From positions 1 through 33,127 of the IMG/VR virus record IMGVR_UViG_3300032240_001991: a stretch of DNA of 33,127 bases. One strand, given 5' to 3'. The notes beneath the pieces were generated by a model. That model saw only the letters and a program-made list of their open reading frames with translations. It did not search any database and was not told the DNA's origin. The DNA comes from a virus. How positions within the stretch are numbered: the stretch's first letter is position 1; each line of letters begins with the position of its first letter. Of the stretch, positions 1 through 33,127 are shown piece by piece. Both the position numbers and the translations under genes were made by a program.

Positions 1-372
1 CTTGGTCCATTAGGCCCATTAGGTCCAATTGGTCCACAGGGTGTTCAGGGCCCACTTGGTCCGTTAGGTCCAATAGGCCCGCAAGGTACTCAAGGTCCAA
101 TAGGCCCGCAAGGTACTCAAGGCCCACTTGGTCCAATAGGATTCTCAGGCAGTCAAGGCCGAGATGGCCCATTAGGTCCACTTGGTCCACTAGGCCCATT
201 AGGTCCAATAGGATTTATTGGTAGCCAAGGTATTGGTCCAATTGGATTTATTGGTAGCCGTGGACCAGTTGGTCCACTAGGTCCGCAAGGTACTCAAGGC
301 CCACTTGGTCCGTTAGGCCCAATAGGATTTATTGGTAGCTTTGGAAACCTAGGTCCTCTAGGTCCTGCAGGA
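1..372 (+). repeat. Collagen-like coding repeats (Gly-Pro-X), including an exact 27-bp tandem duplication
   Basis: In-frame 9-bp units coding for Gly-Pro-Leu/Ile run through this stretch. Bases 67-93 and 94-120 are identical 27-bp copies. A 15-bp unit coding for Gly-Phe-Ile-Gly-Ser recurs at 211-225, 244-258 and 325-339. Lengths in multiples of 9 or 27 keep the frame, so slippage here would lengthen or shorten the collagen rod without breaking the gene. Confidence 0.85.
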
Positions 373-825
373 CCCGGTACTAGTATCAATGCTACTGCGT
401 CAACGGCGGCAGGACCCTTCTTTGTTGTAGGCGTATCCGCTGCTGGCGGAGCAACACCTACTATATCAACAACCAGTCCTATCTCATTTAACGCAACTAG
501 CGGTACATTAAGTGCTGTAATACTTAATGCTACCTCAGATATTAATAAGAAAGTTAATATTTCTCAAATTAATAATGGATTAGAAATTGTAAATAGCTTG
601 ACAGGTGTTAAGTTTAACTGGAAACAAAATCAACTACCAAGTGCGGGACTAATTGCACAAGAAGTTGAACAAGTTCTGCCAGAATTGGTGTCAATTGATC
701 CAGACGGCAGCAAGGCACTTAACTATAACGGTATAATTGGTGCACTAGTTGAAGCAGTTAAGAGCTTAACCACAGAAGTTAATTCGTTGAAGCTAGAAAT
801 TGTAAATATTAAGAAAGGAAAGTAA
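1..825 (+). CDS. Collagen-like tail fibre protein with C-terminal S74-type intramolecular chaperone (5' end missing)
   Basis: The frame is open from the first base, so the N-terminus lies outside the window. About 120 codons encode Gly-X-Y collagen-like triplets, mostly Gly-Pro-Leu/Ile/Gln, interrupted by GFIGS-type spacers. A short Ala/Ser/Thr-rich stretch follows, then a C-terminal domain resembling the peptidase S74/endosialidase chaperone: a TSDINKKV start, FNWK, the GLIAQEVEQVLPELV signature, LNYN and a terminal coiled coil (LVEAVKSLTTEVNSLKLEI). In this family the domain trimerises fibres and cleaves itself off; the Ser-Asp at the domain start fits the usual cleavage position. The protein is probably a trimeric, collagen-helix distal tail fibre. 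The polyglycine protein begins 3 nt after its stop, as expected for a fibre/adhesin pair. Domain assignment is strong; the exact fibre (long or short) is unknown. Confidence 0.88.
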   Translation, partial: LGPLGPLGPIGPQGVQGPLGPLGPIGPQGTQGPIGPQGTQGPLGPIGFSGSQGRDGPLGPLGPLGPLGPIGFIGSQGIGPIGFIGSRGPVGPLGPQGTQGPLGPLGPIGFIGSFGNLGPLGPAGPGTSINATASTAAGPFFVVGVSAAGGATPTISTTSPISFNATSGTLSAVILNATSDINKKVNISQINNGLEIVNSLTGVKFNWKQNQLPSAGLIAQEVEQVLPELVSIDPDGSKALNYNGIIGALVEAVKSLTTEVNSLKLEIVNIKKGK

Positions 826-828
826 TGA

Positions 829-1698
829 ATGCCATCTAATATACTAACTGGCTCGCCCGGTGTAGACATAGATAATAAACTTGCTCCATATGTTACTGGA
901 GGTAGTTACGGAGCAATACCTGCTGCTGCTGCTACAGGTATAACATCTGCTACATTTGATCTTAATACTAGATTTGCAGCTATTGCGAGAGGTACATCTT
1001 GGACTACTGCAACCAATATACAAAAAGCCGGGGCTGACATTAATACTATATTTGCTGGAAAAGGAACCGCAGTACTATCGTTTACTTCTACACAGGCTAC
1101 TAACGCAACTCCAATTAGCGGAACATTTACTATACCAACTATTTCGCCATCAAGTAGTGCAACTCTAGTTGTATATATGGCTGGAGGTGCAGGCGGAGGT
1201 GGCGCCGGTGTTACAACTGGTGGTAAACCCAACACAAACTACGGTGGTGGTGGCGGAGGTTCGTCTGCAATTTATAGATTTAACTATTCATTAACTTCAG
1301 CAAATAGCAGTCAAACTATAACTTATACCGCAGGTGGAGCTGGAACAACATCAACTGTTTCGGGAGGTAGCGGTAATCCTGGAGCATCTAGTGCTATTAC
1401 GGGAGGAACATTTAGTCCTACTTTATGGAATATTCCCGGAGGGGGCGGTGGTGGTGGTGCAACGGTAGCACCTGCTGCTGGCGGATCAGGAGGCTCAGCA
1501 GGCGGAGGATCTACAACAGGCACTTTAGTTGTAGTTGGACAAGCAGGAACTGCTGGCGCAGCTGGAACAACTGGTACAGGAGGAACCACATCATCTAATA
1601 GTATCGTAAGCACAGGTGGGCGAGGAGGATCCTCTGGATCATTGTTTAATGCAACTACCGGAACCGGGGGCCTTGTTGTTTTTACAATACTTTATTAA
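829..1698 (+). CDS. Glycine-rich tail fibre tip / adhesin-like protein
   Basis: 289 residues. The N-terminal ~115 residues are Ala/Thr-rich and resemble a fibre-attachment region. The rest is dominated by Gly runs (GGAGGGGAG, YGGGGGGSS, GGGGGGGA, GGSGGSAGGG, GRGGSSG) separated by Ser/Thr/Val strands, ending in a hydrophobic VVFTILY tail. This pattern resembles the phage glycine-rich fibre domains and the polyglycine-II sandwich of T-even gp38-type adhesins, which bind the host surface from the fibre tip. It starts 3 nt after the collagen-like fibre stop, with AAGGAAAG upstream, so the two are probably co-translated. Adhesin function is inferred from composition and position; receptor and fold are not proven. 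Antisense open frames here are by-products of the GC-rich Gly codons. Confidence 0.65.
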   Translation: MPSNILTGSPGVDIDNKLAPYVTGGSYGAIPAAAATGITSATFDLNTRFAAIARGTSWTTATNIQKAGADINTIFAGKGTAVLSFTSTQATNATPISGTFTIPTISPSSSATLVVYMAGGAGGGGAGVTTGGKPNTNYGGGGGGSSAIYRFNYSLTSANSSQTITYTAGGAGTTSTVSGGSGNPGASSAITGGTFSPTLWNIPGGGGGGGATVAPAAGGSGGSAGGGSTTGTLVVVGQAGTAGAAGTTGTGGTTSSNSIVSTGGRGGSSGSLFNATTGTGGLVVFTILY

Positions 1699-1710
1699 AA
1701 TGGAAAATTT

Positions 1711-2028
1711 ATGTTAACAAAAATTAGCAATGTTAAACTATATTTTGGTCTTACTGACACAGGATTACCAGATTGTTATGCCTGTAGAGATATTTTAGAT
1801 CAAGAACAAATTAGTTATGATATTATTCATTATACTGATGCTGCTCAATATAGCTTTGTATTTTCAGCTATAAATTCGTGGGGACTTGGCGAAGTAACAG
1901 ATTTTCCTTTTGTTACATGGGACGAAGAGTACGACGATCGTCCGGGGGAAGGATTTTGTAATATGGCTATAGGATCAACAGCACTACAATCAAGCACATT
2001 AGTTCAAAATAAAGGATTAATTCTATGA
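1711..2028 (+). CDS. Small glutaredoxin-like protein (first of a tandem pair)
   Basis: 105 residues. The pattern is that of a thioredoxin/glutaredoxin fold: a first beta strand (VKLYFG), a C-Y-A-C motif at about residues 22-25 before a helix, a second strand (YDIIHY), then D-F-P-F-V-T-W, where the Pro fits the conserved cis-Pro before the third strand. Phage glutaredoxins usually supply reducing power to ribonucleotide reductase, but no reductase gene is in the window and this copy sits among fibre genes, so another thiol role is possible. It overlaps its paralogue by 4 nt (ATGA). Recognition is by motif spacing only. Confidence 0.5.
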   Translation: MLTKISNVKLYFGLTDTGLPDCYACRDILDQEQISYDIIHYTDAAQYSFVFSAINSWGLGEVTDFPFVTWDEEYDDRPGEGFCNMAIGSTALQSSTLVQNKGLIL

Positions 2029-2348
2029 GTAATTTAGTTAAAATTTCTAACGTTACTATGTACTTTGGAGAAAATAATTTTTCAGAGCAATTTCAATGCA
2101 AAAATTTCTTAGATTCTAATAATATTCTTTATTCAAAAGTTATGATTATGGCAAATCCAAGTGATTTCTTTACATCTATGAGTCAAAATGTGTTTGGTGA
2201 TCTTTTTACGATGTATACCTTTTCTTCTTTTCCTATAATCACATGGACTGAATATTATGACGACTATGATAGATTTGATAACGTTTCTCAAAGTTTTTCA
2301 GAATTAACAACTAGTACACTAGTTACAAATGCTTCTTTAATTCGTTAA
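2025..2348 (+). CDS. Glutaredoxin-like paralogue lacking the CxxC pair
   Basis: 107 residues and clearly related to the preceding protein: both share SNV-(K/T)-(L/M)-YFG near the start, an FLD/ILD helix, an F-P-(F/I)-(V/I)-T-W strand followed by an acidic E-(E/Y)-YDD patch, and an SSTLV/TSTLV C-terminus. This copy has Q-F-Q-C where the first has C-Y-A-C, so only the second Cys remains and ordinary dithiol chemistry is unlikely. Its ATG overlaps the upstream TGA (ATGA), indicating coupled translation. It looks like a tandem duplication with divergence of one copy. Function unknown. Confidence 0.5.
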   Translation: MSNLVKISNVTMYFGENNFSEQFQCKNFLDSNNILYSKVMIMANPSDFFTSMSQNVFGDLFTMYTFSSFPIITWTEYYDDYDRFDNVSQSFSELTTSTLVTNASLIR

Positions 2349-2354
2349 TATAGC

Positions 2355-3044
2355 ATGTCTAATCCTTTTGATTTTTTTGATGAAATTTATTGTATAAATT
2401 TACCTAGCTCTGTTGAAAGATGGAATACGGTATCAGAAACATTCACTAAGTTAGGGATAATGCCTCGAGTTAAAAGAATTGTAGCAAGACCTCCAGATGC
2501 AGATATAATACAGGCTACTCCTGAAGGGCTGTTAAGATTAGGTATAAATTTTAATCCTATTGGAATGCTGGGCTGTAGCTTAAGCCATCTAAAAATTTTA
2601 ACTAAAGTTTTGAATAATCGTTCAAGTAATGTTTTAATCTTTGAAGACGATGTAATGTTTACTGATGTTTTTTCTTTTGAAAAATTAAATAACGCTATTT
2701 TAGAATTACCACCAACTTGGGATATCTTATTTTTAGGTGCTGATCCTGTACAACCAACTTTAAAATATTCAGAAAATCTTATTAAAGTTACTCATACATG
2801 GGGAAGCTATGCATATGCACTCAATCAGAAATGTATTTCACATATTTGTACTACAACAATAGATAATCTTACACAAGGTGGGCTTGATTATTGTTTATCA
2901 ATTTTTAGTTCAGACCTACTAGAAAAATTTTGCATTACTCCGCGAATGTGCACAGATTCGCCAGGAGTAAGTACAATGGACGGAATTTATCATGACTGGA
3001 ACATTGAATCAAATGCCAGATGGAACGAATTTGTGCCAAAATAA
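2355..3044 (+). CDS. Family 25 glycosyltransferase (LPS-type)
   Basis: 229 residues with the hallmarks of glycosyltransferase family 25 (LPS galactosyltransferase / LgtB-LpsA-like): I-N-L-P-S-S-V-E-R-W at 14-23, GCSLSHL at 73-79 and the acidic F-E-D-D motif at 96-99 preceding the donor/metal site. WDILFLG and WGSYAYAL further on also match the family. These enzymes transfer a sugar from a nucleotide-sugar donor in the cytoplasm. In a phage the acceptor could be host LPS or a virion protein; the position beside fibre genes favours surface or virion glycan modification, which is inference. It follows the glutaredoxin-like pair by 6 nt and is the last plus-strand gene before the minus-strand operon, with only 10 nt between the convergent stops and no obvious terminator. 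Confidence 0.8.
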   Translation: MSNPFDFFDEIYCINLPSSVERWNTVSETFTKLGIMPRVKRIVARPPDADIIQATPEGLLRLGINFNPIGMLGCSLSHLKILTKVLNNRSSNVLIFEDDVMFTDVFSFEKLNNAILELPPTWDILFLGADPVQPTLKYSENLIKVTHTWGSYAYALNQKCISHICTTTIDNLTQGGLDYCLSIFSSDLLEKFCITPRMCTDSPGVSTMDGIYHDWNIESNARWNEFVPK

Positions 3045-3054
3045 ATTAAAAGAC

Positions 3055-3540
3055 TTACTTTACAAATTGTCCGTGTTTTATAAGAATAATTTTAGCATCA
3101 CCAGATAATTCAATATCGTACTCTCTTGGTTTTAAATAATTTAATGCTCTAAGCGTTTTTCTATCTCCTGTACATTTACCTAATACACAATAAGCACCTA
3201 TGCCTTTTGGTAAAATAAATGTATCAGTAAGCCTTATAAATTCTGCTGTATAAGGTTTATAACTTGAAAAACATAACCAAGTCGTATCCTGAGGAAATAA
3301 CTCGTATGTATCAAAATTTAAAACAACACTGGTGTTTAAAAAAAATTCACCTTCAAAGATGTTGTTTAATTGAGCTGTTTTAGTTCTATATTCTTCTAAC
3401 CTTCCTCTATACATATAAGTAGCAAATAAATTTTTATCATATTCTCCTTGTCCTACTTCCCATATTCGACTACTATGATCGTTATGACCAACGACATTAA
3501 CTACAAACCCTGAATATTGAACAGTTAGAGTAGAGATCAT
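3055..3540 (-). CDS. Unknown protein ending the auxiliary operon
   Basis: 161 residues, no family recognised. It is rich in predicted beta strands (TVQYSGFVVNVV, VVLNFDTYEL, IGAYCVLG, AKIILIKHG), and a segment L-P-K-G-I-G-A-Y-C-V-L-G recalls the turn-strand pattern of small cupin-like proteins, but metal-binding His residues are not in a convincing cupin arrangement. Its ATG overlaps the GNAT stop as ATGA, so it is the seventh and last gene of the minus-strand run that starts at 7928. Operon position suggests it works with the acyl-transfer or modification enzymes, possibly as a binding or accessory protein. Confidence 0.6.
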   Translation of the reverse strand: MISTLTVQYSGFVVNVVGHNDHSSRIWEVGQGEYDKNLFATYMYRGRLEEYRTKTAQLNNIFEGEFFLNTSVVLNFDTYELFPQDTTWLCFSSYKPYTAEFIRLTDTFILPKGIGAYCVLGKCTGDRKTLRALNYLKPREYDIELSGDAKIILIKHGQFVK

Positions 3541-4139
3541 AACTCAAAACTAAGCGGTTTAGCTTGCCCTTTTATATGACCTGATTGATTTATGGGCGTT
3601 GAAAACATTTCTAAAGTACTTAATAAGATATTAGTTGTAACTTCGCTAGCTTGATCTACATTAATATCTTGTAATAGTTTTAACCTTGCTGCATAATGCA
3701 AATAATCGTTATTATAAAGAATACTGATATTTAACGAGGATTCAAAATCAAACTCATTGTTGCGCGCATCATATGTGCCAACGACAATGTGCGACATGTT
3801 TATAATTTTCTTCCATATTGAGTTTGAATTTTTAGTCATCATAAAATCATTAACTACTGTGTATTTTTCTTTTTCTAAAAGATATCTATAAAAAAATGTA
3901 CCAATTCCTTGATTTTGATATGAATTGAGAACATGTATTTCGTACGCTTTAACGCAGTTCTTATAATCACGCATCTTCATTAACCAAAAATATCCTATCA
4001 AATTTTCATTATCGTACATTCCGTAATATATAGAAATATCAGTAATTTTTCGTTTTAATAAAAATTTATTAAAGAATGCAACTTCTGTTGCTCCTAAGAA
4101 CAGTTGAGATGCTTCGTCAAAATTTCTGAGATCTGTCAT
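3537..4139 (-). CDS. GNAT-family N-acyltransferase
   Basis: 200 residues from the ATG that overlaps the upstream stop as TAATG; a longer ATG at 4148 is possible but less likely. The acetyl-CoA pyrophosphate-binding motif A is visible as Q-N-Q-G-I-G-T (about 75-81), preceded by the AYEIHVLNSY strand, with a helix YRYLLEKEK after it and a conserved-looking NSIWKKI motif. GNAT enzymes move an acyl group from acyl-CoA to an amine. The gene upstream in the same operon is an NDP-forming acyl-CoA-synthetase-like protein, the same two domains fused in bacterial Pat/PatZ protein lysine acetyltransferases. The acceptor here is unknown: amino sugar, small molecule and protein are all open. Confidence 0.75.
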   Translation of the reverse strand: MTDLRNFDEASQLFLGATEVAFFNKFLLKRKITDISIYYGMYDNENLIGYFWLMKMRDYKNCVKAYEIHVLNSYQNQGIGTFFYRYLLEKEKYTVVNDFMMTKNSNSIWKKIINMSHIVVGTYDARNNEFDFESSLNISILYNNDYLHYAARLKLLQDINVDQASEVTTNILLSTLEMFSTPINQSGHIKGQAKPLSFEL

Positions 4140-5416
4140 TAACCACATAATTTTTTTAACTCTTCTAATGCAGTTTCTATGTTTTGATAAACTAAAATTT
4201 TATTTTTGCGCAACACACGTATTCCAGGCGAATTGTTATGCCTACATACAAAAGCTGCTAGTTTACCGGTTAATAACTTTGCTATTTTTTTAGCAAATTC
4301 TTTTTCTTTCTTAGGATCTTCTTGCCCTGTTAAAAATAAAATTATTAAAAACGCATCTATACTAGTCTCATCTGCTAATAAAGAAATAATCTGATACGTT
4401 TTTTCAGAAAATCCAGCCGAAATACCAATTAAATCTATAGGATTGTTAATTTGGTTATTTGATCGATTTAAAATTTCTTGTATTTTTTGAACATCCGTTG
4501 TTGATATGTCAGTTAAATCAAATCCTTTAATTTCAGACTCACCGGCAGCAATTACTCCAAGCCCTCCGGTGTCGGTTATAATCATAATTTTCTTCTTTTC
4601 TTTTTGAAAATTATTAATAATAAGTAACGCAAATTCTTGAAGTGTAGATGCAACAACTGAATCAGCAATATTAATATTACCTAATTTAGACCCAGTATGC
4701 AATAAAGATGCTCTTTTTGATGCATTAGTAATCTTTGGTGATAAAAGTATCAGCGGTTTTGTTAATTTTATAAACGGAAGATTTATGCTTTCTTCTAAAT
4801 ATATAGCAATAACTTTAGTATCTTGATCTAAATTTAAGTAATCAATCATTGACGGAACTAGCGAAGTTTGATTTCCAATAGAAATAATTTTTGAAAATCC
4901 TAGTCCTGATGATGTTGTCATGCGCTCATGAAGATCAGCAATTACTCCGCCGCTCTGGGATATCATCCCAACGCTACCTGATACTGGAGATATTATTGGT
5001 AAACATTGAAACTTTTTTGACCAGACTCCTGCACAATTTGGGCCAATAAGCATACTACCTGCTTGAGAAATTTTTGATTTTATTCTGTTTTCAATATCAT
5101 AATTTCCGGTCTCTCGAAAACCAGTTGTAATTCCAATGATAACTTTTGTTCCGTGATTTAACAACTCGTCAATAACGGTTTCAAACACATACAGAGGAAC
5201 GGTAACAATAGCAACATCAATCTTTTCAGGTATTTCAGAAATTGAAGATAAAGAACGCTGATTAAAAATTAGTTCTCTTTGACGATTAATAAGATATACA
5301 TTTTTATCTTCAGTGTTTAATAATACTTGTTCAGTAATCCAATTTCCCCATTTTGTTACATTAGCAGACGCACCTACAACTGCAACAGATTTTGGAGAAA
5401 ATAAAACATCAAACAC
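4139..5416 (-). CDS. NDP-forming acyl-CoA synthetase alpha-like protein (CoA-binding/CoA-ligase domains)
   Basis: 425 residues from the GTG at 5416, which overlaps the methyltransferase stop by 8 nt like the other junctions here and lets the protein begin just before L-F-S-P-K-S-V-A-V-V-G-A-S; an ATG at 5452 would add 12 residues and a 44-nt overlap. Domains in order: a Rossmann CoA-binding domain (GAS at 15-17), GPNCAG (125-130), S-Q-S-G-G (153-157), an L-L-H-T-G-S loop whose His (about 240) aligns with the phospho-His of ADP-forming acyl-CoA synthetases, then a third alpha/beta domain (ITDTGGLGV, NNPIDL). The ATP-grasp beta part is absent, so it would need a partner to charge CoA with ATP/ADP. 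It is coupled by TAATG to the GNAT gene. Substrate unknown. Confidence 0.75.
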   Translation of the reverse strand: MFDVLFSPKSVAVVGASANVTKWGNWITEQVLLNTEDKNVYLINRQRELIFNQRSLSSISEIPEKIDVAIVTVPLYVFETVIDELLNHGTKVIIGITTGFRETGNYDIENRIKSKISQAGSMLIGPNCAGVWSKKFQCLPIISPVSGSVGMISQSGGVIADLHERMTTSSGLGFSKIISIGNQTSLVPSMIDYLNLDQDTKVIAIYLEESINLPFIKLTKPLILLSPKITNASKRASLLHTGSKLGNINIADSVVASTLQEFALLIINNFQKEKKKIMIITDTGGLGVIAAGESEIKGFDLTDISTTDVQKIQEILNRSNNQINNPIDLIGISAGFSEKTYQIISLLADETSIDAFLIILFLTGQEDPKKEKEFAKKIAKLLTGKLAAFVCRHNNSPGIRVLRKNKILVYQNIETALEELKKLCG

Positions 5417-5981
5417 GAATAATATCCCATCTTGCAACAGTGTACGGAGCATTTAATCTAAAATGAGTTCCAATATGTATCTTAGTACGTACAAATCCTA
5501 ACTTTTCAAACATTTTGTCGTATTCTTCAACTGATCGATGATATACTCCATATGGGTATGGTATACCTCTATAAGACCTTTCCATAATTTCTGCTAATAC
5601 AACGGTGTTGGTATTTTCGCATAGCCTTAGTATAATTTGATCTATTTCTTGATCATTAACCAGATGAGGACCGTTAATAAACATAGTTGTTTGACAAGGC
5701 GGTAATTCTAAAAAATTCCATGGTAAAAATCTATAAGATGGGTTTATGCGGGTTGCTTTTTTAACTGCTGACTCGCATATATCAAACCCAATATATGTTA
5801 ACGGATTAAAATTTTTAGCTAATCGACCATACCCACATCCAACATCTCTAACTGGGGAATCCCCAACAAATTCCATAACCGCTTTTACATTTTCTTCACC
5901 TTCGTAATATTCGTGACCGGTTGACCAACGAAAATAATTAATTCCTTCAGTTTTCCAAAAATTTACATCTATAGAAGTCAT
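5409..5981 (-). CDS. Class I SAM-dependent methyltransferase
   Basis: 190 residues from the ATG that overlaps the sulfotransferase stop as ATGA; an ATG at 5993 would give a 16-nt overlap. Motif I of class I methyltransferases is clear: V-R-D-V-G-C-G-Y-G-R (about residues 45-54), followed by the acidic strand-2 end Y-I-G-F-D-I-C and a helix with AVKKA. A later MFINGPHLVND segment fits motif IV. The fold binds S-adenosylmethionine; the methyl acceptor cannot be read from the sequence. It is the fourth gene of the minus-strand operon, between the sulfotransferase and the acyl-CoA-synthetase-like gene, so it may act on the same product. Confidence 0.78.
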   Translation of the reverse strand: MTSIDVNFWKTEGINYFRWSTGHEYYEGEENVKAVMEFVGDSPVRDVGCGYGRLAKNFNPLTYIGFDICESAVKKATRINPSYRFLPWNFLELPPCQTTMFINGPHLVNDQEIDQIILRLCENTNTVVLAEIMERSYRGIPYPYGVYHRSVEEYDKMFEKLGFVRTKIHIGTHFRLNAPYTVARWDIIRV

Positions 5982-6736
5982 AGCTGATCCCATCCTCTTG
6001 CTATTAAATTATTTTTAAAGTCAATAGGAATTCTATCTAACACATCTAATTCTAATTTTCTTAAAAGGTCAGGTGGCGGTAATTCTTTATTTTTTACAGT
6101 TTCATATGTATTAACTTTTTCTTGAGGAAGACTTGTAACTGTTGGGAGAGAAAAGAAATTTAACATATCATTAAAATGATTCACGTCTAAAATTTTGTCA
6201 ATATTTGTTTCCCAACACAACGATCCTTTCTCTTTTGCGTAATTGTAATAATACTGTGCTCTTTTTTCGCATTCGCATGCATACCAAAAACAAAGTTGAT
6301 AGGTATGCGCCTTTTCCCAATTAGCAAACGGCAAAACATTTGGTTCGTTTGGAATATTAAACCAGCACATATAACCAGGATGTTTTCCAGGAATCCAATT
6401 TAGTTGAAAAAGGCTTGATGCTATTTTTCTAGGATTCCTACGCAATATCACAATTGTTGGAATTATGCCAAAGTCGTAAAAATATTCAAGACATCCCTTA
6501 GATACTGATTGATCTGTATTTGTGTAAGTTTTTCCTGGTAATTGTTGAATGTAGTTAAGATGTTCCTTAACAAATTTTTTTCCAATTTCAGGATTTAAAA
6601 TGTTTGCCTGTCTTACTGAGCTAAAGCTAGGTTCTCTTTCATGTTCTGAAAAATTATTAGGAACTTGAGCAAACAATCTGCTAAGTAAAAAAGTTCCAGA
6701 TCTTCCTGAAGAAATTGTTAGAGTAATTGGTTTCAT
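5978..6736 (-). CDS. PAPS-dependent sulfotransferase
   Basis: 252 residues. The N-terminal S-S-G-R-S-G-T-F-L-L-S (about 9-19) is the 5'-phosphosulfate-binding loop of sulfotransferases, and V-I-L-R-R-N-P-R-K-I-A-S-S-L-F (about 96-110) is the 3'-phosphate-binding strand-helix with its conserved Arg and Ser. The enzyme would transfer sulfate from PAPS to a hydroxyl or amine on an acceptor such as a glycan or lipid. It starts with TAATG at the end of the second oxygenase gene, so translation is coupled. A hydroxylated product of the two upstream oxygenases could be the sulfate acceptor; this is inference from gene order. Confidence 0.8.
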   Translation of the reverse strand: MKPITLTISSGRSGTFLLSRLFAQVPNNFSEHEREPSFSSVRQANILNPEIGKKFVKEHLNYIQQLPGKTYTNTDQSVSKGCLEYFYDFGIIPTIVILRRNPRKIASSLFQLNWIPGKHPGYMCWFNIPNEPNVLPFANWEKAHTYQLCFWYACECEKRAQYYYNYAKEKGSLCWETNIDKILDVNHFNDMLNFFSLPTVTSLPQEKVNTYETVKNKELPPPDLLRKLELDVLDRIPIDFKNNLIARGWDQL

Positions 6737-7326
6737 TATATTTCAATATACGATGAGTTAGCAATTGGTTTTTGCAAAGGGTCATATGCAAAACAAGTTA
6801 AAGAATATTTAATTCCTCTTTTAAGAGTATCGGTATGATGCCGATGAGTGAGCACTCCGGGCCAAAAAATTGCAGTACCTACAGGTAAATCTTTTGTGTT
6901 AAAGTTTTGACGAGGAAAATATAAATCACACCCACTAAAATCGTTATTAAGTTTAATATTACAAGAAATTAGACCAATATCAATATGAGACCTAATTTTA
7001 ACTGCGGTATCTAGGCTATATCGAAGGAAGTACGGACTAAAAAGTTTAAGATCATAAAAGAACCATTCTTTTTTAAGAAGTGGAACAACTTTAGTAAGAT
7101 AGTGATTTTTAAATTCTACAGTAAATTCTTGATCAAATGTAATTGAGTTTAAGTAGTATGTACTAAAATTCATGTCTACAGGATCTGGCGCAAACTGATG
7201 TTTTTGATTTTCAAGTCTTTCTACTAAATCTTGACAAAATTCTTTTGTCCAAAAAGGACATATTAGAATATCGTCTTTAATAGTATATTCTCCAAAATTA
7301 GAATCAATGGCACTAGTGTAATTCAT
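6736..7326 (-). CDS. 2OG-Fe(II) oxygenase, prolyl-4-hydroxylase-like (second copy)
   Basis: 196 residues. Iron ligands are visible as H-I-D (H114, D116) and a distal His in L-T-H-R-H-H (H161 or H163). Lys at about 173 in R-G-I-K-Y-S-L takes the place of the usual Arg that binds the 2-oxoglutarate carboxylate, as in prolyl 4-hydroxylases. It is a paralogue of the preceding gene: both have F-W-T-K-E-F-C, LYFPRQ/LHFPRQ and WPG-(V/M)-LTH. Such enzymes hydroxylate peptides, lipids or small molecules. The ATG overlaps the upstream stop (ATGA). Many marine T4-like phages carry 2OG-Fe(II) oxygenases, usually with unknown substrates. Confidence 0.82.
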   Translation of the reverse strand: MNYTSAIDSNFGEYTIKDDILICPFWTKEFCQDLVERLENQKHQFAPDPVDMNFSTYYLNSITFDQEFTVEFKNHYLTKVVPLLKKEWFFYDLKLFSPYFLRYSLDTAVKIRSHIDIGLISCNIKLNNDFSGCDLYFPRQNFNTKDLPVGTAIFWPGVLTHRHHTDTLKRGIKYSLTCFAYDPLQKPIANSSYIEI

Positions 7327-7928
7327 GGTTTAAGAACAAAACTAACACCTGACGGATCAAACCATTGAAGAGGCGGCCAAGAAAAAGATACAAACGTATA
7401 TTTTTTCCCTTTAGTAAGTTCAGTTACATAATGAGGATGAGTTAGCATTCCCGGCCATATCATTGCATAACCAATTGGAACATCTTGTCCGCAAAACTTT
7501 TGTCGAGGAAAATGTAACTCACAGCCTTCATAATCGTCGTTTATTCTCATGTTTATAGTAATAACACCTTCGTCTGTATGTTTTAAAAGATCTCGATTTT
7601 CGTCCATTGAATAACGAACAAAATATGGAGTAAAAACACCAGGGACGTCCATTTGAACTGCTCGTTGAATCATCCATTCTTTTTTTAACATAGGAATAAT
7701 ACTATTTTTATAATGATCGGCAAAAGATACGACGTAATCTCGTCCTATATCATTTAATCTTAGTATGCGCATGTCGTCATAGGTAGTAACAAATCGGTCT
7801 GAATACCTTTCACATGCCTCAACCATTTCGGCACAAAATTCCTTTGTCCAAAAAGGAGTCACAATAATATCATTATGGATTTCATATTTTCCAAAATCAG
7901 GATGCAGACCGCTGTGGTAATGATTCAT
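7323..7928 (-). CDS. 2OG-Fe(II) oxygenase, prolyl-4-hydroxylase-like (first copy, operon lead gene)
   Basis: 201 residues. The HxD motif is K-H-T-D (H117, D119), the third iron ligand lies in L-T-H-P-H (H164 or H166), and Lys at about 176 (GKKYTF) aligns with the 2-oxoglutarate-binding basic residue. The fold is the double-stranded beta helix; VPIGYAMIWPG is the typical penultimate strand region. It leads the seven-gene minus-strand operon, with an AATAAATA late promoter octamer 24 nt upstream and only a weak purine-rich ribosome site. Tandem duplication with the next gene suggests two related hydroxylations or different substrates. The substrate is unknown. Confidence 0.84.
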   Translation of the reverse strand: MNHYHSGLHPDFGKYEIHNDIIVTPFWTKEFCAEMVEACERYSDRFVTTYDDMRILRLNDIGRDYVVSFADHYKNSIIPMLKKEWMIQRAVQMDVPGVFTPYFVRYSMDENRDLLKHTDEGVITINMRINDDYEGCELHFPRQKFCGQDVPIGYAMIWPGMLTHPHYVTELTKGKKYTFVSFSWPPLQWFDPSGVSFVLKP

Positions 7929-7952
7929 ACCTTACTCTTTTAATAATATACC

Positions 7953-7960
7953 TATTTATT
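7953..7960 (-). promoter_or_regulatory. T4-type late promoter octamer AATAAATA for the auxiliary operon
   Basis: Read on the minus strand the bases are AATAAATA, one change from the T4 late consensus TATAAATA. By T4 geometry transcription would start near 7947, leaving a leader of about 19 nt before the ATG at 7928. This predicts that the whole auxiliary operon is expressed late. Confidence 0.55.
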
Positions 7961-7985
7961 TTCTAATAAAAAAGAATAAAATATT

Positions 7986-8411
7986 TTAAATTAATTCTAG
8001 CAATAACTCTAACTTAGTTTTAATGATCTTATTTGAAAGAGAAGTCTTAACACCGCGATGCAAGGGTTTAGGCCATGCATCATAATCGCACCATGCATAT
8101 CCTTGATGTTCAGAATTTAATACAGGAATAAATTCTTTATCTACCAACAACACATAGGTATTATACTGAAATCTCTGGTCCCTACTAACAAATAACTCTA
8201 AGGGAATTACTTTACTAATAGGCGGAGGGTTGCCTACCTCTTCAGCTACTTCTCTCATAAGAGTATCGTAAGGAGTAAAATCGGTTGGATCTTTTTTGCC
8301 TCCAATCAGTCCCCATGTATTGGCTGTTTTTCCGTGTGCCCTTAATAGAAATAAAAATCGTTTAGTATCTTTAGCTAAAAATAATCCGCCTGCACAGTTT
8401 ATTTCTATCAT
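7986..8411 (-). CDS. Nudix hydrolase
   Basis: 141 residues from the ATG that overlaps the gp15 stop as ATGA; an in-frame TTG at 8426 gives a 5-residue extension that I reject. The Nudix box is recognisable as G-L-I-G-G-K-K followed by R-E-V-A-E-E-V-G (53-60), giving the metal-binding Glu residues; the first Glu of the classic GX5EX7REUXEEXGU pattern is not in its usual place. N-terminal CAGGLFLAKDTKRFLFLLR is the usual opening strand pair. Nudix enzymes cleave nucleoside diphosphates linked to another group, for example oxidised dNTPs, nucleotide sugars or NAD(H). It is translationally coupled to gp15, so expression is late. Substrate not predictable. Confidence 0.82.
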   Translation of the reverse strand: MIEINCAGGLFLAKDTKRFLFLLRAHGKTANTWGLIGGKKDPTDFTPYDTLMREVAEEVGNPPPISKVIPLELFVSRDQRFQYNTYVLLVDKEFIPVLNSEHQGYAWCDYDAWPKPLHRGVKTSLSNKIIKTKLELLLELI

Positions 8412-9850
8412 AATATCATACGCCAATCTGTATTTTCATAAACACCGTCGTAAGACTTAGACCATTGCTCACCATTCCATTTATATTGTATATTTGTATA
8501 TGCGTTTGTAATATAAGTTGTAGATGTAGTTACAGTAGAATCAAACAGCACCCACCATTGAGTACCATCCCATTGTATTATATCGTTGGCGTTTGCTTTA
8601 ATTCCATGGGGTTGTCCAGTAACAGGCGCTATACTACTCCATGCGTCTGGCCCTTCTACAGTATCATTAAGCACTACGTCATCTAGTATTAGATATCTTC
8701 GATCAATGTTCTGGCCAGAAACAGAATGAGGATTAAATGTCTGAGGATTTACAATAGCATCTATTGTTCCTCTACTATAAGTATCAGTATGATCAGTTAA
8801 AATAGTATTAGCAGGAACGGTATCAACGTCAACCGACAAGTTCATTAAACAGGCATTAAAAGGATTCAACGACATGTAAGCTACAATTTCATGACCGTCT
8901 GGTTTGCCTAATCTTAGTTGACTTAATCCCGATGTAAATTTGCCAGGATATAGGTCTAGAATGTTTAACCACGAAGGACGATTTGGAACATTATCTACAG
9001 TAACCCATCCCGTACTGACATTGTCTTCTCCTACTGGAACTAGAACAGCGACATTATCTAAAATTAATAACTTATAATCTTGAGGAGTAAGGGTAACCCT
9101 AGCAGTTGGTTCTAATCCTCCAAAGATATTTCCTCCATGAAGAGCATCTTCATATCCTCCTGCCTTGCCTGTGCCAACAGGCTCTTCAAATATATTAGCA
9201 ATAATTTTTGTAATAATGCCTAACTTCTTAACCTTTGCAGGAGGTGTGATCCAAATAGGTGCAGTAAACTGTAAGGTAGCAATACTTAGATCGTTATTAA
9301 GACCTTGTGGAACTGTTTTACTTTCAAAAACACTACCTTCTGTAATTTCTAAATAACTTAAACTAGTCCAGTCAACGTAGTTGTCTGTTGTTTGGATCTC
9401 CATACTAGGGTTAAACAACACTGTGATCTGTTCCCATAGCTGAAATTTTTGATCAGTATTAGTGGTCCAAATATCTGCATTAAATGTAATTACATAGGGC
9501 GTAGGCATTAAACGTTCGATGGTGTAATTTGCACCTTGTGTGTTTAAATATTGTTGATTAGCATCGTCAAATGCTCTTTCTCTAATATGCATCTTATTAA
9601 CATATGTAGGATTCTGCATTCTTGGGCGATCAAATTTTATATCTTTAATGTAACAAGCAATAAATGGAGCACTCTGAAGAATGTTTTCTGTATTTTTGTT
9701 TAAAATAGTTCCTACTTGTCGAGTCATGTCACCATAACGAACCGGAACTTGTATAATCTTTCCTGAACTATCTTTATAGGCAAAGTTACTCATTAATCTC
9801 ATAAACTGAGTTAGGTAGCGTTTTACCTGCCCGTCATAAAAATGTTCCAT
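8408..9850 (-). CDS. gp15: gp15-like tail sheath stabiliser / neck protein with long C-terminal extension
   Basis: 480 residues, against about 270 in T4 gp15. The N-terminal half carries features I associate with the gp15 family: an F-Y-D-G-Q-V-K-R-Y-L-T-Q-F opening, V-P-V-R-Y-G-D-M-T-R-Q, S-A-P-F-I-A-C-Y-I, R-L-M-P-T-P-Y and N-A-D-I-W-T-T-N-T-D-Q-K-F-Q-L. gp15 forms the hexameric ring capping the tail tube and sheath, to which the gp13/gp14 neck attaches. The C-terminal ~200 residues are extra and contain I-Q-W-D-G-T-Q-W-W and Y-K-W-N-G-E-Q-W, aromatic modules also seen in gp14 and gp18 of this phage. It starts one base after the gp14 stop (TAATATG). Family call is good; the extension has no assigned role. 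Confidence 0.82.
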   Translation of the reverse strand: MEHFYDGQVKRYLTQFMRLMSNFAYKDSSGKIIQVPVRYGDMTRQVGTILNKNTENILQSAPFIACYIKDIKFDRPRMQNPTYVNKMHIRERAFDDANQQYLNTQGANYTIERLMPTPYVITFNADIWTTNTDQKFQLWEQITVLFNPSMEIQTTDNYVDWTSLSYLEITEGSVFESKTVPQGLNNDLSIATLQFTAPIWITPPAKVKKLGIITKIIANIFEEPVGTGKAGGYEDALHGGNIFGGLEPTARVTLTPQDYKLLILDNVAVLVPVGEDNVSTGWVTVDNVPNRPSWLNILDLYPGKFTSGLSQLRLGKPDGHEIVAYMSLNPFNACLMNLSVDVDTVPANTILTDHTDTYSRGTIDAIVNPQTFNPHSVSGQNIDRRYLILDDVVLNDTVEGPDAWSSIAPVTGQPHGIKANANDIIQWDGTQWWVLFDSTVTTSTTYITNAYTNIQYKWNGEQWSKSYDGVYENTDWRMIL

Positions 9851-9851
9851 A

Positions 9852-11048
9852 TTAGTGATCTGCCTTTGGTTTCAATACTTTACTCAATGCTTGACGCTCC
9901 GGTACAACCTGACCTGCAATAGTTGCGGTATTATTGTTGTTAATAAAGCTGGTTTTCTGTGTTTGTCTAGATAGAGAATTATCAACGGGCATGCCGTCTG
10001 TTGGTTTATTAGTTAGAGTCATGCGCACATTGTCTTCGTAAGTAATCCAGTGTTTACCATTCCATCTATAAAGACGATTTGGAAAATAATCTGTACGTAA
10101 GTGAAATTGTCCAGTAACACTAGGCGTTACAAATTCAACTCCCATCGTATATGGAGCACCGTTAGGAGGCATTCCGTCTCCTGTAAGGTAACCAACATAG
10201 ATGTCTCTCTTAGGACTATTTAATATAATACTAGCATCCATTGCTGCTGTTTCACTATCAATTGTTATTGCAGTCATGCTAGCATCTGCAACATCTACAA
10301 TGCCAGATTCTCTTGTTGGTATAACATAATAACTAAAATTATCATAACCACTTAATGGAGCATCTGCTTCTGCTTGAGCAATAATAGCATTATTGATTTC
10401 AATATTCTTATTATAGGTACTAAGGATGTCTCGCAAGCTGCTGCCGTCACCAGCACCAGAATCTCCGTCCAATATTTCTTTAAATTCTTGACTATCAACT
10501 AGCGGTTGACATTTAGCACGTAATAAATGTGGATACCAAGTAGGACTATATCCTGTGCTAGGACGGGTAACTTCTATGATTACATAAAATCTTTTTAATG
10601 CAACCATAGCAGTATCTAACGCATACTCATCTTTTTGATGCGGAAGCTCGATAACATCGCCTGGCATTATTTTTCTACCAAGTGATTCTACTGTACCTCT
10701 TAAATGAAAGTGTACAAGAATTTCGTCATTACTTAAAAATAAACCAAATTGTGCTAGATTAAAAACACTATCCATCATAGTATAGATACCGCGCAATCTA
10801 TAGACGTCAGGATCATATTTCCTATCACGGTTTTCCATAAAAATTAGATCTTGAATACCTAATTCTGGTATAGGATTAGAGTTAATTGGAGTTCCAGGTG
10901 TGCTTTCTCCGCTAAGAGGGTCAGCTGGACCAAGATACTTGTGCACCATGCAATCAGTTCCGCCAACTTGAAATTGCTCGTTGATCAACCGATCAATTAA
11001 TTTAAAGTCATTGCCTTTTTCTGGTCGGTATAAACTTAAGCGTGGCAT
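9852..11048 (-). CDS. gp14: gp14-like neck (head completion) protein with extension
   Basis: 398 residues from the ATG that follows the upstream stop by one base (TAATATG), giving M-P-R-L-S-L-Y; a start at 11087 would run back into the upstream gene. The N-terminal region (DFKLIDRLINEQFQVGGTD, VHKYLGP, LIFMENRDRKYD) matches my recollection of gp14 in cyanophage-type T4-likes, and the location immediately before gp15 agrees. gp14 joins with gp13 on the filled capsid to make the tail attachment site. At 398 residues it is longer than T4 gp14 (256). It contains a Y-R-W-N-G-K-H-W module near residue 330 followed by a low-complexity, Asn/Thr-rich tail. It sits on the opposite strand from gp13. Confidence 0.78.
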   Translation of the reverse strand: MPRLSLYRPEKGNDFKLIDRLINEQFQVGGTDCMVHKYLGPADPLSGESTPGTPINSNPIPELGIQDLIFMENRDRKYDPDVYRLRGIYTMMDSVFNLAQFGLFLSNDEILVHFHLRGTVESLGRKIMPGDVIELPHQKDEYALDTAMVALKRFYVIIEVTRPSTGYSPTWYPHLLRAKCQPLVDSQEFKEILDGDSGAGDGSSLRDILSTYNKNIEINNAIIAQAEADAPLSGYDNFSYYVIPTRESGIVDVADASMTAITIDSETAAMDASIILNSPKRDIYVGYLTGDGMPPNGAPYTMGVEFVTPSVTGQFHLRTDYFPNRLYRWNGKHWITYEDNVRMTLTNKPTDGMPVDNSLSRQTQKTSFINNNNTATIAGQVVPERQALSKVLKPKADH

Positions 11049-11049
11049 A

Positions 11050-11622
11050 TTATCCCCATGAAATACTAGCGTCGTTTTCTTGAGCAAATTTAATTAATTC
11101 AATTAACTTGTCAATATAATGATTTACTTGATCTTGACTGCGTCCCATGTCTATCATCCTAGGTCCAGTTTTTCCAATATGTGTTACACCTTGATCGTCG
11201 GTGTGTTTTTTACCCATTGGACCTTGCATATCGCTAGGTTCTTGCGTATATTGATTAGTATCTTGATTTTTTAACTGGATGAGTCTACGCATGAATTTTG
11301 GCAAATCTCGGTTATGTATAATTCCAGAATAATCAGGATTTGTAACGCCCAGCATACGTTGTATTTCGTATCCGTTAGAATTACTTACTTGCAATTCTGG
11401 AGCTGCACTTACCCATTCTTCACTTTTACCTTTACCGTCACAACGTCGACATGGATATTCACCGTCGCTCCACGTTTCTTTTCCTGTACCATCACATGCA
11501 AAACACGGCTCTAGTTGTTTGGTCTCCCAGTCCGCACTAGACCAAACTTTTCGTCCATCATAATCTTTTAGCTTTGCCGCGGTAAAGGTCATGCCCTCAG
11601 TTATAAGATCTCGTATTTTCAT
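11050..11622 (-). CDS. DnaJ-type zinc-finger protein with capsid-targeting-like N-terminus
   Basis: 190 residues from M-K-I-R-D-L-I-T-E-G; an ATG at 11634 would add 4 residues. Two C-x-x-C-x-G-x-G repeats (CFACDGTG and CRRCDGKG, about residues 39-66) form the zinc-binding pair of the DnaJ central domain, with no J domain present. The rest is polar, with a C-terminal helix (NHYIDKLIELIKFAQEN). The first ten residues resemble the T4 internal-protein capsid-targeting peptide (MKTYQEFIAEA), including an I-T-E/G step like a gp21 protease site. A late promoter lies 26 nt upstream and gp14 begins one base after its stop, so it is a late gene of the neck operon. Function unknown; a packaged or assembly-linked protein is plausible. 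Confidence 0.68.
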   Translation of the reverse strand: MKIRDLITEGMTFTAAKLKDYDGRKVWSSADWETKQLEPCFACDGTGKETWSDGEYPCRRCDGKGKSEEWVSAAPELQVSNSNGYEIQRMLGVTNPDYSGIIHNRDLPKFMRRLIQLKNQDTNQYTQEPSDMQGPMGKKHTDDQGVTHIGKTGPRMIDMGRSQDQVNHYIDKLIELIKFAQENDASISWG

Positions 11623-11647
11623 CAGTGGTTCCAAAGTTTCAATATTG

Positions 11648-11655
11648 TATTTATG
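11648..11655 (-). promoter_or_regulatory. Late promoter octamer CATAAATA (minus strand) for the neck operon
   Basis: The minus strand reads CATAAATA, a T4 late-type octamer. Predicted start near 11642, giving a leader of about 20 nt before the zinc-finger gene at 11622. It directly abuts the plus-strand octamer at 11656-11663. Confidence 0.6.
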
Positions 11656-11663
11656 GCTAAATA
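11656..11663 (+). promoter_or_regulatory. Late promoter octamer GCTAAATA for gp13
   Basis: The octamer lies with a 5-nt spacer before the gp13 ATG. T4 late promoters place the start site about 6 nt after the octamer, which here is the A of the ATG itself; no Shine-Dalgarno sequence is present. This predicts a leaderless gp13 message. Confidence 0.55.
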
Positions 11664-11668
11664 ATTGT

Positions 11669-12427
11669 ATGAATGAGCTAGATAATGAGCGTCAAGTTGT
11701 AATTGATTATATACGCACCTTCTTAGGTGACGGAATGGTTGATGTAGAATTGGATCCTATCCACTATAATACAGCTATTGATAAGGCACTAATGCGGTAT
11801 CGTCAACGCAGTCAAAATGCTACAGAAGAAAGTTTTGGGTTTATAACACTTCAAGTAGATCAAAACGAATACTTTATGCCTAAAGAAGTTATGCAAGTGC
11901 GTCAAGTTTTCCGTAGAAGTATTGGTTCTCGCTCAGGCGGCGGAGACGGTGGTTCTTTATTTGAACCGTTTAATTTAGCTTATACAAATACATATCTGTT
12001 AAGCAGTTCAAATATGGGAGGACTAGCAACATATTTTGCATTTGCTAGCTACCAAAATTTAGTTGGTAAGATGTTTGGAAGTTTTATTAATTTTGATTTT
12101 AACCCTACAACTAAAAAACTAAGAATATCGCAACGTCCGAGAACAGAAGAAAGCGTACTAATTTGGATGTATAATCATCGCCCAGATTTTAACTTGTTTC
12201 AAGACAACTATGCAGGTCTATGGATTAAGGATTATGCGTTAGCTCAGGCTAAAATCATGTTAGGCGAAGCACGCGAAAAGTTTGGAAATATTTCAGGACC
12301 ACAAGGTCAGGTAACTATTAACGGTCAGGCGCTTAAATCAGAAGGGCTAGCAATGACAGAAAAACTCGATGCTGAGTTAGTTAATAACTTTGATAACCAA
12401 CAACCGTTGACATTTGTTATAGGATAA
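11669..12427 (+). CDS. gp13: gp13-like neck (head completion) protein
   Basis: 252 residues starting at M-N-E-L-D-N; an in-frame ATG at 11591 would add 26 residues translated from the antisense of the divergent gene and the promoter, so I reject it. Family-like features include V-I-D-Y-I-R-T-F-L-G-D-G-M-V-D-V-E-L, the LMRYRQRS helix, YFMPKEVMQVRQVFRRS and a C-terminal AQAKIMLGEAREKFGNI segment followed by GPQGQVTING. In T4, gp13 pairs with gp14 to close the portal after packaging and receive the tail. T4 gp13 is 309 residues. Here it is transcribed divergently from gp14 rather than in line with it. Confidence 0.8.
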   Translation: MNELDNERQVVIDYIRTFLGDGMVDVELDPIHYNTAIDKALMRYRQRSQNATEESFGFITLQVDQNEYFMPKEVMQVRQVFRRSIGSRSGGGDGGSLFEPFNLAYTNTYLLSSSNMGGLATYFAFASYQNLVGKMFGSFINFDFNPTTKKLRISQRPRTEESVLIWMYNHRPDFNLFQDNYAGLWIKDYALAQAKIMLGEAREKFGNISGPQGQVTINGQALKSEGLAMTEKLDAELVNNFDNQQPLTFVIG

Positions 12428-12432
12428 CATAA

Positions 12433-12452
12433 AATAACTCAAAGGAGTTATT
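12433..12452 (+). promoter_or_regulatory. Hairpin that sequesters the dNMP kinase ribosome binding site
   Basis: AATAACTC (12433-12440) pairs perfectly with GAGTTATT (12445-12452) around an AAAG loop. The Shine-Dalgarno AAAGGAG lies in the loop and 3' arm, directly before the ATG at 12453. An 8-bp stem is enough to reduce access; ribosomes finishing gp13 25 nt upstream could open it. Confidence 0.5.
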
Positions 12453-13172
12453 ATGATTATTGGCATCTTAGGTTTGATTGGTTCCGGAAAAGATACCGCT
12501 GCAGATTATCTTGTAAATCATCATAATTTTGAAAGAGAGAGCTTTGCTAAAAGCTTAAAAGACGCAGTCTCTAATGTTTTTGGGTGGGACAGAGAGATGC
12601 TTGAAGGAAAAACTGATCAATCTCGATTTTGGCGAGAACAAGAGGATCAGTGGTGGGCAAAGAGACTTAATAAACCTGGTCTTACTCCTCGATGGGTGCT
12701 ACAATATTGGGGCACTGAAGTGTGCCGTTCTGGATTTCATGACGATATTTGGATTGCTGGTTTAGAAAATCGTCTTAGAAATGTTAGTTCTAACATAGTC
12801 ATCTCTGATTGCCGATTTCCCAATGAGATTTCCGCTATTAAAAACTCTGGCGGAATTACAATTAGAGTAAAAAGAAGTGCAGAGCCAGAATGGTACGACA
12901 TTGCGTTAACGCAGTGTCGTGCATCTGTGGAAGAACTAGATAAATTAAAAAACTCTGGACTAGTAATGGAACAAATATATCCAGATGTACACTCTAGTGA
13001 GTGGGCATGGATTGGGTCAGAATTTAATTATATTATTGAAAATAACGGCAGCAAACAAGATCTGTTTAGTCAACTAGAGTCAATCATTAAAAATCCGGAA
13101 TTAGATCCCCTTGCCGCCAAGGTAGATGTAGCGTATGAAGCAGCCGTTGGCAATTGGCACAGATTGTCTTAA
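12453..13172 (+). CDS. gp1: Deoxynucleoside monophosphate kinase (T4 gp1-like)
   Basis: 239 residues, matching T4 gp1 (241). The P-loop is G-L-I-G-S-G-K-D-T near the N-terminus (7-15), followed by a typical SFAKSLKDAV helix, a W-V-L-Q-Y-W-G-T-E-V-C-R segment and an I-V-I-S-D-C-R-F-P-N-E strand where the Asp-Arg pair lines the active site. The enzyme phosphorylates dNMPs to dNDPs to feed replication. A strong AAAGGAG lies 6 nt before the ATG but within a hairpin. The last 86 bases overlap, in antisense, the end of the minus-strand HNH-like gene. Confidence 0.82.
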   Translation: MIIGILGLIGSGKDTAADYLVNHHNFERESFAKSLKDAVSNVFGWDREMLEGKTDQSRFWREQEDQWWAKRLNKPGLTPRWVLQYWGTEVCRSGFHDDIWIAGLENRLRNVSSNIVISDCRFPNEISAIKNSGGITIRVKRSAEPEWYDIALTQCRASVEELDKLKNSGLVMEQIYPDVHSSEWAWIGSEFNYIIENNGSKQDLFSQLESIIKNPELDPLAAKVDVAYEAAVGNWHRLS

Positions 13173-13422
13173 GATTACTATAACTGCAATTATTTAAATT
13201 TCCGTCTATGTGAAATACATTAAATTGCTCGCCCCATTTGCTATTGTAACCGCAACGATCACATTTTAACTTTTTCTTATAACCTGTTTTAGCCCATCGT
13301 GGAGTTCCTTCCTTAGATACACGAGCACAATGATCACATTGTGATCGATAATGTGTTACTCCGTCCTTATGATAATTGATAGCAACAGGCCGACAATTAC
13401 AGCTTTTACATAAGTCTCTCAT
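13087..13422 (-). CDS. HNH-like zinc endonuclease homologue
   Basis: 111 residues with four Cys pairs: CKSCNC, CDHC, CDRCGY and CANC. The C-terminal half has the shape of an HNH nuclease: V-F-H-I-D-G-N-L-N-N ... Y-S-N-L-K-T-I-C-A-N-C-Q, with the H-x-D-G-N, N-L and C-x-x-C elements in order. Whether it retains cleavage activity is not certain, as the canonical second His is not obvious. It could be a free-standing homing-type or packaging-linked nuclease. A late octamer lies upstream on the minus strand and AAAGG precedes the ATG. It runs convergently into the dNMP kinase gene with an 86-bp overlap and sits between the kinase and the tail sheath gene. Confidence 0.65.
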   Translation of the reverse strand: MRDLCKSCNCRPVAINYHKDGVTHYRSQCDHCARVSKEGTPRWAKTGYKKKLKCDRCGYNSKWGEQFNVFHIDGNLNNCSYSNLKTICANCQRLLHTLHLPWRQGDLIPDF

Positions 13423-13454
13423 ATAATGCGCCCTTTAAAGGTGCCCTTTATGAC

Positions 13455-13462
13455 TATTTAAT
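13455..13462 (-). promoter_or_regulatory. Late promoter octamer ATTAAATA for the HNH-like gene
   Basis: The minus strand reads ATTAAATA; the predicted start near 13449 leaves a leader of about 27 nt to the ATG at 13422 and includes an AAAGG ribosome site. It forms a divergent pair with the gp18 promoter 22 bp away. Confidence 0.5.
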
Positions 13463-13484
13463 CCGGTAAAAAATGTCAACAACC

Positions 13485-13492
13485 GATAAATA
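13485..13492 (+). promoter_or_regulatory. Late promoter octamer GATAAATA for gp18
   Basis: One base from the T4 late consensus. A start near 13498 would leave a 26-nt leader carrying AAGGAG at 13510-13515, a strong ribosome site 8 nt before the sheath ATG. This fits a highly expressed structural gene. Confidence 0.7.
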
Positions 13493-13523
13493 AAAACAAG
13501 TAATCCTTTAAGGAGATTTGTAA

Positions 13524-16500
13524 ATGGCAACATTAAATTCACCTGGTGTATTAGTTTCAGTAGTTGACGAAAGCTTTTACTTACCAGCGGCACCGGGAAC
13601 AATCCCACTAGTTTTTGTAGCTTCTGCTTCTAACAAACAGAATGCTAGCGGTACAGCTACAGCAGCAGGCACACTAGATGCTAATGCTGGCAAGGTCTGG
13701 ACCATCACAAGTCAGCGCGATTTAGCTGATACATTTGGTACTCCATATTTCCAAACTGACGCTAGCGGTAACCCCGTTAACGCTGGTGAACTAAACGAAT
13801 ATGGCCTACAAGCAACTTATAGTTTGTTAGGCGTAAGTAGTCGTGCTTTTGTTGTAAGAGCTGATGTTGATCTTGGGCAATTGCACGGTGAAAGTTCTAT
13901 TCCAAATGGTGATCCTGCTTCAGGCACCTACTGGGTAGATACTGCAAATTCTTTATATGGTATTAGCGAATGGGATGCTACAAATGCAGTATTTGTAAAT
14001 AAAATCCCATTAGTAATTGATAACGATAATAAAGACATGGTTGCAGCACTTGCTGTAGACGAATGGGTTCCAAACGCTAGTTTTGGTTCACAAGGAAACT
14101 ATGCAATTACTGTAACTAGTGAAAATACCAACCAAGTTTGGTATAAGAACACCGACAACGCATGGGTTAAGGTTGGATCCAACAACGAAGACTTTAGCAC
14201 ATCATGGCATGCAAGCACATGCTGGCAGACCAGCTGGCCGGTAGTATCAAGTACTGGATTCAATGCGGTCAACTCCAGCACATCCTTTAAAATAAACACA
14301 GTATCGGTTACATTAGGATCAAATGTTACTCCAGCAGGCGTTGCAAGTAGCATTAACTCACAGATGTACACTTACGGTGTTGGTGCTAGAGTTGTTAACA
14401 ATAAACTTGCTATATATGCAGATGCGGGTGCTACTTCAAACGGCAGCACTGCAGATGGTAAGATTGCAATCGCAGCTGTTGGAACAGCTACTCAGGTACT
14501 AACCTCATTAGGTCTTGCAGCAGGTACATACGGCAATGTTGACCTTGCAGTACAACCTCATACACAGGTACCAAGATTTGCAACAAATGCAAATCCAACA
14601 GGAAGTGTTTATATTAAGACCACTGCACCAAACACAGGTGCAAACTGGTCTGTCAAATACTTTAACGGTTCTACTAAAACATGGGGAACAGTGAGCACAC
14701 CGATTTATGCTTCGTCGGCAGCAGCACTTTATGCTTATGACAAAGCCGGTGGATTAAATGTTCCAGTTGGAACACTTTACATTGAAAGTAATTATGATCA
14801 CGGAACAGGTGACACAGTTTCATCTCCATTGTTTGGAGAGTTTAAGGTATACCGCAGAAATGCAGTATATCCAACTACAATCACTTACAGTGTTCCAAGT
14901 ACTTTCACAGGATTTGCTGCCACAACCAGCACATTCCAGATTAAAGAAACTGTAGCAAATAGCTCAGCGTTTTCAGCAGGTGTCACAGTTACACTAGCAG
15001 CAAATGCAACACTTACTGATTTTGTAACAGCGGTTAGTGCTGCTGGATTAACAAATGTAAGTGCTGAATACGATTCAACTGCTGATACAATTAGCCTTAG
15101 TCATGCACTAGGCGGAGATATCAAACTGTTAGATGGAACTAATACTCCGTTGACTGGTAATGGCGCTAACGCATTAGGATTTACTGCTTATAATATGAGC
15201 ACAGGGTTAGGAACCGCAAACCTATATGCAACAGGTGAGTACGAAACAGACGGATTTACACTAAAGGCGTCTAACTGGAAGCCGTTGGTATTTGAAGCTA
15301 AAACTACTGCTCCTTATACAACACCAGCAGATGGCCAGTTATGGTATAGCTCAGTTGTAAATGAAGTTGATATTATGTATCACAACGGATCTACATGGGT
15401 AGGATACAAAACAGCGTTTCCAACATCTGATCCAAAAGGCCCGCAGGTAACTGCTACTGCTCCAACTACACAAAGTGACGGAACTCCGTTAGTTGACGGT
15501 GACATTTGGATCAGTACTGCTGATATGGAAAACTACGGAAAAGTTGTTTATGTCTGGAATGGTTCTACTTTAAAGTGGATACTACAGGATGTAACTGATC
15601 AAGTAACTCCAAATGGTTGGCTATTTGCTGATGCTCGATGGGCTGCAAGCGGACAGGCTTCGGAACCAGCTACAATCAAAGCACTATTAAGTAGCAACTA
15701 CCTAGATCCAGACGCTCCAGATCCTGCACTATACCCAGAAGGTATGCGCTTATGGAATCTACGTCGTTCAGGATATAATGTTAAAAAGTATCATTCAAAC
15801 TACATTAATATCTATGCTAACGACGGGAAGAACATTCGTTACAATAACGATATTATGGATAATACAATGGATCCATACTTTGCTGATCGCTGGGTAAGCG
15901 CAAGTCCAAATAATGCAGACGGTAGTGGAACGTTTGGACGCCATGCACAACGCGGTGTAGTTGTAGCAGCATTTAAGTCACTAGTTGATACTAACACAGC
16001 AATTAGAGATACAGATACTCTTACATTTAACTTAATTGCTTGCCCTGGTTATCCAGAAGCTGTGCAAAACATGGTTGCGTTCAATATTGATCGCAAGCAA
16101 ACAGCATTTGTGTTAGGTGACACACCGTTTAGATTAGCGGCCAATGGTACTGATTTAGCAGCATGGGGCAATAATACTAATGGTGCATTAGATAATAATG
16201 ACGAAGGCGGTGTAACACACGATCAGTATATGGCATTCTACTATCCAAGTGGATATACCAATGACAATTTAGGCAACTATATTGTTGTTCCGCCAAGTCA
16301 CATGATGATGAGAACTATTGCTAAGAGCGACAGTGTAAGCTTCCCATGGTTTGCACCAGCAGGACTACGCAGGGGTATTGTTGACAACGCAACCGCAGTA
16401 GGTTATGTTGAGGCAACAACTGGTGAGTTTAAACAAGCATCATTGTACGAAAGCCTACGTGATGTTATGGCGCAGAATGGACATATTAATCCAATAGCTA

Positions 16501-16889
16501 CACTACCAGGAAGTGGTATTGTTGTAATGGGTCAGTATACTCGTGCAAGCGTAGCTAGCGCATTAGATAGAGTAAATGTTGCAAGACTTGTTGCTTACAT
16601 TCGCAAGCAGCTAGAAATTCTATCTCGTCCGTTCTTGTTTGAACCAAACGACAAGATTACACGCGATGAAATTAAAGCAGCAGCTGACAGTTTCTTACTT
16701 GAATTAGTAGGACAGCGTGCGTTGTACGACTTCATTACAGTTTGTGACGAGTCAAACAACACACCTGCAAGAATTGATCGCAGTGAACTTTGGATGGATA
16801 TTGCTATTGAGCCAGTTAAGGCCGTAGAGTTCATCTACATTCCACTCAGACTAGTTAACACTGGTGCGATTGCGGCTGGTAACGTATAA
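13524..16889 (+). CDS. gp18: gp18-like contractile tail sheath protein, much enlarged
   Basis: 1121 residues, compared with 659 for T4 gp18. The N-terminal S-P-G-V-L-V-S-V-V-D-E-S opening and F-V-V-R-A-D-V-D strand are sheath-like, and the last ~330 residues (YPSGYTNDNLGNYIVVPPS, WFAPAGLRRG, LDRVNVARLVAYIRKQLE, RPFLFEPNDKITRDEI, IEPVKAVEFIYIPLRL) are the conserved C-terminal sheath core that contracts. The middle ~600 residues are Ala/Thr/Ser/Gly-rich insertions with repeated short units of the form G-x-(W/Y)-x-x-(S/T) followed by (Y/W)-x-x-G-S-x-x-W, for example MYHNGSTW and VWNGSTLKW. These would project from the tail surface. A strong late promoter and ribosome site precede it; the tail tube gene follows. 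Confidence 0.92.
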   Translation: MATLNSPGVLVSVVDESFYLPAAPGTIPLVFVASASNKQNASGTATAAGTLDANAGKVWTITSQRDLADTFGTPYFQTDASGNPVNAGELNEYGLQATYSLLGVSSRAFVVRADVDLGQLHGESSIPNGDPASGTYWVDTANSLYGISEWDATNAVFVNKIPLVIDNDNKDMVAALAVDEWVPNASFGSQGNYAITVTSENTNQVWYKNTDNAWVKVGSNNEDFSTSWHASTCWQTSWPVVSSTGFNAVNSSTSFKINTVSVTLGSNVTPAGVASSINSQMYTYGVGARVVNNKLAIYADAGATSNGSTADGKIAIAAVGTATQVLTSLGLAAGTYGNVDLAVQPHTQVPRFATNANPTGSVYIKTTAPNTGANWSVKYFNGSTKTWGTVSTPIYASSAAALYAYDKAGGLNVPVGTLYIESNYDHGTGDTVSSPLFGEFKVYRRNAVYPTTITYSVPSTFTGFAATTSTFQIKETVANSSAFSAGVTVTLAANATLTDFVTAVSAAGLTNVSAEYDSTADTISLSHALGGDIKLLDGTNTPLTGNGANALGFTAYNMSTGLGTANLYATGEYETDGFTLKASNWKPLVFEAKTTAPYTTPADGQLWYSSVVNEVDIMYHNGSTWVGYKTAFPTSDPKGPQVTATAPTTQSDGTPLVDGDIWISTADMENYGKVVYVWNGSTLKWILQDVTDQVTPNGWLFADARWAASGQASEPATIKALLSSNYLDPDAPDPALYPEGMRLWNLRRSGYNVKKYHSNYINIYANDGKNIRYNNDIMDNTMDPYFADRWVSASPNNADGSGTFGRHAQRGVVVAAFKSLVDTNTAIRDTDTLTFNLIACPGYPEAVQNMVAFNIDRKQTAFVLGDTPFRLAANGTDLAAWGNNTNGALDNNDEGGVTHDQYMAFYYPSGYTNDNLGNYIVVPPSHMMMRTIAKSDSVSFPWFAPAGLRRGIVDNATAVGYVEATTGEFKQASLYESLRDVMAQNGHINPIATLPGSGIVVMGQYTRASVASALDRVNVARLVAYIRKQLEILSRPFLFEPNDKITRDEIKAAADSFLLELVGQRALYDFITVCDESNNTPARIDRSELWMDIAIEPVKAVEFIYIPLRLVNTGAIAAGNV

Positions 16890-16891
16890 TA

Positions 16892-16899
16892 GGTAAATA
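16892..16899 (+). promoter_or_regulatory. Late promoter octamer GGTAAATA for gp19
   Basis: A late-type octamer between the sheath stop and the tube gene. A start near 16905 would leave about 16 nt of leader with AAGGAG at 16908-16913. The first two bases depart from consensus, so it is weaker evidence than the gp18 promoter. Confidence 0.45.
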
Positions 16900-16920
16900 A
16901 AAGAGATAAGGAGCACTTAG

Positions 16921-17547
16921 ATGGCAATTTCCAGTTTGAGTAAGTTAGGAGTTCCACTAGAAGGAAACCAGAGCGCAAACAACCAAGGTTTATTAATGCC
17001 GAAGCTTTCATACCGCTTCCGTGTATTATTTCAAAACTTAGGTGTTAGCAAACCAACAACAGAACTAACCAAACAGGTTATGACTGCTGCAAGACCTTCG
17101 CCAGAATTTGATGATGTTGTACTAGATGTCTATAACAGCAGAATTAAACTTGCTGGTAAGGCTAAGTGGAACGACATTTCAATTGTCGTGCGTGACGATG
17201 CTCTTGGTTCAGTTAGCAAACTAGTTGGAGAACAGTTGCAGAAGCAGATGGATTTTTATGAACAAGCTTCAGCTGCTAGCGGCATCGATTATAAATTCAC
17301 AACCAAGATTGAAATTCTTGATGGTGGAAACGGTGCGTTTGATCCAACAGTGTTAGAAACATTTGAGGTATATGGTTGCTATCTAAGCAAAGCAGAATAC
17401 GCTCAGCTTGATTATAGTAAGAGTGATCCATTACAGATTACAATGACAATCAAGTACGACAATGCTCTACAGGTTAACACCGCAGGTGTACCAAACGGCA
17501 TTGGCGTAAATGTTGGACGCACAATACGTACTTTAGCTACAGGTTAA
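16921..17547 (+). CDS. gp19: gp19-like tail tube protein
   Basis: 208 residues (T4 gp19 is 163). Features of the tube fold include Y-R-F-R-V-L-F near residue 30, a P-S-P-E-F-D-D-V-V-L-D-V-Y-N-S segment, W-N-D-I-S-I-V-V-R-D-D and a C-terminal Y-G-C-Y-L-S ... D-P-L-Q-I-T-M-T-I-K-Y-D-N, as in phage tube proteins that stack as hexamers inside the sheath. It follows the sheath gene, as in T4, with its own ribosome site AAGGAG. A strong hairpin terminator lies right after its stop, marking the end of the sheath-tube unit. Extra N-terminal residues account for part of the greater length. Confidence 0.9.
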   Translation: MAISSLSKLGVPLEGNQSANNQGLLMPKLSYRFRVLFQNLGVSKPTTELTKQVMTAARPSPEFDDVVLDVYNSRIKLAGKAKWNDISIVVRDDALGSVSKLVGEQLQKQMDFYEQASAASGIDYKFTTKIEILDGGNGAFDPTVLETFEVYGCYLSKAEYAQLDYSKSDPLQITMTIKYDNALQVNTAGVPNGIGVNVGRTIRTLATG

Positions 17548-17566
17548 TAGAAATCGTAGATCAAAG

Positions 17567-17595
17567 AAAGGGCGTAAAATTTACGCCCTTTTTTT
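17567..17595 (+). terminator. Intrinsic terminator after gp19
   Basis: AAAGGGCGTAAA (17567-17578) pairs with TTTACGCCCTTT in a near-perfect hairpin followed by a T run to 17595. It would end the sheath-tube transcript. The late promoter of the next gene begins only 4 nt later. Confidence 0.85.
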
Positions 17596-17598
17596 ATG

Positions 17599-17606
17599 AC
17601 TAAATA
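17599..17606 (+). promoter_or_regulatory. Late promoter octamer ACTAAATA for the gp54-like gene
   Basis: The octamer starts just after the terminator and ends 5 nt before the ATG at 17612. T4 spacing would put the first transcribed base at the A of the ATG. There is no Shine-Dalgarno sequence. Confidence 0.55.
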
Positions 17607-17611
17607 TTGTT

Positions 17612-18790
17612 ATGGCAAACGCATTTGTAAATTTTCTCTCAGGGGTGTTAAACGGTTCTGGTAATCTTAGAGATTATCAACATGCCTCAAGACTGTATGT
17701 AAGTAATACATACGAACTTGCACCAAAGAACGGATGGATTTATTATGTTGTAGTTAATATAAATCCAGATCTTGCAAATGCAATAACAGATAACACACTT
17801 AAAACTGAATTTAATGCTTGGTATAACAAATATAAAGGTATGGTTGGGTTATTAGCTAAACAAGTTGATAGTCCAAAGTTTACTGTAGAGACAGAGATAC
17901 TTAATCAATACAATAGAAAAACAGTTGTACAAAAGAGAATTAATTATGATTCCCTTTCAATTGTTTTTCACGACGATATGGCTAATGTTTCCACTAATTT
18001 ATGGAAAGCCTATTACCAATATTATTACGGAGACAGTAATGACTCTTCTTTTGGTGGCACTGTAAAAACTAAATCCGCCAAATATAGCGATAACAAGTAT
18101 AATGAATTTAACGGGCAGCAGACATACCGATACGGTTTAAATAATAGCCAGAGCATACCGTTTTTTGATTCAATTGACATCTATCAACTAAATCAGCGAC
18201 ATTATACTTCTTTTAAAATTGTCAATCCAATAATTAAAAGTTGGCAACACGATCAGTTAGATCAAACACAAGGTAATAGAGTATTAACTAGTAAGTTAGT
18301 AGTAGATTACGAAACTGTAATTTATGATACAAAAGATACAAATGCAGTTACAAAAGGAAATCCTGGATTTAATAAAAATCATTATGATACCACGCCTAGT
18401 CCATTAAGCATAGGCGGCCAAGGAACTACTAGCGTCCTTGGTCCAGGTGGTCTAGTTGCAGGAGCTAAATCAGTGTTTGGTACATTAACAAATCCAGGAG
18501 CTAGTCCATTAGATTTACTAAATGCTGCTATACAAACAGGTAATATTGTTCGCAATGCAAAGAATATTTCTACCGCAGGATTAAAAGAAGAGGGGACAGG
18601 AATATTAACTAGCGTATTATCTGGTATTGAACAATCACCTTCTATACCTGGACAAACTACTGGACAGAGAATTATTTCTGGAACTTTAAATGGGTTAAAT
18701 CAAACCTTAACTCCCGCAGGCATTAATGTTCCTACCGGCAATAAGACAACAAATAATTCAGTAAAAGCAACTCCGGTTACTATAGGATAA
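17612..18790 (+). CDS. gp54: Tail-tube-like baseplate protein (gp54/gp48 type)
   Basis: 392 residues. The first ~240 residues follow the tail tube fold: S-P-K-F-T-V-E-T-E-I-L-N-Q-Y-N-R-K and Y-D-S-L-S-I-V-F-H-D-D align with P-S-P-E-F-D-D-V-V-L-D-V-Y-N-S and W-N-D-I-S-I-V-V-R-D-D of gp19. The opening F-V-N-F-L-S-G-V-L-N-G-S-G-N-L-R-D-Y-Q-H-A-S-R-L-Y resembles gp54 of cyanophage-type T4-likes. T4 gp54 (320 residues) initiates tube polymerisation on the baseplate, and gp48 is a related cap. The C-terminal third is Gly/Ser/Thr-rich with a helix (PLDLLNAAIQTGNIVRNAKN). The choice between gp54 and gp48 is uncertain. It is first in a unit running into gp4 and gp16. Confidence 0.7.
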   Translation: MANAFVNFLSGVLNGSGNLRDYQHASRLYVSNTYELAPKNGWIYYVVVNINPDLANAITDNTLKTEFNAWYNKYKGMVGLLAKQVDSPKFTVETEILNQYNRKTVVQKRINYDSLSIVFHDDMANVSTNLWKAYYQYYYGDSNDSSFGGTVKTKSAKYSDNKYNEFNGQQTYRYGLNNSQSIPFFDSIDIYQLNQRHYTSFKIVNPIIKSWQHDQLDQTQGNRVLTSKLVVDYETVIYDTKDTNAVTKGNPGFNKNHYDTTPSPLSIGGQGTTSVLGPGGLVAGAKSVFGTLTNPGASPLDLLNAAIQTGNIVRNAKNISTAGLKEEGTGILTSVLSGIEQSPSIPGQTTGQRIISGTLNGLNQTLTPAGINVPTGNKTTNNSVKATPVTIG

Positions 18791-18793
18791 GTC

Positions 18794-19171
18794 ATGTCTA
18801 ATCTTTACTCAAACATCCCACCAAGATCTTCAGCATCAAGCTCTAATCCTACGGTAGAAGTATTCAATAACTACTACAAGTTGCCTGTAAGCATTAGCAA
18901 TAACGACTTAGTCGCTATGATAGGATTTTTTGAAAGCAAAGGATTTGAGCCAGTATCAGCTGAAAGAACAGCAGTTATTATTCTTACGCAAGCCGCAAAA
19001 GACGGATACAGTGCTATGCAAGTAATGGATACACTAAAGGGATTAGATTCAATAGAAATTAGTGGACTAGTTGCTGAAATACTAAACTATAACAGAGTGA
19101 ATACTAGTCTGCTAGGAGTCGTACAATATTACTCTCCATCAGAAGAAGTTATACGTAACATAATTGCATGA
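18794..19171 (+). CDS. Conserved small phage protein of unknown function
   Basis: 125 residues. The N-terminus is a flexible Ser/Pro segment (SNIPPRSSASSSNPT), followed by a largely helical domain (NNDLVAMIGFFESKGF, ERTAVIILTQAAKDGY, MQVMDTLKGLDS, ISGLVAEILNYNR). I remember similar proteins beginning MSNLYS-IPPR in marine T4-like phages, also near tail/head completion genes, without a known role. It starts 3 nt after the gp54-like stop and overlaps gp4 by 4 nt (ATGA), so it is co-translated with virion genes. A structural or assembly role is likely but unproven. Confidence 0.65.
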   Translation: MSNLYSNIPPRSSASSSNPTVEVFNNYYKLPVSISNNDLVAMIGFFESKGFEPVSAERTAVIILTQAAKDGYSAMQVMDTLKGLDSIEISGLVAEILNYNRVNTSLLGVVQYYSPSEEVIRNIIA

Positions 19172-19605
19172 CACTAAAATTTGCACAAGGTACCTATAGA
19201 TTAAAAAATCCAGAGAAATATATTGGATTAGGATCCCCTACTTATAGAAGTAGTTGGGAATTTCAGGTAATGAAAATGTGCGACGAAAATATTGCAATTA
19301 AAGAATGGGCTAGTGAGAGTGTAAAAATTCCATATCGAGATCCGTTAACTGGAAAACAGACAGTTTATGTCCCAGATTTTTTAGTGGTATTTGTAGATAA
19401 AAATAACAAAAAACGTGCTGAGTTATGGGAAGTAAAACCAATTAGCCAAACATTGAGAGAACATGTTGGTAAAAATAAGTACAATCAAGCACAGTTTGTA
19501 AAGAATCAAGTCAAGTGGGCTACTGCAAGAAATTGGTGTAAACAAAACGGTGTGCATTTTAGAATTATTACTGAAAAAGAATTATTCCATACAGGTAAAA
19601 AATAA
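19168..19605 (+). CDS. gp4: gp4-like head completion nuclease
   Basis: 145 residues (T4 gp4 is 150). The opening (K-N-P-E-K-Y-I-G, Y-R-S-S-W-E-F) and S-E-S-V-K-I-P-Y match this family, and the residues form a TnsA/PD-(D/E)xK nuclease site: E31 in SSWE, D70 in V-P-D-F, and E88-x-K90 in W-E-V-K. In T4 the protein is added to filled heads and is needed to finish DNA-containing heads; a nuclease role at the packaged DNA end is inferred from the fold. It overlaps the gene before (ATGA) and the terminase small subunit after it (TAATG), linking head completion with packaging. Confidence 0.82.
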   Translation: MTLKFAQGTYRLKNPEKYIGLGSPTYRSSWEFQVMKMCDENIAIKEWASESVKIPYRDPLTGKQTVYVPDFLVVFVDKNNKKRAELWEVKPISQTLREHVGKNKYNQAQFVKNQVKWATARNWCKQNGVHFRIITEKELFHTGKK

Positions 19606-20078
19606 TGACTAGAAAATTAGAAGAAATACTTAACATTGATTCTAAAGAAGAAACAGTAACTCCGGTTGTAGAAGAAGCATCTCCTCCTGCAACGATAGAC
19701 TTAGAAGCTAGATTAGAAGAGTTTGATAAAATTTCAGCAGCTCTTCCTAGAGTTAAAGGATTAGGAGATATTAGTGATGCAGAGTTAGATGCGTTAGGCG
19801 CCAAAGCAGAAAAAGCCTACGACGATTTAATGGATCTTGGCATGAATGTAGAGGCACGATACGGTGCTCGTATGTTTGAAGTAGCCGCTAATATGATGAA
19901 TGCTGCTATACAAGCTAAAAGTGCTAAGATTGACAAGAAGCTTAAGATGATTGATCTGCAAATTAAAAAACTAGCTCTCGATAAAAAGCACGGAACTGAA
20001 ACAGAAGAGATTGCTGGCGAGGGTTATATTATGACAGATCGCAATAGCATCTTAGAAAAACTAAAGAATTTGAAATAA
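19605..20078 (+). CDS. gp16: gp16-like terminase small subunit
   Basis: 157 residues (T4 gp16 is 164). It has a long acidic N-terminal part, an A-R-Y-G-A-R-M-F-E-V-A-A-N-M-M-N-A-A-I-Q-A-K helix and an adjoining K-I-D-K-K-L-K-M-I-D-L-Q-I-K-K-L-A helix, as expected for the antiparallel coiled-coil core that assembles gp16 into rings, followed by a variable C-terminus. The small subunit stimulates the gp17 motor and helps recognise concatemer DNA. Its ATG overlaps the gp4 stop. Unlike T4, gp17 does not follow directly: two or three other genes lie between. The call rests on helix pattern, size and remembered similarity to cyanophage gp16. Confidence 0.75.
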   Translation: MTRKLEEILNIDSKEETVTPVVEEASPPATIDLEARLEEFDKISAALPRVKGLGDISDAELDALGAKAEKAYDDLMDLGMNVEARYGARMFEVAANMMNAAIQAKSAKIDKKLKMIDLQIKKLALDKKHGTETEEIAGEGYIMTDRNSILEKLKNLK

Positions 20079-20081
20079 ATA
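20074..20081 (+). promoter_or_regulatory. Late promoter octamer AATAAATA after gp16
   Basis: It overlaps the gp16 stop codon. A start near 20087 leaves about 14 nt to the ATG at 20101, with AGGGA at 20088-20092 as a ribosome site. Confidence 0.5.
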
Positions 20082-20100
20082 AAGCATAGGGAACTATACT

Positions 20101-20694
20101 ATGACAAAGAATTTTAAAGAATATCTTGCAGAAAGTTGCAAAAAATGGGACTTCCGTATCAAAGTTGCGGGCGAATTTAATGAAGAAAAAGTTAAAACAA
20201 TGGAAGCTTTACTTAATAAATTCCAAGTTTCTAAATTTAAGAAAGTAGGTACTACTCCAATTCAGTCGTTACCTTTAGACTTTCCTAAGATTAGATTTGC
20301 TGAAGTTACAATTTTTGAAGCTGTAGTTGATTATCCAACTACTCAAATGGAATTGCAGGAATATCTTTGCACAAGTTTAGGCATTACAAAAGATGCATTA
20401 GTTGTTCGTCGTCCAGGAGAGCCATCTGAATCTTATCAAGAACCGCATGAGCCTCACGAAGGTGCATTATTAACTGATAGTGAATACAAAGAAGTTAAGA
20501 ATGCTAAGTTTGACGAGTACTACGGGGACAAGTATAACGAAAGTTTTCTTAAAGAATTAAACGATGTTCTTAAACTCCAGCGTAAAGCTCGAGGAGAAGA
20601 AATTCCTTCAGAAACTAAGGTTCACTTTAATACCGATGACAAGCCTAATAATAAAAGTCCTGTAGAACAGGCTGCAGATCCAAGAAAAAAGTAA
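20101..20694 (+). CDS. Unknown late protein with capsid-targeting-like N-terminus
   Basis: 197 residues, no family function known. It begins M-T-K-N-F-K-E-Y-L-A-E-S, strikingly like the T4 internal-protein capsid-targeting peptide M-K-T-Y-Q-E-F-I-A-E-A, with L-A-E/S in the place where the gp21 protease would cut. An alpha/beta domain follows (WDFRIKVAGEFNEEKVK, PKIRFAEVTIFEAVVDYP, TTQMELQEYLC), with repeated edge strands reminiscent of a ferredoxin-like fold, then a Pro/Glu-rich linker and a charged C-terminus. It has its own late promoter and lies between terminase subunits. A protein packaged in the head or working at assembly is plausible from position and N-terminus only. Confidence 0.6.
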   Translation: MTKNFKEYLAESCKKWDFRIKVAGEFNEEKVKTMEALLNKFQVSKFKKVGTTPIQSLPLDFPKIRFAEVTIFEAVVDYPTTQMELQEYLCTSLGITKDALVVRRPGEPSESYQEPHEPHEGALLTDSEYKEVKNAKFDEYYGDKYNESFLKELNDVLKLQRKARGEEIPSETKVHFNTDDKPNNKSPVEQAADPRKK

Positions 20695-20696
20695 TC

Positions 20697-21365
20697 ATGA
20701 AAAAAACAACATCAAAGATAAAAAAAGAAGCAACAGTGACCTTTACAAAAAACGGTAAAGACATGACCCGTCCGGGCGGCGAACTTGATGTTGAATCTGA
20801 TCCTTTTACAACTAACGAACAAAACAAGAGAGAAAATACCATGGAAAATTTAGACACTAACGCATTGAAATACCTAGCAGGGGTTACAAAAACTATTACA
20901 GAATGCGGAATTCCAATGGCAGGTTCTCATTCTCCCGCAAGCATTAATATTACAGCTAGCAATGGACCAGAACTAACTGGCATGCTTAAGGATCTTATGG
21001 GTTTAGCAGGTATTCATAAATCAGCTGATCCTACAGCAGTGCTAACAACTACTCCAGGTCCAACTATGGCCGCAGCAGATACGGCAGAACCTAGAGAAAT
21101 GCCTTCTATGCAAGATTTAATTAAGAAGGTAACCGGCGGTGAACCAAATCCAGAAATGGTACAAGATAGTATGAACGATAATCGTGTTTATGATAATAGT
21201 CCAGATGAACAAGGTAAAGCAGATAGCAACTGGCCAATTGACGGTGATCGAGATAACAACTTGGTAGCAAACAAAGACATGGTAGTTGATAGAAATAAAG
21301 TAACTGCTGAGAGTTTATTTGCTGCGTACCAAGAATTTATTGCCGAAAATAAAAAAAAAGTTTAA
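20697..21365 (+). CDS. Unknown late protein ending at an A9 slippery tract
   Basis: 222 residues from the ATG 2 nt after the preceding stop; an internal ATG at 20841 (MENLDTNALKYLAG) is an alternative start. The N-terminus is Lys/Thr-rich; the centre is Ala/Thr/Pro-rich with MKDL-type helices (GMLKDLMGLAG, MQDLIKKVTGG); the acidic C-terminal part contains DNNLVANKDMVVDRNK and ends E-S-L-F-A-A-Y-Q-E-F-I-A-E-N-K-K-K-V. The A-Y-Q-E-F-I-A-E stretch matches the T4 capsid-targeting motif but here sits at the C-terminus. The last Lys codons are a run of nine A, where a -1 shift would continue into the next frame and give a 422-residue fusion. No function recognised. Confidence 0.6.
   Translation: MKKTTSKIKKEATVTFTKNGKDMTRPGGELDVESDPFTTNEQNKRENTMENLDTNALKYLAGVTKTITECGIPMAGSHSPASINITASNGPELTGMLKDLMGLAGIHKSADPTAVLTTTPGPTMAAADTAEPREMPSMQDLIKKVTGGEPNPEMVQDSMNDNRVYDNSPDEQGKADSNWPIDGDRDNNLVANKDMVVDRNKVTAESLFAAYQEFIAENKKKV
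21351..21359 (+). other. Nine-A slippery tract, candidate -1 frameshift / transcriptional slippage site
   Basis: Zero-frame codons are AAA AAA AAA GTT TAA. The -1 frame is closed by TAA at 21350-21352 and then open through to 21964, so only a shift inside this tract joins the frames. The tract includes a canonical A AAA AAA heptamer. A missing A in the assembly would look the same. Confidence 0.5.
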
Positions 21366-21964
21366 TTGAACATATAAACATTCGATTAAAAAATATTTTA
21401 AAAAAATACGGCGAAACACTTGGTGATACAACAACACTATCAATTCCTGTAACTGGAATCAATATACATGGGCAGCCTGTTACGGGTCTGTCATTAGTAC
21501 TAACAAAAGATGATGAGGATGATTTAGAATATTCAGGGGCCGGGTTAAATATATCGTACGACACTAATCTGCCTGAAAATGAAGCATTAGAACTTGTTCA
21601 AGCCATATACGAAGACGGCGCACTCCCTGCAGAAATAAAAAGATTTTTGATTATTTGCGGATTTAGTAAAAGGTCTATAGACTCATGCTTTACGAGTGAA
21701 TCTGGAATGCAAGACATTGGATATGCACATTACGATGCTGAGTCTTTAGAAAAAGAAATTGCTGATTTATTAATTGCCAATAACAAAAAAACTGAAGGCA
21801 TAGACATTTTTGGTGACGAGGACGATGTTGATGACACTGACGAACTTGCGCCAGACGAAACTTTAAAACTTTATAGATGTCCTACTTGCAAACGCCCTAA
21901 TTCTATAACAAGAAAAGATTTGCGGTACGGCATGAGTTGCGACGATTGCGAAACAGATATGTAA
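21365..21964 (+). CDS. Acidic protein with C-terminal zinc ribbon; start unclear, probably reached by frameshift
   Basis: The open frame runs from 21353 to the TAA at 21962-21964 but has no ATG, GTG or TTG until a TTG at 21647, deep inside the coding pattern. I give 21365 (an ATT codon at the upstream stop) as a nominal start. Reading from there: a basic amphipathic segment (NIRLKNILKKYGETLGD), strands SIPVTGINIHGQPVTGLSLVLTK, an acidic patch (KDDEDDLEYSG), helices (ENEALELVQAIYEDG), another acidic run (DEDDVDDTDEL) and a C-terminal zinc ribbon C-P-T-C ... C-D-D-C. The most economical reading is that it is the second half of a fusion made by -1 slippage at 21351-21359. No family function recognised. 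Confidence 0.55.
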   Translation: MEHINIRLKNILKKYGETLGDTTTLSIPVTGINIHGQPVTGLSLVLTKDDEDDLEYSGAGLNISYDTNLPENEALELVQAIYEDGALPAEIKRFLIICGFSKRSIDSCFTSESGMQDIGYAHYDAESLEKEIADLLIANNKKTEGIDIFGDEDDVDDTDELAPDETLKLYRCPTCKRPNSITRKDLRYGMSCDDCETDM

Positions 21965-21993
21965 ATAAATTACCAAATAGCTGCATTTCTTTG

Positions 21994-22001
21994 ATTAAAT
22001 A
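21994..22001 (+). promoter_or_regulatory. Late promoter octamer ATTAAATA for gp17
   Basis: It ends 5 nt before the gp17 ATG, the same spacing as at gp13 and the gp54-like gene, which places the predicted start on the A of the ATG. No clear Shine-Dalgarno sequence is present. Confidence 0.55.
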
Positions 22002-22006
22002 TAGGT

Positions 22007-23596
22007 ATGGCTAGTAAAAATCTTGACGGCGCCCTTGTTAAAAAGGCTCATACTAAACAACGATGGACTGAAAAAAATATTCAAGATCTGATGTTATGTC
22101 AAGATCCTGAAAACGGTCCAGAGTATTTTCTTAATAATTTCTTCTTTATTCAACATCCTACCCAAGGTAAGATACAATATAAAGCATACGAATATCAAAA
22201 AGAATTACTAGACAGCTATAATCTTCATCGTTTTAGTGTAAACATGCTAGGACGACAGATGGGTAAGACAACTACTGCGGTAGGCTTCTTACTATGGTAC
22301 GCTATGTTTATGGACAATAGCACTATTTTAATTGCCGCACACAAATATACAGGTGCACAAGAAATTATGCAACGTTTGCGATATGCATACGAAATGTGTC
22401 CTGATTTTATTCGAGCAGGTGTTACAAGTTATAATAAACAAAGTATTGAATTTGAAAACGGCAGTCGAATTGTAGCGCAAACGACTACTGAAACAACAGG
22501 ACGCGGTATGTCTGTTTCGTTATTATACTGCGACGAGTTTGCCTACGTTGAACCTAATATTGCTGTTGAATTTTGGACTTCAATTAGTCCTACGCTAGCA
22601 ACAGGTGGTAAAGCAATTATTACTTCTACTCCTAATAGCGACGAAGATCAGTTTGCTCAAATTTGGAATGAAGCTAATAAGAGATTTGACGAATACGGCA
22701 ATGAACAAACTCTAGGTCGAAACGGATTTTATCCTTATAAAGCAGTATGGAGTCAGCATCCTGATAGAGACGAAGTATGGGCTAATACAGAACGCAGTCG
22801 TGTAGGAGACGAGAGATTCCGCCGTGAGCACGAATGTGAATTCTTAGTATTTGATGAAACCTTAATTAATAGTATTAGTTTGTTAGATTTAGAAGGGCGA
22901 GATCCAATAATGAAAATGGGACAAGCTCGTTGGTACAAGAAAATTAATCCTGCAAGCACTTATATTTTTAGTCTAGACCCTAGTTTAGGCACAGGGGGAG
23001 ACTATGCTGCTATTGAAGTAATAGAAGTTCCTAGCATGGAGCAGGTAGCAGAATGGCATCATAACACCACTCCAATACAGTCACAGGTAAGAATACTAAA
23101 GGACATGATTAAGCATGTTGATGATCAGTGCACAGCAATGGGTGTAACTAGTAGCATTTACTATTCTGTAGAAAATAACTCAGTTGGTGAAAGCGCACTA
23201 GTATCTATCAACGAATTAGGTGAAGAAAGTTTTCCTGGGTTGTTTCTTAGCGAACCTATTAAAAAAGGGCACGTTAGACGTTTTCGTAGAGGATTCAACA
23301 CTACGCATTCTGCTAAAATTTCAGCATGTGCTAAATTAAAACAATTAATTGAAACAAAGCAGATTACTATTAATAGTAAAACTTTAATAAGTGAACTTAA
23401 AAGTTTCGTAGCAGCAGGAATAACATTTAAAGCTAAGTCTGGGCAGCACGACGACTTGGTATCTAGCTTATTACTATCTATACGTATGATAATGCTTTTG
23501 CAAGACTGGGATCCTTCTATATACGAAAAGATGAGAGACCATACCGGATTAGAAGAACACGACCTACCAATGCCCATTTATATTAGTACATTCTAG
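22007..23596 (+). CDS. gp17: gp17-like terminase large subunit (packaging ATPase/nuclease)
   Basis: 529 residues (T4 gp17 is 610). ATPase domain: Walker A G-R-Q-M-G-K-T-T (82-89), Walker B L-L-Y-C-D-E (172-177, with catalytic E177) and the coupling motif T-S-T-P-N (207-210 region). Nuclease domain (RNase H-like): the first Asp in F-S-L-D-P-S (D324), an acidic E in Y-S-V-E-N (about 389), and H-D-D-L (D482/D483). The enzyme cuts concatemers and drives DNA into the prohead through the portal. It lies one intergenic late promoter away from the frameshifted gene and is separated from gp16 by unrelated genes, unlike the 16-17 pair in T4. Confidence 0.95.
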   Translation: MASKNLDGALVKKAHTKQRWTEKNIQDLMLCQDPENGPEYFLNNFFFIQHPTQGKIQYKAYEYQKELLDSYNLHRFSVNMLGRQMGKTTTAVGFLLWYAMFMDNSTILIAAHKYTGAQEIMQRLRYAYEMCPDFIRAGVTSYNKQSIEFENGSRIVAQTTTETTGRGMSVSLLYCDEFAYVEPNIAVEFWTSISPTLATGGKAIITSTPNSDEDQFAQIWNEANKRFDEYGNEQTLGRNGFYPYKAVWSQHPDRDEVWANTERSRVGDERFRREHECEFLVFDETLINSISLLDLEGRDPIMKMGQARWYKKINPASTYIFSLDPSLGTGGDYAAIEVIEVPSMEQVAEWHHNTTPIQSQVRILKDMIKHVDDQCTAMGVTSSIYYSVENNSVGESALVSINELGEESFPGLFLSEPIKKGHVRRFRRGFNTTHSAKISACAKLKQLIETKQITINSKTLISELKSFVAAGITFKAKSGQHDDLVSSLLLSIRMIMLLQDWDPSIYEKMRDHTGLEEHDLPMPIYISTF

Positions 23597-23604
23597 TATA
23601 AATA
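23597..23604 (+). promoter_or_regulatory. Consensus late promoter octamer TATAAATA
   Basis: An exact match to the T4 late consensus, beginning right after the gp17 stop and ending 7 nt before the ATG at 23612. The predicted leader is only about 2 nt, with no Shine-Dalgarno sequence. Confidence 0.7.
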
Positions 23605-23611
23605 CAGTACT

Positions 23612-25306
23612 ATGGACGCTATTGAACTTATTTCTCAGGACCTTTTTGATAAAGTACGCAGTCGTTTTACCAACCTAGAAATGGGCGACGAAAACGGAAA
23701 CGTAACATCAGATCCAAGGCAAGCACGTTTCTTTGATTTTAATTTTACTATGGAAGGAACCGATCTTGGTCGGGTTAGTATTAGTATTAACGAAAGAGGT
23801 GCTCTTAAGCTTTATTACGGAAAAGGAATTTTAGAAGGACACGAACCGGGGACACAAAAAATCTGGTTTAGTTTCTTAAAAGAAATGCGCATGTTTGCCA
23901 AACGCAGACTATTAAGATTTGATACTAGAGATATTACTAAATCAAACTTAAACAAAGAAGATTTTCAATTTTTAGCGTCAACCGGAAGTAAGGAAGATAA
24001 TATGTCAGAAAGCAAAATGTTTGGTAGTAGTAAAACTAGTCACCGCATATTAGAAAAAACACGTTTAATTATTCGCCATAGCAGTCCTGTAGAAGAAGGA
24101 CAACGTCATCGTAATATACATGCAATTTATGTAGAAAATGCTGACGGAGAACGTTTTAAATATCCGTTTATACATTTAACAGGTGCAAAAGCCATGCAGC
24201 GTCATGTGGCTAATGGCGGTAGACCTCACGATGTACACGGCCTAGCTATTGTTAAAATGAGCGAAGAAATTGCTCAACTTTCTGCTTTCAAGAGACATGT
24301 TGGTCACAATCATGATACTATGCAAAATGAAGCTAACGAAATTATGGAACGTGCATGTTCTAAACTTGAAAGCTTAAAACATATGATGGAAAGAGTCTGC
24401 GGACAACGTGGATACGAAGAATGGAAAGGTGCTAACGATACCTTTGAAAACAATGATGTAGTAATGGACGAAGCCACGTTAGAAAGTTACAAAGATAAAT
24501 TTACAGTTAGAAATTTTAAAGAAGATCTAGCACAATACTTCCCGCTAATACATAAAATTATGCAGGAAACAAGTGAAGTAGACCTCGAAGAATACGTAGG
24601 TGAAACTAAAGAAGAAACCTGCAATGAATGTGGAATGCTTGAAAGCAGTTGCGAATGCGACCACGAAGAAAAAGATGTTAAAGAATTTGCAGAATTTGAA
24701 AGTTGGGTCAGTAAAATAATAGAAAATCGTTTACCCGACGACGTACTTGATAAACTCAAAGACCTACTAAGTCAAGACACAAAAGCTGGATTAGATGGAA
24801 CAAATGCTGTTCAATCTTTAAAAGGCATTGGTATTGACGACAGTGAACTTGAAGACATGATCGATAAAGCCGGGCCAGAAGGCGACCTTAAAACCATCGT
24901 TAACATCTGGTTGAATAATAAAGGTGATAAAGAATCAATTAAGTATCTAGGTCTACAATCAACACAAAGTGCTCCTGCACCAACACCGCCTCCGCAGGAA
25001 CAACCTCCTGCAGGTGCTGAGCCGGGAACAAATCCTCCGTCTCCAGTTGAAGAAAAAGAAGATACCGAGGAAAATAAAAATCCTAGCTTAAAAGATATTG
25101 CAGAAATGGTAAAAAGTTTTTATGATAGAGAAACTGGTAAATTCCCACTAGGAGAAACTGGCGTTGTAACTAAAATTAGAAAAGAGCTAGGCGAATGGGC
25201 TGGAGACTTAGCAGAAAAATTAGTAAACAAGCTATCCAAAAAAGATGAACCATTGCATACCGAATCAATCGAAAGACTCAAATTTTTATCTGGTTTGAAA
25301 AAATAA
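23612..25306 (+). CDS. Large unknown protein conserved in marine T4-like phages
   Basis: 564 residues. I recall related proteins in marine T4-likes but no known function. The N-terminal ~320 residues are a mixed alpha/beta region (RSRFTNLEMGDENGNVT, RVSISINERGALKLYYG, FAKRRLLRFDTRDI, KTRLIIRHSSPVEEGQRHRNIHAIYVENADGERFKYPF), followed by helices and a short Cys cluster C-N-E-C-G-M-L-E-S-S-C-E-C (about 337-349), an acidic helical stretch, a Pro/Gln/Glu-rich linker and a final helical tail (LKDIAEMVKSFYD ... ERLKFLSGLKK). It occupies the position of gp20 (portal) in T4 but shows no portal motifs, so I do not call it portal. A consensus late promoter points to a virion or assembly protein. A terminator follows. 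Confidence 0.62.
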   Translation: MDAIELISQDLFDKVRSRFTNLEMGDENGNVTSDPRQARFFDFNFTMEGTDLGRVSISINERGALKLYYGKGILEGHEPGTQKIWFSFLKEMRMFAKRRLLRFDTRDITKSNLNKEDFQFLASTGSKEDNMSESKMFGSSKTSHRILEKTRLIIRHSSPVEEGQRHRNIHAIYVENADGERFKYPFIHLTGAKAMQRHVANGGRPHDVHGLAIVKMSEEIAQLSAFKRHVGHNHDTMQNEANEIMERACSKLESLKHMMERVCGQRGYEEWKGANDTFENNDVVMDEATLESYKDKFTVRNFKEDLAQYFPLIHKIMQETSEVDLEEYVGETKEETCNECGMLESSCECDHEEKDVKEFAEFESWVSKIIENRLPDDVLDKLKDLLSQDTKAGLDGTNAVQSLKGIGIDDSELEDMIDKAGPEGDLKTIVNIWLNNKGDKESIKYLGLQSTQSAPAPTPPPQEQPPAGAEPGTNPPSPVEEKEDTEENKNPSLKDIAEMVKSFYDRETGKFPLGETGVVTKIRKELGEWAGDLAEKLVNKLSKKDEPLHTESIERLKFLSGLKK

Positions 25307-25325
25307 TTTAAAAAGGTCTTGCAAA

Positions 25326-25333
25326 TATAAATA
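25326..25333 (+). promoter_or_regulatory. Consensus late promoter octamer TATAAATA overlapping a terminator
   Basis: An exact T4 late consensus. The predicted start near 25339 falls inside the 5' arm of the terminator hairpin that begins at 25333, so transcripts from this promoter would lack part of the stem and could read into gp32. Confidence 0.55.
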
Positions 25334-25370
25334 AAAGTGCGTATAGTAACTCATACGCACTTTTTCTTTT
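25333..25370 (+). terminator. Intrinsic terminator upstream of gp32
   Basis: AAAAGTGCGTAT (25333-25344) pairs perfectly over 12 bp with ATACGCACTTTT (25353-25364) around an 8-nt loop, followed by a T-rich tail. It would stop transcription coming from the 23612-25306 gene. Confidence 0.85.
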
Positions 25371-25426
25371 TAGTCAGTTGGCTAAGAAGAAGTGGCAAAC
25401 TAAAGGCAACATTAAGGAGAAATATT

Positions 25427-26416
25427 ATGGCAACTTTAGCAGAAATTCGAGCAAAACTTCAGGCTTCTAGTCAGCAAGGCGCTGGCAACTCAACTGGCGG
25501 TGATAACGCAATTTATCCTCACTGGAATATTCCAGAAAACAGCACCGCCACTGTACGATTCCTTCCAGACGGCGATCCAAATAACACTTTCTTTTGGGTT
25601 GAACGTGCAATGATCAAATTGCCCTTCGCTGGTGTTAAGGGTGAGACATCTAGCAAGCCAGTAACTGTGCAGGTTCCTTGCATGGAAATGTGGGGTGAAA
25701 CTTGTCCAGTCCTTACAGAGGTACGTCCTTGGTTTAAGGATAAGAGCCTTGAAGATATGGGACGCAAGTATTGGAAGAAGAAGAGTTATTTGTTCCAAGG
25801 GTTTGTTGTTGAAAGCAAACTTCAGGAAGATGGTAAGGTTCCGGAAAATCCGGTTCGTCGATTTATTATTGGTAGTCAGATCTTCAACATTATCAAGAGT
25901 GCAATTATGGATCCAGAAATGGAAGAATTGCCAACTGATTATGTTCGCGGCGTTGATTTTAAGATCTCTAAGACGGCCAAAGGGCAGTATGCCGATTACA
26001 GCACTTCTAATTGGGCGCGGCGTGAACGTGCATTGAGTGATAGCGAACAGGCTGCTATTAAGCAGCATGGTTTGTTTACTCTCAAGGACTTCCTACCTAA
26101 GAAGCCAACTGAAGTTGAGCTTAAGGTCATTAAGGAGATGTTTGAAGCATCTGTTGATGGAGAAGCATTTGACATGGAACGCTGGGGTCAGTATTACAAG
26201 CCGTCCGGCTATGGTAATAGTGTAAACTTTGCTAGCGATGCACAACCTGTTAAGGCTACCGCAGCTAAGGCAGTGTCTGAAGACGAGGATCCTCCTTTTG
26301 AGGCGGATACCAAACCAACTGCAACCGCTGCTCCGTCACCAGCTCCAGTTGCTGATGGCGCAAGCTCACGTGCTCAGGATATCTTGGCAGCAATTCGCAA
26401 TCGTAAACAACAGTAA
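25427..26416 (+). CDS. gp32: gp32-like single-stranded DNA-binding protein
   Basis: 329 residues from M-A-T-L-A-E-I-R, preceded by AAGGAG at 25414-25419. A longer frame from 25337 would translate the terminator and is rejected. gp32 hallmarks: an N-terminal cooperativity region (LAEIRAKLQ), Y-P-H-W-N-I-P-E-N, T-V-R-F-L-P-D-G-D, a zinc-site region with C85 and C93 (V-P-C-M-E-M-W-G-E-T-C-P-V), K-K-K-S-Y-L-F-Q-G-F-V-V and an acidic C-terminal part (SEDEDPPFEAD) used for protein contacts. It coats ssDNA and coordinates replication and recombination. uvsX follows by 14 nt, so ssDNA coating and strand exchange are co-expressed. Confidence 0.93.
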   Translation: MATLAEIRAKLQASSQQGAGNSTGGDNAIYPHWNIPENSTATVRFLPDGDPNNTFFWVERAMIKLPFAGVKGETSSKPVTVQVPCMEMWGETCPVLTEVRPWFKDKSLEDMGRKYWKKKSYLFQGFVVESKLQEDGKVPENPVRRFIIGSQIFNIIKSAIMDPEMEELPTDYVRGVDFKISKTAKGQYADYSTSNWARRERALSDSEQAAIKQHGLFTLKDFLPKKPTEVELKVIKEMFEASVDGEAFDMERWGQYYKPSGYGNSVNFASDAQPVKATAAKAVSEDEDPPFEADTKPTATAAPSPAPVADGASSRAQDILAAIRNRKQQ

Positions 26417-26430
26417 TTTAGGAGAAGTCA

Positions 26431-27489
26431 ATGGCAAAAACATTTGATATCTCTAAATTTCGAAAGAGTATTACGAAGTCTATTGACGGCCTTGGGATTG
26501 GATTTAACGATCCCACAGACTGGGTTTCAACTGGTAATTACGCTTTAAACTATCTAATCTCAGGGGACTTCTTTCGAGGAGTCCCTTTGGGTAAGGTAAC
26601 TGTATTTGCAGGTGAATCAGGTGCCGGCAAGAGTTATATCTGTGCTGGCAATATTGTAAGGCATGCTCAGGAACAAGGTATTTTTGTTATCTTAGTTGAT
26701 ACAGAAAATGCGTTGGATGAAGCATGGTTGCATGCACTTGGCGTAGATACATCAGAAGAAAAACTACTTAAACTTAATATGGCAATGATTGACGATGTAG
26801 CTAAAACTATCTCGGAATTCATGAAAGAATATAAGAGCATGCCTGCGGAAGATCGTCCTAAGGTTATGTTTGTTATTGACAGTTTAGGTATGTTGTTGAC
26901 ACCAACTGACGTAAATCAGTTTGAAGCAGGAGAAATGAAGGGAGACATGGGCCGTAAGCCTAAGGCCTTAACATCTCTTGTTCGTAATTGTGTAAATATG
27001 TTTGGTTCGTATAATGTAGGTATGGTATGCACCAATCATACTTATGCTAGCCAAGACATGTTTGACCCAGATGATAAGATTTCCGGTGGGCAAGGGTTTA
27101 TCTATGCATCTAGTATTGTAGTTGCTATGAAAAAACTTAAGCTCAAAGAAGATGAAGATGGAAACAAGGTCAGTGATGTATTAGGTATTCGCAGTGCCTG
27201 TAAGATTATGAAGACTAGGTATGCTAAGCCTTTTGAAACTGTGCAGGTTAAGATTCCATATTCAACCGGAATGAGTCCTACGTCCGGTCTAGTTGACATG
27301 TTTGAGAAAATGAATGTATTATCCAAGGTAGGCAACAAGTTAGCCTATACAGATAAAGAAACAGGTGAAATTATTGCTGAGTTCCGTAAAAACTGGACTG
27401 AAGATAAGTTAACGCTTATCATGAAACAGTGGGATGAAAGCAGTGTAAATCCTGTAGTAGATTCTGAAAATTCAACTGAGGAAGAATAA
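26431..27489 (+). CDS. uvsX: UvsX recombinase (RecA family)
   Basis: 352 residues (T4 UvsX is 391). Walker A is G-E-S-G-A-G-K-S (61-68), Walker B V-M-F-V-I-D-S (145-151), and the region around L-V-D-T-E-N-A-L-D carries the catalytic Glu. Loop-1/loop-2-like DNA-binding segments follow (AGEMKGDMGRKPKALTS and DKISGGQGFIYASS). The acidic tail ends in EEE. It forms filaments on gp32-coated ssDNA and drives strand exchange for recombination-dependent replication. AGGAG lies before its ATG. The stop overlaps the next ATG (TAATG), starting a chain of near-zero junctions that runs to the window end. Confidence 0.94.
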   Translation: MAKTFDISKFRKSITKSIDGLGIGFNDPTDWVSTGNYALNYLISGDFFRGVPLGKVTVFAGESGAGKSYICAGNIVRHAQEQGIFVILVDTENALDEAWLHALGVDTSEEKLLKLNMAMIDDVAKTISEFMKEYKSMPAEDRPKVMFVIDSLGMLLTPTDVNQFEAGEMKGDMGRKPKALTSLVRNCVNMFGSYNVGMVCTNHTYASQDMFDPDDKISGGQGFIYASSIVVAMKKLKLKEDEDGNKVSDVLGIRSACKIMKTRYAKPFETVQVKIPYSTGMSPTSGLVDMFEKMNVLSKVGNKLAYTDKETGEIIAEFRKNWTEDKLTLIMKQWDESSVNPVVDSENSTEEE

Positions 27490-27731
27490 TGGACGAGAGT
27501 TTAATTGTTGAAATTTGGGATACCTTTAAGCAATATATTCCTGAAAAGAACCGTAACAACGCTGCTGAACAGTATGTTGACTGGCTTCTAGGTAAGGAGT
27601 TTACGTCGGAAGACCTTGAAGGTTACTTAGGATATGATCCTCATCTAGACGATGCTATTTCTGCCATTCTTGAAGGCGGGGAGTATGAAGAGGACGAGGA
27701 ATACGATCAGGAAGATGGCGAGGACTATTAA
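27489..27731 (+). CDS. Small acidic protein between uvsX and uvsY
   Basis: 80 residues, with an N-terminal helical domain (MDESLIVEIWDTFKQYIPEKNRNNAAEQYVDWLLG), a G-Y-D-P-H-L-D-D motif and a C-terminal tail made almost entirely of Asp, Glu and Tyr. I recall close relatives beside uvsX in cyanophage-type genomes. The acidic tail could mimic DNA or bind a basic partner such as UvsY or gp32, but that is inference. It overlaps uvsX by one base and uvsY by one base, so synthesis is coupled. Confidence 0.7.
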   Translation: MDESLIVEIWDTFKQYIPEKNRNNAAEQYVDWLLGKEFTSEDLEGYLGYDPHLDDAISAILEGGEYEEDEEYDQEDGEDY

Positions 27732-28189
27732 TGTCTTTGTGGTATTCCAAGGTGAGCAAGGATATTGCTCACCTTCCTGATTGTATTGAACATTTCTACA
27801 AAGAGATAGAAATTGCCAGACGAGAAGTCAGAATACACGGCAACGTTGAAAAAGCAGCTTCTTCACTACCAGGTATTGTTGAGCAAAGATTTAATCAGCT
27901 TCAAGAAATTGAAGCTATTTTAGAATATCTTAACATTGAATTAAGACGAGTAAGAAGTAAAACCTTTAAAAAGTTTTTAGAGAATTATCAAAGAGCCCTT
28001 AGTTCTCGAGATGTTGAAAAATATGTAGACGGTGAGGCTGATGTAGTTGATATGGAAAAAATTATCAACGAATTTGCTCTTTTGAGAAATCAATGGTTGG
28101 GTATCATTAAGGCCATCGATCAGAAGCAATGGCAAATTACTAATATTGTTAAATTAAGAGCCGCTGGCCTAGAGGATGTAACAGTATAA
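27731..28189 (+). CDS. uvsY: UvsY-like recombination mediator
   Basis: 152 residues (T4 UvsY is 137). It is almost entirely helical and charged: E-H-F-Y-K-E-I-E-I-A-R-R-E-V-R near the start, E-Y-L-N-I-E-L-R-R-V-R-S-K-T-F-K-K-F in the middle, and a C-terminal W-L-G-I-I-K-A-I-D-Q-K-Q-W-Q-I-T-N-I-V-K-L-R-A-A-G segment that parallels the T4 UvsY ending (WGILLD...IKSRGFAIKHIQDMRAFEAG). UvsY hexamers load UvsX onto gp32-coated ssDNA. The position between uvsX and uvsW supports the call. Primary sequence similarity is weak, so this rests on pattern and context. Confidence 0.72.
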   Translation: MSLWYSKVSKDIAHLPDCIEHFYKEIEIARREVRIHGNVEKAASSLPGIVEQRFNQLQEIEAILEYLNIELRRVRSKTFKKFLENYQRALSSRDVEKYVDGEADVVDMEKIINEFALLRNQWLGIIKAIDQKQWQITNIVKLRAAGLEDVTV

Positions 28190-29379
28190 TGCACATTGAA
28201 GACTTAATTGAACGTCTAGCAGGATCAGGTAATTTTATATTTACTACTCCAATTCCGTTGTCGTCGTTTGATGATAAAATCATTCACAGCTTTTCTCATC
28301 AAATTATGACGGGTAATGCCTTTACTAAAAAGCAAAGAGAACTTGCTTTAAAATTAGTAAACAAATATAAAAAATCTTTAAAACAAGAACTATCAATAGA
28401 TATTGAAAGTATCTTAAAAGCACCTTCTTTCAGAATGCCTGAAAGGACTATTTCAAGTGCAAAACAAATTTCAATTAACCTTGATTCGCAGGGAATTAAA
28501 ACAATCTTTGTAAAATTTCCTTATGATAATGCGTTAGTTGAAATGATAAAAGATTTCAGAAAGCGGTCAATTAACATTGAACGAAGTTTAATTGCATGGA
28601 ATTCTGAACAGAGAGTTTGGGAATTTGGATTGAGCGAAGGGAATATCTTATTCCTCTCGTCTTTTTTAGATCACGGATTTGTTGCCGATGAACAATTTAT
28701 TGAATTCTTAAATGAAATTAAAATCATTGTAGGTAACATTGAAGGATACGTTCCGATGTTAGTTCGTACAGGAGATCAATTTACTTTTGTAAATCTGCCA
28801 TCAAATGTACATAACGAGACGTATTCTAATCTAACAGAAGCACTACTAAGTGCACGGCGACGAGGAGTATCGTGCTGGGATGACCAAGTTAATTCAGTAT
28901 TGAAATCCCAATATAAAGAATCAGTTATTAACTTCTTTGAAAATAAATCAGAAGAACAGCGTAATAATTCTCTTGCTGATTTTCAAGAAATAATCAAGTA
29001 TTCAAAAAACGTTTTGTTTGTTATACCTGGAGGGCATGAACTTAAGATACTTCGGCCAGTTCACCAACTTTTAAAAACTATTCAAAATGACTTTGATAAT
29101 ATTTCAGTTTTGTTTAGACTTGACAGTGGTTTAGGAACCGTGTTTAATGACTATGTTAAAGAGAATTCACTTAATCAGCCGTTGACTAATGATACAAAAT
29201 ATATCTTTGTTAGTGGTAAGTTACCTAAAACTATTGTAGAGTCAAACAAATACTTTGATCTTGTATTTCAGTTTGGGTTAAATTCTGCGCATTACGGTCT
29301 AAAGAAATTTGTAAAATTACATCAAAACGTAATTGTTATAGATTCTGTAGGAGAAACACAGGAGTTTAAATTTGGCTAA
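28189..29379 (+). CDS. Unknown protein with HARP-like region, upstream of uvsW
   Basis: 396 residues, no confident family. After an N-terminal region with F-T-K-K-Q-R-E-L-A-L-K-L-V-N-K-Y, residues ~105-160 (TIFVKFPYDNALVEMIKDF, then IAWNSEQRVWEFGLSEGNILFLSSFL) show the spacing of HARP/UvsW-type N-terminal domains: a strand, a Tyr-Asp, an acidic helix, then R-x-W-x-F. The C-terminal half (NVLFVIPGGHELKILRPVHQLLKTI, NISVLFRLDSGLGTVFNDYV, TKYIFVSGKLPKTI) looks like a Rossmann or helicase-like alpha/beta domain without a Walker A motif. It overlaps UvsY (TAATG) and uvsW. It may be an inactive or partner relative of UvsW; this is inference. Confidence 0.6.
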   Translation: MHIEDLIERLAGSGNFIFTTPIPLSSFDDKIIHSFSHQIMTGNAFTKKQRELALKLVNKYKKSLKQELSIDIESILKAPSFRMPERTISSAKQISINLDSQGIKTIFVKFPYDNALVEMIKDFRKRSINIERSLIAWNSEQRVWEFGLSEGNILFLSSFLDHGFVADEQFIEFLNEIKIIVGNIEGYVPMLVRTGDQFTFVNLPSNVHNETYSNLTEALLSARRRGVSCWDDQVNSVLKSQYKESVINFFENKSEEQRNNSLADFQEIIKYSKNVLFVIPGGHELKILRPVHQLLKTIQNDFDNISVLFRLDSGLGTVFNDYVKENSLNQPLTNDTKYIFVSGKLPKTIVESNKYFDLVFQFGLNSAHYGLKKFVKLHQNVIVIDSVGETQEFKFG

Positions 29380-30844
29380 TTGTACTATAATCATACTTGA
29401 CGAAGTTAATGTTAAGATCACTAACTTAGATCTTGACACTCGTAAAGCATTGGTTAAAAAATTTAAACTAGAAGATCCTACCGCTCGATTTAGGCCTTCT
29501 TATAAATTAGGAAGATGGGATGGCTCTGTTAGTTTCTTTAATATTGGAGGAACTACATACTTCAATATGCTTGAAAAAATATTGGCAGAATTAGAAAATA
29601 GAAATTATGAAATCAATGTAGACGATCGTCGCAATAGTCCTCAATTAGAATTTGATAGAATTACTGAAGATTTTTGGGGTGAAAAATGTTGGCCAAAAGG
29701 TCATCGATTTGAAGGACACCCTATTAGATTGAGAGACGACCAAGTTGAAGTCGTTAACAACTTTCTTGCCAATCCACAAAGTTTGCAGGAAGTTGCTACC
29801 GGTGCTGGTAAAACTATTATGACTGCAACTTTATCAAAAATTTGCGAAAAATACGGAAGAACTATTACAATCGTACCTAATAAAAGCCTAGTTGAACAGA
29901 CAGAAGAAGACTTTATTAATGTAGGATTGGATGTAGGTGTTTACTACGGAAATAGAAAGGATCTTAATAAAACACATACTATTTGTACGTGGCAAAGCCT
30001 TAACATCTTAGATAAAAAATCATTTGATAATGATTCAGAAATTTTAACACTAGCAGAATTTCTAGAAGGCGTTGGCACAGTAATCGTTGACGAAGTACAT
30101 ATGGCTAAAGCTGATGTACTCAAGAAACTTTTAACAAATAATCTTGCAAATGCACCTATTCGTTGGGGACTAACTGGCACTATTCCAAAGGAAGAAATTA
30201 ATTTTGAAAACATTCGCGTATCGATTGGCGACGTAGTTGGTCGTGTTAGTGCACATGAATTACAACAAAAAGGAATACTTAGCCAGTGTCATGTGAATAT
30301 TATTCAGACAGGCGAATGGAAGGAATTTCGTAGCTATGCTGAAGAATTAAAGTATCTTGTAACAAATTCTGAAAGAATAGAGTTTGTTTCTAAGAAAATT
30401 TCGGCAATATCTAACACAGGTAATACACTTATTTTGGTTGATAGAATTGAGTGCGGTCAAATGCTAAAAGACAGTTTAACAAAACTTACAGGAAACGAAG
30501 TAGCATTTGTTTCTGGTGCAGTTAAAACTAAAGACCGTAAAGAAGAATACGACGAAGTATCAACTAGCTCTAATAAAATTATTGTAGCAACTTACGGCGT
30601 AGCTGCTGTTGGTATTAATATACCTCGTATTTTTAACCTTGTTCTCATTGAACCCGGAAAAAGCTTTGTTCGTGTTATACAAAGTATTGGGCGCGGAATA
30701 AGAAAAGCAGAAGATAAAGATTTTGTGCAAATTTGGGACATAACCGCAGCTTGTAAGTTTGCTAAACGACACTTAACTGAAAGAAAGAAATTTTATAAAG
30801 ACGCACAATATCCATTTACAATAGAAAAGGTACAATATCAATAA
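29372..30844 (+). CDS. uvsW: UvsW-like DNA/RNA helicase (superfamily 2)
   Basis: 490 residues from a TTG codon with CAGGAG 7 nt upstream; no ATG lies near the N-terminus, so the TTG is a good start. Motifs: an N-terminal DNA-binding domain, Q-motif-like R-D-D-Q, Walker A A-T-G-A-G-K-T (142-148), Walker B V-D-E-V-H (239-243), motif III L-T-G-T (267-270) and motif VI Q-S-I-G-R-G-I-R-K (437-445). In T4, UvsW unwinds R-loops and branched DNA, shutting off origin replication and promoting recombination-dependent replication. It overlaps the gene before by 8 nt and the gene after by one base. Confidence 0.93.
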   Translation: MANCTIIILDEVNVKITNLDLDTRKALVKKFKLEDPTARFRPSYKLGRWDGSVSFFNIGGTTYFNMLEKILAELENRNYEINVDDRRNSPQLEFDRITEDFWGEKCWPKGHRFEGHPIRLRDDQVEVVNNFLANPQSLQEVATGAGKTIMTATLSKICEKYGRTITIVPNKSLVEQTEEDFINVGLDVGVYYGNRKDLNKTHTICTWQSLNILDKKSFDNDSEILTLAEFLEGVGTVIVDEVHMAKADVLKKLLTNNLANAPIRWGLTGTIPKEEINFENIRVSIGDVVGRVSAHELQQKGILSQCHVNIIQTGEWKEFRSYAEELKYLVTNSERIEFVSKKISAISNTGNTLILVDRIECGQMLKDSLTKLTGNEVAFVSGAVKTKDRKEEYDEVSTSSNKIIVATYGVAAVGINIPRIFNLVLIEPGKSFVRVIQSIGRGIRKAEDKDFVQIWDITAACKFAKRHLTERKKFYKDAQYPFTIEKVQYQ

Positions 30845-31347
30845 TGCAAATTTTAACTTTAGAAAATCAGACTTTTTATCTAAATGATCTACCAGAAGAG
30901 GTAGACGATGATATGAGATTTTCGGTATTAGATAATAGCGATCCGTCTAACACTGATTACTTTTTTATCCCTTTAATTTTTCTAGAAAGTTTTACAGCAC
31001 CTGCCGCTGTGCTACAAATTGGTTCTTATGAATTGACAATGCCGCTTGATTGGTGTGCATTGGTTGGGGATCCAGAGTGTTCAGAAATGGAAGTATTACC
31101 ATTAACTAGTTTAAATGATCGAGGATTTAAGGTTTTTTGTTTTAATCCTCTTTCATCTTTTAGACCGTCATTCTTAGACATTGATATTATTAATGTATAC
31201 CAAGAAGTTAAATGGTATTTTCCAAAGGTTAAACCTGGTCAATTACTAACTACTCCCTTACATAGCGGTCCTTCTCCAATCTGCACTTATTTTGTAAAAG
31301 AGATTAGCCGTCAAAGCGAGCTTGTTGATTATACTAAGTGTTGGTGA
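30844..31347 (+). CDS. Conserved phage protein of unknown function after uvsW
   Basis: 167 residues, no function known. It appears to be a compact globular, beta-rich protein: an N-terminal acidic segment (LPEEVDDDMRF), F-F-I-P-L-I-F-L-E, M-P-L-D-W-C-A-L-V-G-D-P-E, an L-P-L-T-S-L-N-D-R-G-F turn, F-N-P-L-S-S-F-R-P and a W-Y-F-P-K-V-K-P-G-Q-L-L strand. Related proteins occur in marine T4-like phages, usually annotated as hypothetical. It overlaps uvsW by one base and probably belongs to replication-associated expression. No membrane segment or signal peptide is visible. Confidence 0.65.
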   Translation: MQILTLENQTFYLNDLPEEVDDDMRFSVLDNSDPSNTDYFFIPLIFLESFTAPAAVLQIGSYELTMPLDWCALVGDPECSEMEVLPLTSLNDRGFKVFCFNPLSSFRPSFLDIDIINVYQEVKWYFPKVKPGQLLTTPLHSGPSPICTYFVKEISRQSELVDYTKCW

Positions 31348-31350
31348 TTT

Positions 31351-31596
31351 ATGGGGACATTAAATCCAGGAGCAACATACATATACGAAAACGACGGTAA
31401 CAGGATCTATGCTAGGGAAGCAGGATCATTGCATAGGGTATGTATTGGTGTAAATTTTATTGAAGCACAACGCTTTAAAGAAGAAATGAAGATTTGGGAA
31501 AAAATTATTGAAGATGCTAAAACAGATCCTACTTTACAAGAAGAGCTAGATCGTGTTAAAGTAACGTATTATCTGAGAAAAGAAAATGGCACTTGA
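31351..31596 (+). CDS. Small conserved phage protein
   Basis: 81 residues, M-G-T-L-N-P-G-A-T-Y-I-Y-E-N-D-G-N-R-I at the start, then a helical C-terminal half (EAQRFKEEMKIWEKIIEDAKTD, LQEELDRVKVTYYLRKENG). Close relatives with the MGTLNP-ATYIYE opening are common in marine myoviruses. Its function is unknown. It starts 3 nt after the preceding stop and overlaps the next gene by 11 nt. The tight spacing keeps it within the uvsX-uvsW operon. Confidence 0.65.
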   Translation: MGTLNPGATYIYENDGNRIYAREAGSLHRVCIGVNFIEAQRFKEEMKIWEKIIEDAKTDPTLQEELDRVKVTYYLRKENGT

Positions 31597-32041
31597 TATT
31601 AAAAGAGAACTTGCTGCTGTAGATTTAAGAAACTATAATTTCTTTAATAGCCTTACAGACGAAGAAAAGAAATCCTTTAGTCCTTACGTATTGATGAGAT
31701 ATACTAGTAATGTTCAAGGAGATAGCGACATTCAAGAATGGTTCGTTGAAATGACTAACGAGTTAGTCAATAAAGACCATTGGACGTTAAGTAAAAACCA
31801 TAAAGGACTGTTATGGAAATTATTTGCTAGTACAGGAGCAGGAGTAAAATGTTTTCACCCTTATCTTGCTCAGGGTAAAAAAGCCAAAGTAGATAAGATA
31901 GAAAAACTTATAGCAGAACTTAACCCTGCTATGAAAATGAATGAAGTTAAGTTACTAGCTTCTATGATGACTAAGCAAGACATAAAGGAACTGTTTGATA
32001 ATTTAGGGTTTGATAAAAAGCAGAGAAAGGATTATGAATGA
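31586..32041 (+). CDS. Helical replication-operon protein, possibly gp62-like clamp-loader subunit
   Basis: 151 residues, mostly helical. Segments: L-D-I-K-R-E-L-A-A-V-D at the start, S-F-S-P-Y-V-L-M-R-Y-T-S-N, N-E-L-V-N-K-D-H-W, N-H-K-G-L-L-W-K-L-F-A-S-T-G-A-G and a basic C-terminal helix (IKELFDNLGFDKKQRKDYE). The size, layout and context recall the small clamp-loader subunit (T4 gp62, 187 residues; phage clamp A family), which with gp44 opens the gp45 sliding clamp. No catalytic motif exists in that family, so the call is by shape only, and gp44 is not in the window. Overlaps on both sides keep it in the operon. Confidence 0.55.
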   Translation: MALDIKRELAAVDLRNYNFFNSLTDEEKKSFSPYVLMRYTSNVQGDSDIQEWFVEMTNELVNKDHWTLSKNHKGLLWKLFASTGAGVKCFHPYLAQGKKAKVDKIEKLIAELNPAMKMNEVKLLASMMTKQDIKELFDNLGFDKKQRKDYE

Positions 32042-32234
32042 ACCGCAGGATGTCTGTGAATGTTACCAATGCATCTTAGATAATAATTTAACACAAAATG
32101 GATGGCCGCTATATTTGGTCAAATTTATCTTATGTACAGAATGTGGTAATAAACGTTGTCCAAAAGCAACAGATCATAGGCATAAGTGCACCGGAAGTAA
32201 CGAGACCGGCCAACCAGGAAGTCGATTTCAATGA
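32034..32234 (+). CDS. Small zinc-binding protein
   Basis: 66 residues from the ATG with AGAAAGGA 3 nt upstream; an in-frame TTG at 32010 would extend it by 8 residues and is less likely. Cys/His residues: C-E-C-Y-Q-C near the N-terminus, then C-T-E-C-G-N-K-R-C-P-K-A-T-D-H-R-H-K-C, a compact zinc-binding pattern, followed by a C-terminal S-N-E-T-G-Q-P-G-S motif. Small proteins of this pattern are widespread in T4-like marine phages, role unknown. It overlaps the gene before by 8 nt and the gene after by 4 nt (ATGA). Confidence 0.7.
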   Translation: MNEPQDVCECYQCILDNNLTQNGWPLYLVKFILCTECGNKRCPKATDHRHKCTGSNETGQPGSRFQ

Positions 32235-32926
32235 TTGATTTAGTAGAACAACCGTTTAATTGCGTACATTGCGGAAAGAGTTTTATGAAAGAAAAAACTC
32301 TTGTGGCTCATATGTGCGAAAATAAAAGACGCGCTTTACAAAAGGATGAAAAGCGTGTTCAGGCTGGATTCATGGCCTACAATCGTTTCTATCAATTAAC
32401 ACAAAATGCTAAAAAAGCTAAGACTTATGACGATTTTTGTAAGAGTTCTTACTATAATGCATTTGTTAAGTTTGGTAGCTTTATTAATAACGTTAATCCA
32501 TTATACCCTGATAAGTTCATTGACTTTGTTATTAAAAGTGGTGTAAAATTGGACCATTGGTGTAGAGACGAACTTTACGAAAAGTATCTTTACGAAACAA
32601 TCAAAGTTGAACCGGTAGAATCTGCTGTGCAAAGAAGTCTGCAAACAATGATGGACTGGGGTGACATCAGTCAAGCACAGTTTAATCATTATTTTAGATA
32701 TGTAAATCATAATCGCGCTGTCCATGATATACTTAATGGAAAAATTAGTCCTTGGTTAATACTTAATACTAAGAGCGGCAAAGATATGGTATCAGGCTTC
32801 AACGACGAGCAGCTAAACTTAATTGCACCAGCATTTGATGTATCATATTGGCTTAAAAAATTTAAAGATCGAGTTGACGATGTTACGCTTGTCAAAGAAA
32901 TCTGTAAAGAAGCAGGCATCAAATGA
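32231..32926 (+). CDS. Conserved phage protein with N-terminal C2H2 zinc finger
   Basis: 231 residues. The first ~35 residues carry a classic zinc finger, F-N-C-V-H-C-G-K-S-F-M-K-E-K-T-L-V-A-H-M-C, with C-x2-C and H/C ligands. The rest is helical, with F-M-A-Y-N-R-F-Y-Q-L, Y-Y-N-A-F-V-K-F-G-S-F-I, K-L-D-H-W-C-R-D-E-L-Y and P-W-L-I-L-N segments. I recognise this layout from cyanophage-type genomes, where it is a conserved hypothetical protein in the replication region. DNA or RNA binding by the finger is plausible. ATGA overlap with the genes on both sides. No known enzymatic motif. Confidence 0.72.
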   Translation: MIDLVEQPFNCVHCGKSFMKEKTLVAHMCENKRRALQKDEKRVQAGFMAYNRFYQLTQNAKKAKTYDDFCKSSYYNAFVKFGSFINNVNPLYPDKFIDFVIKSGVKLDHWCRDELYEKYLYETIKVEPVESAVQRSLQTMMDWGDISQAQFNHYFRYVNHNRAVHDILNGKISPWLILNTKSGKDMVSGFNDEQLNLIAPAFDVSYWLKKFKDRVDDVTLVKEICKEAGIK

Positions 32927-33127
32927 CTAAAGTAAGTTGTGACGTTGACATTGATTTTGCAAATCGAGATGATATTTTAAATAAATTACAATATATATCA
33001 GCATATCGTGTTGAAAGAGGCGAAGGAAAACGGCATAATACTGGCGTATATATGCACAAAATTCCTTTTAATCCAATAACTAATACCGCAAGCATTGAAT
33101 ACGAAGAAGCAGAAGGCCGCGGTTATT
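32923..33127 (+). CDS. Pol III-alpha-like (C-family polymerase palm) fragment protein, 3' end missing
   Basis: 68 codons are visible before the window ends. Near the N-terminus C-D-V-D-I-D-F-A-N-R resembles the P-D-I-D-I-D-F catalytic acidic motif of bacterial DNA polymerase III alpha. About 25 residues later, K-R-H-N-T-G-V-Y-M-H-K-I-P-F-N-P-I-T and the following Y-E-E-A-E-G-R-G-Y resemble the R-H-x-S-x-H-A-A-G-V / PLT / E..GL region of the same enzyme. T4-likes replicate with a B-family polymerase, so a short C-family relic is unexpected. The similarity is read by eye and short. ATGA overlap with the preceding gene. Confidence 0.5.
   Translation, partial: MTKVSCDVDIDFANRDDILNKLQYISAYRVERGEGKRHNTGVYMHKIPFNPITNTASIEYEEAEGRGY

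Follow-up and report, generated by a model that had tools for sequence, protein, structure and literature searches.

A late gene cassette beside the fibre genes of T4-like phages, built around an acyl-CoA synthetase alpha chain, a putative sulfotransferase and a cupin-like protein

What use would a giant bacterial virus have for a block of tailoring genes placed beside its tail-fibre genes? The question is raised by the first 33,127 nucleotides (here, the window) of a 326-kb record of a T4-like jumbo phage (IMG/VR record IMGVR_UViG_3300032240_001991). An earlier note had described seven minus-strand genes overlapping head to tail and had read them as an assembly line that hydroxylates, sulfates, methylates and acylates one product. 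All seven reading frames were found, at 3055–7928; the single assembly line fared less well.

Operon layout and enzyme assignments

The two oxygenase genes overlap by 4 nt (ATGA), the second oxygenase and sulfotransferase genes by 1 nt (TAATG), and the GNAT acyltransferase and last genes by 4 nt (ATGA). The sulfotransferase/methyltransferase junction is ATGA given a methyltransferase start at the second of two ATGs 16 nt apart. The 8-nt overlap proposed before the gene for the NDP-forming acyl-CoA synthetase (ACD) alpha chain holds with a GTG start at 5416, which is backed by homologues (MIDFIFNPSSVAV...), but not for the longest ACD reading frame, which reaches 44 nt into the methyltransferase gene. 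The GNAT start is MWL in all relatives, giving a 10-nt overlap. A single late-type octamer had been noted ahead of the operon, and AATAAATA, of the T4 late promoter type, indeed precedes the first ATG by 32 nt (7953–7960, minus strand). Across the 326-kb record, octamers of the form [AT]ATAAATA occur ahead of ORFs ∼30 times more often than expected; AATAAATA occurs in 16 of 132 upstream regions (0.5 expected) and TATAAATA in 11 (0.3 expected). The G+C content of the operon block is 31.7%, compared with 38.3% for the genome.

The enzyme classes first assigned (two 2OG-Fe(II) oxygenases, sulfotransferase, methyltransferase, ACD alpha chain and GNAT) were upheld, with intact catalytic motifs, and a check of the alignments for missing catalytic residues found them present. 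The lysyl-hydroxylase-like oxygenase A (7323–7928, minus strand, 201 aa) and its tandem paralogue B (6736–7326, minus strand, 196 aa, 43% identity to A) are both assigned to phrog_61. Each carries the HxD...H iron triad and a basic residue 10 positions on (H117, D119, H166 and K176 in A; H114, D116, H163 and K173 in B). Among solved structures, procollagen lysyl hydroxylases come closest to both: A matches the mimivirus L230 enzyme (6ax6) with E 8e-13 and B human LH3 with E 7e-4.

The third gene (5978–6736, minus strand) encodes a 252-aa putative PAPS-dependent sulfotransferase. The window protein had no Pfam match, and because a profile search of PDB sequences gave nothing useful, the assignment rests on fold and motifs. 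The top Foldseek matches of its AF2 model (pLDDT 93.8) were sulfotransferases, including TPST1/2 and heparan sulfate (HS) 3-OST. It has a 5′-PSB P-loop, GRSGT (11–15), and a 3′-PB motif, RR..R..A.S (99–108); R12, G14, R100 and S108 within these motifs do not vary across 30 aligned sequences of relatives. The class-I SAM methyltransferase (5409–5993, minus strand, 190–194 aa) gave sub-threshold Pfam matches, has an intact GxGxG motif (DVGCGYGRLA) and is 46% identical to that of L109.

The ACD alpha chain (4139–5452, minus strand; 425 aa from the likely GTG start) has CoA-binding and ligase domains (PF13607, 5e-17; also PF13380), with KWGNW at 34–38, GPNC at 137, E220 and H252, the last two residues being invariant across all phage ACD members. 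It matched TIGR02717 with 2e-71, but its 241 bits fall short of the curated equivalog cut-off of 567. Its structural matches include Pat-type protein acetyltransferases. An ATP-grasp (PF13549) beta partner was absent from the 326-kb record and from the records, mostly fragments, of seven relatives, in a search whose controls were positive in 14 of 14 cases.

The GNAT (3537–4148, minus strand, 203 aa, QNQGIG) scored above the PF00583 cut-off and ends in a conserved ‘tail’ peptide of ∼48 aa (3540–3683, minus strand; LKLLQDIN...KPLSFEL), which aligned with the tails of four relatives with z 7.8–13.7. This peptide always lies directly upstream of the last gene, fused to the GNAT in the window, to the sulfotransferase elsewhere, and free in one phage. 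The product of the last gene (3055–3540, minus strand, 161 aa), previously left as a beta-rich unknown, is predicted to have a cupin-like fold (model pLDDT 77.6), with matches to cupin, HutD and pirin structures (E 2e-4 to 5e-3, TM 0.4–0.6); a cupin metal-binding His/Glu motif was looked for, and the alignment contains no invariant His. A PADLOC scan for defence systems returned only meaningless weak matches, and a defence reading was dropped for that reason.

Recurrence of the core in other phages

Single-sequence scans of viral contigs with the ACD, sulfotransferase and last-gene proteins found nothing; relatives were found through alignment-based scans. The homologues proved to co-occur instead of being scattered cargo. 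The ACD alpha chain, sulfotransferase and cupin-like protein, usually with a GNAT and a 2OG oxygenase or methyltransferase, recur in at least five further lineages of uncultured phages. The sulfotransferase is present on all nine contigs with a phage-type ACD and the cupin-like gene on eight, the ninth contig stopping just after the ACD gene. In every lineage covered, the ACD, sulfotransferase, tail and cupin-like gene stand together at ∼35–50% protein identity and in reshuffled order. The ACD gene adjoins the GNAT gene in L130, as in the window, and L127 has no GNAT between ACD and sulfotransferase, yet keeps these two and the cupin-like gene. The oxygenase and methyltransferase slots hold non-orthologous enzymes or are empty; the related phage L031, for example, has different genes of both kinds at the same locus. 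Thus, only the ACD alpha chain, sulfotransferase, tail and cupin-like protein form an obligate core. With these slots so variable, and the ACD alpha chain without an ATP-grasp partner, one assembly line for one product is unsupported.

In the relatives the cassette lies between fibre/adhesin and neck genes. Wherever their sequence extends far enough, the cassette is immediately preceded by a collagen-like fibre and/or Gly-rich adhesin gene and followed by T4 neck genes, which matches the arrangement in the window. The cassette genes have dN/dS of 0.015–0.12, purifying selection as strong as that on gp13. No homologue of the sulfotransferase, methyltransferase or cupin-like protein was found in isolate phages, nor of the sulfotransferase in plasmids, and for the ACD the isolate-phage search gave just weak 23–30% matches (gut contigs, short fragments and sucD-type proteins). 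Since the core recurs at the same place in these lineages, it is a real, previously undescribed phage cassette and not scattered cargo. No description of such a cassette was found in full-text literature available outside subscription. Structural proteins of pelagimyophages are mentioned as having collagen repeats (PMC7029224), and prolyl 4-hydroxylase is named among viral auxiliary genes, with a use that is unclear (PMC9301287).

Fibre neighbourhood and candidate targets

Both neighbours reported earlier, fibre genes and a family-25 glycosyltransferase (GT25), were confirmed on the plus strand beside the operon. The C-terminus of a collagen-like (Gly-X-Y) fibre with a chaperone-like domain, which runs off the end of the record (1–825), is followed by a Gly-rich adhesin-like protein (829–1698), two tandem small proteins of 105 and 107 aa (1711–2348) and the GT25 (2355–3044; PF01755, 3e-10), which is convergent with the operon and possibly a partner of the oxygenases, themselves single-domain proteins lacking a glycosyltransferase domain. 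In relatives, the ACD gene is directly preceded by one for a Gly-rich protein; homology between the window and L112 Gly-rich proteins was looked for and not established. A homologue of the small proteins is convergent to the cupin-like gene in those relatives whose sequence reaches that point.

We favour, tentatively and with a little less than even confidence, the reading that this is a late conserved tailoring cassette of T4-like phages, which modifies the phage's own receptor-binding apparatus during virion assembly. We do so because the same core occurs in six lineages, the window included, with a fibre or adhesin gene upstream; because of the late octamer, the resemblance of the oxygenases to procollagen lysyl hydroxylases and the presence of collagen-like genes next to members of their wider phage family at 36 of 40 loci, against none of 13 viral and none of 47 bacterial control loci; because the sulfotransferase model matches both protein- and glycan-acting enzymes; and because of the neighbouring GT25 and the purifying selection. 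A virion target is a better fit to the gene neighbourhood than a diffusible molecule, although location is weak evidence of substrate, since fibre neighbourhoods gather unrelated cargo.

The target would be the phage's collagen-like or Gly-rich fibres, or a glycan on them. The oxygenase pair may hydroxylate side chains; the sulfotransferase would carry sulfate from host PAPS to a hydroxyl of Tyr (15% of X positions in the phage's own collagen repeats), of a hydroxylated residue or of a sugar; and the methyltransferase would add a methyl group. The ACD alpha chain could handle acyl-CoA through His252/Glu220 chemistry and the GNAT could pass the acyl group to an amine, with the cupin-like protein and its adjacent tail binding the modified group or scaffolding the enzymes. 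Receptor binding, fibre stability or charge would be altered as a result. That these steps make up a post-translational pathway sulfating and acylating (and hydroxylating and methylating) the phage's own receptor-binding fibres, with an ACD alpha chain that dispenses with ATP-grasp and a new pair of cupin-like protein and tail peptide, is a speculative proposal that is rather more apt to fail than to hold.

A glycan target also deserves consideration because the phage genome (G000) carries a large sugar-nucleotide/glycosyltransferase cluster at 143969–173493. The product made or altered by the cassette might then be a glycan of the host surface or a small diffusible molecule (serving superinfection exclusion or signalling, for example): a sugar or lipid bearing hydroxyl, sulfate, methyl and acyl groups. 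Glycan tailoring typically involves acyl-CoA, GNAT and sulfotransferase enzymes, the fold matches include HS 3-OST, and the bacterial relatives of the sulfotransferase lie outside any such cassette. However, the relatives keep the cassette between fibre/adhesin and neck genes and not in glycan clusters, and transcription appears late, that is, late for reshaping a host surface; we regard this explanation as unlikely, if still a serious contender. Collagen-lysine hydroxylation, once the leading idea, was demoted because lysine is scarce at the Y position and the oxygenases fall in a separate clade. Lysine takes 13 of 681 Y positions in the collagen repeats of the phage's own genome (2%) and about none in the module phages L112 and L127, compared with 27–45% in phages with fused GT25–lysyl-hydroxylases, and in a tree the window enzymes form a standalone clade apart from these collagen-linked fused proteins. 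Their type was not seen in other core-module phages. It is therefore improbable that the locus is a split procollagen-type system, a two-gene version of the fused proteins of marine phages in which the twins hydroxylate fibre lysines, the GT25 glycosylates them and the rest are add-ons, even with the lysyl-hydroxylase similarity, the adjacent GT25, the collagen adjacency of the fused relatives and a genome rich in collagen repeats. The same lack of lysine, on which the nearest relatives of the oxygenases classically act, and the same clade count against fibre modification as well, as does the missing ATP-grasp partner.

The adjacency of ACD and GNAT genes in the window and in L130, and the Pat-type structural matches, could point to protein-acylation control, the ACD alpha chain sensing or supplying acyl-CoA and the GNAT acylating host lysines to redirect metabolism, with the other genes as bystanders. 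Pat ACD domains lack the catalytic His, whereas all phage ACDs keep it; the genes are separate, the core persists in L127 without a GNAT at that position, and the octamer is late, so that such control is very improbable. Hardly credible, finally, is a chance gathering of unrelated moron genes in one late operon: the low G+C of the block and the differing oxygenase and methyltransferase slots, as in L031, would suit it, but the core genes travel together through every lineage covered, reshuffled and diverged, and are under purifying selection.

If fibre modification is correct, phages decorate receptor-binding proteins with sulfate, acyl, hydroxyl and methyl groups not normally expected on virions, and the target would then be a virion protein of a phage that carries sulfate on it. 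Host range and adsorption would be altered in a way invisible to sequence-based fibre prediction. The recurring, defined gene set makes the function testable, and includes an ACD alpha chain that apparently works without an ATP-grasp partner.

Comparison with known systems

Both oxygenases align to the lysyl hydroxylase domain of procollagen lysyl hydroxylase/glycosyltransferases (human LH3/PLOD, mimivirus L230) and share the iron triad and basic 2OG-binding residue; a GT25 gene is near and the phage has collagen-like fibres. They differ in being standalone twins with the GT25 apart, in a phage whose collagen is nearly without lysine, and in lying within an operon of sulfotransferase, ACD, GNAT, methyltransferase and cupin-like genes. 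The fused GT25-2OG proteins of the marine phages S-CAM9, CRP-6 and S-8S53 likewise combine a related 2OG domain and a GT25 in the vicinity of collagen-like fibres, but as one protein, with lysine-rich collagen, and the ACD/sulfotransferase/cupin-like cassette was not seen there. The putative sulfotransferase shares the fold, P-loop and 3′-phosphate motif (RR...S) of TPST1/2 and heparan sulfate 3-OST at 12–15% identity and TM 0.5–0.58. Like ACD-I alpha subunits of NDP(ADP)-forming enzymes (4xyl, 2csu; TIGR02717), the window ACD has all three alpha domains, the CoA-binding motif and the catalytic His and Glu; it is 35–41% identical to other phage members and ∼30% to its best bacterial relatives. 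Unlike them, it scores below the family cut-off, occurs without an ATP-grasp beta chain and is linked to a sulfotransferase and a cupin-like gene. Pat-type protein acyltransferases also join an ACD-like part to a GNAT; in the window the two are separate genes, the catalytic His is kept and the ATP-grasp part is missing, and in relatives the GNAT is optional.

Operon layout and enzymes

The record of which the window forms bases 1-33127 is 326,658 bp long, and its structural genes (sheath, tube, gp13-, gp14/15-like and terminase) form a T4-type cluster. Among isolates, the sheath is closest to those of jumbo phages, Phosso and Atu_ph07 among them, with ~40% identity. Seven minus-strand ORFs with overlapping starts and stops run from 7928 to 3055, with AATAAATA in the leader, 32 nt upstream of the first ATG. 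Across the genome, the stretches upstream of ORFs contain AATAAATA and TATAAATA ~30 times more often than expected, so the leader motif is the T4-like late octamer of this phage. The ORFs and the leader motif bear out the operon structure described in the earlier note. The G+C content of the block is 31.7%, versus 38.3% for the genome.

Most of the earlier annotation was also correct, and the catalytic residues, a check set beforehand, are present. The two 2OG-Fe(II) oxygenases are tandem paralogues (43% identity) with intact HxD/H/K residues, whose best solved relatives are the mimivirus L230 procollagen lysyl hydroxylase (8e-13) and human LH3. The third protein gave no match in a family search; a structure model built from a 30-sequence alignment (pLDDT 93.8) had sulfotransferases as its top fold matches, including tyrosylprotein and heparan 3-O-sulfotransferases, and the P-loop GRSGT and RR..R..A.S motifs are conserved. 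A small class-I methyltransferase follows, then the alpha chain of an NDP-forming acyl-CoA synthetase (ACD) with conserved His252 and Glu220, and a GNAT acyltransferase. An ATP-grasp partner for the ACD was found neither in the whole record nor in the contigs, mostly fragments, of seven relatives. The seventh protein, previously a beta-rich unknown, yielded a model of pLDDT 77.6 in the form of a cupin-like barrel, with HutD/PA5104, AerE and pirin-type folds as its nearest matches, and its alignment contains no invariant histidine.

A conserved cassette with a tail element

An alignment-based scan with the ACD yielded, at 36-39% identity, phage contigs carrying the same gene set. In one group (L110-L115) the order is collagen-like fibre, small proteins, Gly-rich adhesin-like protein, ACD, 2OG oxygenase, methyltransferase, GNAT, sulfotransferase and cupin-like gene, followed by a convergent homologue of window gene 1711-2028 and then neck genes. 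Contig L109 reads 2OG-sulfotransferase-methyltransferase-ACD, the last three arranged as in the window. Further scans with the sulfotransferase and cupin-like genes added L127 (collagen fibre, Gly-rich, ACD, sulfotransferase, cupin-like) and L130 (fibre, Gly-rich, ACD, GNAT, sulfotransferase, cupin-like). A phage-only ACD profile run against 2.9 million viral contigs matched only the nine known contigs. Co-occurrence of the homologues had likewise been set as a check: all nine contigs carry the sulfotransferase and eight the cupin-like gene (contig L109 breaks off directly behind the ACD), so they are not scattered cargo, and none of 47 bacterial contigs with sulfotransferase relatives has such a gene set. 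For every module gene dN/dS was 0.015-0.12, versus 0.09 for gp13, between two phages with the cassette. The operon is a conserved cassette. Neither the isolate-phage collection (searched for the sulfotransferase, cupin-like protein and methyltransferase) nor the literature searched contained a match or a description.

At window 1711-2348 lie tandem duplicated small proteins, of which g002 has a CYAC motif and appears glutaredoxin-like by eye; relatives have a single homologue, convergent to the cupin-like gene.

In the window the GNAT finishes with ~48 residues (LKLLQDIN...KPLSFEL; 3540-3683) that the GNAT of relatives lacks. This tail is found at the sulfotransferase C-terminus in L110-L115 (L112:12964-13116), as a free 52-aa ORF in L130 (5347-5505), and in L127 (4850-5011) in a different frame from the called sulfotransferase, which may reflect an overlapping ORF, a frameshift or a sequence error. 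Comparison of the window tail with its counterparts in four relatives gave shuffle z-scores of 7.8-13.7, and similarity was weak between some other pairs (1.8-3.9). In all cases the tail ends at the cupin-like start codon, and this fixed location with a varying fusion partner suggests that it serves the cupin-like protein as a docking or partner peptide.

The probable target

The earlier note envisaged an assembly line hydroxylating, sulfating, methylating and acylating one product. Because the ACD alpha chain, sulfotransferase, tail and cupin-like protein are constant across cassettes and the other members are not, a single product stays conjectural. The location of the cassette in every lineage points to fibre or adhesin assembly as the target. 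The related phage L031 has homologues of window g013, g014 and the NUDIX gene, and its corresponding locus, adjoining the neck-gene and NUDIX homologues, holds 2OG and methyltransferase genes other than those of the window; it is therefore a site where phages swap modification genes around fibres. Modification of the fibre or a fibre glycan is the best, if tentative, reading; action on a host glycan or a small molecule ranks second and is rather doubtful.

Outside the window, a large sugar-nucleotide/glycosyl cluster (143969-173493 of the full record) encodes nucleotidyltransferases, GDP-mannose dehydratase-like and DegT enzymes, a sugar C-methyltransferase and, consecutively, a ThDP enzyme, a DmpG-like aldolase and an acylating acetaldehyde dehydrogenase, which suggests a phage-made branched-chain sugar.

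Collagen-like repeat proteins (G-P-L/G-Y-T-G-S) are numerous in the record (80655-82085, 84398-84913, 216269-220222, 316525-320598 and 325707-326654); both ends of the record fall within repeats of this kind, a probable cause of the assembly breaking at these points. In these collagens lysine occupies 2% of the Y positions of the Gly-X-Y repeat, and the window oxygenases form a separate standalone clade; classical lysyl hydroxylation is therefore unlikely as their main role. Candidate sites would be proline, which fills 35% of X positions, tyrosine, which fills 15% of them, and non-collagen positions.

The wider 2OG domain family adds weight to a fibre or adhesin target through its adjacency to collagen. 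Marine-phage proteins fusing a family-25 glycosyltransferase (GT25) to a lysyl-hydroxylase-like 2OG domain (L033-L108 and S-CAM9/CRP-6/S-8S53) lie beside collagen-like genes, there tail fibres, at 36 of 40 loci; none of the control loci, 13 viral and 47 bacterial, showed such adjacency. At the six loci examined, lysine makes up 27-45% of Y positions and none of X, which is the pattern of the animal substrate, and the fused enzymes with their lysine-rich collagens appear to form an independent phage system for hydroxylating and glycosylating collagen.

Follow-up and report, generated by a model that had tools for sequence, protein, structure and literature searches.

An ATP-grasp-free, alpha-type acyl-CoA synthetase relative in a putative modification cassette near tail fibre genes of a giant bacterial virus

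ADP-forming acetyl-CoA synthetase alpha subunits, such as Ca. Korarchaeum ACD1 (4xyl and 4ybz) and P. horikoshii PH0766 (2csu), combine domains 1-2-5 with a CoA site, SQSG and GG helix starts, a Glu and a phosphohistidine. All of these are shared by an alpha-type protein encoded in the 33,127-base stretch of viral DNA analysed here (the window), where the phosphohistidine is predicted (24–27% identity, Z of about 30). Compared to ACD1 and PH0766, no beta or ATP-grasp partner was found for the phage alpha, and it falls below the TIGR02717 cut-off. The closest cellular proteins are single-chain acetate–CoA ligases of Rhizobium, Sinorhizobium, Microvirga and actinobacteria (29–33% identity), which share the KWG/KYG motif region with the phage alpha but, unlike it, are 684–732 aa long and carry ATP-grasp_5 (checked in L008 and L013). 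The R. gallicum ligase has catabolic-looking gene neighbours. Pat/PatZ acetyltransferases (types I and II) join an ACD-like CoA-binding part to a GNAT, as does the phage cassette; Pat is one chain, whereas the phage alpha and GNAT are encoded by separate genes, in the window as in the six relatives that have both. E. coli PatZ lacks the His that the phage alpha retains, but His-bearing fusions exist (L011 and L021).

The window belongs to a 326,658-base record of a giant bacterial virus. Its alpha-type ACD protein (425 aa; 4139..5416, minus strand) was assigned from Pfam and NCBIfam matches, alignment and an AF2 model. The start is a GTG at 5416, while the program-made ORF opens at 5452; it falls at the equivalent residue in six of seven viral relatives and five residues earlier in L093. 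The protein matches Succ_CoA_lig (5e-17) and CoA_binding_2 (9e-14) in Pfam, and the acetate–CoA ligase alpha family TIGR02717 in NCBIfam (E 1.8e-71), with 241 bits compared to a curated cut-off of 567. The domain order is 1-2-5 (CoA-binding, flavodoxin-like, ligase). Fold matches to the model (pLDDT 89.4) reach Z of 32.0 (9y43), 30.9 (2csu) and 30.4 (4ybz), and 26.9 and 25.8 for PatZ.

Alignment places His240 (codon 4697..4699, minus strand), in the 'LLHTG' loop at 4705-4691, within the HTGS loop of 2csu and 4xyl, in a column that is a gap in E. coli PatZ; His240 is the expected phosphohistidine of the phage alpha. Both His240 and Glu208 (codon 4793-4795, minus strand) are invariant in all eight phage and all 71 cellular proteins compared, and no variation is seen at the His, Glu, SQSG and GG sites among phages that share about 40% identity with the window. 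The segments bordering the His are shorter in the phages: Glu208–Lys220 spans 12–15 residues in the eight phage proteins versus 18–20 in the 71 cellular relatives, and His240–Gly284 spans 43–44 versus 53–84. E. coli PatZ (50 residues past the His column) and the L006 Pat (54) stand outside the 71. The cellular set, picked by similarity to the window and to three fusions, leans to fusions; 84 loci were entered, and the 13 that yielded no ORF match, owing to a longest-ORF filter, are uncounted.

We found no ATP-grasp match from Pfam in the window alpha protein. Neither ATP-grasp_5 (PF13549) nor ATP-grasp_2 (PF08442) matches anywhere in the 326,658-base record, the completeness of which is not stated, and ATP-grasp_5 has no match in the seven relative contigs, which are fragments. 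As controls, both searches match in 14 of 14 genomes, above cut-off in 10 and 11 of them. These results bear out a sequence-only reading of this DNA, which had described an alpha-only synthetase-like protein that keeps the phospho-acceptor His and lacks an ATP-grasp, and the alignment upholds its choice of residue.

The next gene, at 3537..4148 (minus strand), encodes a GNAT acyltransferase of 203 aa beginning MWL, with homologues (30–34% by BLAST) in six of seven viral contigs. It matches Acetyltransf_1 at 24.2 bits (cut-off 20.7; the L094 GNAT by itself scores below it), and its model gives Z of 8–9.5 with GNAT domains. At the loop defined as Arg/Gln-x-x-Gly-x-Gly/Ala in the accessible part of PMC8556138, the window has QNQGIG and four aligned relatives have MGQGIG or MGKGIG. 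Protein, polyamine, aminoglycoside and other GNATs are tied in their similarity to it, and no single substrate class fits; glucosamine N-acetyltransferase 5kf1 appears only at rank 28 of one GNAT comparison. In the viral library, fold matches are headed by other phage GNAT-like proteins. The two genes had been described as joined by TAATG. That TAATG exists, yet the GNAT probably begins at the ATG at 4148, common to the five GNATs aligned, which gives a 10-base overlap between the two genes (ATGTGGTTAA). An identical overlap occurs in four of four relatives checked, where the upstream gene is a methyltransferase.

Relatives of the cassette lie on seven further viral contigs, all fragments, giving eight loci including the window. 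Initial scans for viral relatives of the alpha and the GNAT, by single sequence and by alignment, were empty; relatives were recovered once the alignment took in plasmid-borne single-chain ligases, and later rounds used cassette neighbours and phage alphas as queries. Pattern scans were insensitive (the sulfotransferase-like scan recovered four of seven known carriers), and the rarity of the cassette can therefore not be inferred from them. The window GNAT has no match in INPHARED or among plasmids, and the L094 sulfotransferase-like and 161-aa-type proteins have none in INPHARED. No report of a phage ACD-alpha cassette was found in the open-licence literature searched.

The window terminase shares 54% identity with its counterpart in Pseudomonas phage PA5oct, and we considered whether the cassette is common to a close jumbo-phage lineage; the annotations of PA5oct and Sinorhizobium phage Phosso gave this no support. 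The cassette is not annotated within the 36 kb of PA5oct or the 41.6 kb of Phosso that were read, and neither phage is among the INPHARED matches to the window alpha. Those matches comprise four 'Bacteriophage sp.' records, which were set aside; the two that were read (L005 and L006) look bacterial by eye, one having a transposase-like gene and one being a Pat-like fusion. Searched with the L094 alpha, INPHARED gave nine records, namely the same four and five weaker partial matches (27–55% of the query), two of them annotated sucD.

All eight loci contain the alpha together with two constant companions, a P-loop-like, weakly sulfotransferase-like protein (5978..6736, minus strand) and a 161-aa protein (3055..3540, minus strand), each with homologues of 40–43% identity in all seven viral contigs. 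The 161-aa protein has no Pfam or PHROG match and no credible PDB match. The sulfotransferase-like protein has an SSGRSGT motif by eye, matches Sulfotransfer_3 at E 0.03 (15 bits, cut-off 27) and has no PDB profile match; its L094 homologue matches Sulfotransfer_1 at E 0.0014 (18.5 bits, cut-off 22), and its L093 homologue has no match. The GNAT is present in seven of the eight loci; one relative has none between the alpha and the remaining cassette, so the GNAT is not an obligate partner. The earlier description of synthetase-like and GNAT modules as adjacent genes is correct for the window, but two genes intervene in six relatives.

A methyltransferase and a 2OG oxygenase are part of the cassette in most loci. 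The window's SAM methyltransferase-like protein (5409..5993, minus strand) matches Methyltransf_25 below cut-off (E 2e-4) and aligns poorly with the relatives' methyltransferases. Two 2OG-Fe(II) oxygenase-like paralogues (43%) follow at 6736..7326 and 7323..7928 (minus strand; phrog_61, E 1e-13 and 7e-12), and a NUDIX hydrolase heads the cassette (7986..8426, minus strand; PF00293, 47.5 bits). Six cassette genes are under purifying selection (dN/dS 0.015–0.12). Comparing L095 with L099, dN/dS is 0.08 for the alpha and 0.015 for the GNAT, with synonymous sites near saturation in the latter, and from these ratios both genes look to be under selection.

On the plus strand, a glycosyltransferase of family 25 (2355..3044; PF01755, 40.7 bits, cut-off 24) adjoins the cassette. 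It is preceded by two related small proteins of 105 and 107 aa (1711..2348; no PHROG match for the one searched); in all seven relatives, a homologue lies beyond the cassette and is encoded on the other strand. A glycine-rich tail adhesin-like gene (829..1698, plus strand; phrog_863, E 0.004) is near the cassette, as in all eight loci; in the seven relatives, the alpha is preceded by a glycine-rich ORF (L092) or by an ORF matching that of L092. At 1..825 (plus strand), a collagen-like tail fibre is represented by its C-terminal part, matched by PF01391 at 4-177 and 235-372. PF01391 also matches 325707-326657 at the other end of the record, and the fibre gene seems to continue across the end of the record. 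The record also holds a nucleotide-sugar cluster at 156–173 kb, with RfbH, dehydratase and, by eye, glycosyltransferase-like genes.

We compared trees for the descent of the phage alphas. A clade joining them to PatZ and the L006 Pat is rejected (p-AU 8.6e-5), as is a clade joining them to the wider Pat branch of L011, L021 and L061 (p-AU 1.3e-4); the tested trees had 32 hand-chosen rows, with long branches noted, and an earlier, larger tree used 62 of 80 rows. Sequence and tree both point to alpha-beta ligases of the single-chain type as the closest cellular relatives recovered. Within the tree's phage group, each of the 10 cellular rows exceeds 670 aa, and 64 of the 71 cellular ORFs compared are at least 650 aa. 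Since the other seven are alpha-size (447–535 aa; archaeal L015 and L017 have 447 aa), two-gene ACDs are a possible source of the phage alpha. Among 793 genomes, no alpha-size match was found at E<=1e-55, weaker matches not being listed. Within the data searchable, the phage alphas are a lineage of the ACD superfamily seen only in phages.

The sequence-only reading had taken the two genes for a split version of Pat. In such a two-component device, the alpha would sense acyl-CoA without catalysis and thereby activate the GNAT, which would acylate host or phage proteins. The ACD domain of Pat indeed binds acetyl-CoA and is required for GNAT activity (accessible part of PMC8556138), the phage alpha and GNAT share one cassette in seven loci and are adjacent in the window, and L011 and L021 show that ACD–GNAT fusions can retain the His. 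However, those fusions possess the ATP-grasp part that the phages lack, the phage site residues are kept where E. coli PatZ has no His, and the AU tests reject a clade with Pat. Immediate pairing is seen only in the window, with the genes apart in six relatives and the GNAT missing in one. By descent, the description as a split Pat fails, and we consider a Pat-like device improbable. It is more doubtful still that the phage alpha borrows a host ATP-grasp subunit, forming a complete ligase that makes acyl-CoA from ATP. Conservation of the catalytic His and Glu in all eight phage proteins and the existence of alpha-size cellular relatives would suit this proposal, also made from the sequence, but it is disfavoured by the single-chain nature of the nearest kin, the lack of an alpha-size match among the 793 genomes at the threshold above, and the short His-loop segments of every phage member.

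The missing ATP-grasp and shortened loops could instead mark a non-catalytic, CoA-binding scaffold that organises the cassette enzymes, comparable to FdrA, an ACD-fold protein that serves in a multi-protein enzyme (accessible part of PMC11326118). The invariance of the His, Glu, SQSG and GG sites among such divergent phages makes this unlikely. A better, though still rather unlikely, candidate is a cassette producing a modified sugar or small molecule, with the GNAT acylating an amino sugar and a glycan, not a protein, as the target. The nucleotide-sugar cluster in the same record and the adjoining family 25 glycosyltransferase are consistent with a glycan; the cluster is, however, about 150 kb away, the GNAT shows no preference for sugar acetyltransferases, and 2OG oxygenases near collagen-like fibres fit protein modification equally.

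We tentatively favour, at somewhat less than an even chance, a putative ATP-grasp-free acyl-CoA/acyl-phosphate enzyme that serves a modification cassette for the tail fibre or the host surface. Its ancestor would have been an acyl-CoA ligase with alpha and beta in a single chain, from which the ATP-grasp half was later lost. The alpha might then run the acyl-phosphate/acyl-CoA side alone (acyl-phosphate + CoA <-> acyl-CoA + Pi), through His~P or otherwise, and could make or hold a particular acyl-CoA from which the GNAT would transfer the acyl group, the hand-over being a guess. The cassette as a whole may decorate the phage fibre or adhesin, or a host surface molecule; target and acyl group are likewise guesses, and fibre or surface is proposed because of gene position only. 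The kept His may point to a phosphoryl donor that escaped the searches. A more specific version, which we regard as a long shot and which would be a novel mode of acyl activation free of ATP-grasp, has the phosphohistidine charged by an acyl-phosphate or by the P-loop-like, sulfotransferase-like cassette protein, and the GNAT acylating the phage's own collagen-like fibre and adhesin, which would also receive hydroxyl and methyl groups and perhaps sulfate, tuning host recognition.

If active, the phage protein would offer a small model of what the alpha half does by itself, as an ACD lineage that is free of the ATP half, is under purifying selection and keeps its phosphohistidine site. The occurrence of the cassette in distantly related myoviruses near receptor-binding genes makes enzymatic decoration of fibres or host surfaces a concrete question. 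Among known systems, Rac of phiKMV-like phages is a phage-encoded GNAT (accessible part of PMC7552054), and its likeness to the window GNAT is one of class. The DMSP lyase DddX belongs to the ACD superfamily, has a phosphohistidine and uses ATP (accessible part of PMC8163506); the phage alpha shares its superfamily (Z 26.4), ATP use being a DddX feature. E. coli FdrA/AllF is, like the phage alpha, an ACD-fold relative without ATP-grasp by Pfam. As part of the oxamic transcarbamylase, which uses carbamoyl phosphate, it requires AllG and AllH (both from the accessible part of PMC11326118). Compared to the phage alpha, FdrA is 19% identical, has an extra N-terminal stretch and lacks the His. FdrA may serve as a precedent for ATP-free chemistry of the acyl-phosphate type, an analogy made imperfect by its loss of the His that the phage alpha has kept.

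By sequence, the 425-aa protein encoded at window 4139-5416 (−) is a new phage variant of the alpha fold of ADP-forming acyl-CoA synthetases (ACD), situated in a conserved gene cassette and with a putative function. In domain searches, the protein matched each of the three alpha domains and gave no hit to ATP-grasp. Its AlphaFold model (pLDDT 89.4) matches the ADP-forming acyl-CoA synthetases 9y43, 2csu and 4ybz over its entire length (Z = 32.0, 30.9 and 30.4, respectively), with a high rmsd (8.4-9.7 across 403-414 residues) that is probably due to different domain placement, and PatZ fits the model less well (Z = 26.9). ATP-grasp_5 and ATP-grasp_2 had no match anywhere in the 326,658-base record, using searches whose controls gave matches in 14 of 14 genomes, over the cut-off in 10 and 11.

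We aligned the active sites of eight phage and 71 cellular proteins. The catalytic Glu (Glu208) and the expected phosphohistidine (His240) are kept in all 79, confirming the His that the sequence-only reading had pointed out; the His column holds a gap in E. coli PatZ and a Lys in L006, a Pat-like fusion. The surrounding segments are shorter in the phage proteins: the stretch linking the Glu with the conserved Lys that follows it spans 12-15 residues (18-20 in cellular proteins), and the one running from the His up to the conserved GG spans 43-44 (53-84 in cellular proteins, 50 in PatZ and 54 in L006). The phage and cellular ranges do not overlap. Two published accounts describe a swinging loop of ~20 residues around the phosphohistidine, which is proposed to shuttle phosphate between this site and the ATP-grasp domain, a distance of about 30 angstroms (PMC11494057, PMC8163506). 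The shortened segments may remove either the need or the capacity for this swing.

The alpha-type gene and the GNAT gene that follows it were observed correctly at 3537-5416, apart from a gene start that we corrected, and had been read as a split version of the acyltransferase Pat. Neither descent nor synteny supports that reading. The phage alphas form a single clade (support 100/100) inside a fully supported 14-row group, where each of the 10 cellular members is a single chain of more than 670 aa, and topologies joining the phage alphas in one clade with Pat or with the wider Pat branch are rejected (p-AU = 8.6e-5 and 1.3e-4, respectively), on a tree with long branches where the sister-group support of the phage clade is 68/44. 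Among the cellular frames, 64 of 71 are at least 650 aa long and the remaining seven 447-535 aa. At E ≤ 1e-55, a profile of the phage alphas hit one of 398 genomes (the source of L013, a cellular single-chain ligase) and 5 of 395, always in fusion-size open frames (691-714 aa); the search bears on matches at that threshold, and weaker alpha-only matches are possible. A retained His is by itself no argument against a Pat-like role, since it is also kept in cellular ACD-ATP-grasp-GNAT fusions of the PatZ branch (L021 7959-10679 and L011 7791-10706), Pat-like proteins that may have an active synthetase portion. Alpha and GNAT may still be linked functionally in some looser way.

The GNAT protein (3537-4148 (−)) has a model with the GNAT fold (pLDDT 72.5; 43-55 for the other four models). 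Its fold matches are mixed, with tied scores for protein, polyamine, aminoglycoside and other acetyltransferases, and include S. lividans Pat (Z = 8.3; best match, Z = 9.5); in a viral library, other phage proteins rank highest, among them several with the name NAT_SF. It is the record's sole PF00583 match at E ≤ 0.001, and its phosphate-loop motif is complete, while Met replaces Arg/Gln in the four relatives aligned.

The source phage, judged from its genes, is a T4-like jumbo myovirus, and the window covers positions 1 to 33,127 of its 326,658-base record. The terminases of the window and of Pseudomonas phage PA5oct share 54% identity, and the gene order annotated in PA5oct (head-tail adaptor, nucleotide kinase, tail sheath, tail tube, terminase) is similar to the window's, as read by eye. 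Seven minus-strand genes run from 7928 down to 3055 with mutual overlaps of 1 to 16 bases: two 2OG-Fe(II) oxygenase-like genes, a P-loop-like and weakly sulfotransferase-like gene, a methyltransferase-like gene, alpha, GNAT and a 161-aa protein (3055-3540 (−)) that matched no family in the searches made. A NUDIX gene heads the group, and its opposite-strand neighbours encode a collagen-like fibre end, a glycine-rich adhesin-like protein, two small related proteins and a GT25 glycosyltransferase. The cassette's G+C content is 31.7%, compared to 37.3% in window 8408-33127, a gap that is small in relatives. A second cassette, methyltransferase-like and glycosyltransferase-like by eye, lies downstream of the window (L003 14176-16982), and the 53-73 kb part of the record holds a 315-aa ORF that is prohibitin/SPFH-like by eye (L004 11520-12467).

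Scans of viral contigs turned up seven with relatives, and alpha and the 161-aa protein, used as separate queries, each retrieved this full set. Sequence comparison of the alphas sorts the eight loci into four kinds: the window; L093; L094, L095 and L096; and L099, L100 and L101. In all seven contigs, the ORF before alpha is the glycine-rich ORF of L092 (same contig as L093) or a match to it, and the row closes with the sulfotransferase-like gene, the 161-aa protein and a small opposite-strand protein. Six carry intervening ORFs of 192, 306 or 315, and 153 aa (163 aa as called in L101), which are a 2OG oxygenase, a methyltransferase and a GNAT homologue (families checked in L094; 30-34% BLAST identity to the window GNAT); in L093, the sulfotransferase-like gene directly follows alpha. 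Therefore, every locus (8/8) has alpha, the sulfotransferase-like gene and the 161-aa protein as its constant core, while GNAT is frequent (7/8) but adjoins alpha in the window alone. Six cassette genes are under purifying selection between L095 and L099 (dN/dS 0.015-0.12, the GNAT value coming from near-saturated synonymous sites). Between the window and L095, alpha, sulfotransferase-like and 161-aa proteins are 38%, 42% and 41% identical, compared to 31% over 508 aa for the terminases (40% over 173 aa with the partial L094 terminase), which suggests either module exchange between lineages or strong constraint.

Because the acyl, CoA and phosphate site is kept while the ATP side is lost, the likeliest chemistry of alpha is the CoA-side half-reaction, whose acyl-CoA would be used by the GNAT. 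In each of the eight loci an adhesin-like gene lies close to the cassette, which suggests that the fibre is the target. Fibre ORFs, collagen-like or related, are found upstream in the window, L092, L095, L096, L099 and L101, and L094 and L100 begin too near the cassette for one to show. PF01391 collagen-like matches number 42 in the record, at sites including window 1-825 and G000:C1:317077-320103 and 325707-326657; the fibre frame appears to cross the record's end into the window start, which would fit a circular or permuted record. GT25 is also the family of collagen galactosyltransferases, and with this gene and the 2OG oxygenases nearby, collagen modification is a conceivable function. The main alternative target is a host surface glycan, favored by a nucleotide-sugar cluster on the same record (G000:C1:158455-165353). 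The cluster encodes a 4-hydroxy-2-oxovalerate aldolase, an acetylating acetaldehyde dehydrogenase and RfbH (over NCBIfam cut-offs), together with an RmlB-like dehydratase and a ThDP acetolactate-synthase-like enzyme (below equivalog cut-offs), and resembles a deoxy- or branched-sugar pathway. Farther along, a RuBisCO large-chain-like protein (G000:C1:170049-171242; 123 bits for PF00016, short of the equivalog cut-off with the type III model) adjoins a sugar nucleotidyltransferase-like gene.

For the CoA-side half-reaction, E. coli FdrA/AllF offers a comparison: this relative shares the ACD fold and, in Pfam, has the CoA-binding and ligase domains but no ATP-grasp. According to a published study, its enzyme acts on carbamoyl phosphate along with two other proteins (PMC11326118), which makes it a precedent for ATP-free use of an acyl-phosphate-type donor with obligate partners. 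Unlike FdrA, which has lost the His, the phage alphas keep it, and a phosphoryl donor for them may therefore still exist.

Follow-up and report, generated by a model that had tools for sequence, protein, structure and literature searches.

From its sequence, the terminase-adjacent gene that we call X appears to continue, one frame off, into a tail of 203 codons, and a fusion of X and this tail is well supported. The window analysed here comprises bases 1–33127 of a 326,658-base virus record. We read X as a T4-type jumbo-phage head protein with a cargo tail, exchangeable between phages, behind a motif of the Y-x-x-F-[I/V]-x-E type. The account that we prefer, on which our confidence is evenly divided, is that the tail lies one frame off at a run of nine As (A9) and is reached by slippage in a minority of copies. 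The initial annotation had proposed a -1 fusion at A9: the fusion of the two frames has held up well, ribosomal shifting now looks the weaker mechanism, and a programmed slip was not borne out.

The locus and the reading frames at A9

The terminase large subunit at 22007–23596 (plus strand) is of the T4 gp17 type, as shown by Pfam and PHROG searches, and the named phages that scored best by terminase were Pseudomonas jumbo phages of the PA5oct group (54% identity). Its 5′ side is occupied by a tail-tube-like gene, by one for head closure, by a further head gene at 20101–20694 (plus strand) and by X (20697–21365, plus strand), a head protein of 222 aa in its short form with homologues directly upstream of terminase. 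The 20101–20694 gene begins MTKNFKEYLAES, an N-terminus resembling the T4 capsid-targeting sequence (CTS), and has a weak match (E 0.0027) to phrog_14802, a virion structural protein. PA5oct gp282, in the same place as this gene, is annotated as structural by mass spectrometry. X itself had no Pfam or PHROG match.

X ends AAT AAA AAA AAA GTT TAA, as described in the initial annotation, with its stop one codon past A9 (21351–21359, plus strand), which reads AAA AAA AAA in X's phase. The limits given there for the -1 frame, closed at 21350–21352 and open from 21353 to 21964 (plus strand), proved exact, and so did the claim of a single switch point, the X and -1 frames overlapping only at the tract (10 bases, 21353–21362). 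Thus, a switch from X into the -1 frame, if the two belong together, can take place at the tract only.

The -1 frame runs for 98 codons without ATG, GTG or TTG, in agreement with the gap of about 300 bases noted before, and its first canonical start is the TTG at 21647. CTG is also absent from 21353–21439, and the near-cognate codons are an ATT at 21365–21367 (plus strand), which overlaps X's TAA, an ATA at 21374 and further ATT codons downstream. The 326,658-base record contains 249 greedy frames that reach 150 codons or more, and in only two of them, this one included, does the first ATG, GTG or TTG come at least 50 codons in. The other one, at 192113–192625 on the minus strand, runs antisense to a frame of 383 codons and probably does not represent a gene, which leaves the -1 frame as the sole credible late-start case in the record. 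The -1 frame, with its 203 codons and no internal stop, is coding, and more than a chance opening.

Across the whole record, A or T runs reach a length of nine at three places and never exceed it. In assigned coding sequence we found two sense-strand A-runs of at least nine, compared to a mean of 15.6 and a lowest count of 7 in 100 codon shuffles, and such runs are therefore avoided in coding sequence. Most of the overlap between X and the -1 frame falls within one of them; the other, at 186572, is inside a 737-codon frame and 610 codons before its stop. A9 at X has the features looked for in transcriptional slippage, about nine or more As or Ts within coding sequence and in the right phase (phase 0), and it also contains A_AAA_AAA, a heptamer of the X_XXY_YYZ form used in -1 ribosomal frameshifting, in the zero frame.

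X and its tails in related phages

Related loci were drawn from a terminase scan (best 80 of 412) and an X-profile scan (best 80 of 153), with some contigs common to both. Among the 160 loci, 126 had X and a terminase start, 15 had no terminase start, 10 had a short upstream region and 9 had no X frame found by the script, although each of these 9 had a long frame ending 53–63 bases before terminase. Removal of 36 duplicates and of L048, where the upstream gene had been misassigned as X, from the 126 left 89 distinct loci.

X was a single gene in all 89 of these loci (from the best 80 of 412 terminase matches and the best 80 of 153 X-profile matches). In 84 of the 89 distinct relatives among the matches listed, X carries a motif that fits [YWFH]xx[FY][IVMKL]xE. 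What follows the last motif varied widely among these listed matches: 0–9 residues in 26 of the 84, 10–29 in 4, and 30–368 in 54. All 54 long tails, among the matches listed, run in frame with X, and single linkage at E 1e-4 divides them into 20 groups; in the relative L069, the tail of X contains a repeat of about 50 residues in tandem (TYNDGIEDSIELLKTLSGNSIDYIIDRLQDYQYAYEKK...). A tail module can also recur at the opposite end of X (L019 versus L024 and L028). The variety of tail groups, lengths and module positions shows that the tail of X is exchangeable, and its absence is also common. The relative that best matched the X profile, L149 (a 328,068-base record), reads FVAES-KK and then continues in frame into a different tail; the window's tail had no match at E 10 anywhere in the L149 record.

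A broken junction between X and its tail was found in none of the 89 distinct relatives among the matches listed. When the junction pattern was searched for with 8–11 As allowed, no other contig contained it, in a search from which records very near the window's are possibly absent. The comparison of homologues called for in the initial annotation therefore gave a single continuous gene with many tails in frame, and no conserved broken junction. Homologues with a normal start just past X's stop, which would have spoken against a fusion, did not appear either: none of the 89 distinct loci among the matches listed has a separate gene beginning immediately at the stop of X. Three relatives (L023, L178 and L228) have a gene between X and terminase, in each case with its own ATG and behind X's terminator. 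The gene in L178 was considered as a second late-start frame and rejected on these grounds, and a 60-codon late-start frame beside the inserted gene of L228 was taken for noise. The inserted genes of L178 and L228 differ from those at the same place in a further relative, G051, described below.

An intrinsic terminator begins 13–36 bases past X's stop in 86 of the 89 relatives among the matches listed, compared to 6 of 1,780 shuffled control segments; that of L149 is intact and was found in a separate scan. In the window, no plus-strand terminator was found after X or after the -1 frame. Its left arm, AAATAGCTGC (21975–21984, plus strand), is present 10 bases past the stop of the -1 frame, and the right arm is missing. 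As this remnant follows the -1 frame and not X, the -1 frame occupies the position of a tail, on X's side of the terminator mark, while the inserted genes of the relatives lie beyond it. The terminator control and the check on the antisense frame slightly favour reading the -1 frame as a tail. A conserved AAATAG before terminase was considered as a late promoter and rejected, being the left arm of the terminator. At 21975–22006 of the window, the lost right arm may increase read-through into terminase.

The terminase gene of L149 (L149:4051-6516) carries an in-frame, intein-like insert of about 330 residues in its Walker A motif (GRQMGK...TTTAVG), which the window's terminase lacks. An intron was rejected, as Rfam found none and the frame is continuous.

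The T4-like motif and the tail

The C-terminus of X reads AYQEFIAEN-KKK-V. Its YQEFIAE motif (residues 211–217; 21327–21347, plus strand) is identical to residues 4–10 of the T4 internal proteins IPII and IPIII, which start MKTYQEFIAEA as translated from the T4 record; the N-terminus of IPI differs from these. According to published work on T4 (PMC9026906), ten N-terminal residues are enough to package IPIII, and the gp21 protease cuts after L/I-X-E. X thus shares seven identical residues with the internal-protein CTS, including an ending of the L/I-X-E type, and differs in their place, which is N-terminal in T4 and residues 211–217 of 222 in X. The window's record also encodes an S77 prohead protease of the gp21 type (301775–302197, E 2.4e-25), for which none of 14 control genomes gave a match. 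As the motif resembles the T4 capsid-targeting and prohead-protease site, the tail behind it is, by analogy, probably packed into the head, where it may be cut free.

Elsewhere in the record, an Fe/Mn superoxide dismutase at 87802–88356 (L124:14802-15356; Sod_Fe_C E 4.9e-22, Sod_Fe_N E 1.5e-8) starts with MFNFIKFVTESKKKK, which resembles a capsid-targeting sequence. Judged by this start, it may be a head-packed enzyme.

The tail itself had no close relative in the collections searched. It matched nothing in the named phage records at E 10 and has no second copy in its own record. Its end was described in the initial annotation as a zinc ribbon; CPTC...CDDC can be read there in a zinc-ribbon-like CxxC...CxxC arrangement (21878–21949, plus strand), but the Pfam matches fell far below their cut-offs. 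A match to phrog_6361 (E 0.0034) was dropped, since it covered the C-terminal part only and a search with that family also matched in 10 of 14 control genomes.

When the tail was compared to 50 relative records, a single weak match (L083, E 0.0015) led to a small domain with the core YSEQGMQ, which we call the Y domain. We found it at 29 viral loci as well as in Xanthomonas phage X1, and all but one of these occurrences are single proteins of 112–176 aa. Against a Y profile the -1 frame scored 16.5 bits, the first of 1,117 frames in the record, with the next at 5.2 bits and the best of 2,000 shuffles of the -1 frame at 5.9 bits. The match covers residues 51–134 of the frame (21503–21754, plus strand) and includes the S-E-x-G-M-Q core, and hhalign of the -1 frame to a Y alignment built without it gave 90.8%. 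When all loci were searched in six frames, the Y matches at E 1e-3 did not include the -1 frame, and the Y match of the tail was given by none of the Pfam or PHROG families. The kinship of the tail to the Y domain, as far as sequence comparison goes, is remote. An AlphaFold model of the -1 frame had a mean pLDDT of 63.8; with it, a fold search of the PDB returned nothing at E ≤0.001, and a search of BFVD returned three viral proteins without a named function (E <0.001). The model provides no independent evidence, having been built from the Y alignment.

The one exception among the Y proteins is a 1060-aa gene of G051, which carries the Y domain in frame in a phage whose terminase is 60% identical to the window's. 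This gene is the orthologue of X by its position, directly behind a gene of the 20101 type, and by a shared block INATGEQASELLQMLKIAGL judged by eye. In G051 the Y domain precedes the X core, and in the window it follows it. On these sequence grounds, we consider G051 a direct precedent for an X that carries a Y domain. Three other genes separate the X orthologue of G051 from terminase, a 426-aa gene and two small genes (G051:C1:9991-11271; L146).

The family result is independent of any slip at A9: X is a terminase-adjacent head protein with a T4-like targeting and cleavage motif and exchanged tails (20 groups among the 54 tails listed). With an exchangeable tail behind such a motif, X is likely to be a carrier of head-packed, perhaps host-delivered, proteins, and the tails of X would then make up a list of candidate delivered proteins. 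If A9 slips, it would be a natural means of putting cargo on a minority of copies, and control of cargo dose would become testable.

How the tail may be reached, and known systems

In the account that we prefer, the tail, comprising the Y-type domain and the CxxC end, is out of register by one frame at A9. RNA polymerase would slip on A9, such that some transcripts gain an A; less likely, some ribosomes would shift by -1 on A_AAA_AAA. Most copies would then be the short X and a minority would carry the tail, behind a motif that would take it into the head, where it would possibly be cut free. We infer the slippage in vivo, the packaging, the cleavage and any function of the tail from the sequence. 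A review (PMC5009743) describes nine As or Ts as an efficient slippage site for RNA polymerase in bacteria in vivo, and slippage at some level on the nine As of X is plausible and, indeed, likely. According to the same review, A_AAA_AAA is far less prone to shifting than A_AAA_AAG. Directly downstream of A9 is a hairpin of 10 pairs (-5 kcal/mol, z -2.0; 6 of 200 shuffles were as good), while longer downstream stretches gave folding z values of -1.9 and -1.2, and no Shine-Dalgarno-like stimulator was visible upstream of the tract. RNA-polymerase slippage is therefore favoured, as nine As slip efficiently, A_AAA_AAA shifts poorly and the hairpin is weak. A programmed -1 ribosomal frameshift in its place has the heptamer in the right phase, a stop one codon on and that hairpin directly downstream, but the hairpin is A/U-rich and sits directly at the tract, the upstream stimulator is lacking and the junction is not conserved; we regard this reading as very improbable. 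Programmed recoding of either kind usually shows itself by conservation, and this sign is absent, since the broken junction was found in no other locus among the matches listed. With the broken junction found in one phage alone and no convincing stimulator, a programmed event is not shown. Further points against the preferred account are that members of the family can do without the tail (26 of the 84 relatives listed end 0–9 residues past the motif), that the terminator behind the tail is damaged and that the match to the Y domain is remote.

A serious rival is that A9 has a tenth A in nature, X and its tail forming a single gene and the nine As being an error of the consensus, or else that the assembled variant recently lost a base from the homopolymer, perhaps within a phase-variable population and with no regulatory role. 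Homopolymers are hot spots for mutation and for sequencing error, the frame is continuous in all relatives examined and broken in none among the matches listed, and the tail is dispensable in the family. However, a run of ten As would exceed every A or T run in the record, the -1 frame has stayed open for 203 codons without a stop, and, if the base was truly lost, the remaining nine As should still slip at some level (PMC5009743). We regard this rival as less probable than the preferred account. The tail could instead be a separate gene starting at the ATT of 21365, in a TAATG-like overlap with X's stop and with its translation coupled to that of X. This ATT has the right frame and shares bases with X's TAA, standalone Y proteins of 112–176 aa exist, many of which align with starts near the ATT, and some relatives have a short X. 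Against it, ATG was assigned to 236 of 247 genes (start codons being restricted by rule to ATG, GTG and TTG), the only other of the 249 long frames without an early canonical start is the one antisense to a larger frame, and the genes that relatives have between X and terminase start with ATG and sit behind the terminator. No Shine-Dalgarno-like 4-mer precedes the ATT, although 128 of the 247 genes also lack one, and A9 would be left as a coincidence. A separate gene is thus improbable.

If slippage on A9 is indeed how the tail is reached, the dose of cargo in the capsid might be set during transcription, by slippage between the targeting and cleavage motif and the cargo, and might be switchable by single-base changes in the tract. 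We put this forward tentatively and consider it more doubtful than not. Our literature search found no case of slippage or frameshifting associated with phage heads, internal head proteins or capsid targeting, although one may exist in print.

The closest likeness for the tract is tssM1 of Citrobacter rodentium, in which slippage on poly-A is reported as proved, with 11 As and about 20–25% frameshifting (PMC4256274). There, as in X, the poly-A run lies shortly before a stop and slippage would yield a short and a long form. The two differ in that tssM1 has eleven As, compared to nine in X, and encodes a secretion-system protein rather than a phage head protein; slippage at tssM1 was established from protein and RNA, whereas the slip in the window is predicted from the DNA. 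For gene order, the likeness is to PA5oct, whose gp281 and gp282 occupy the same places before a terminase that is 54% identical, both being annotated as structural by mass spectrometry. PA5oct gp281, in the place of X, is in contrast a continuous gene of 498 aa, and no PA5oct match to X was found by tblastn at E 1, which leaves position as the sole link between gp281 and X. With regard to the motif, the comparison is with T4 IPII and IPIII. In T4 the motif is N-terminal; in X it lies inside a larger protein, close to the end, and here we infer packaging and cleavage. The two systems nevertheless share an identical YQEFIAE, a gp21-type S77 protease and, across phages, different proteins after the motif.
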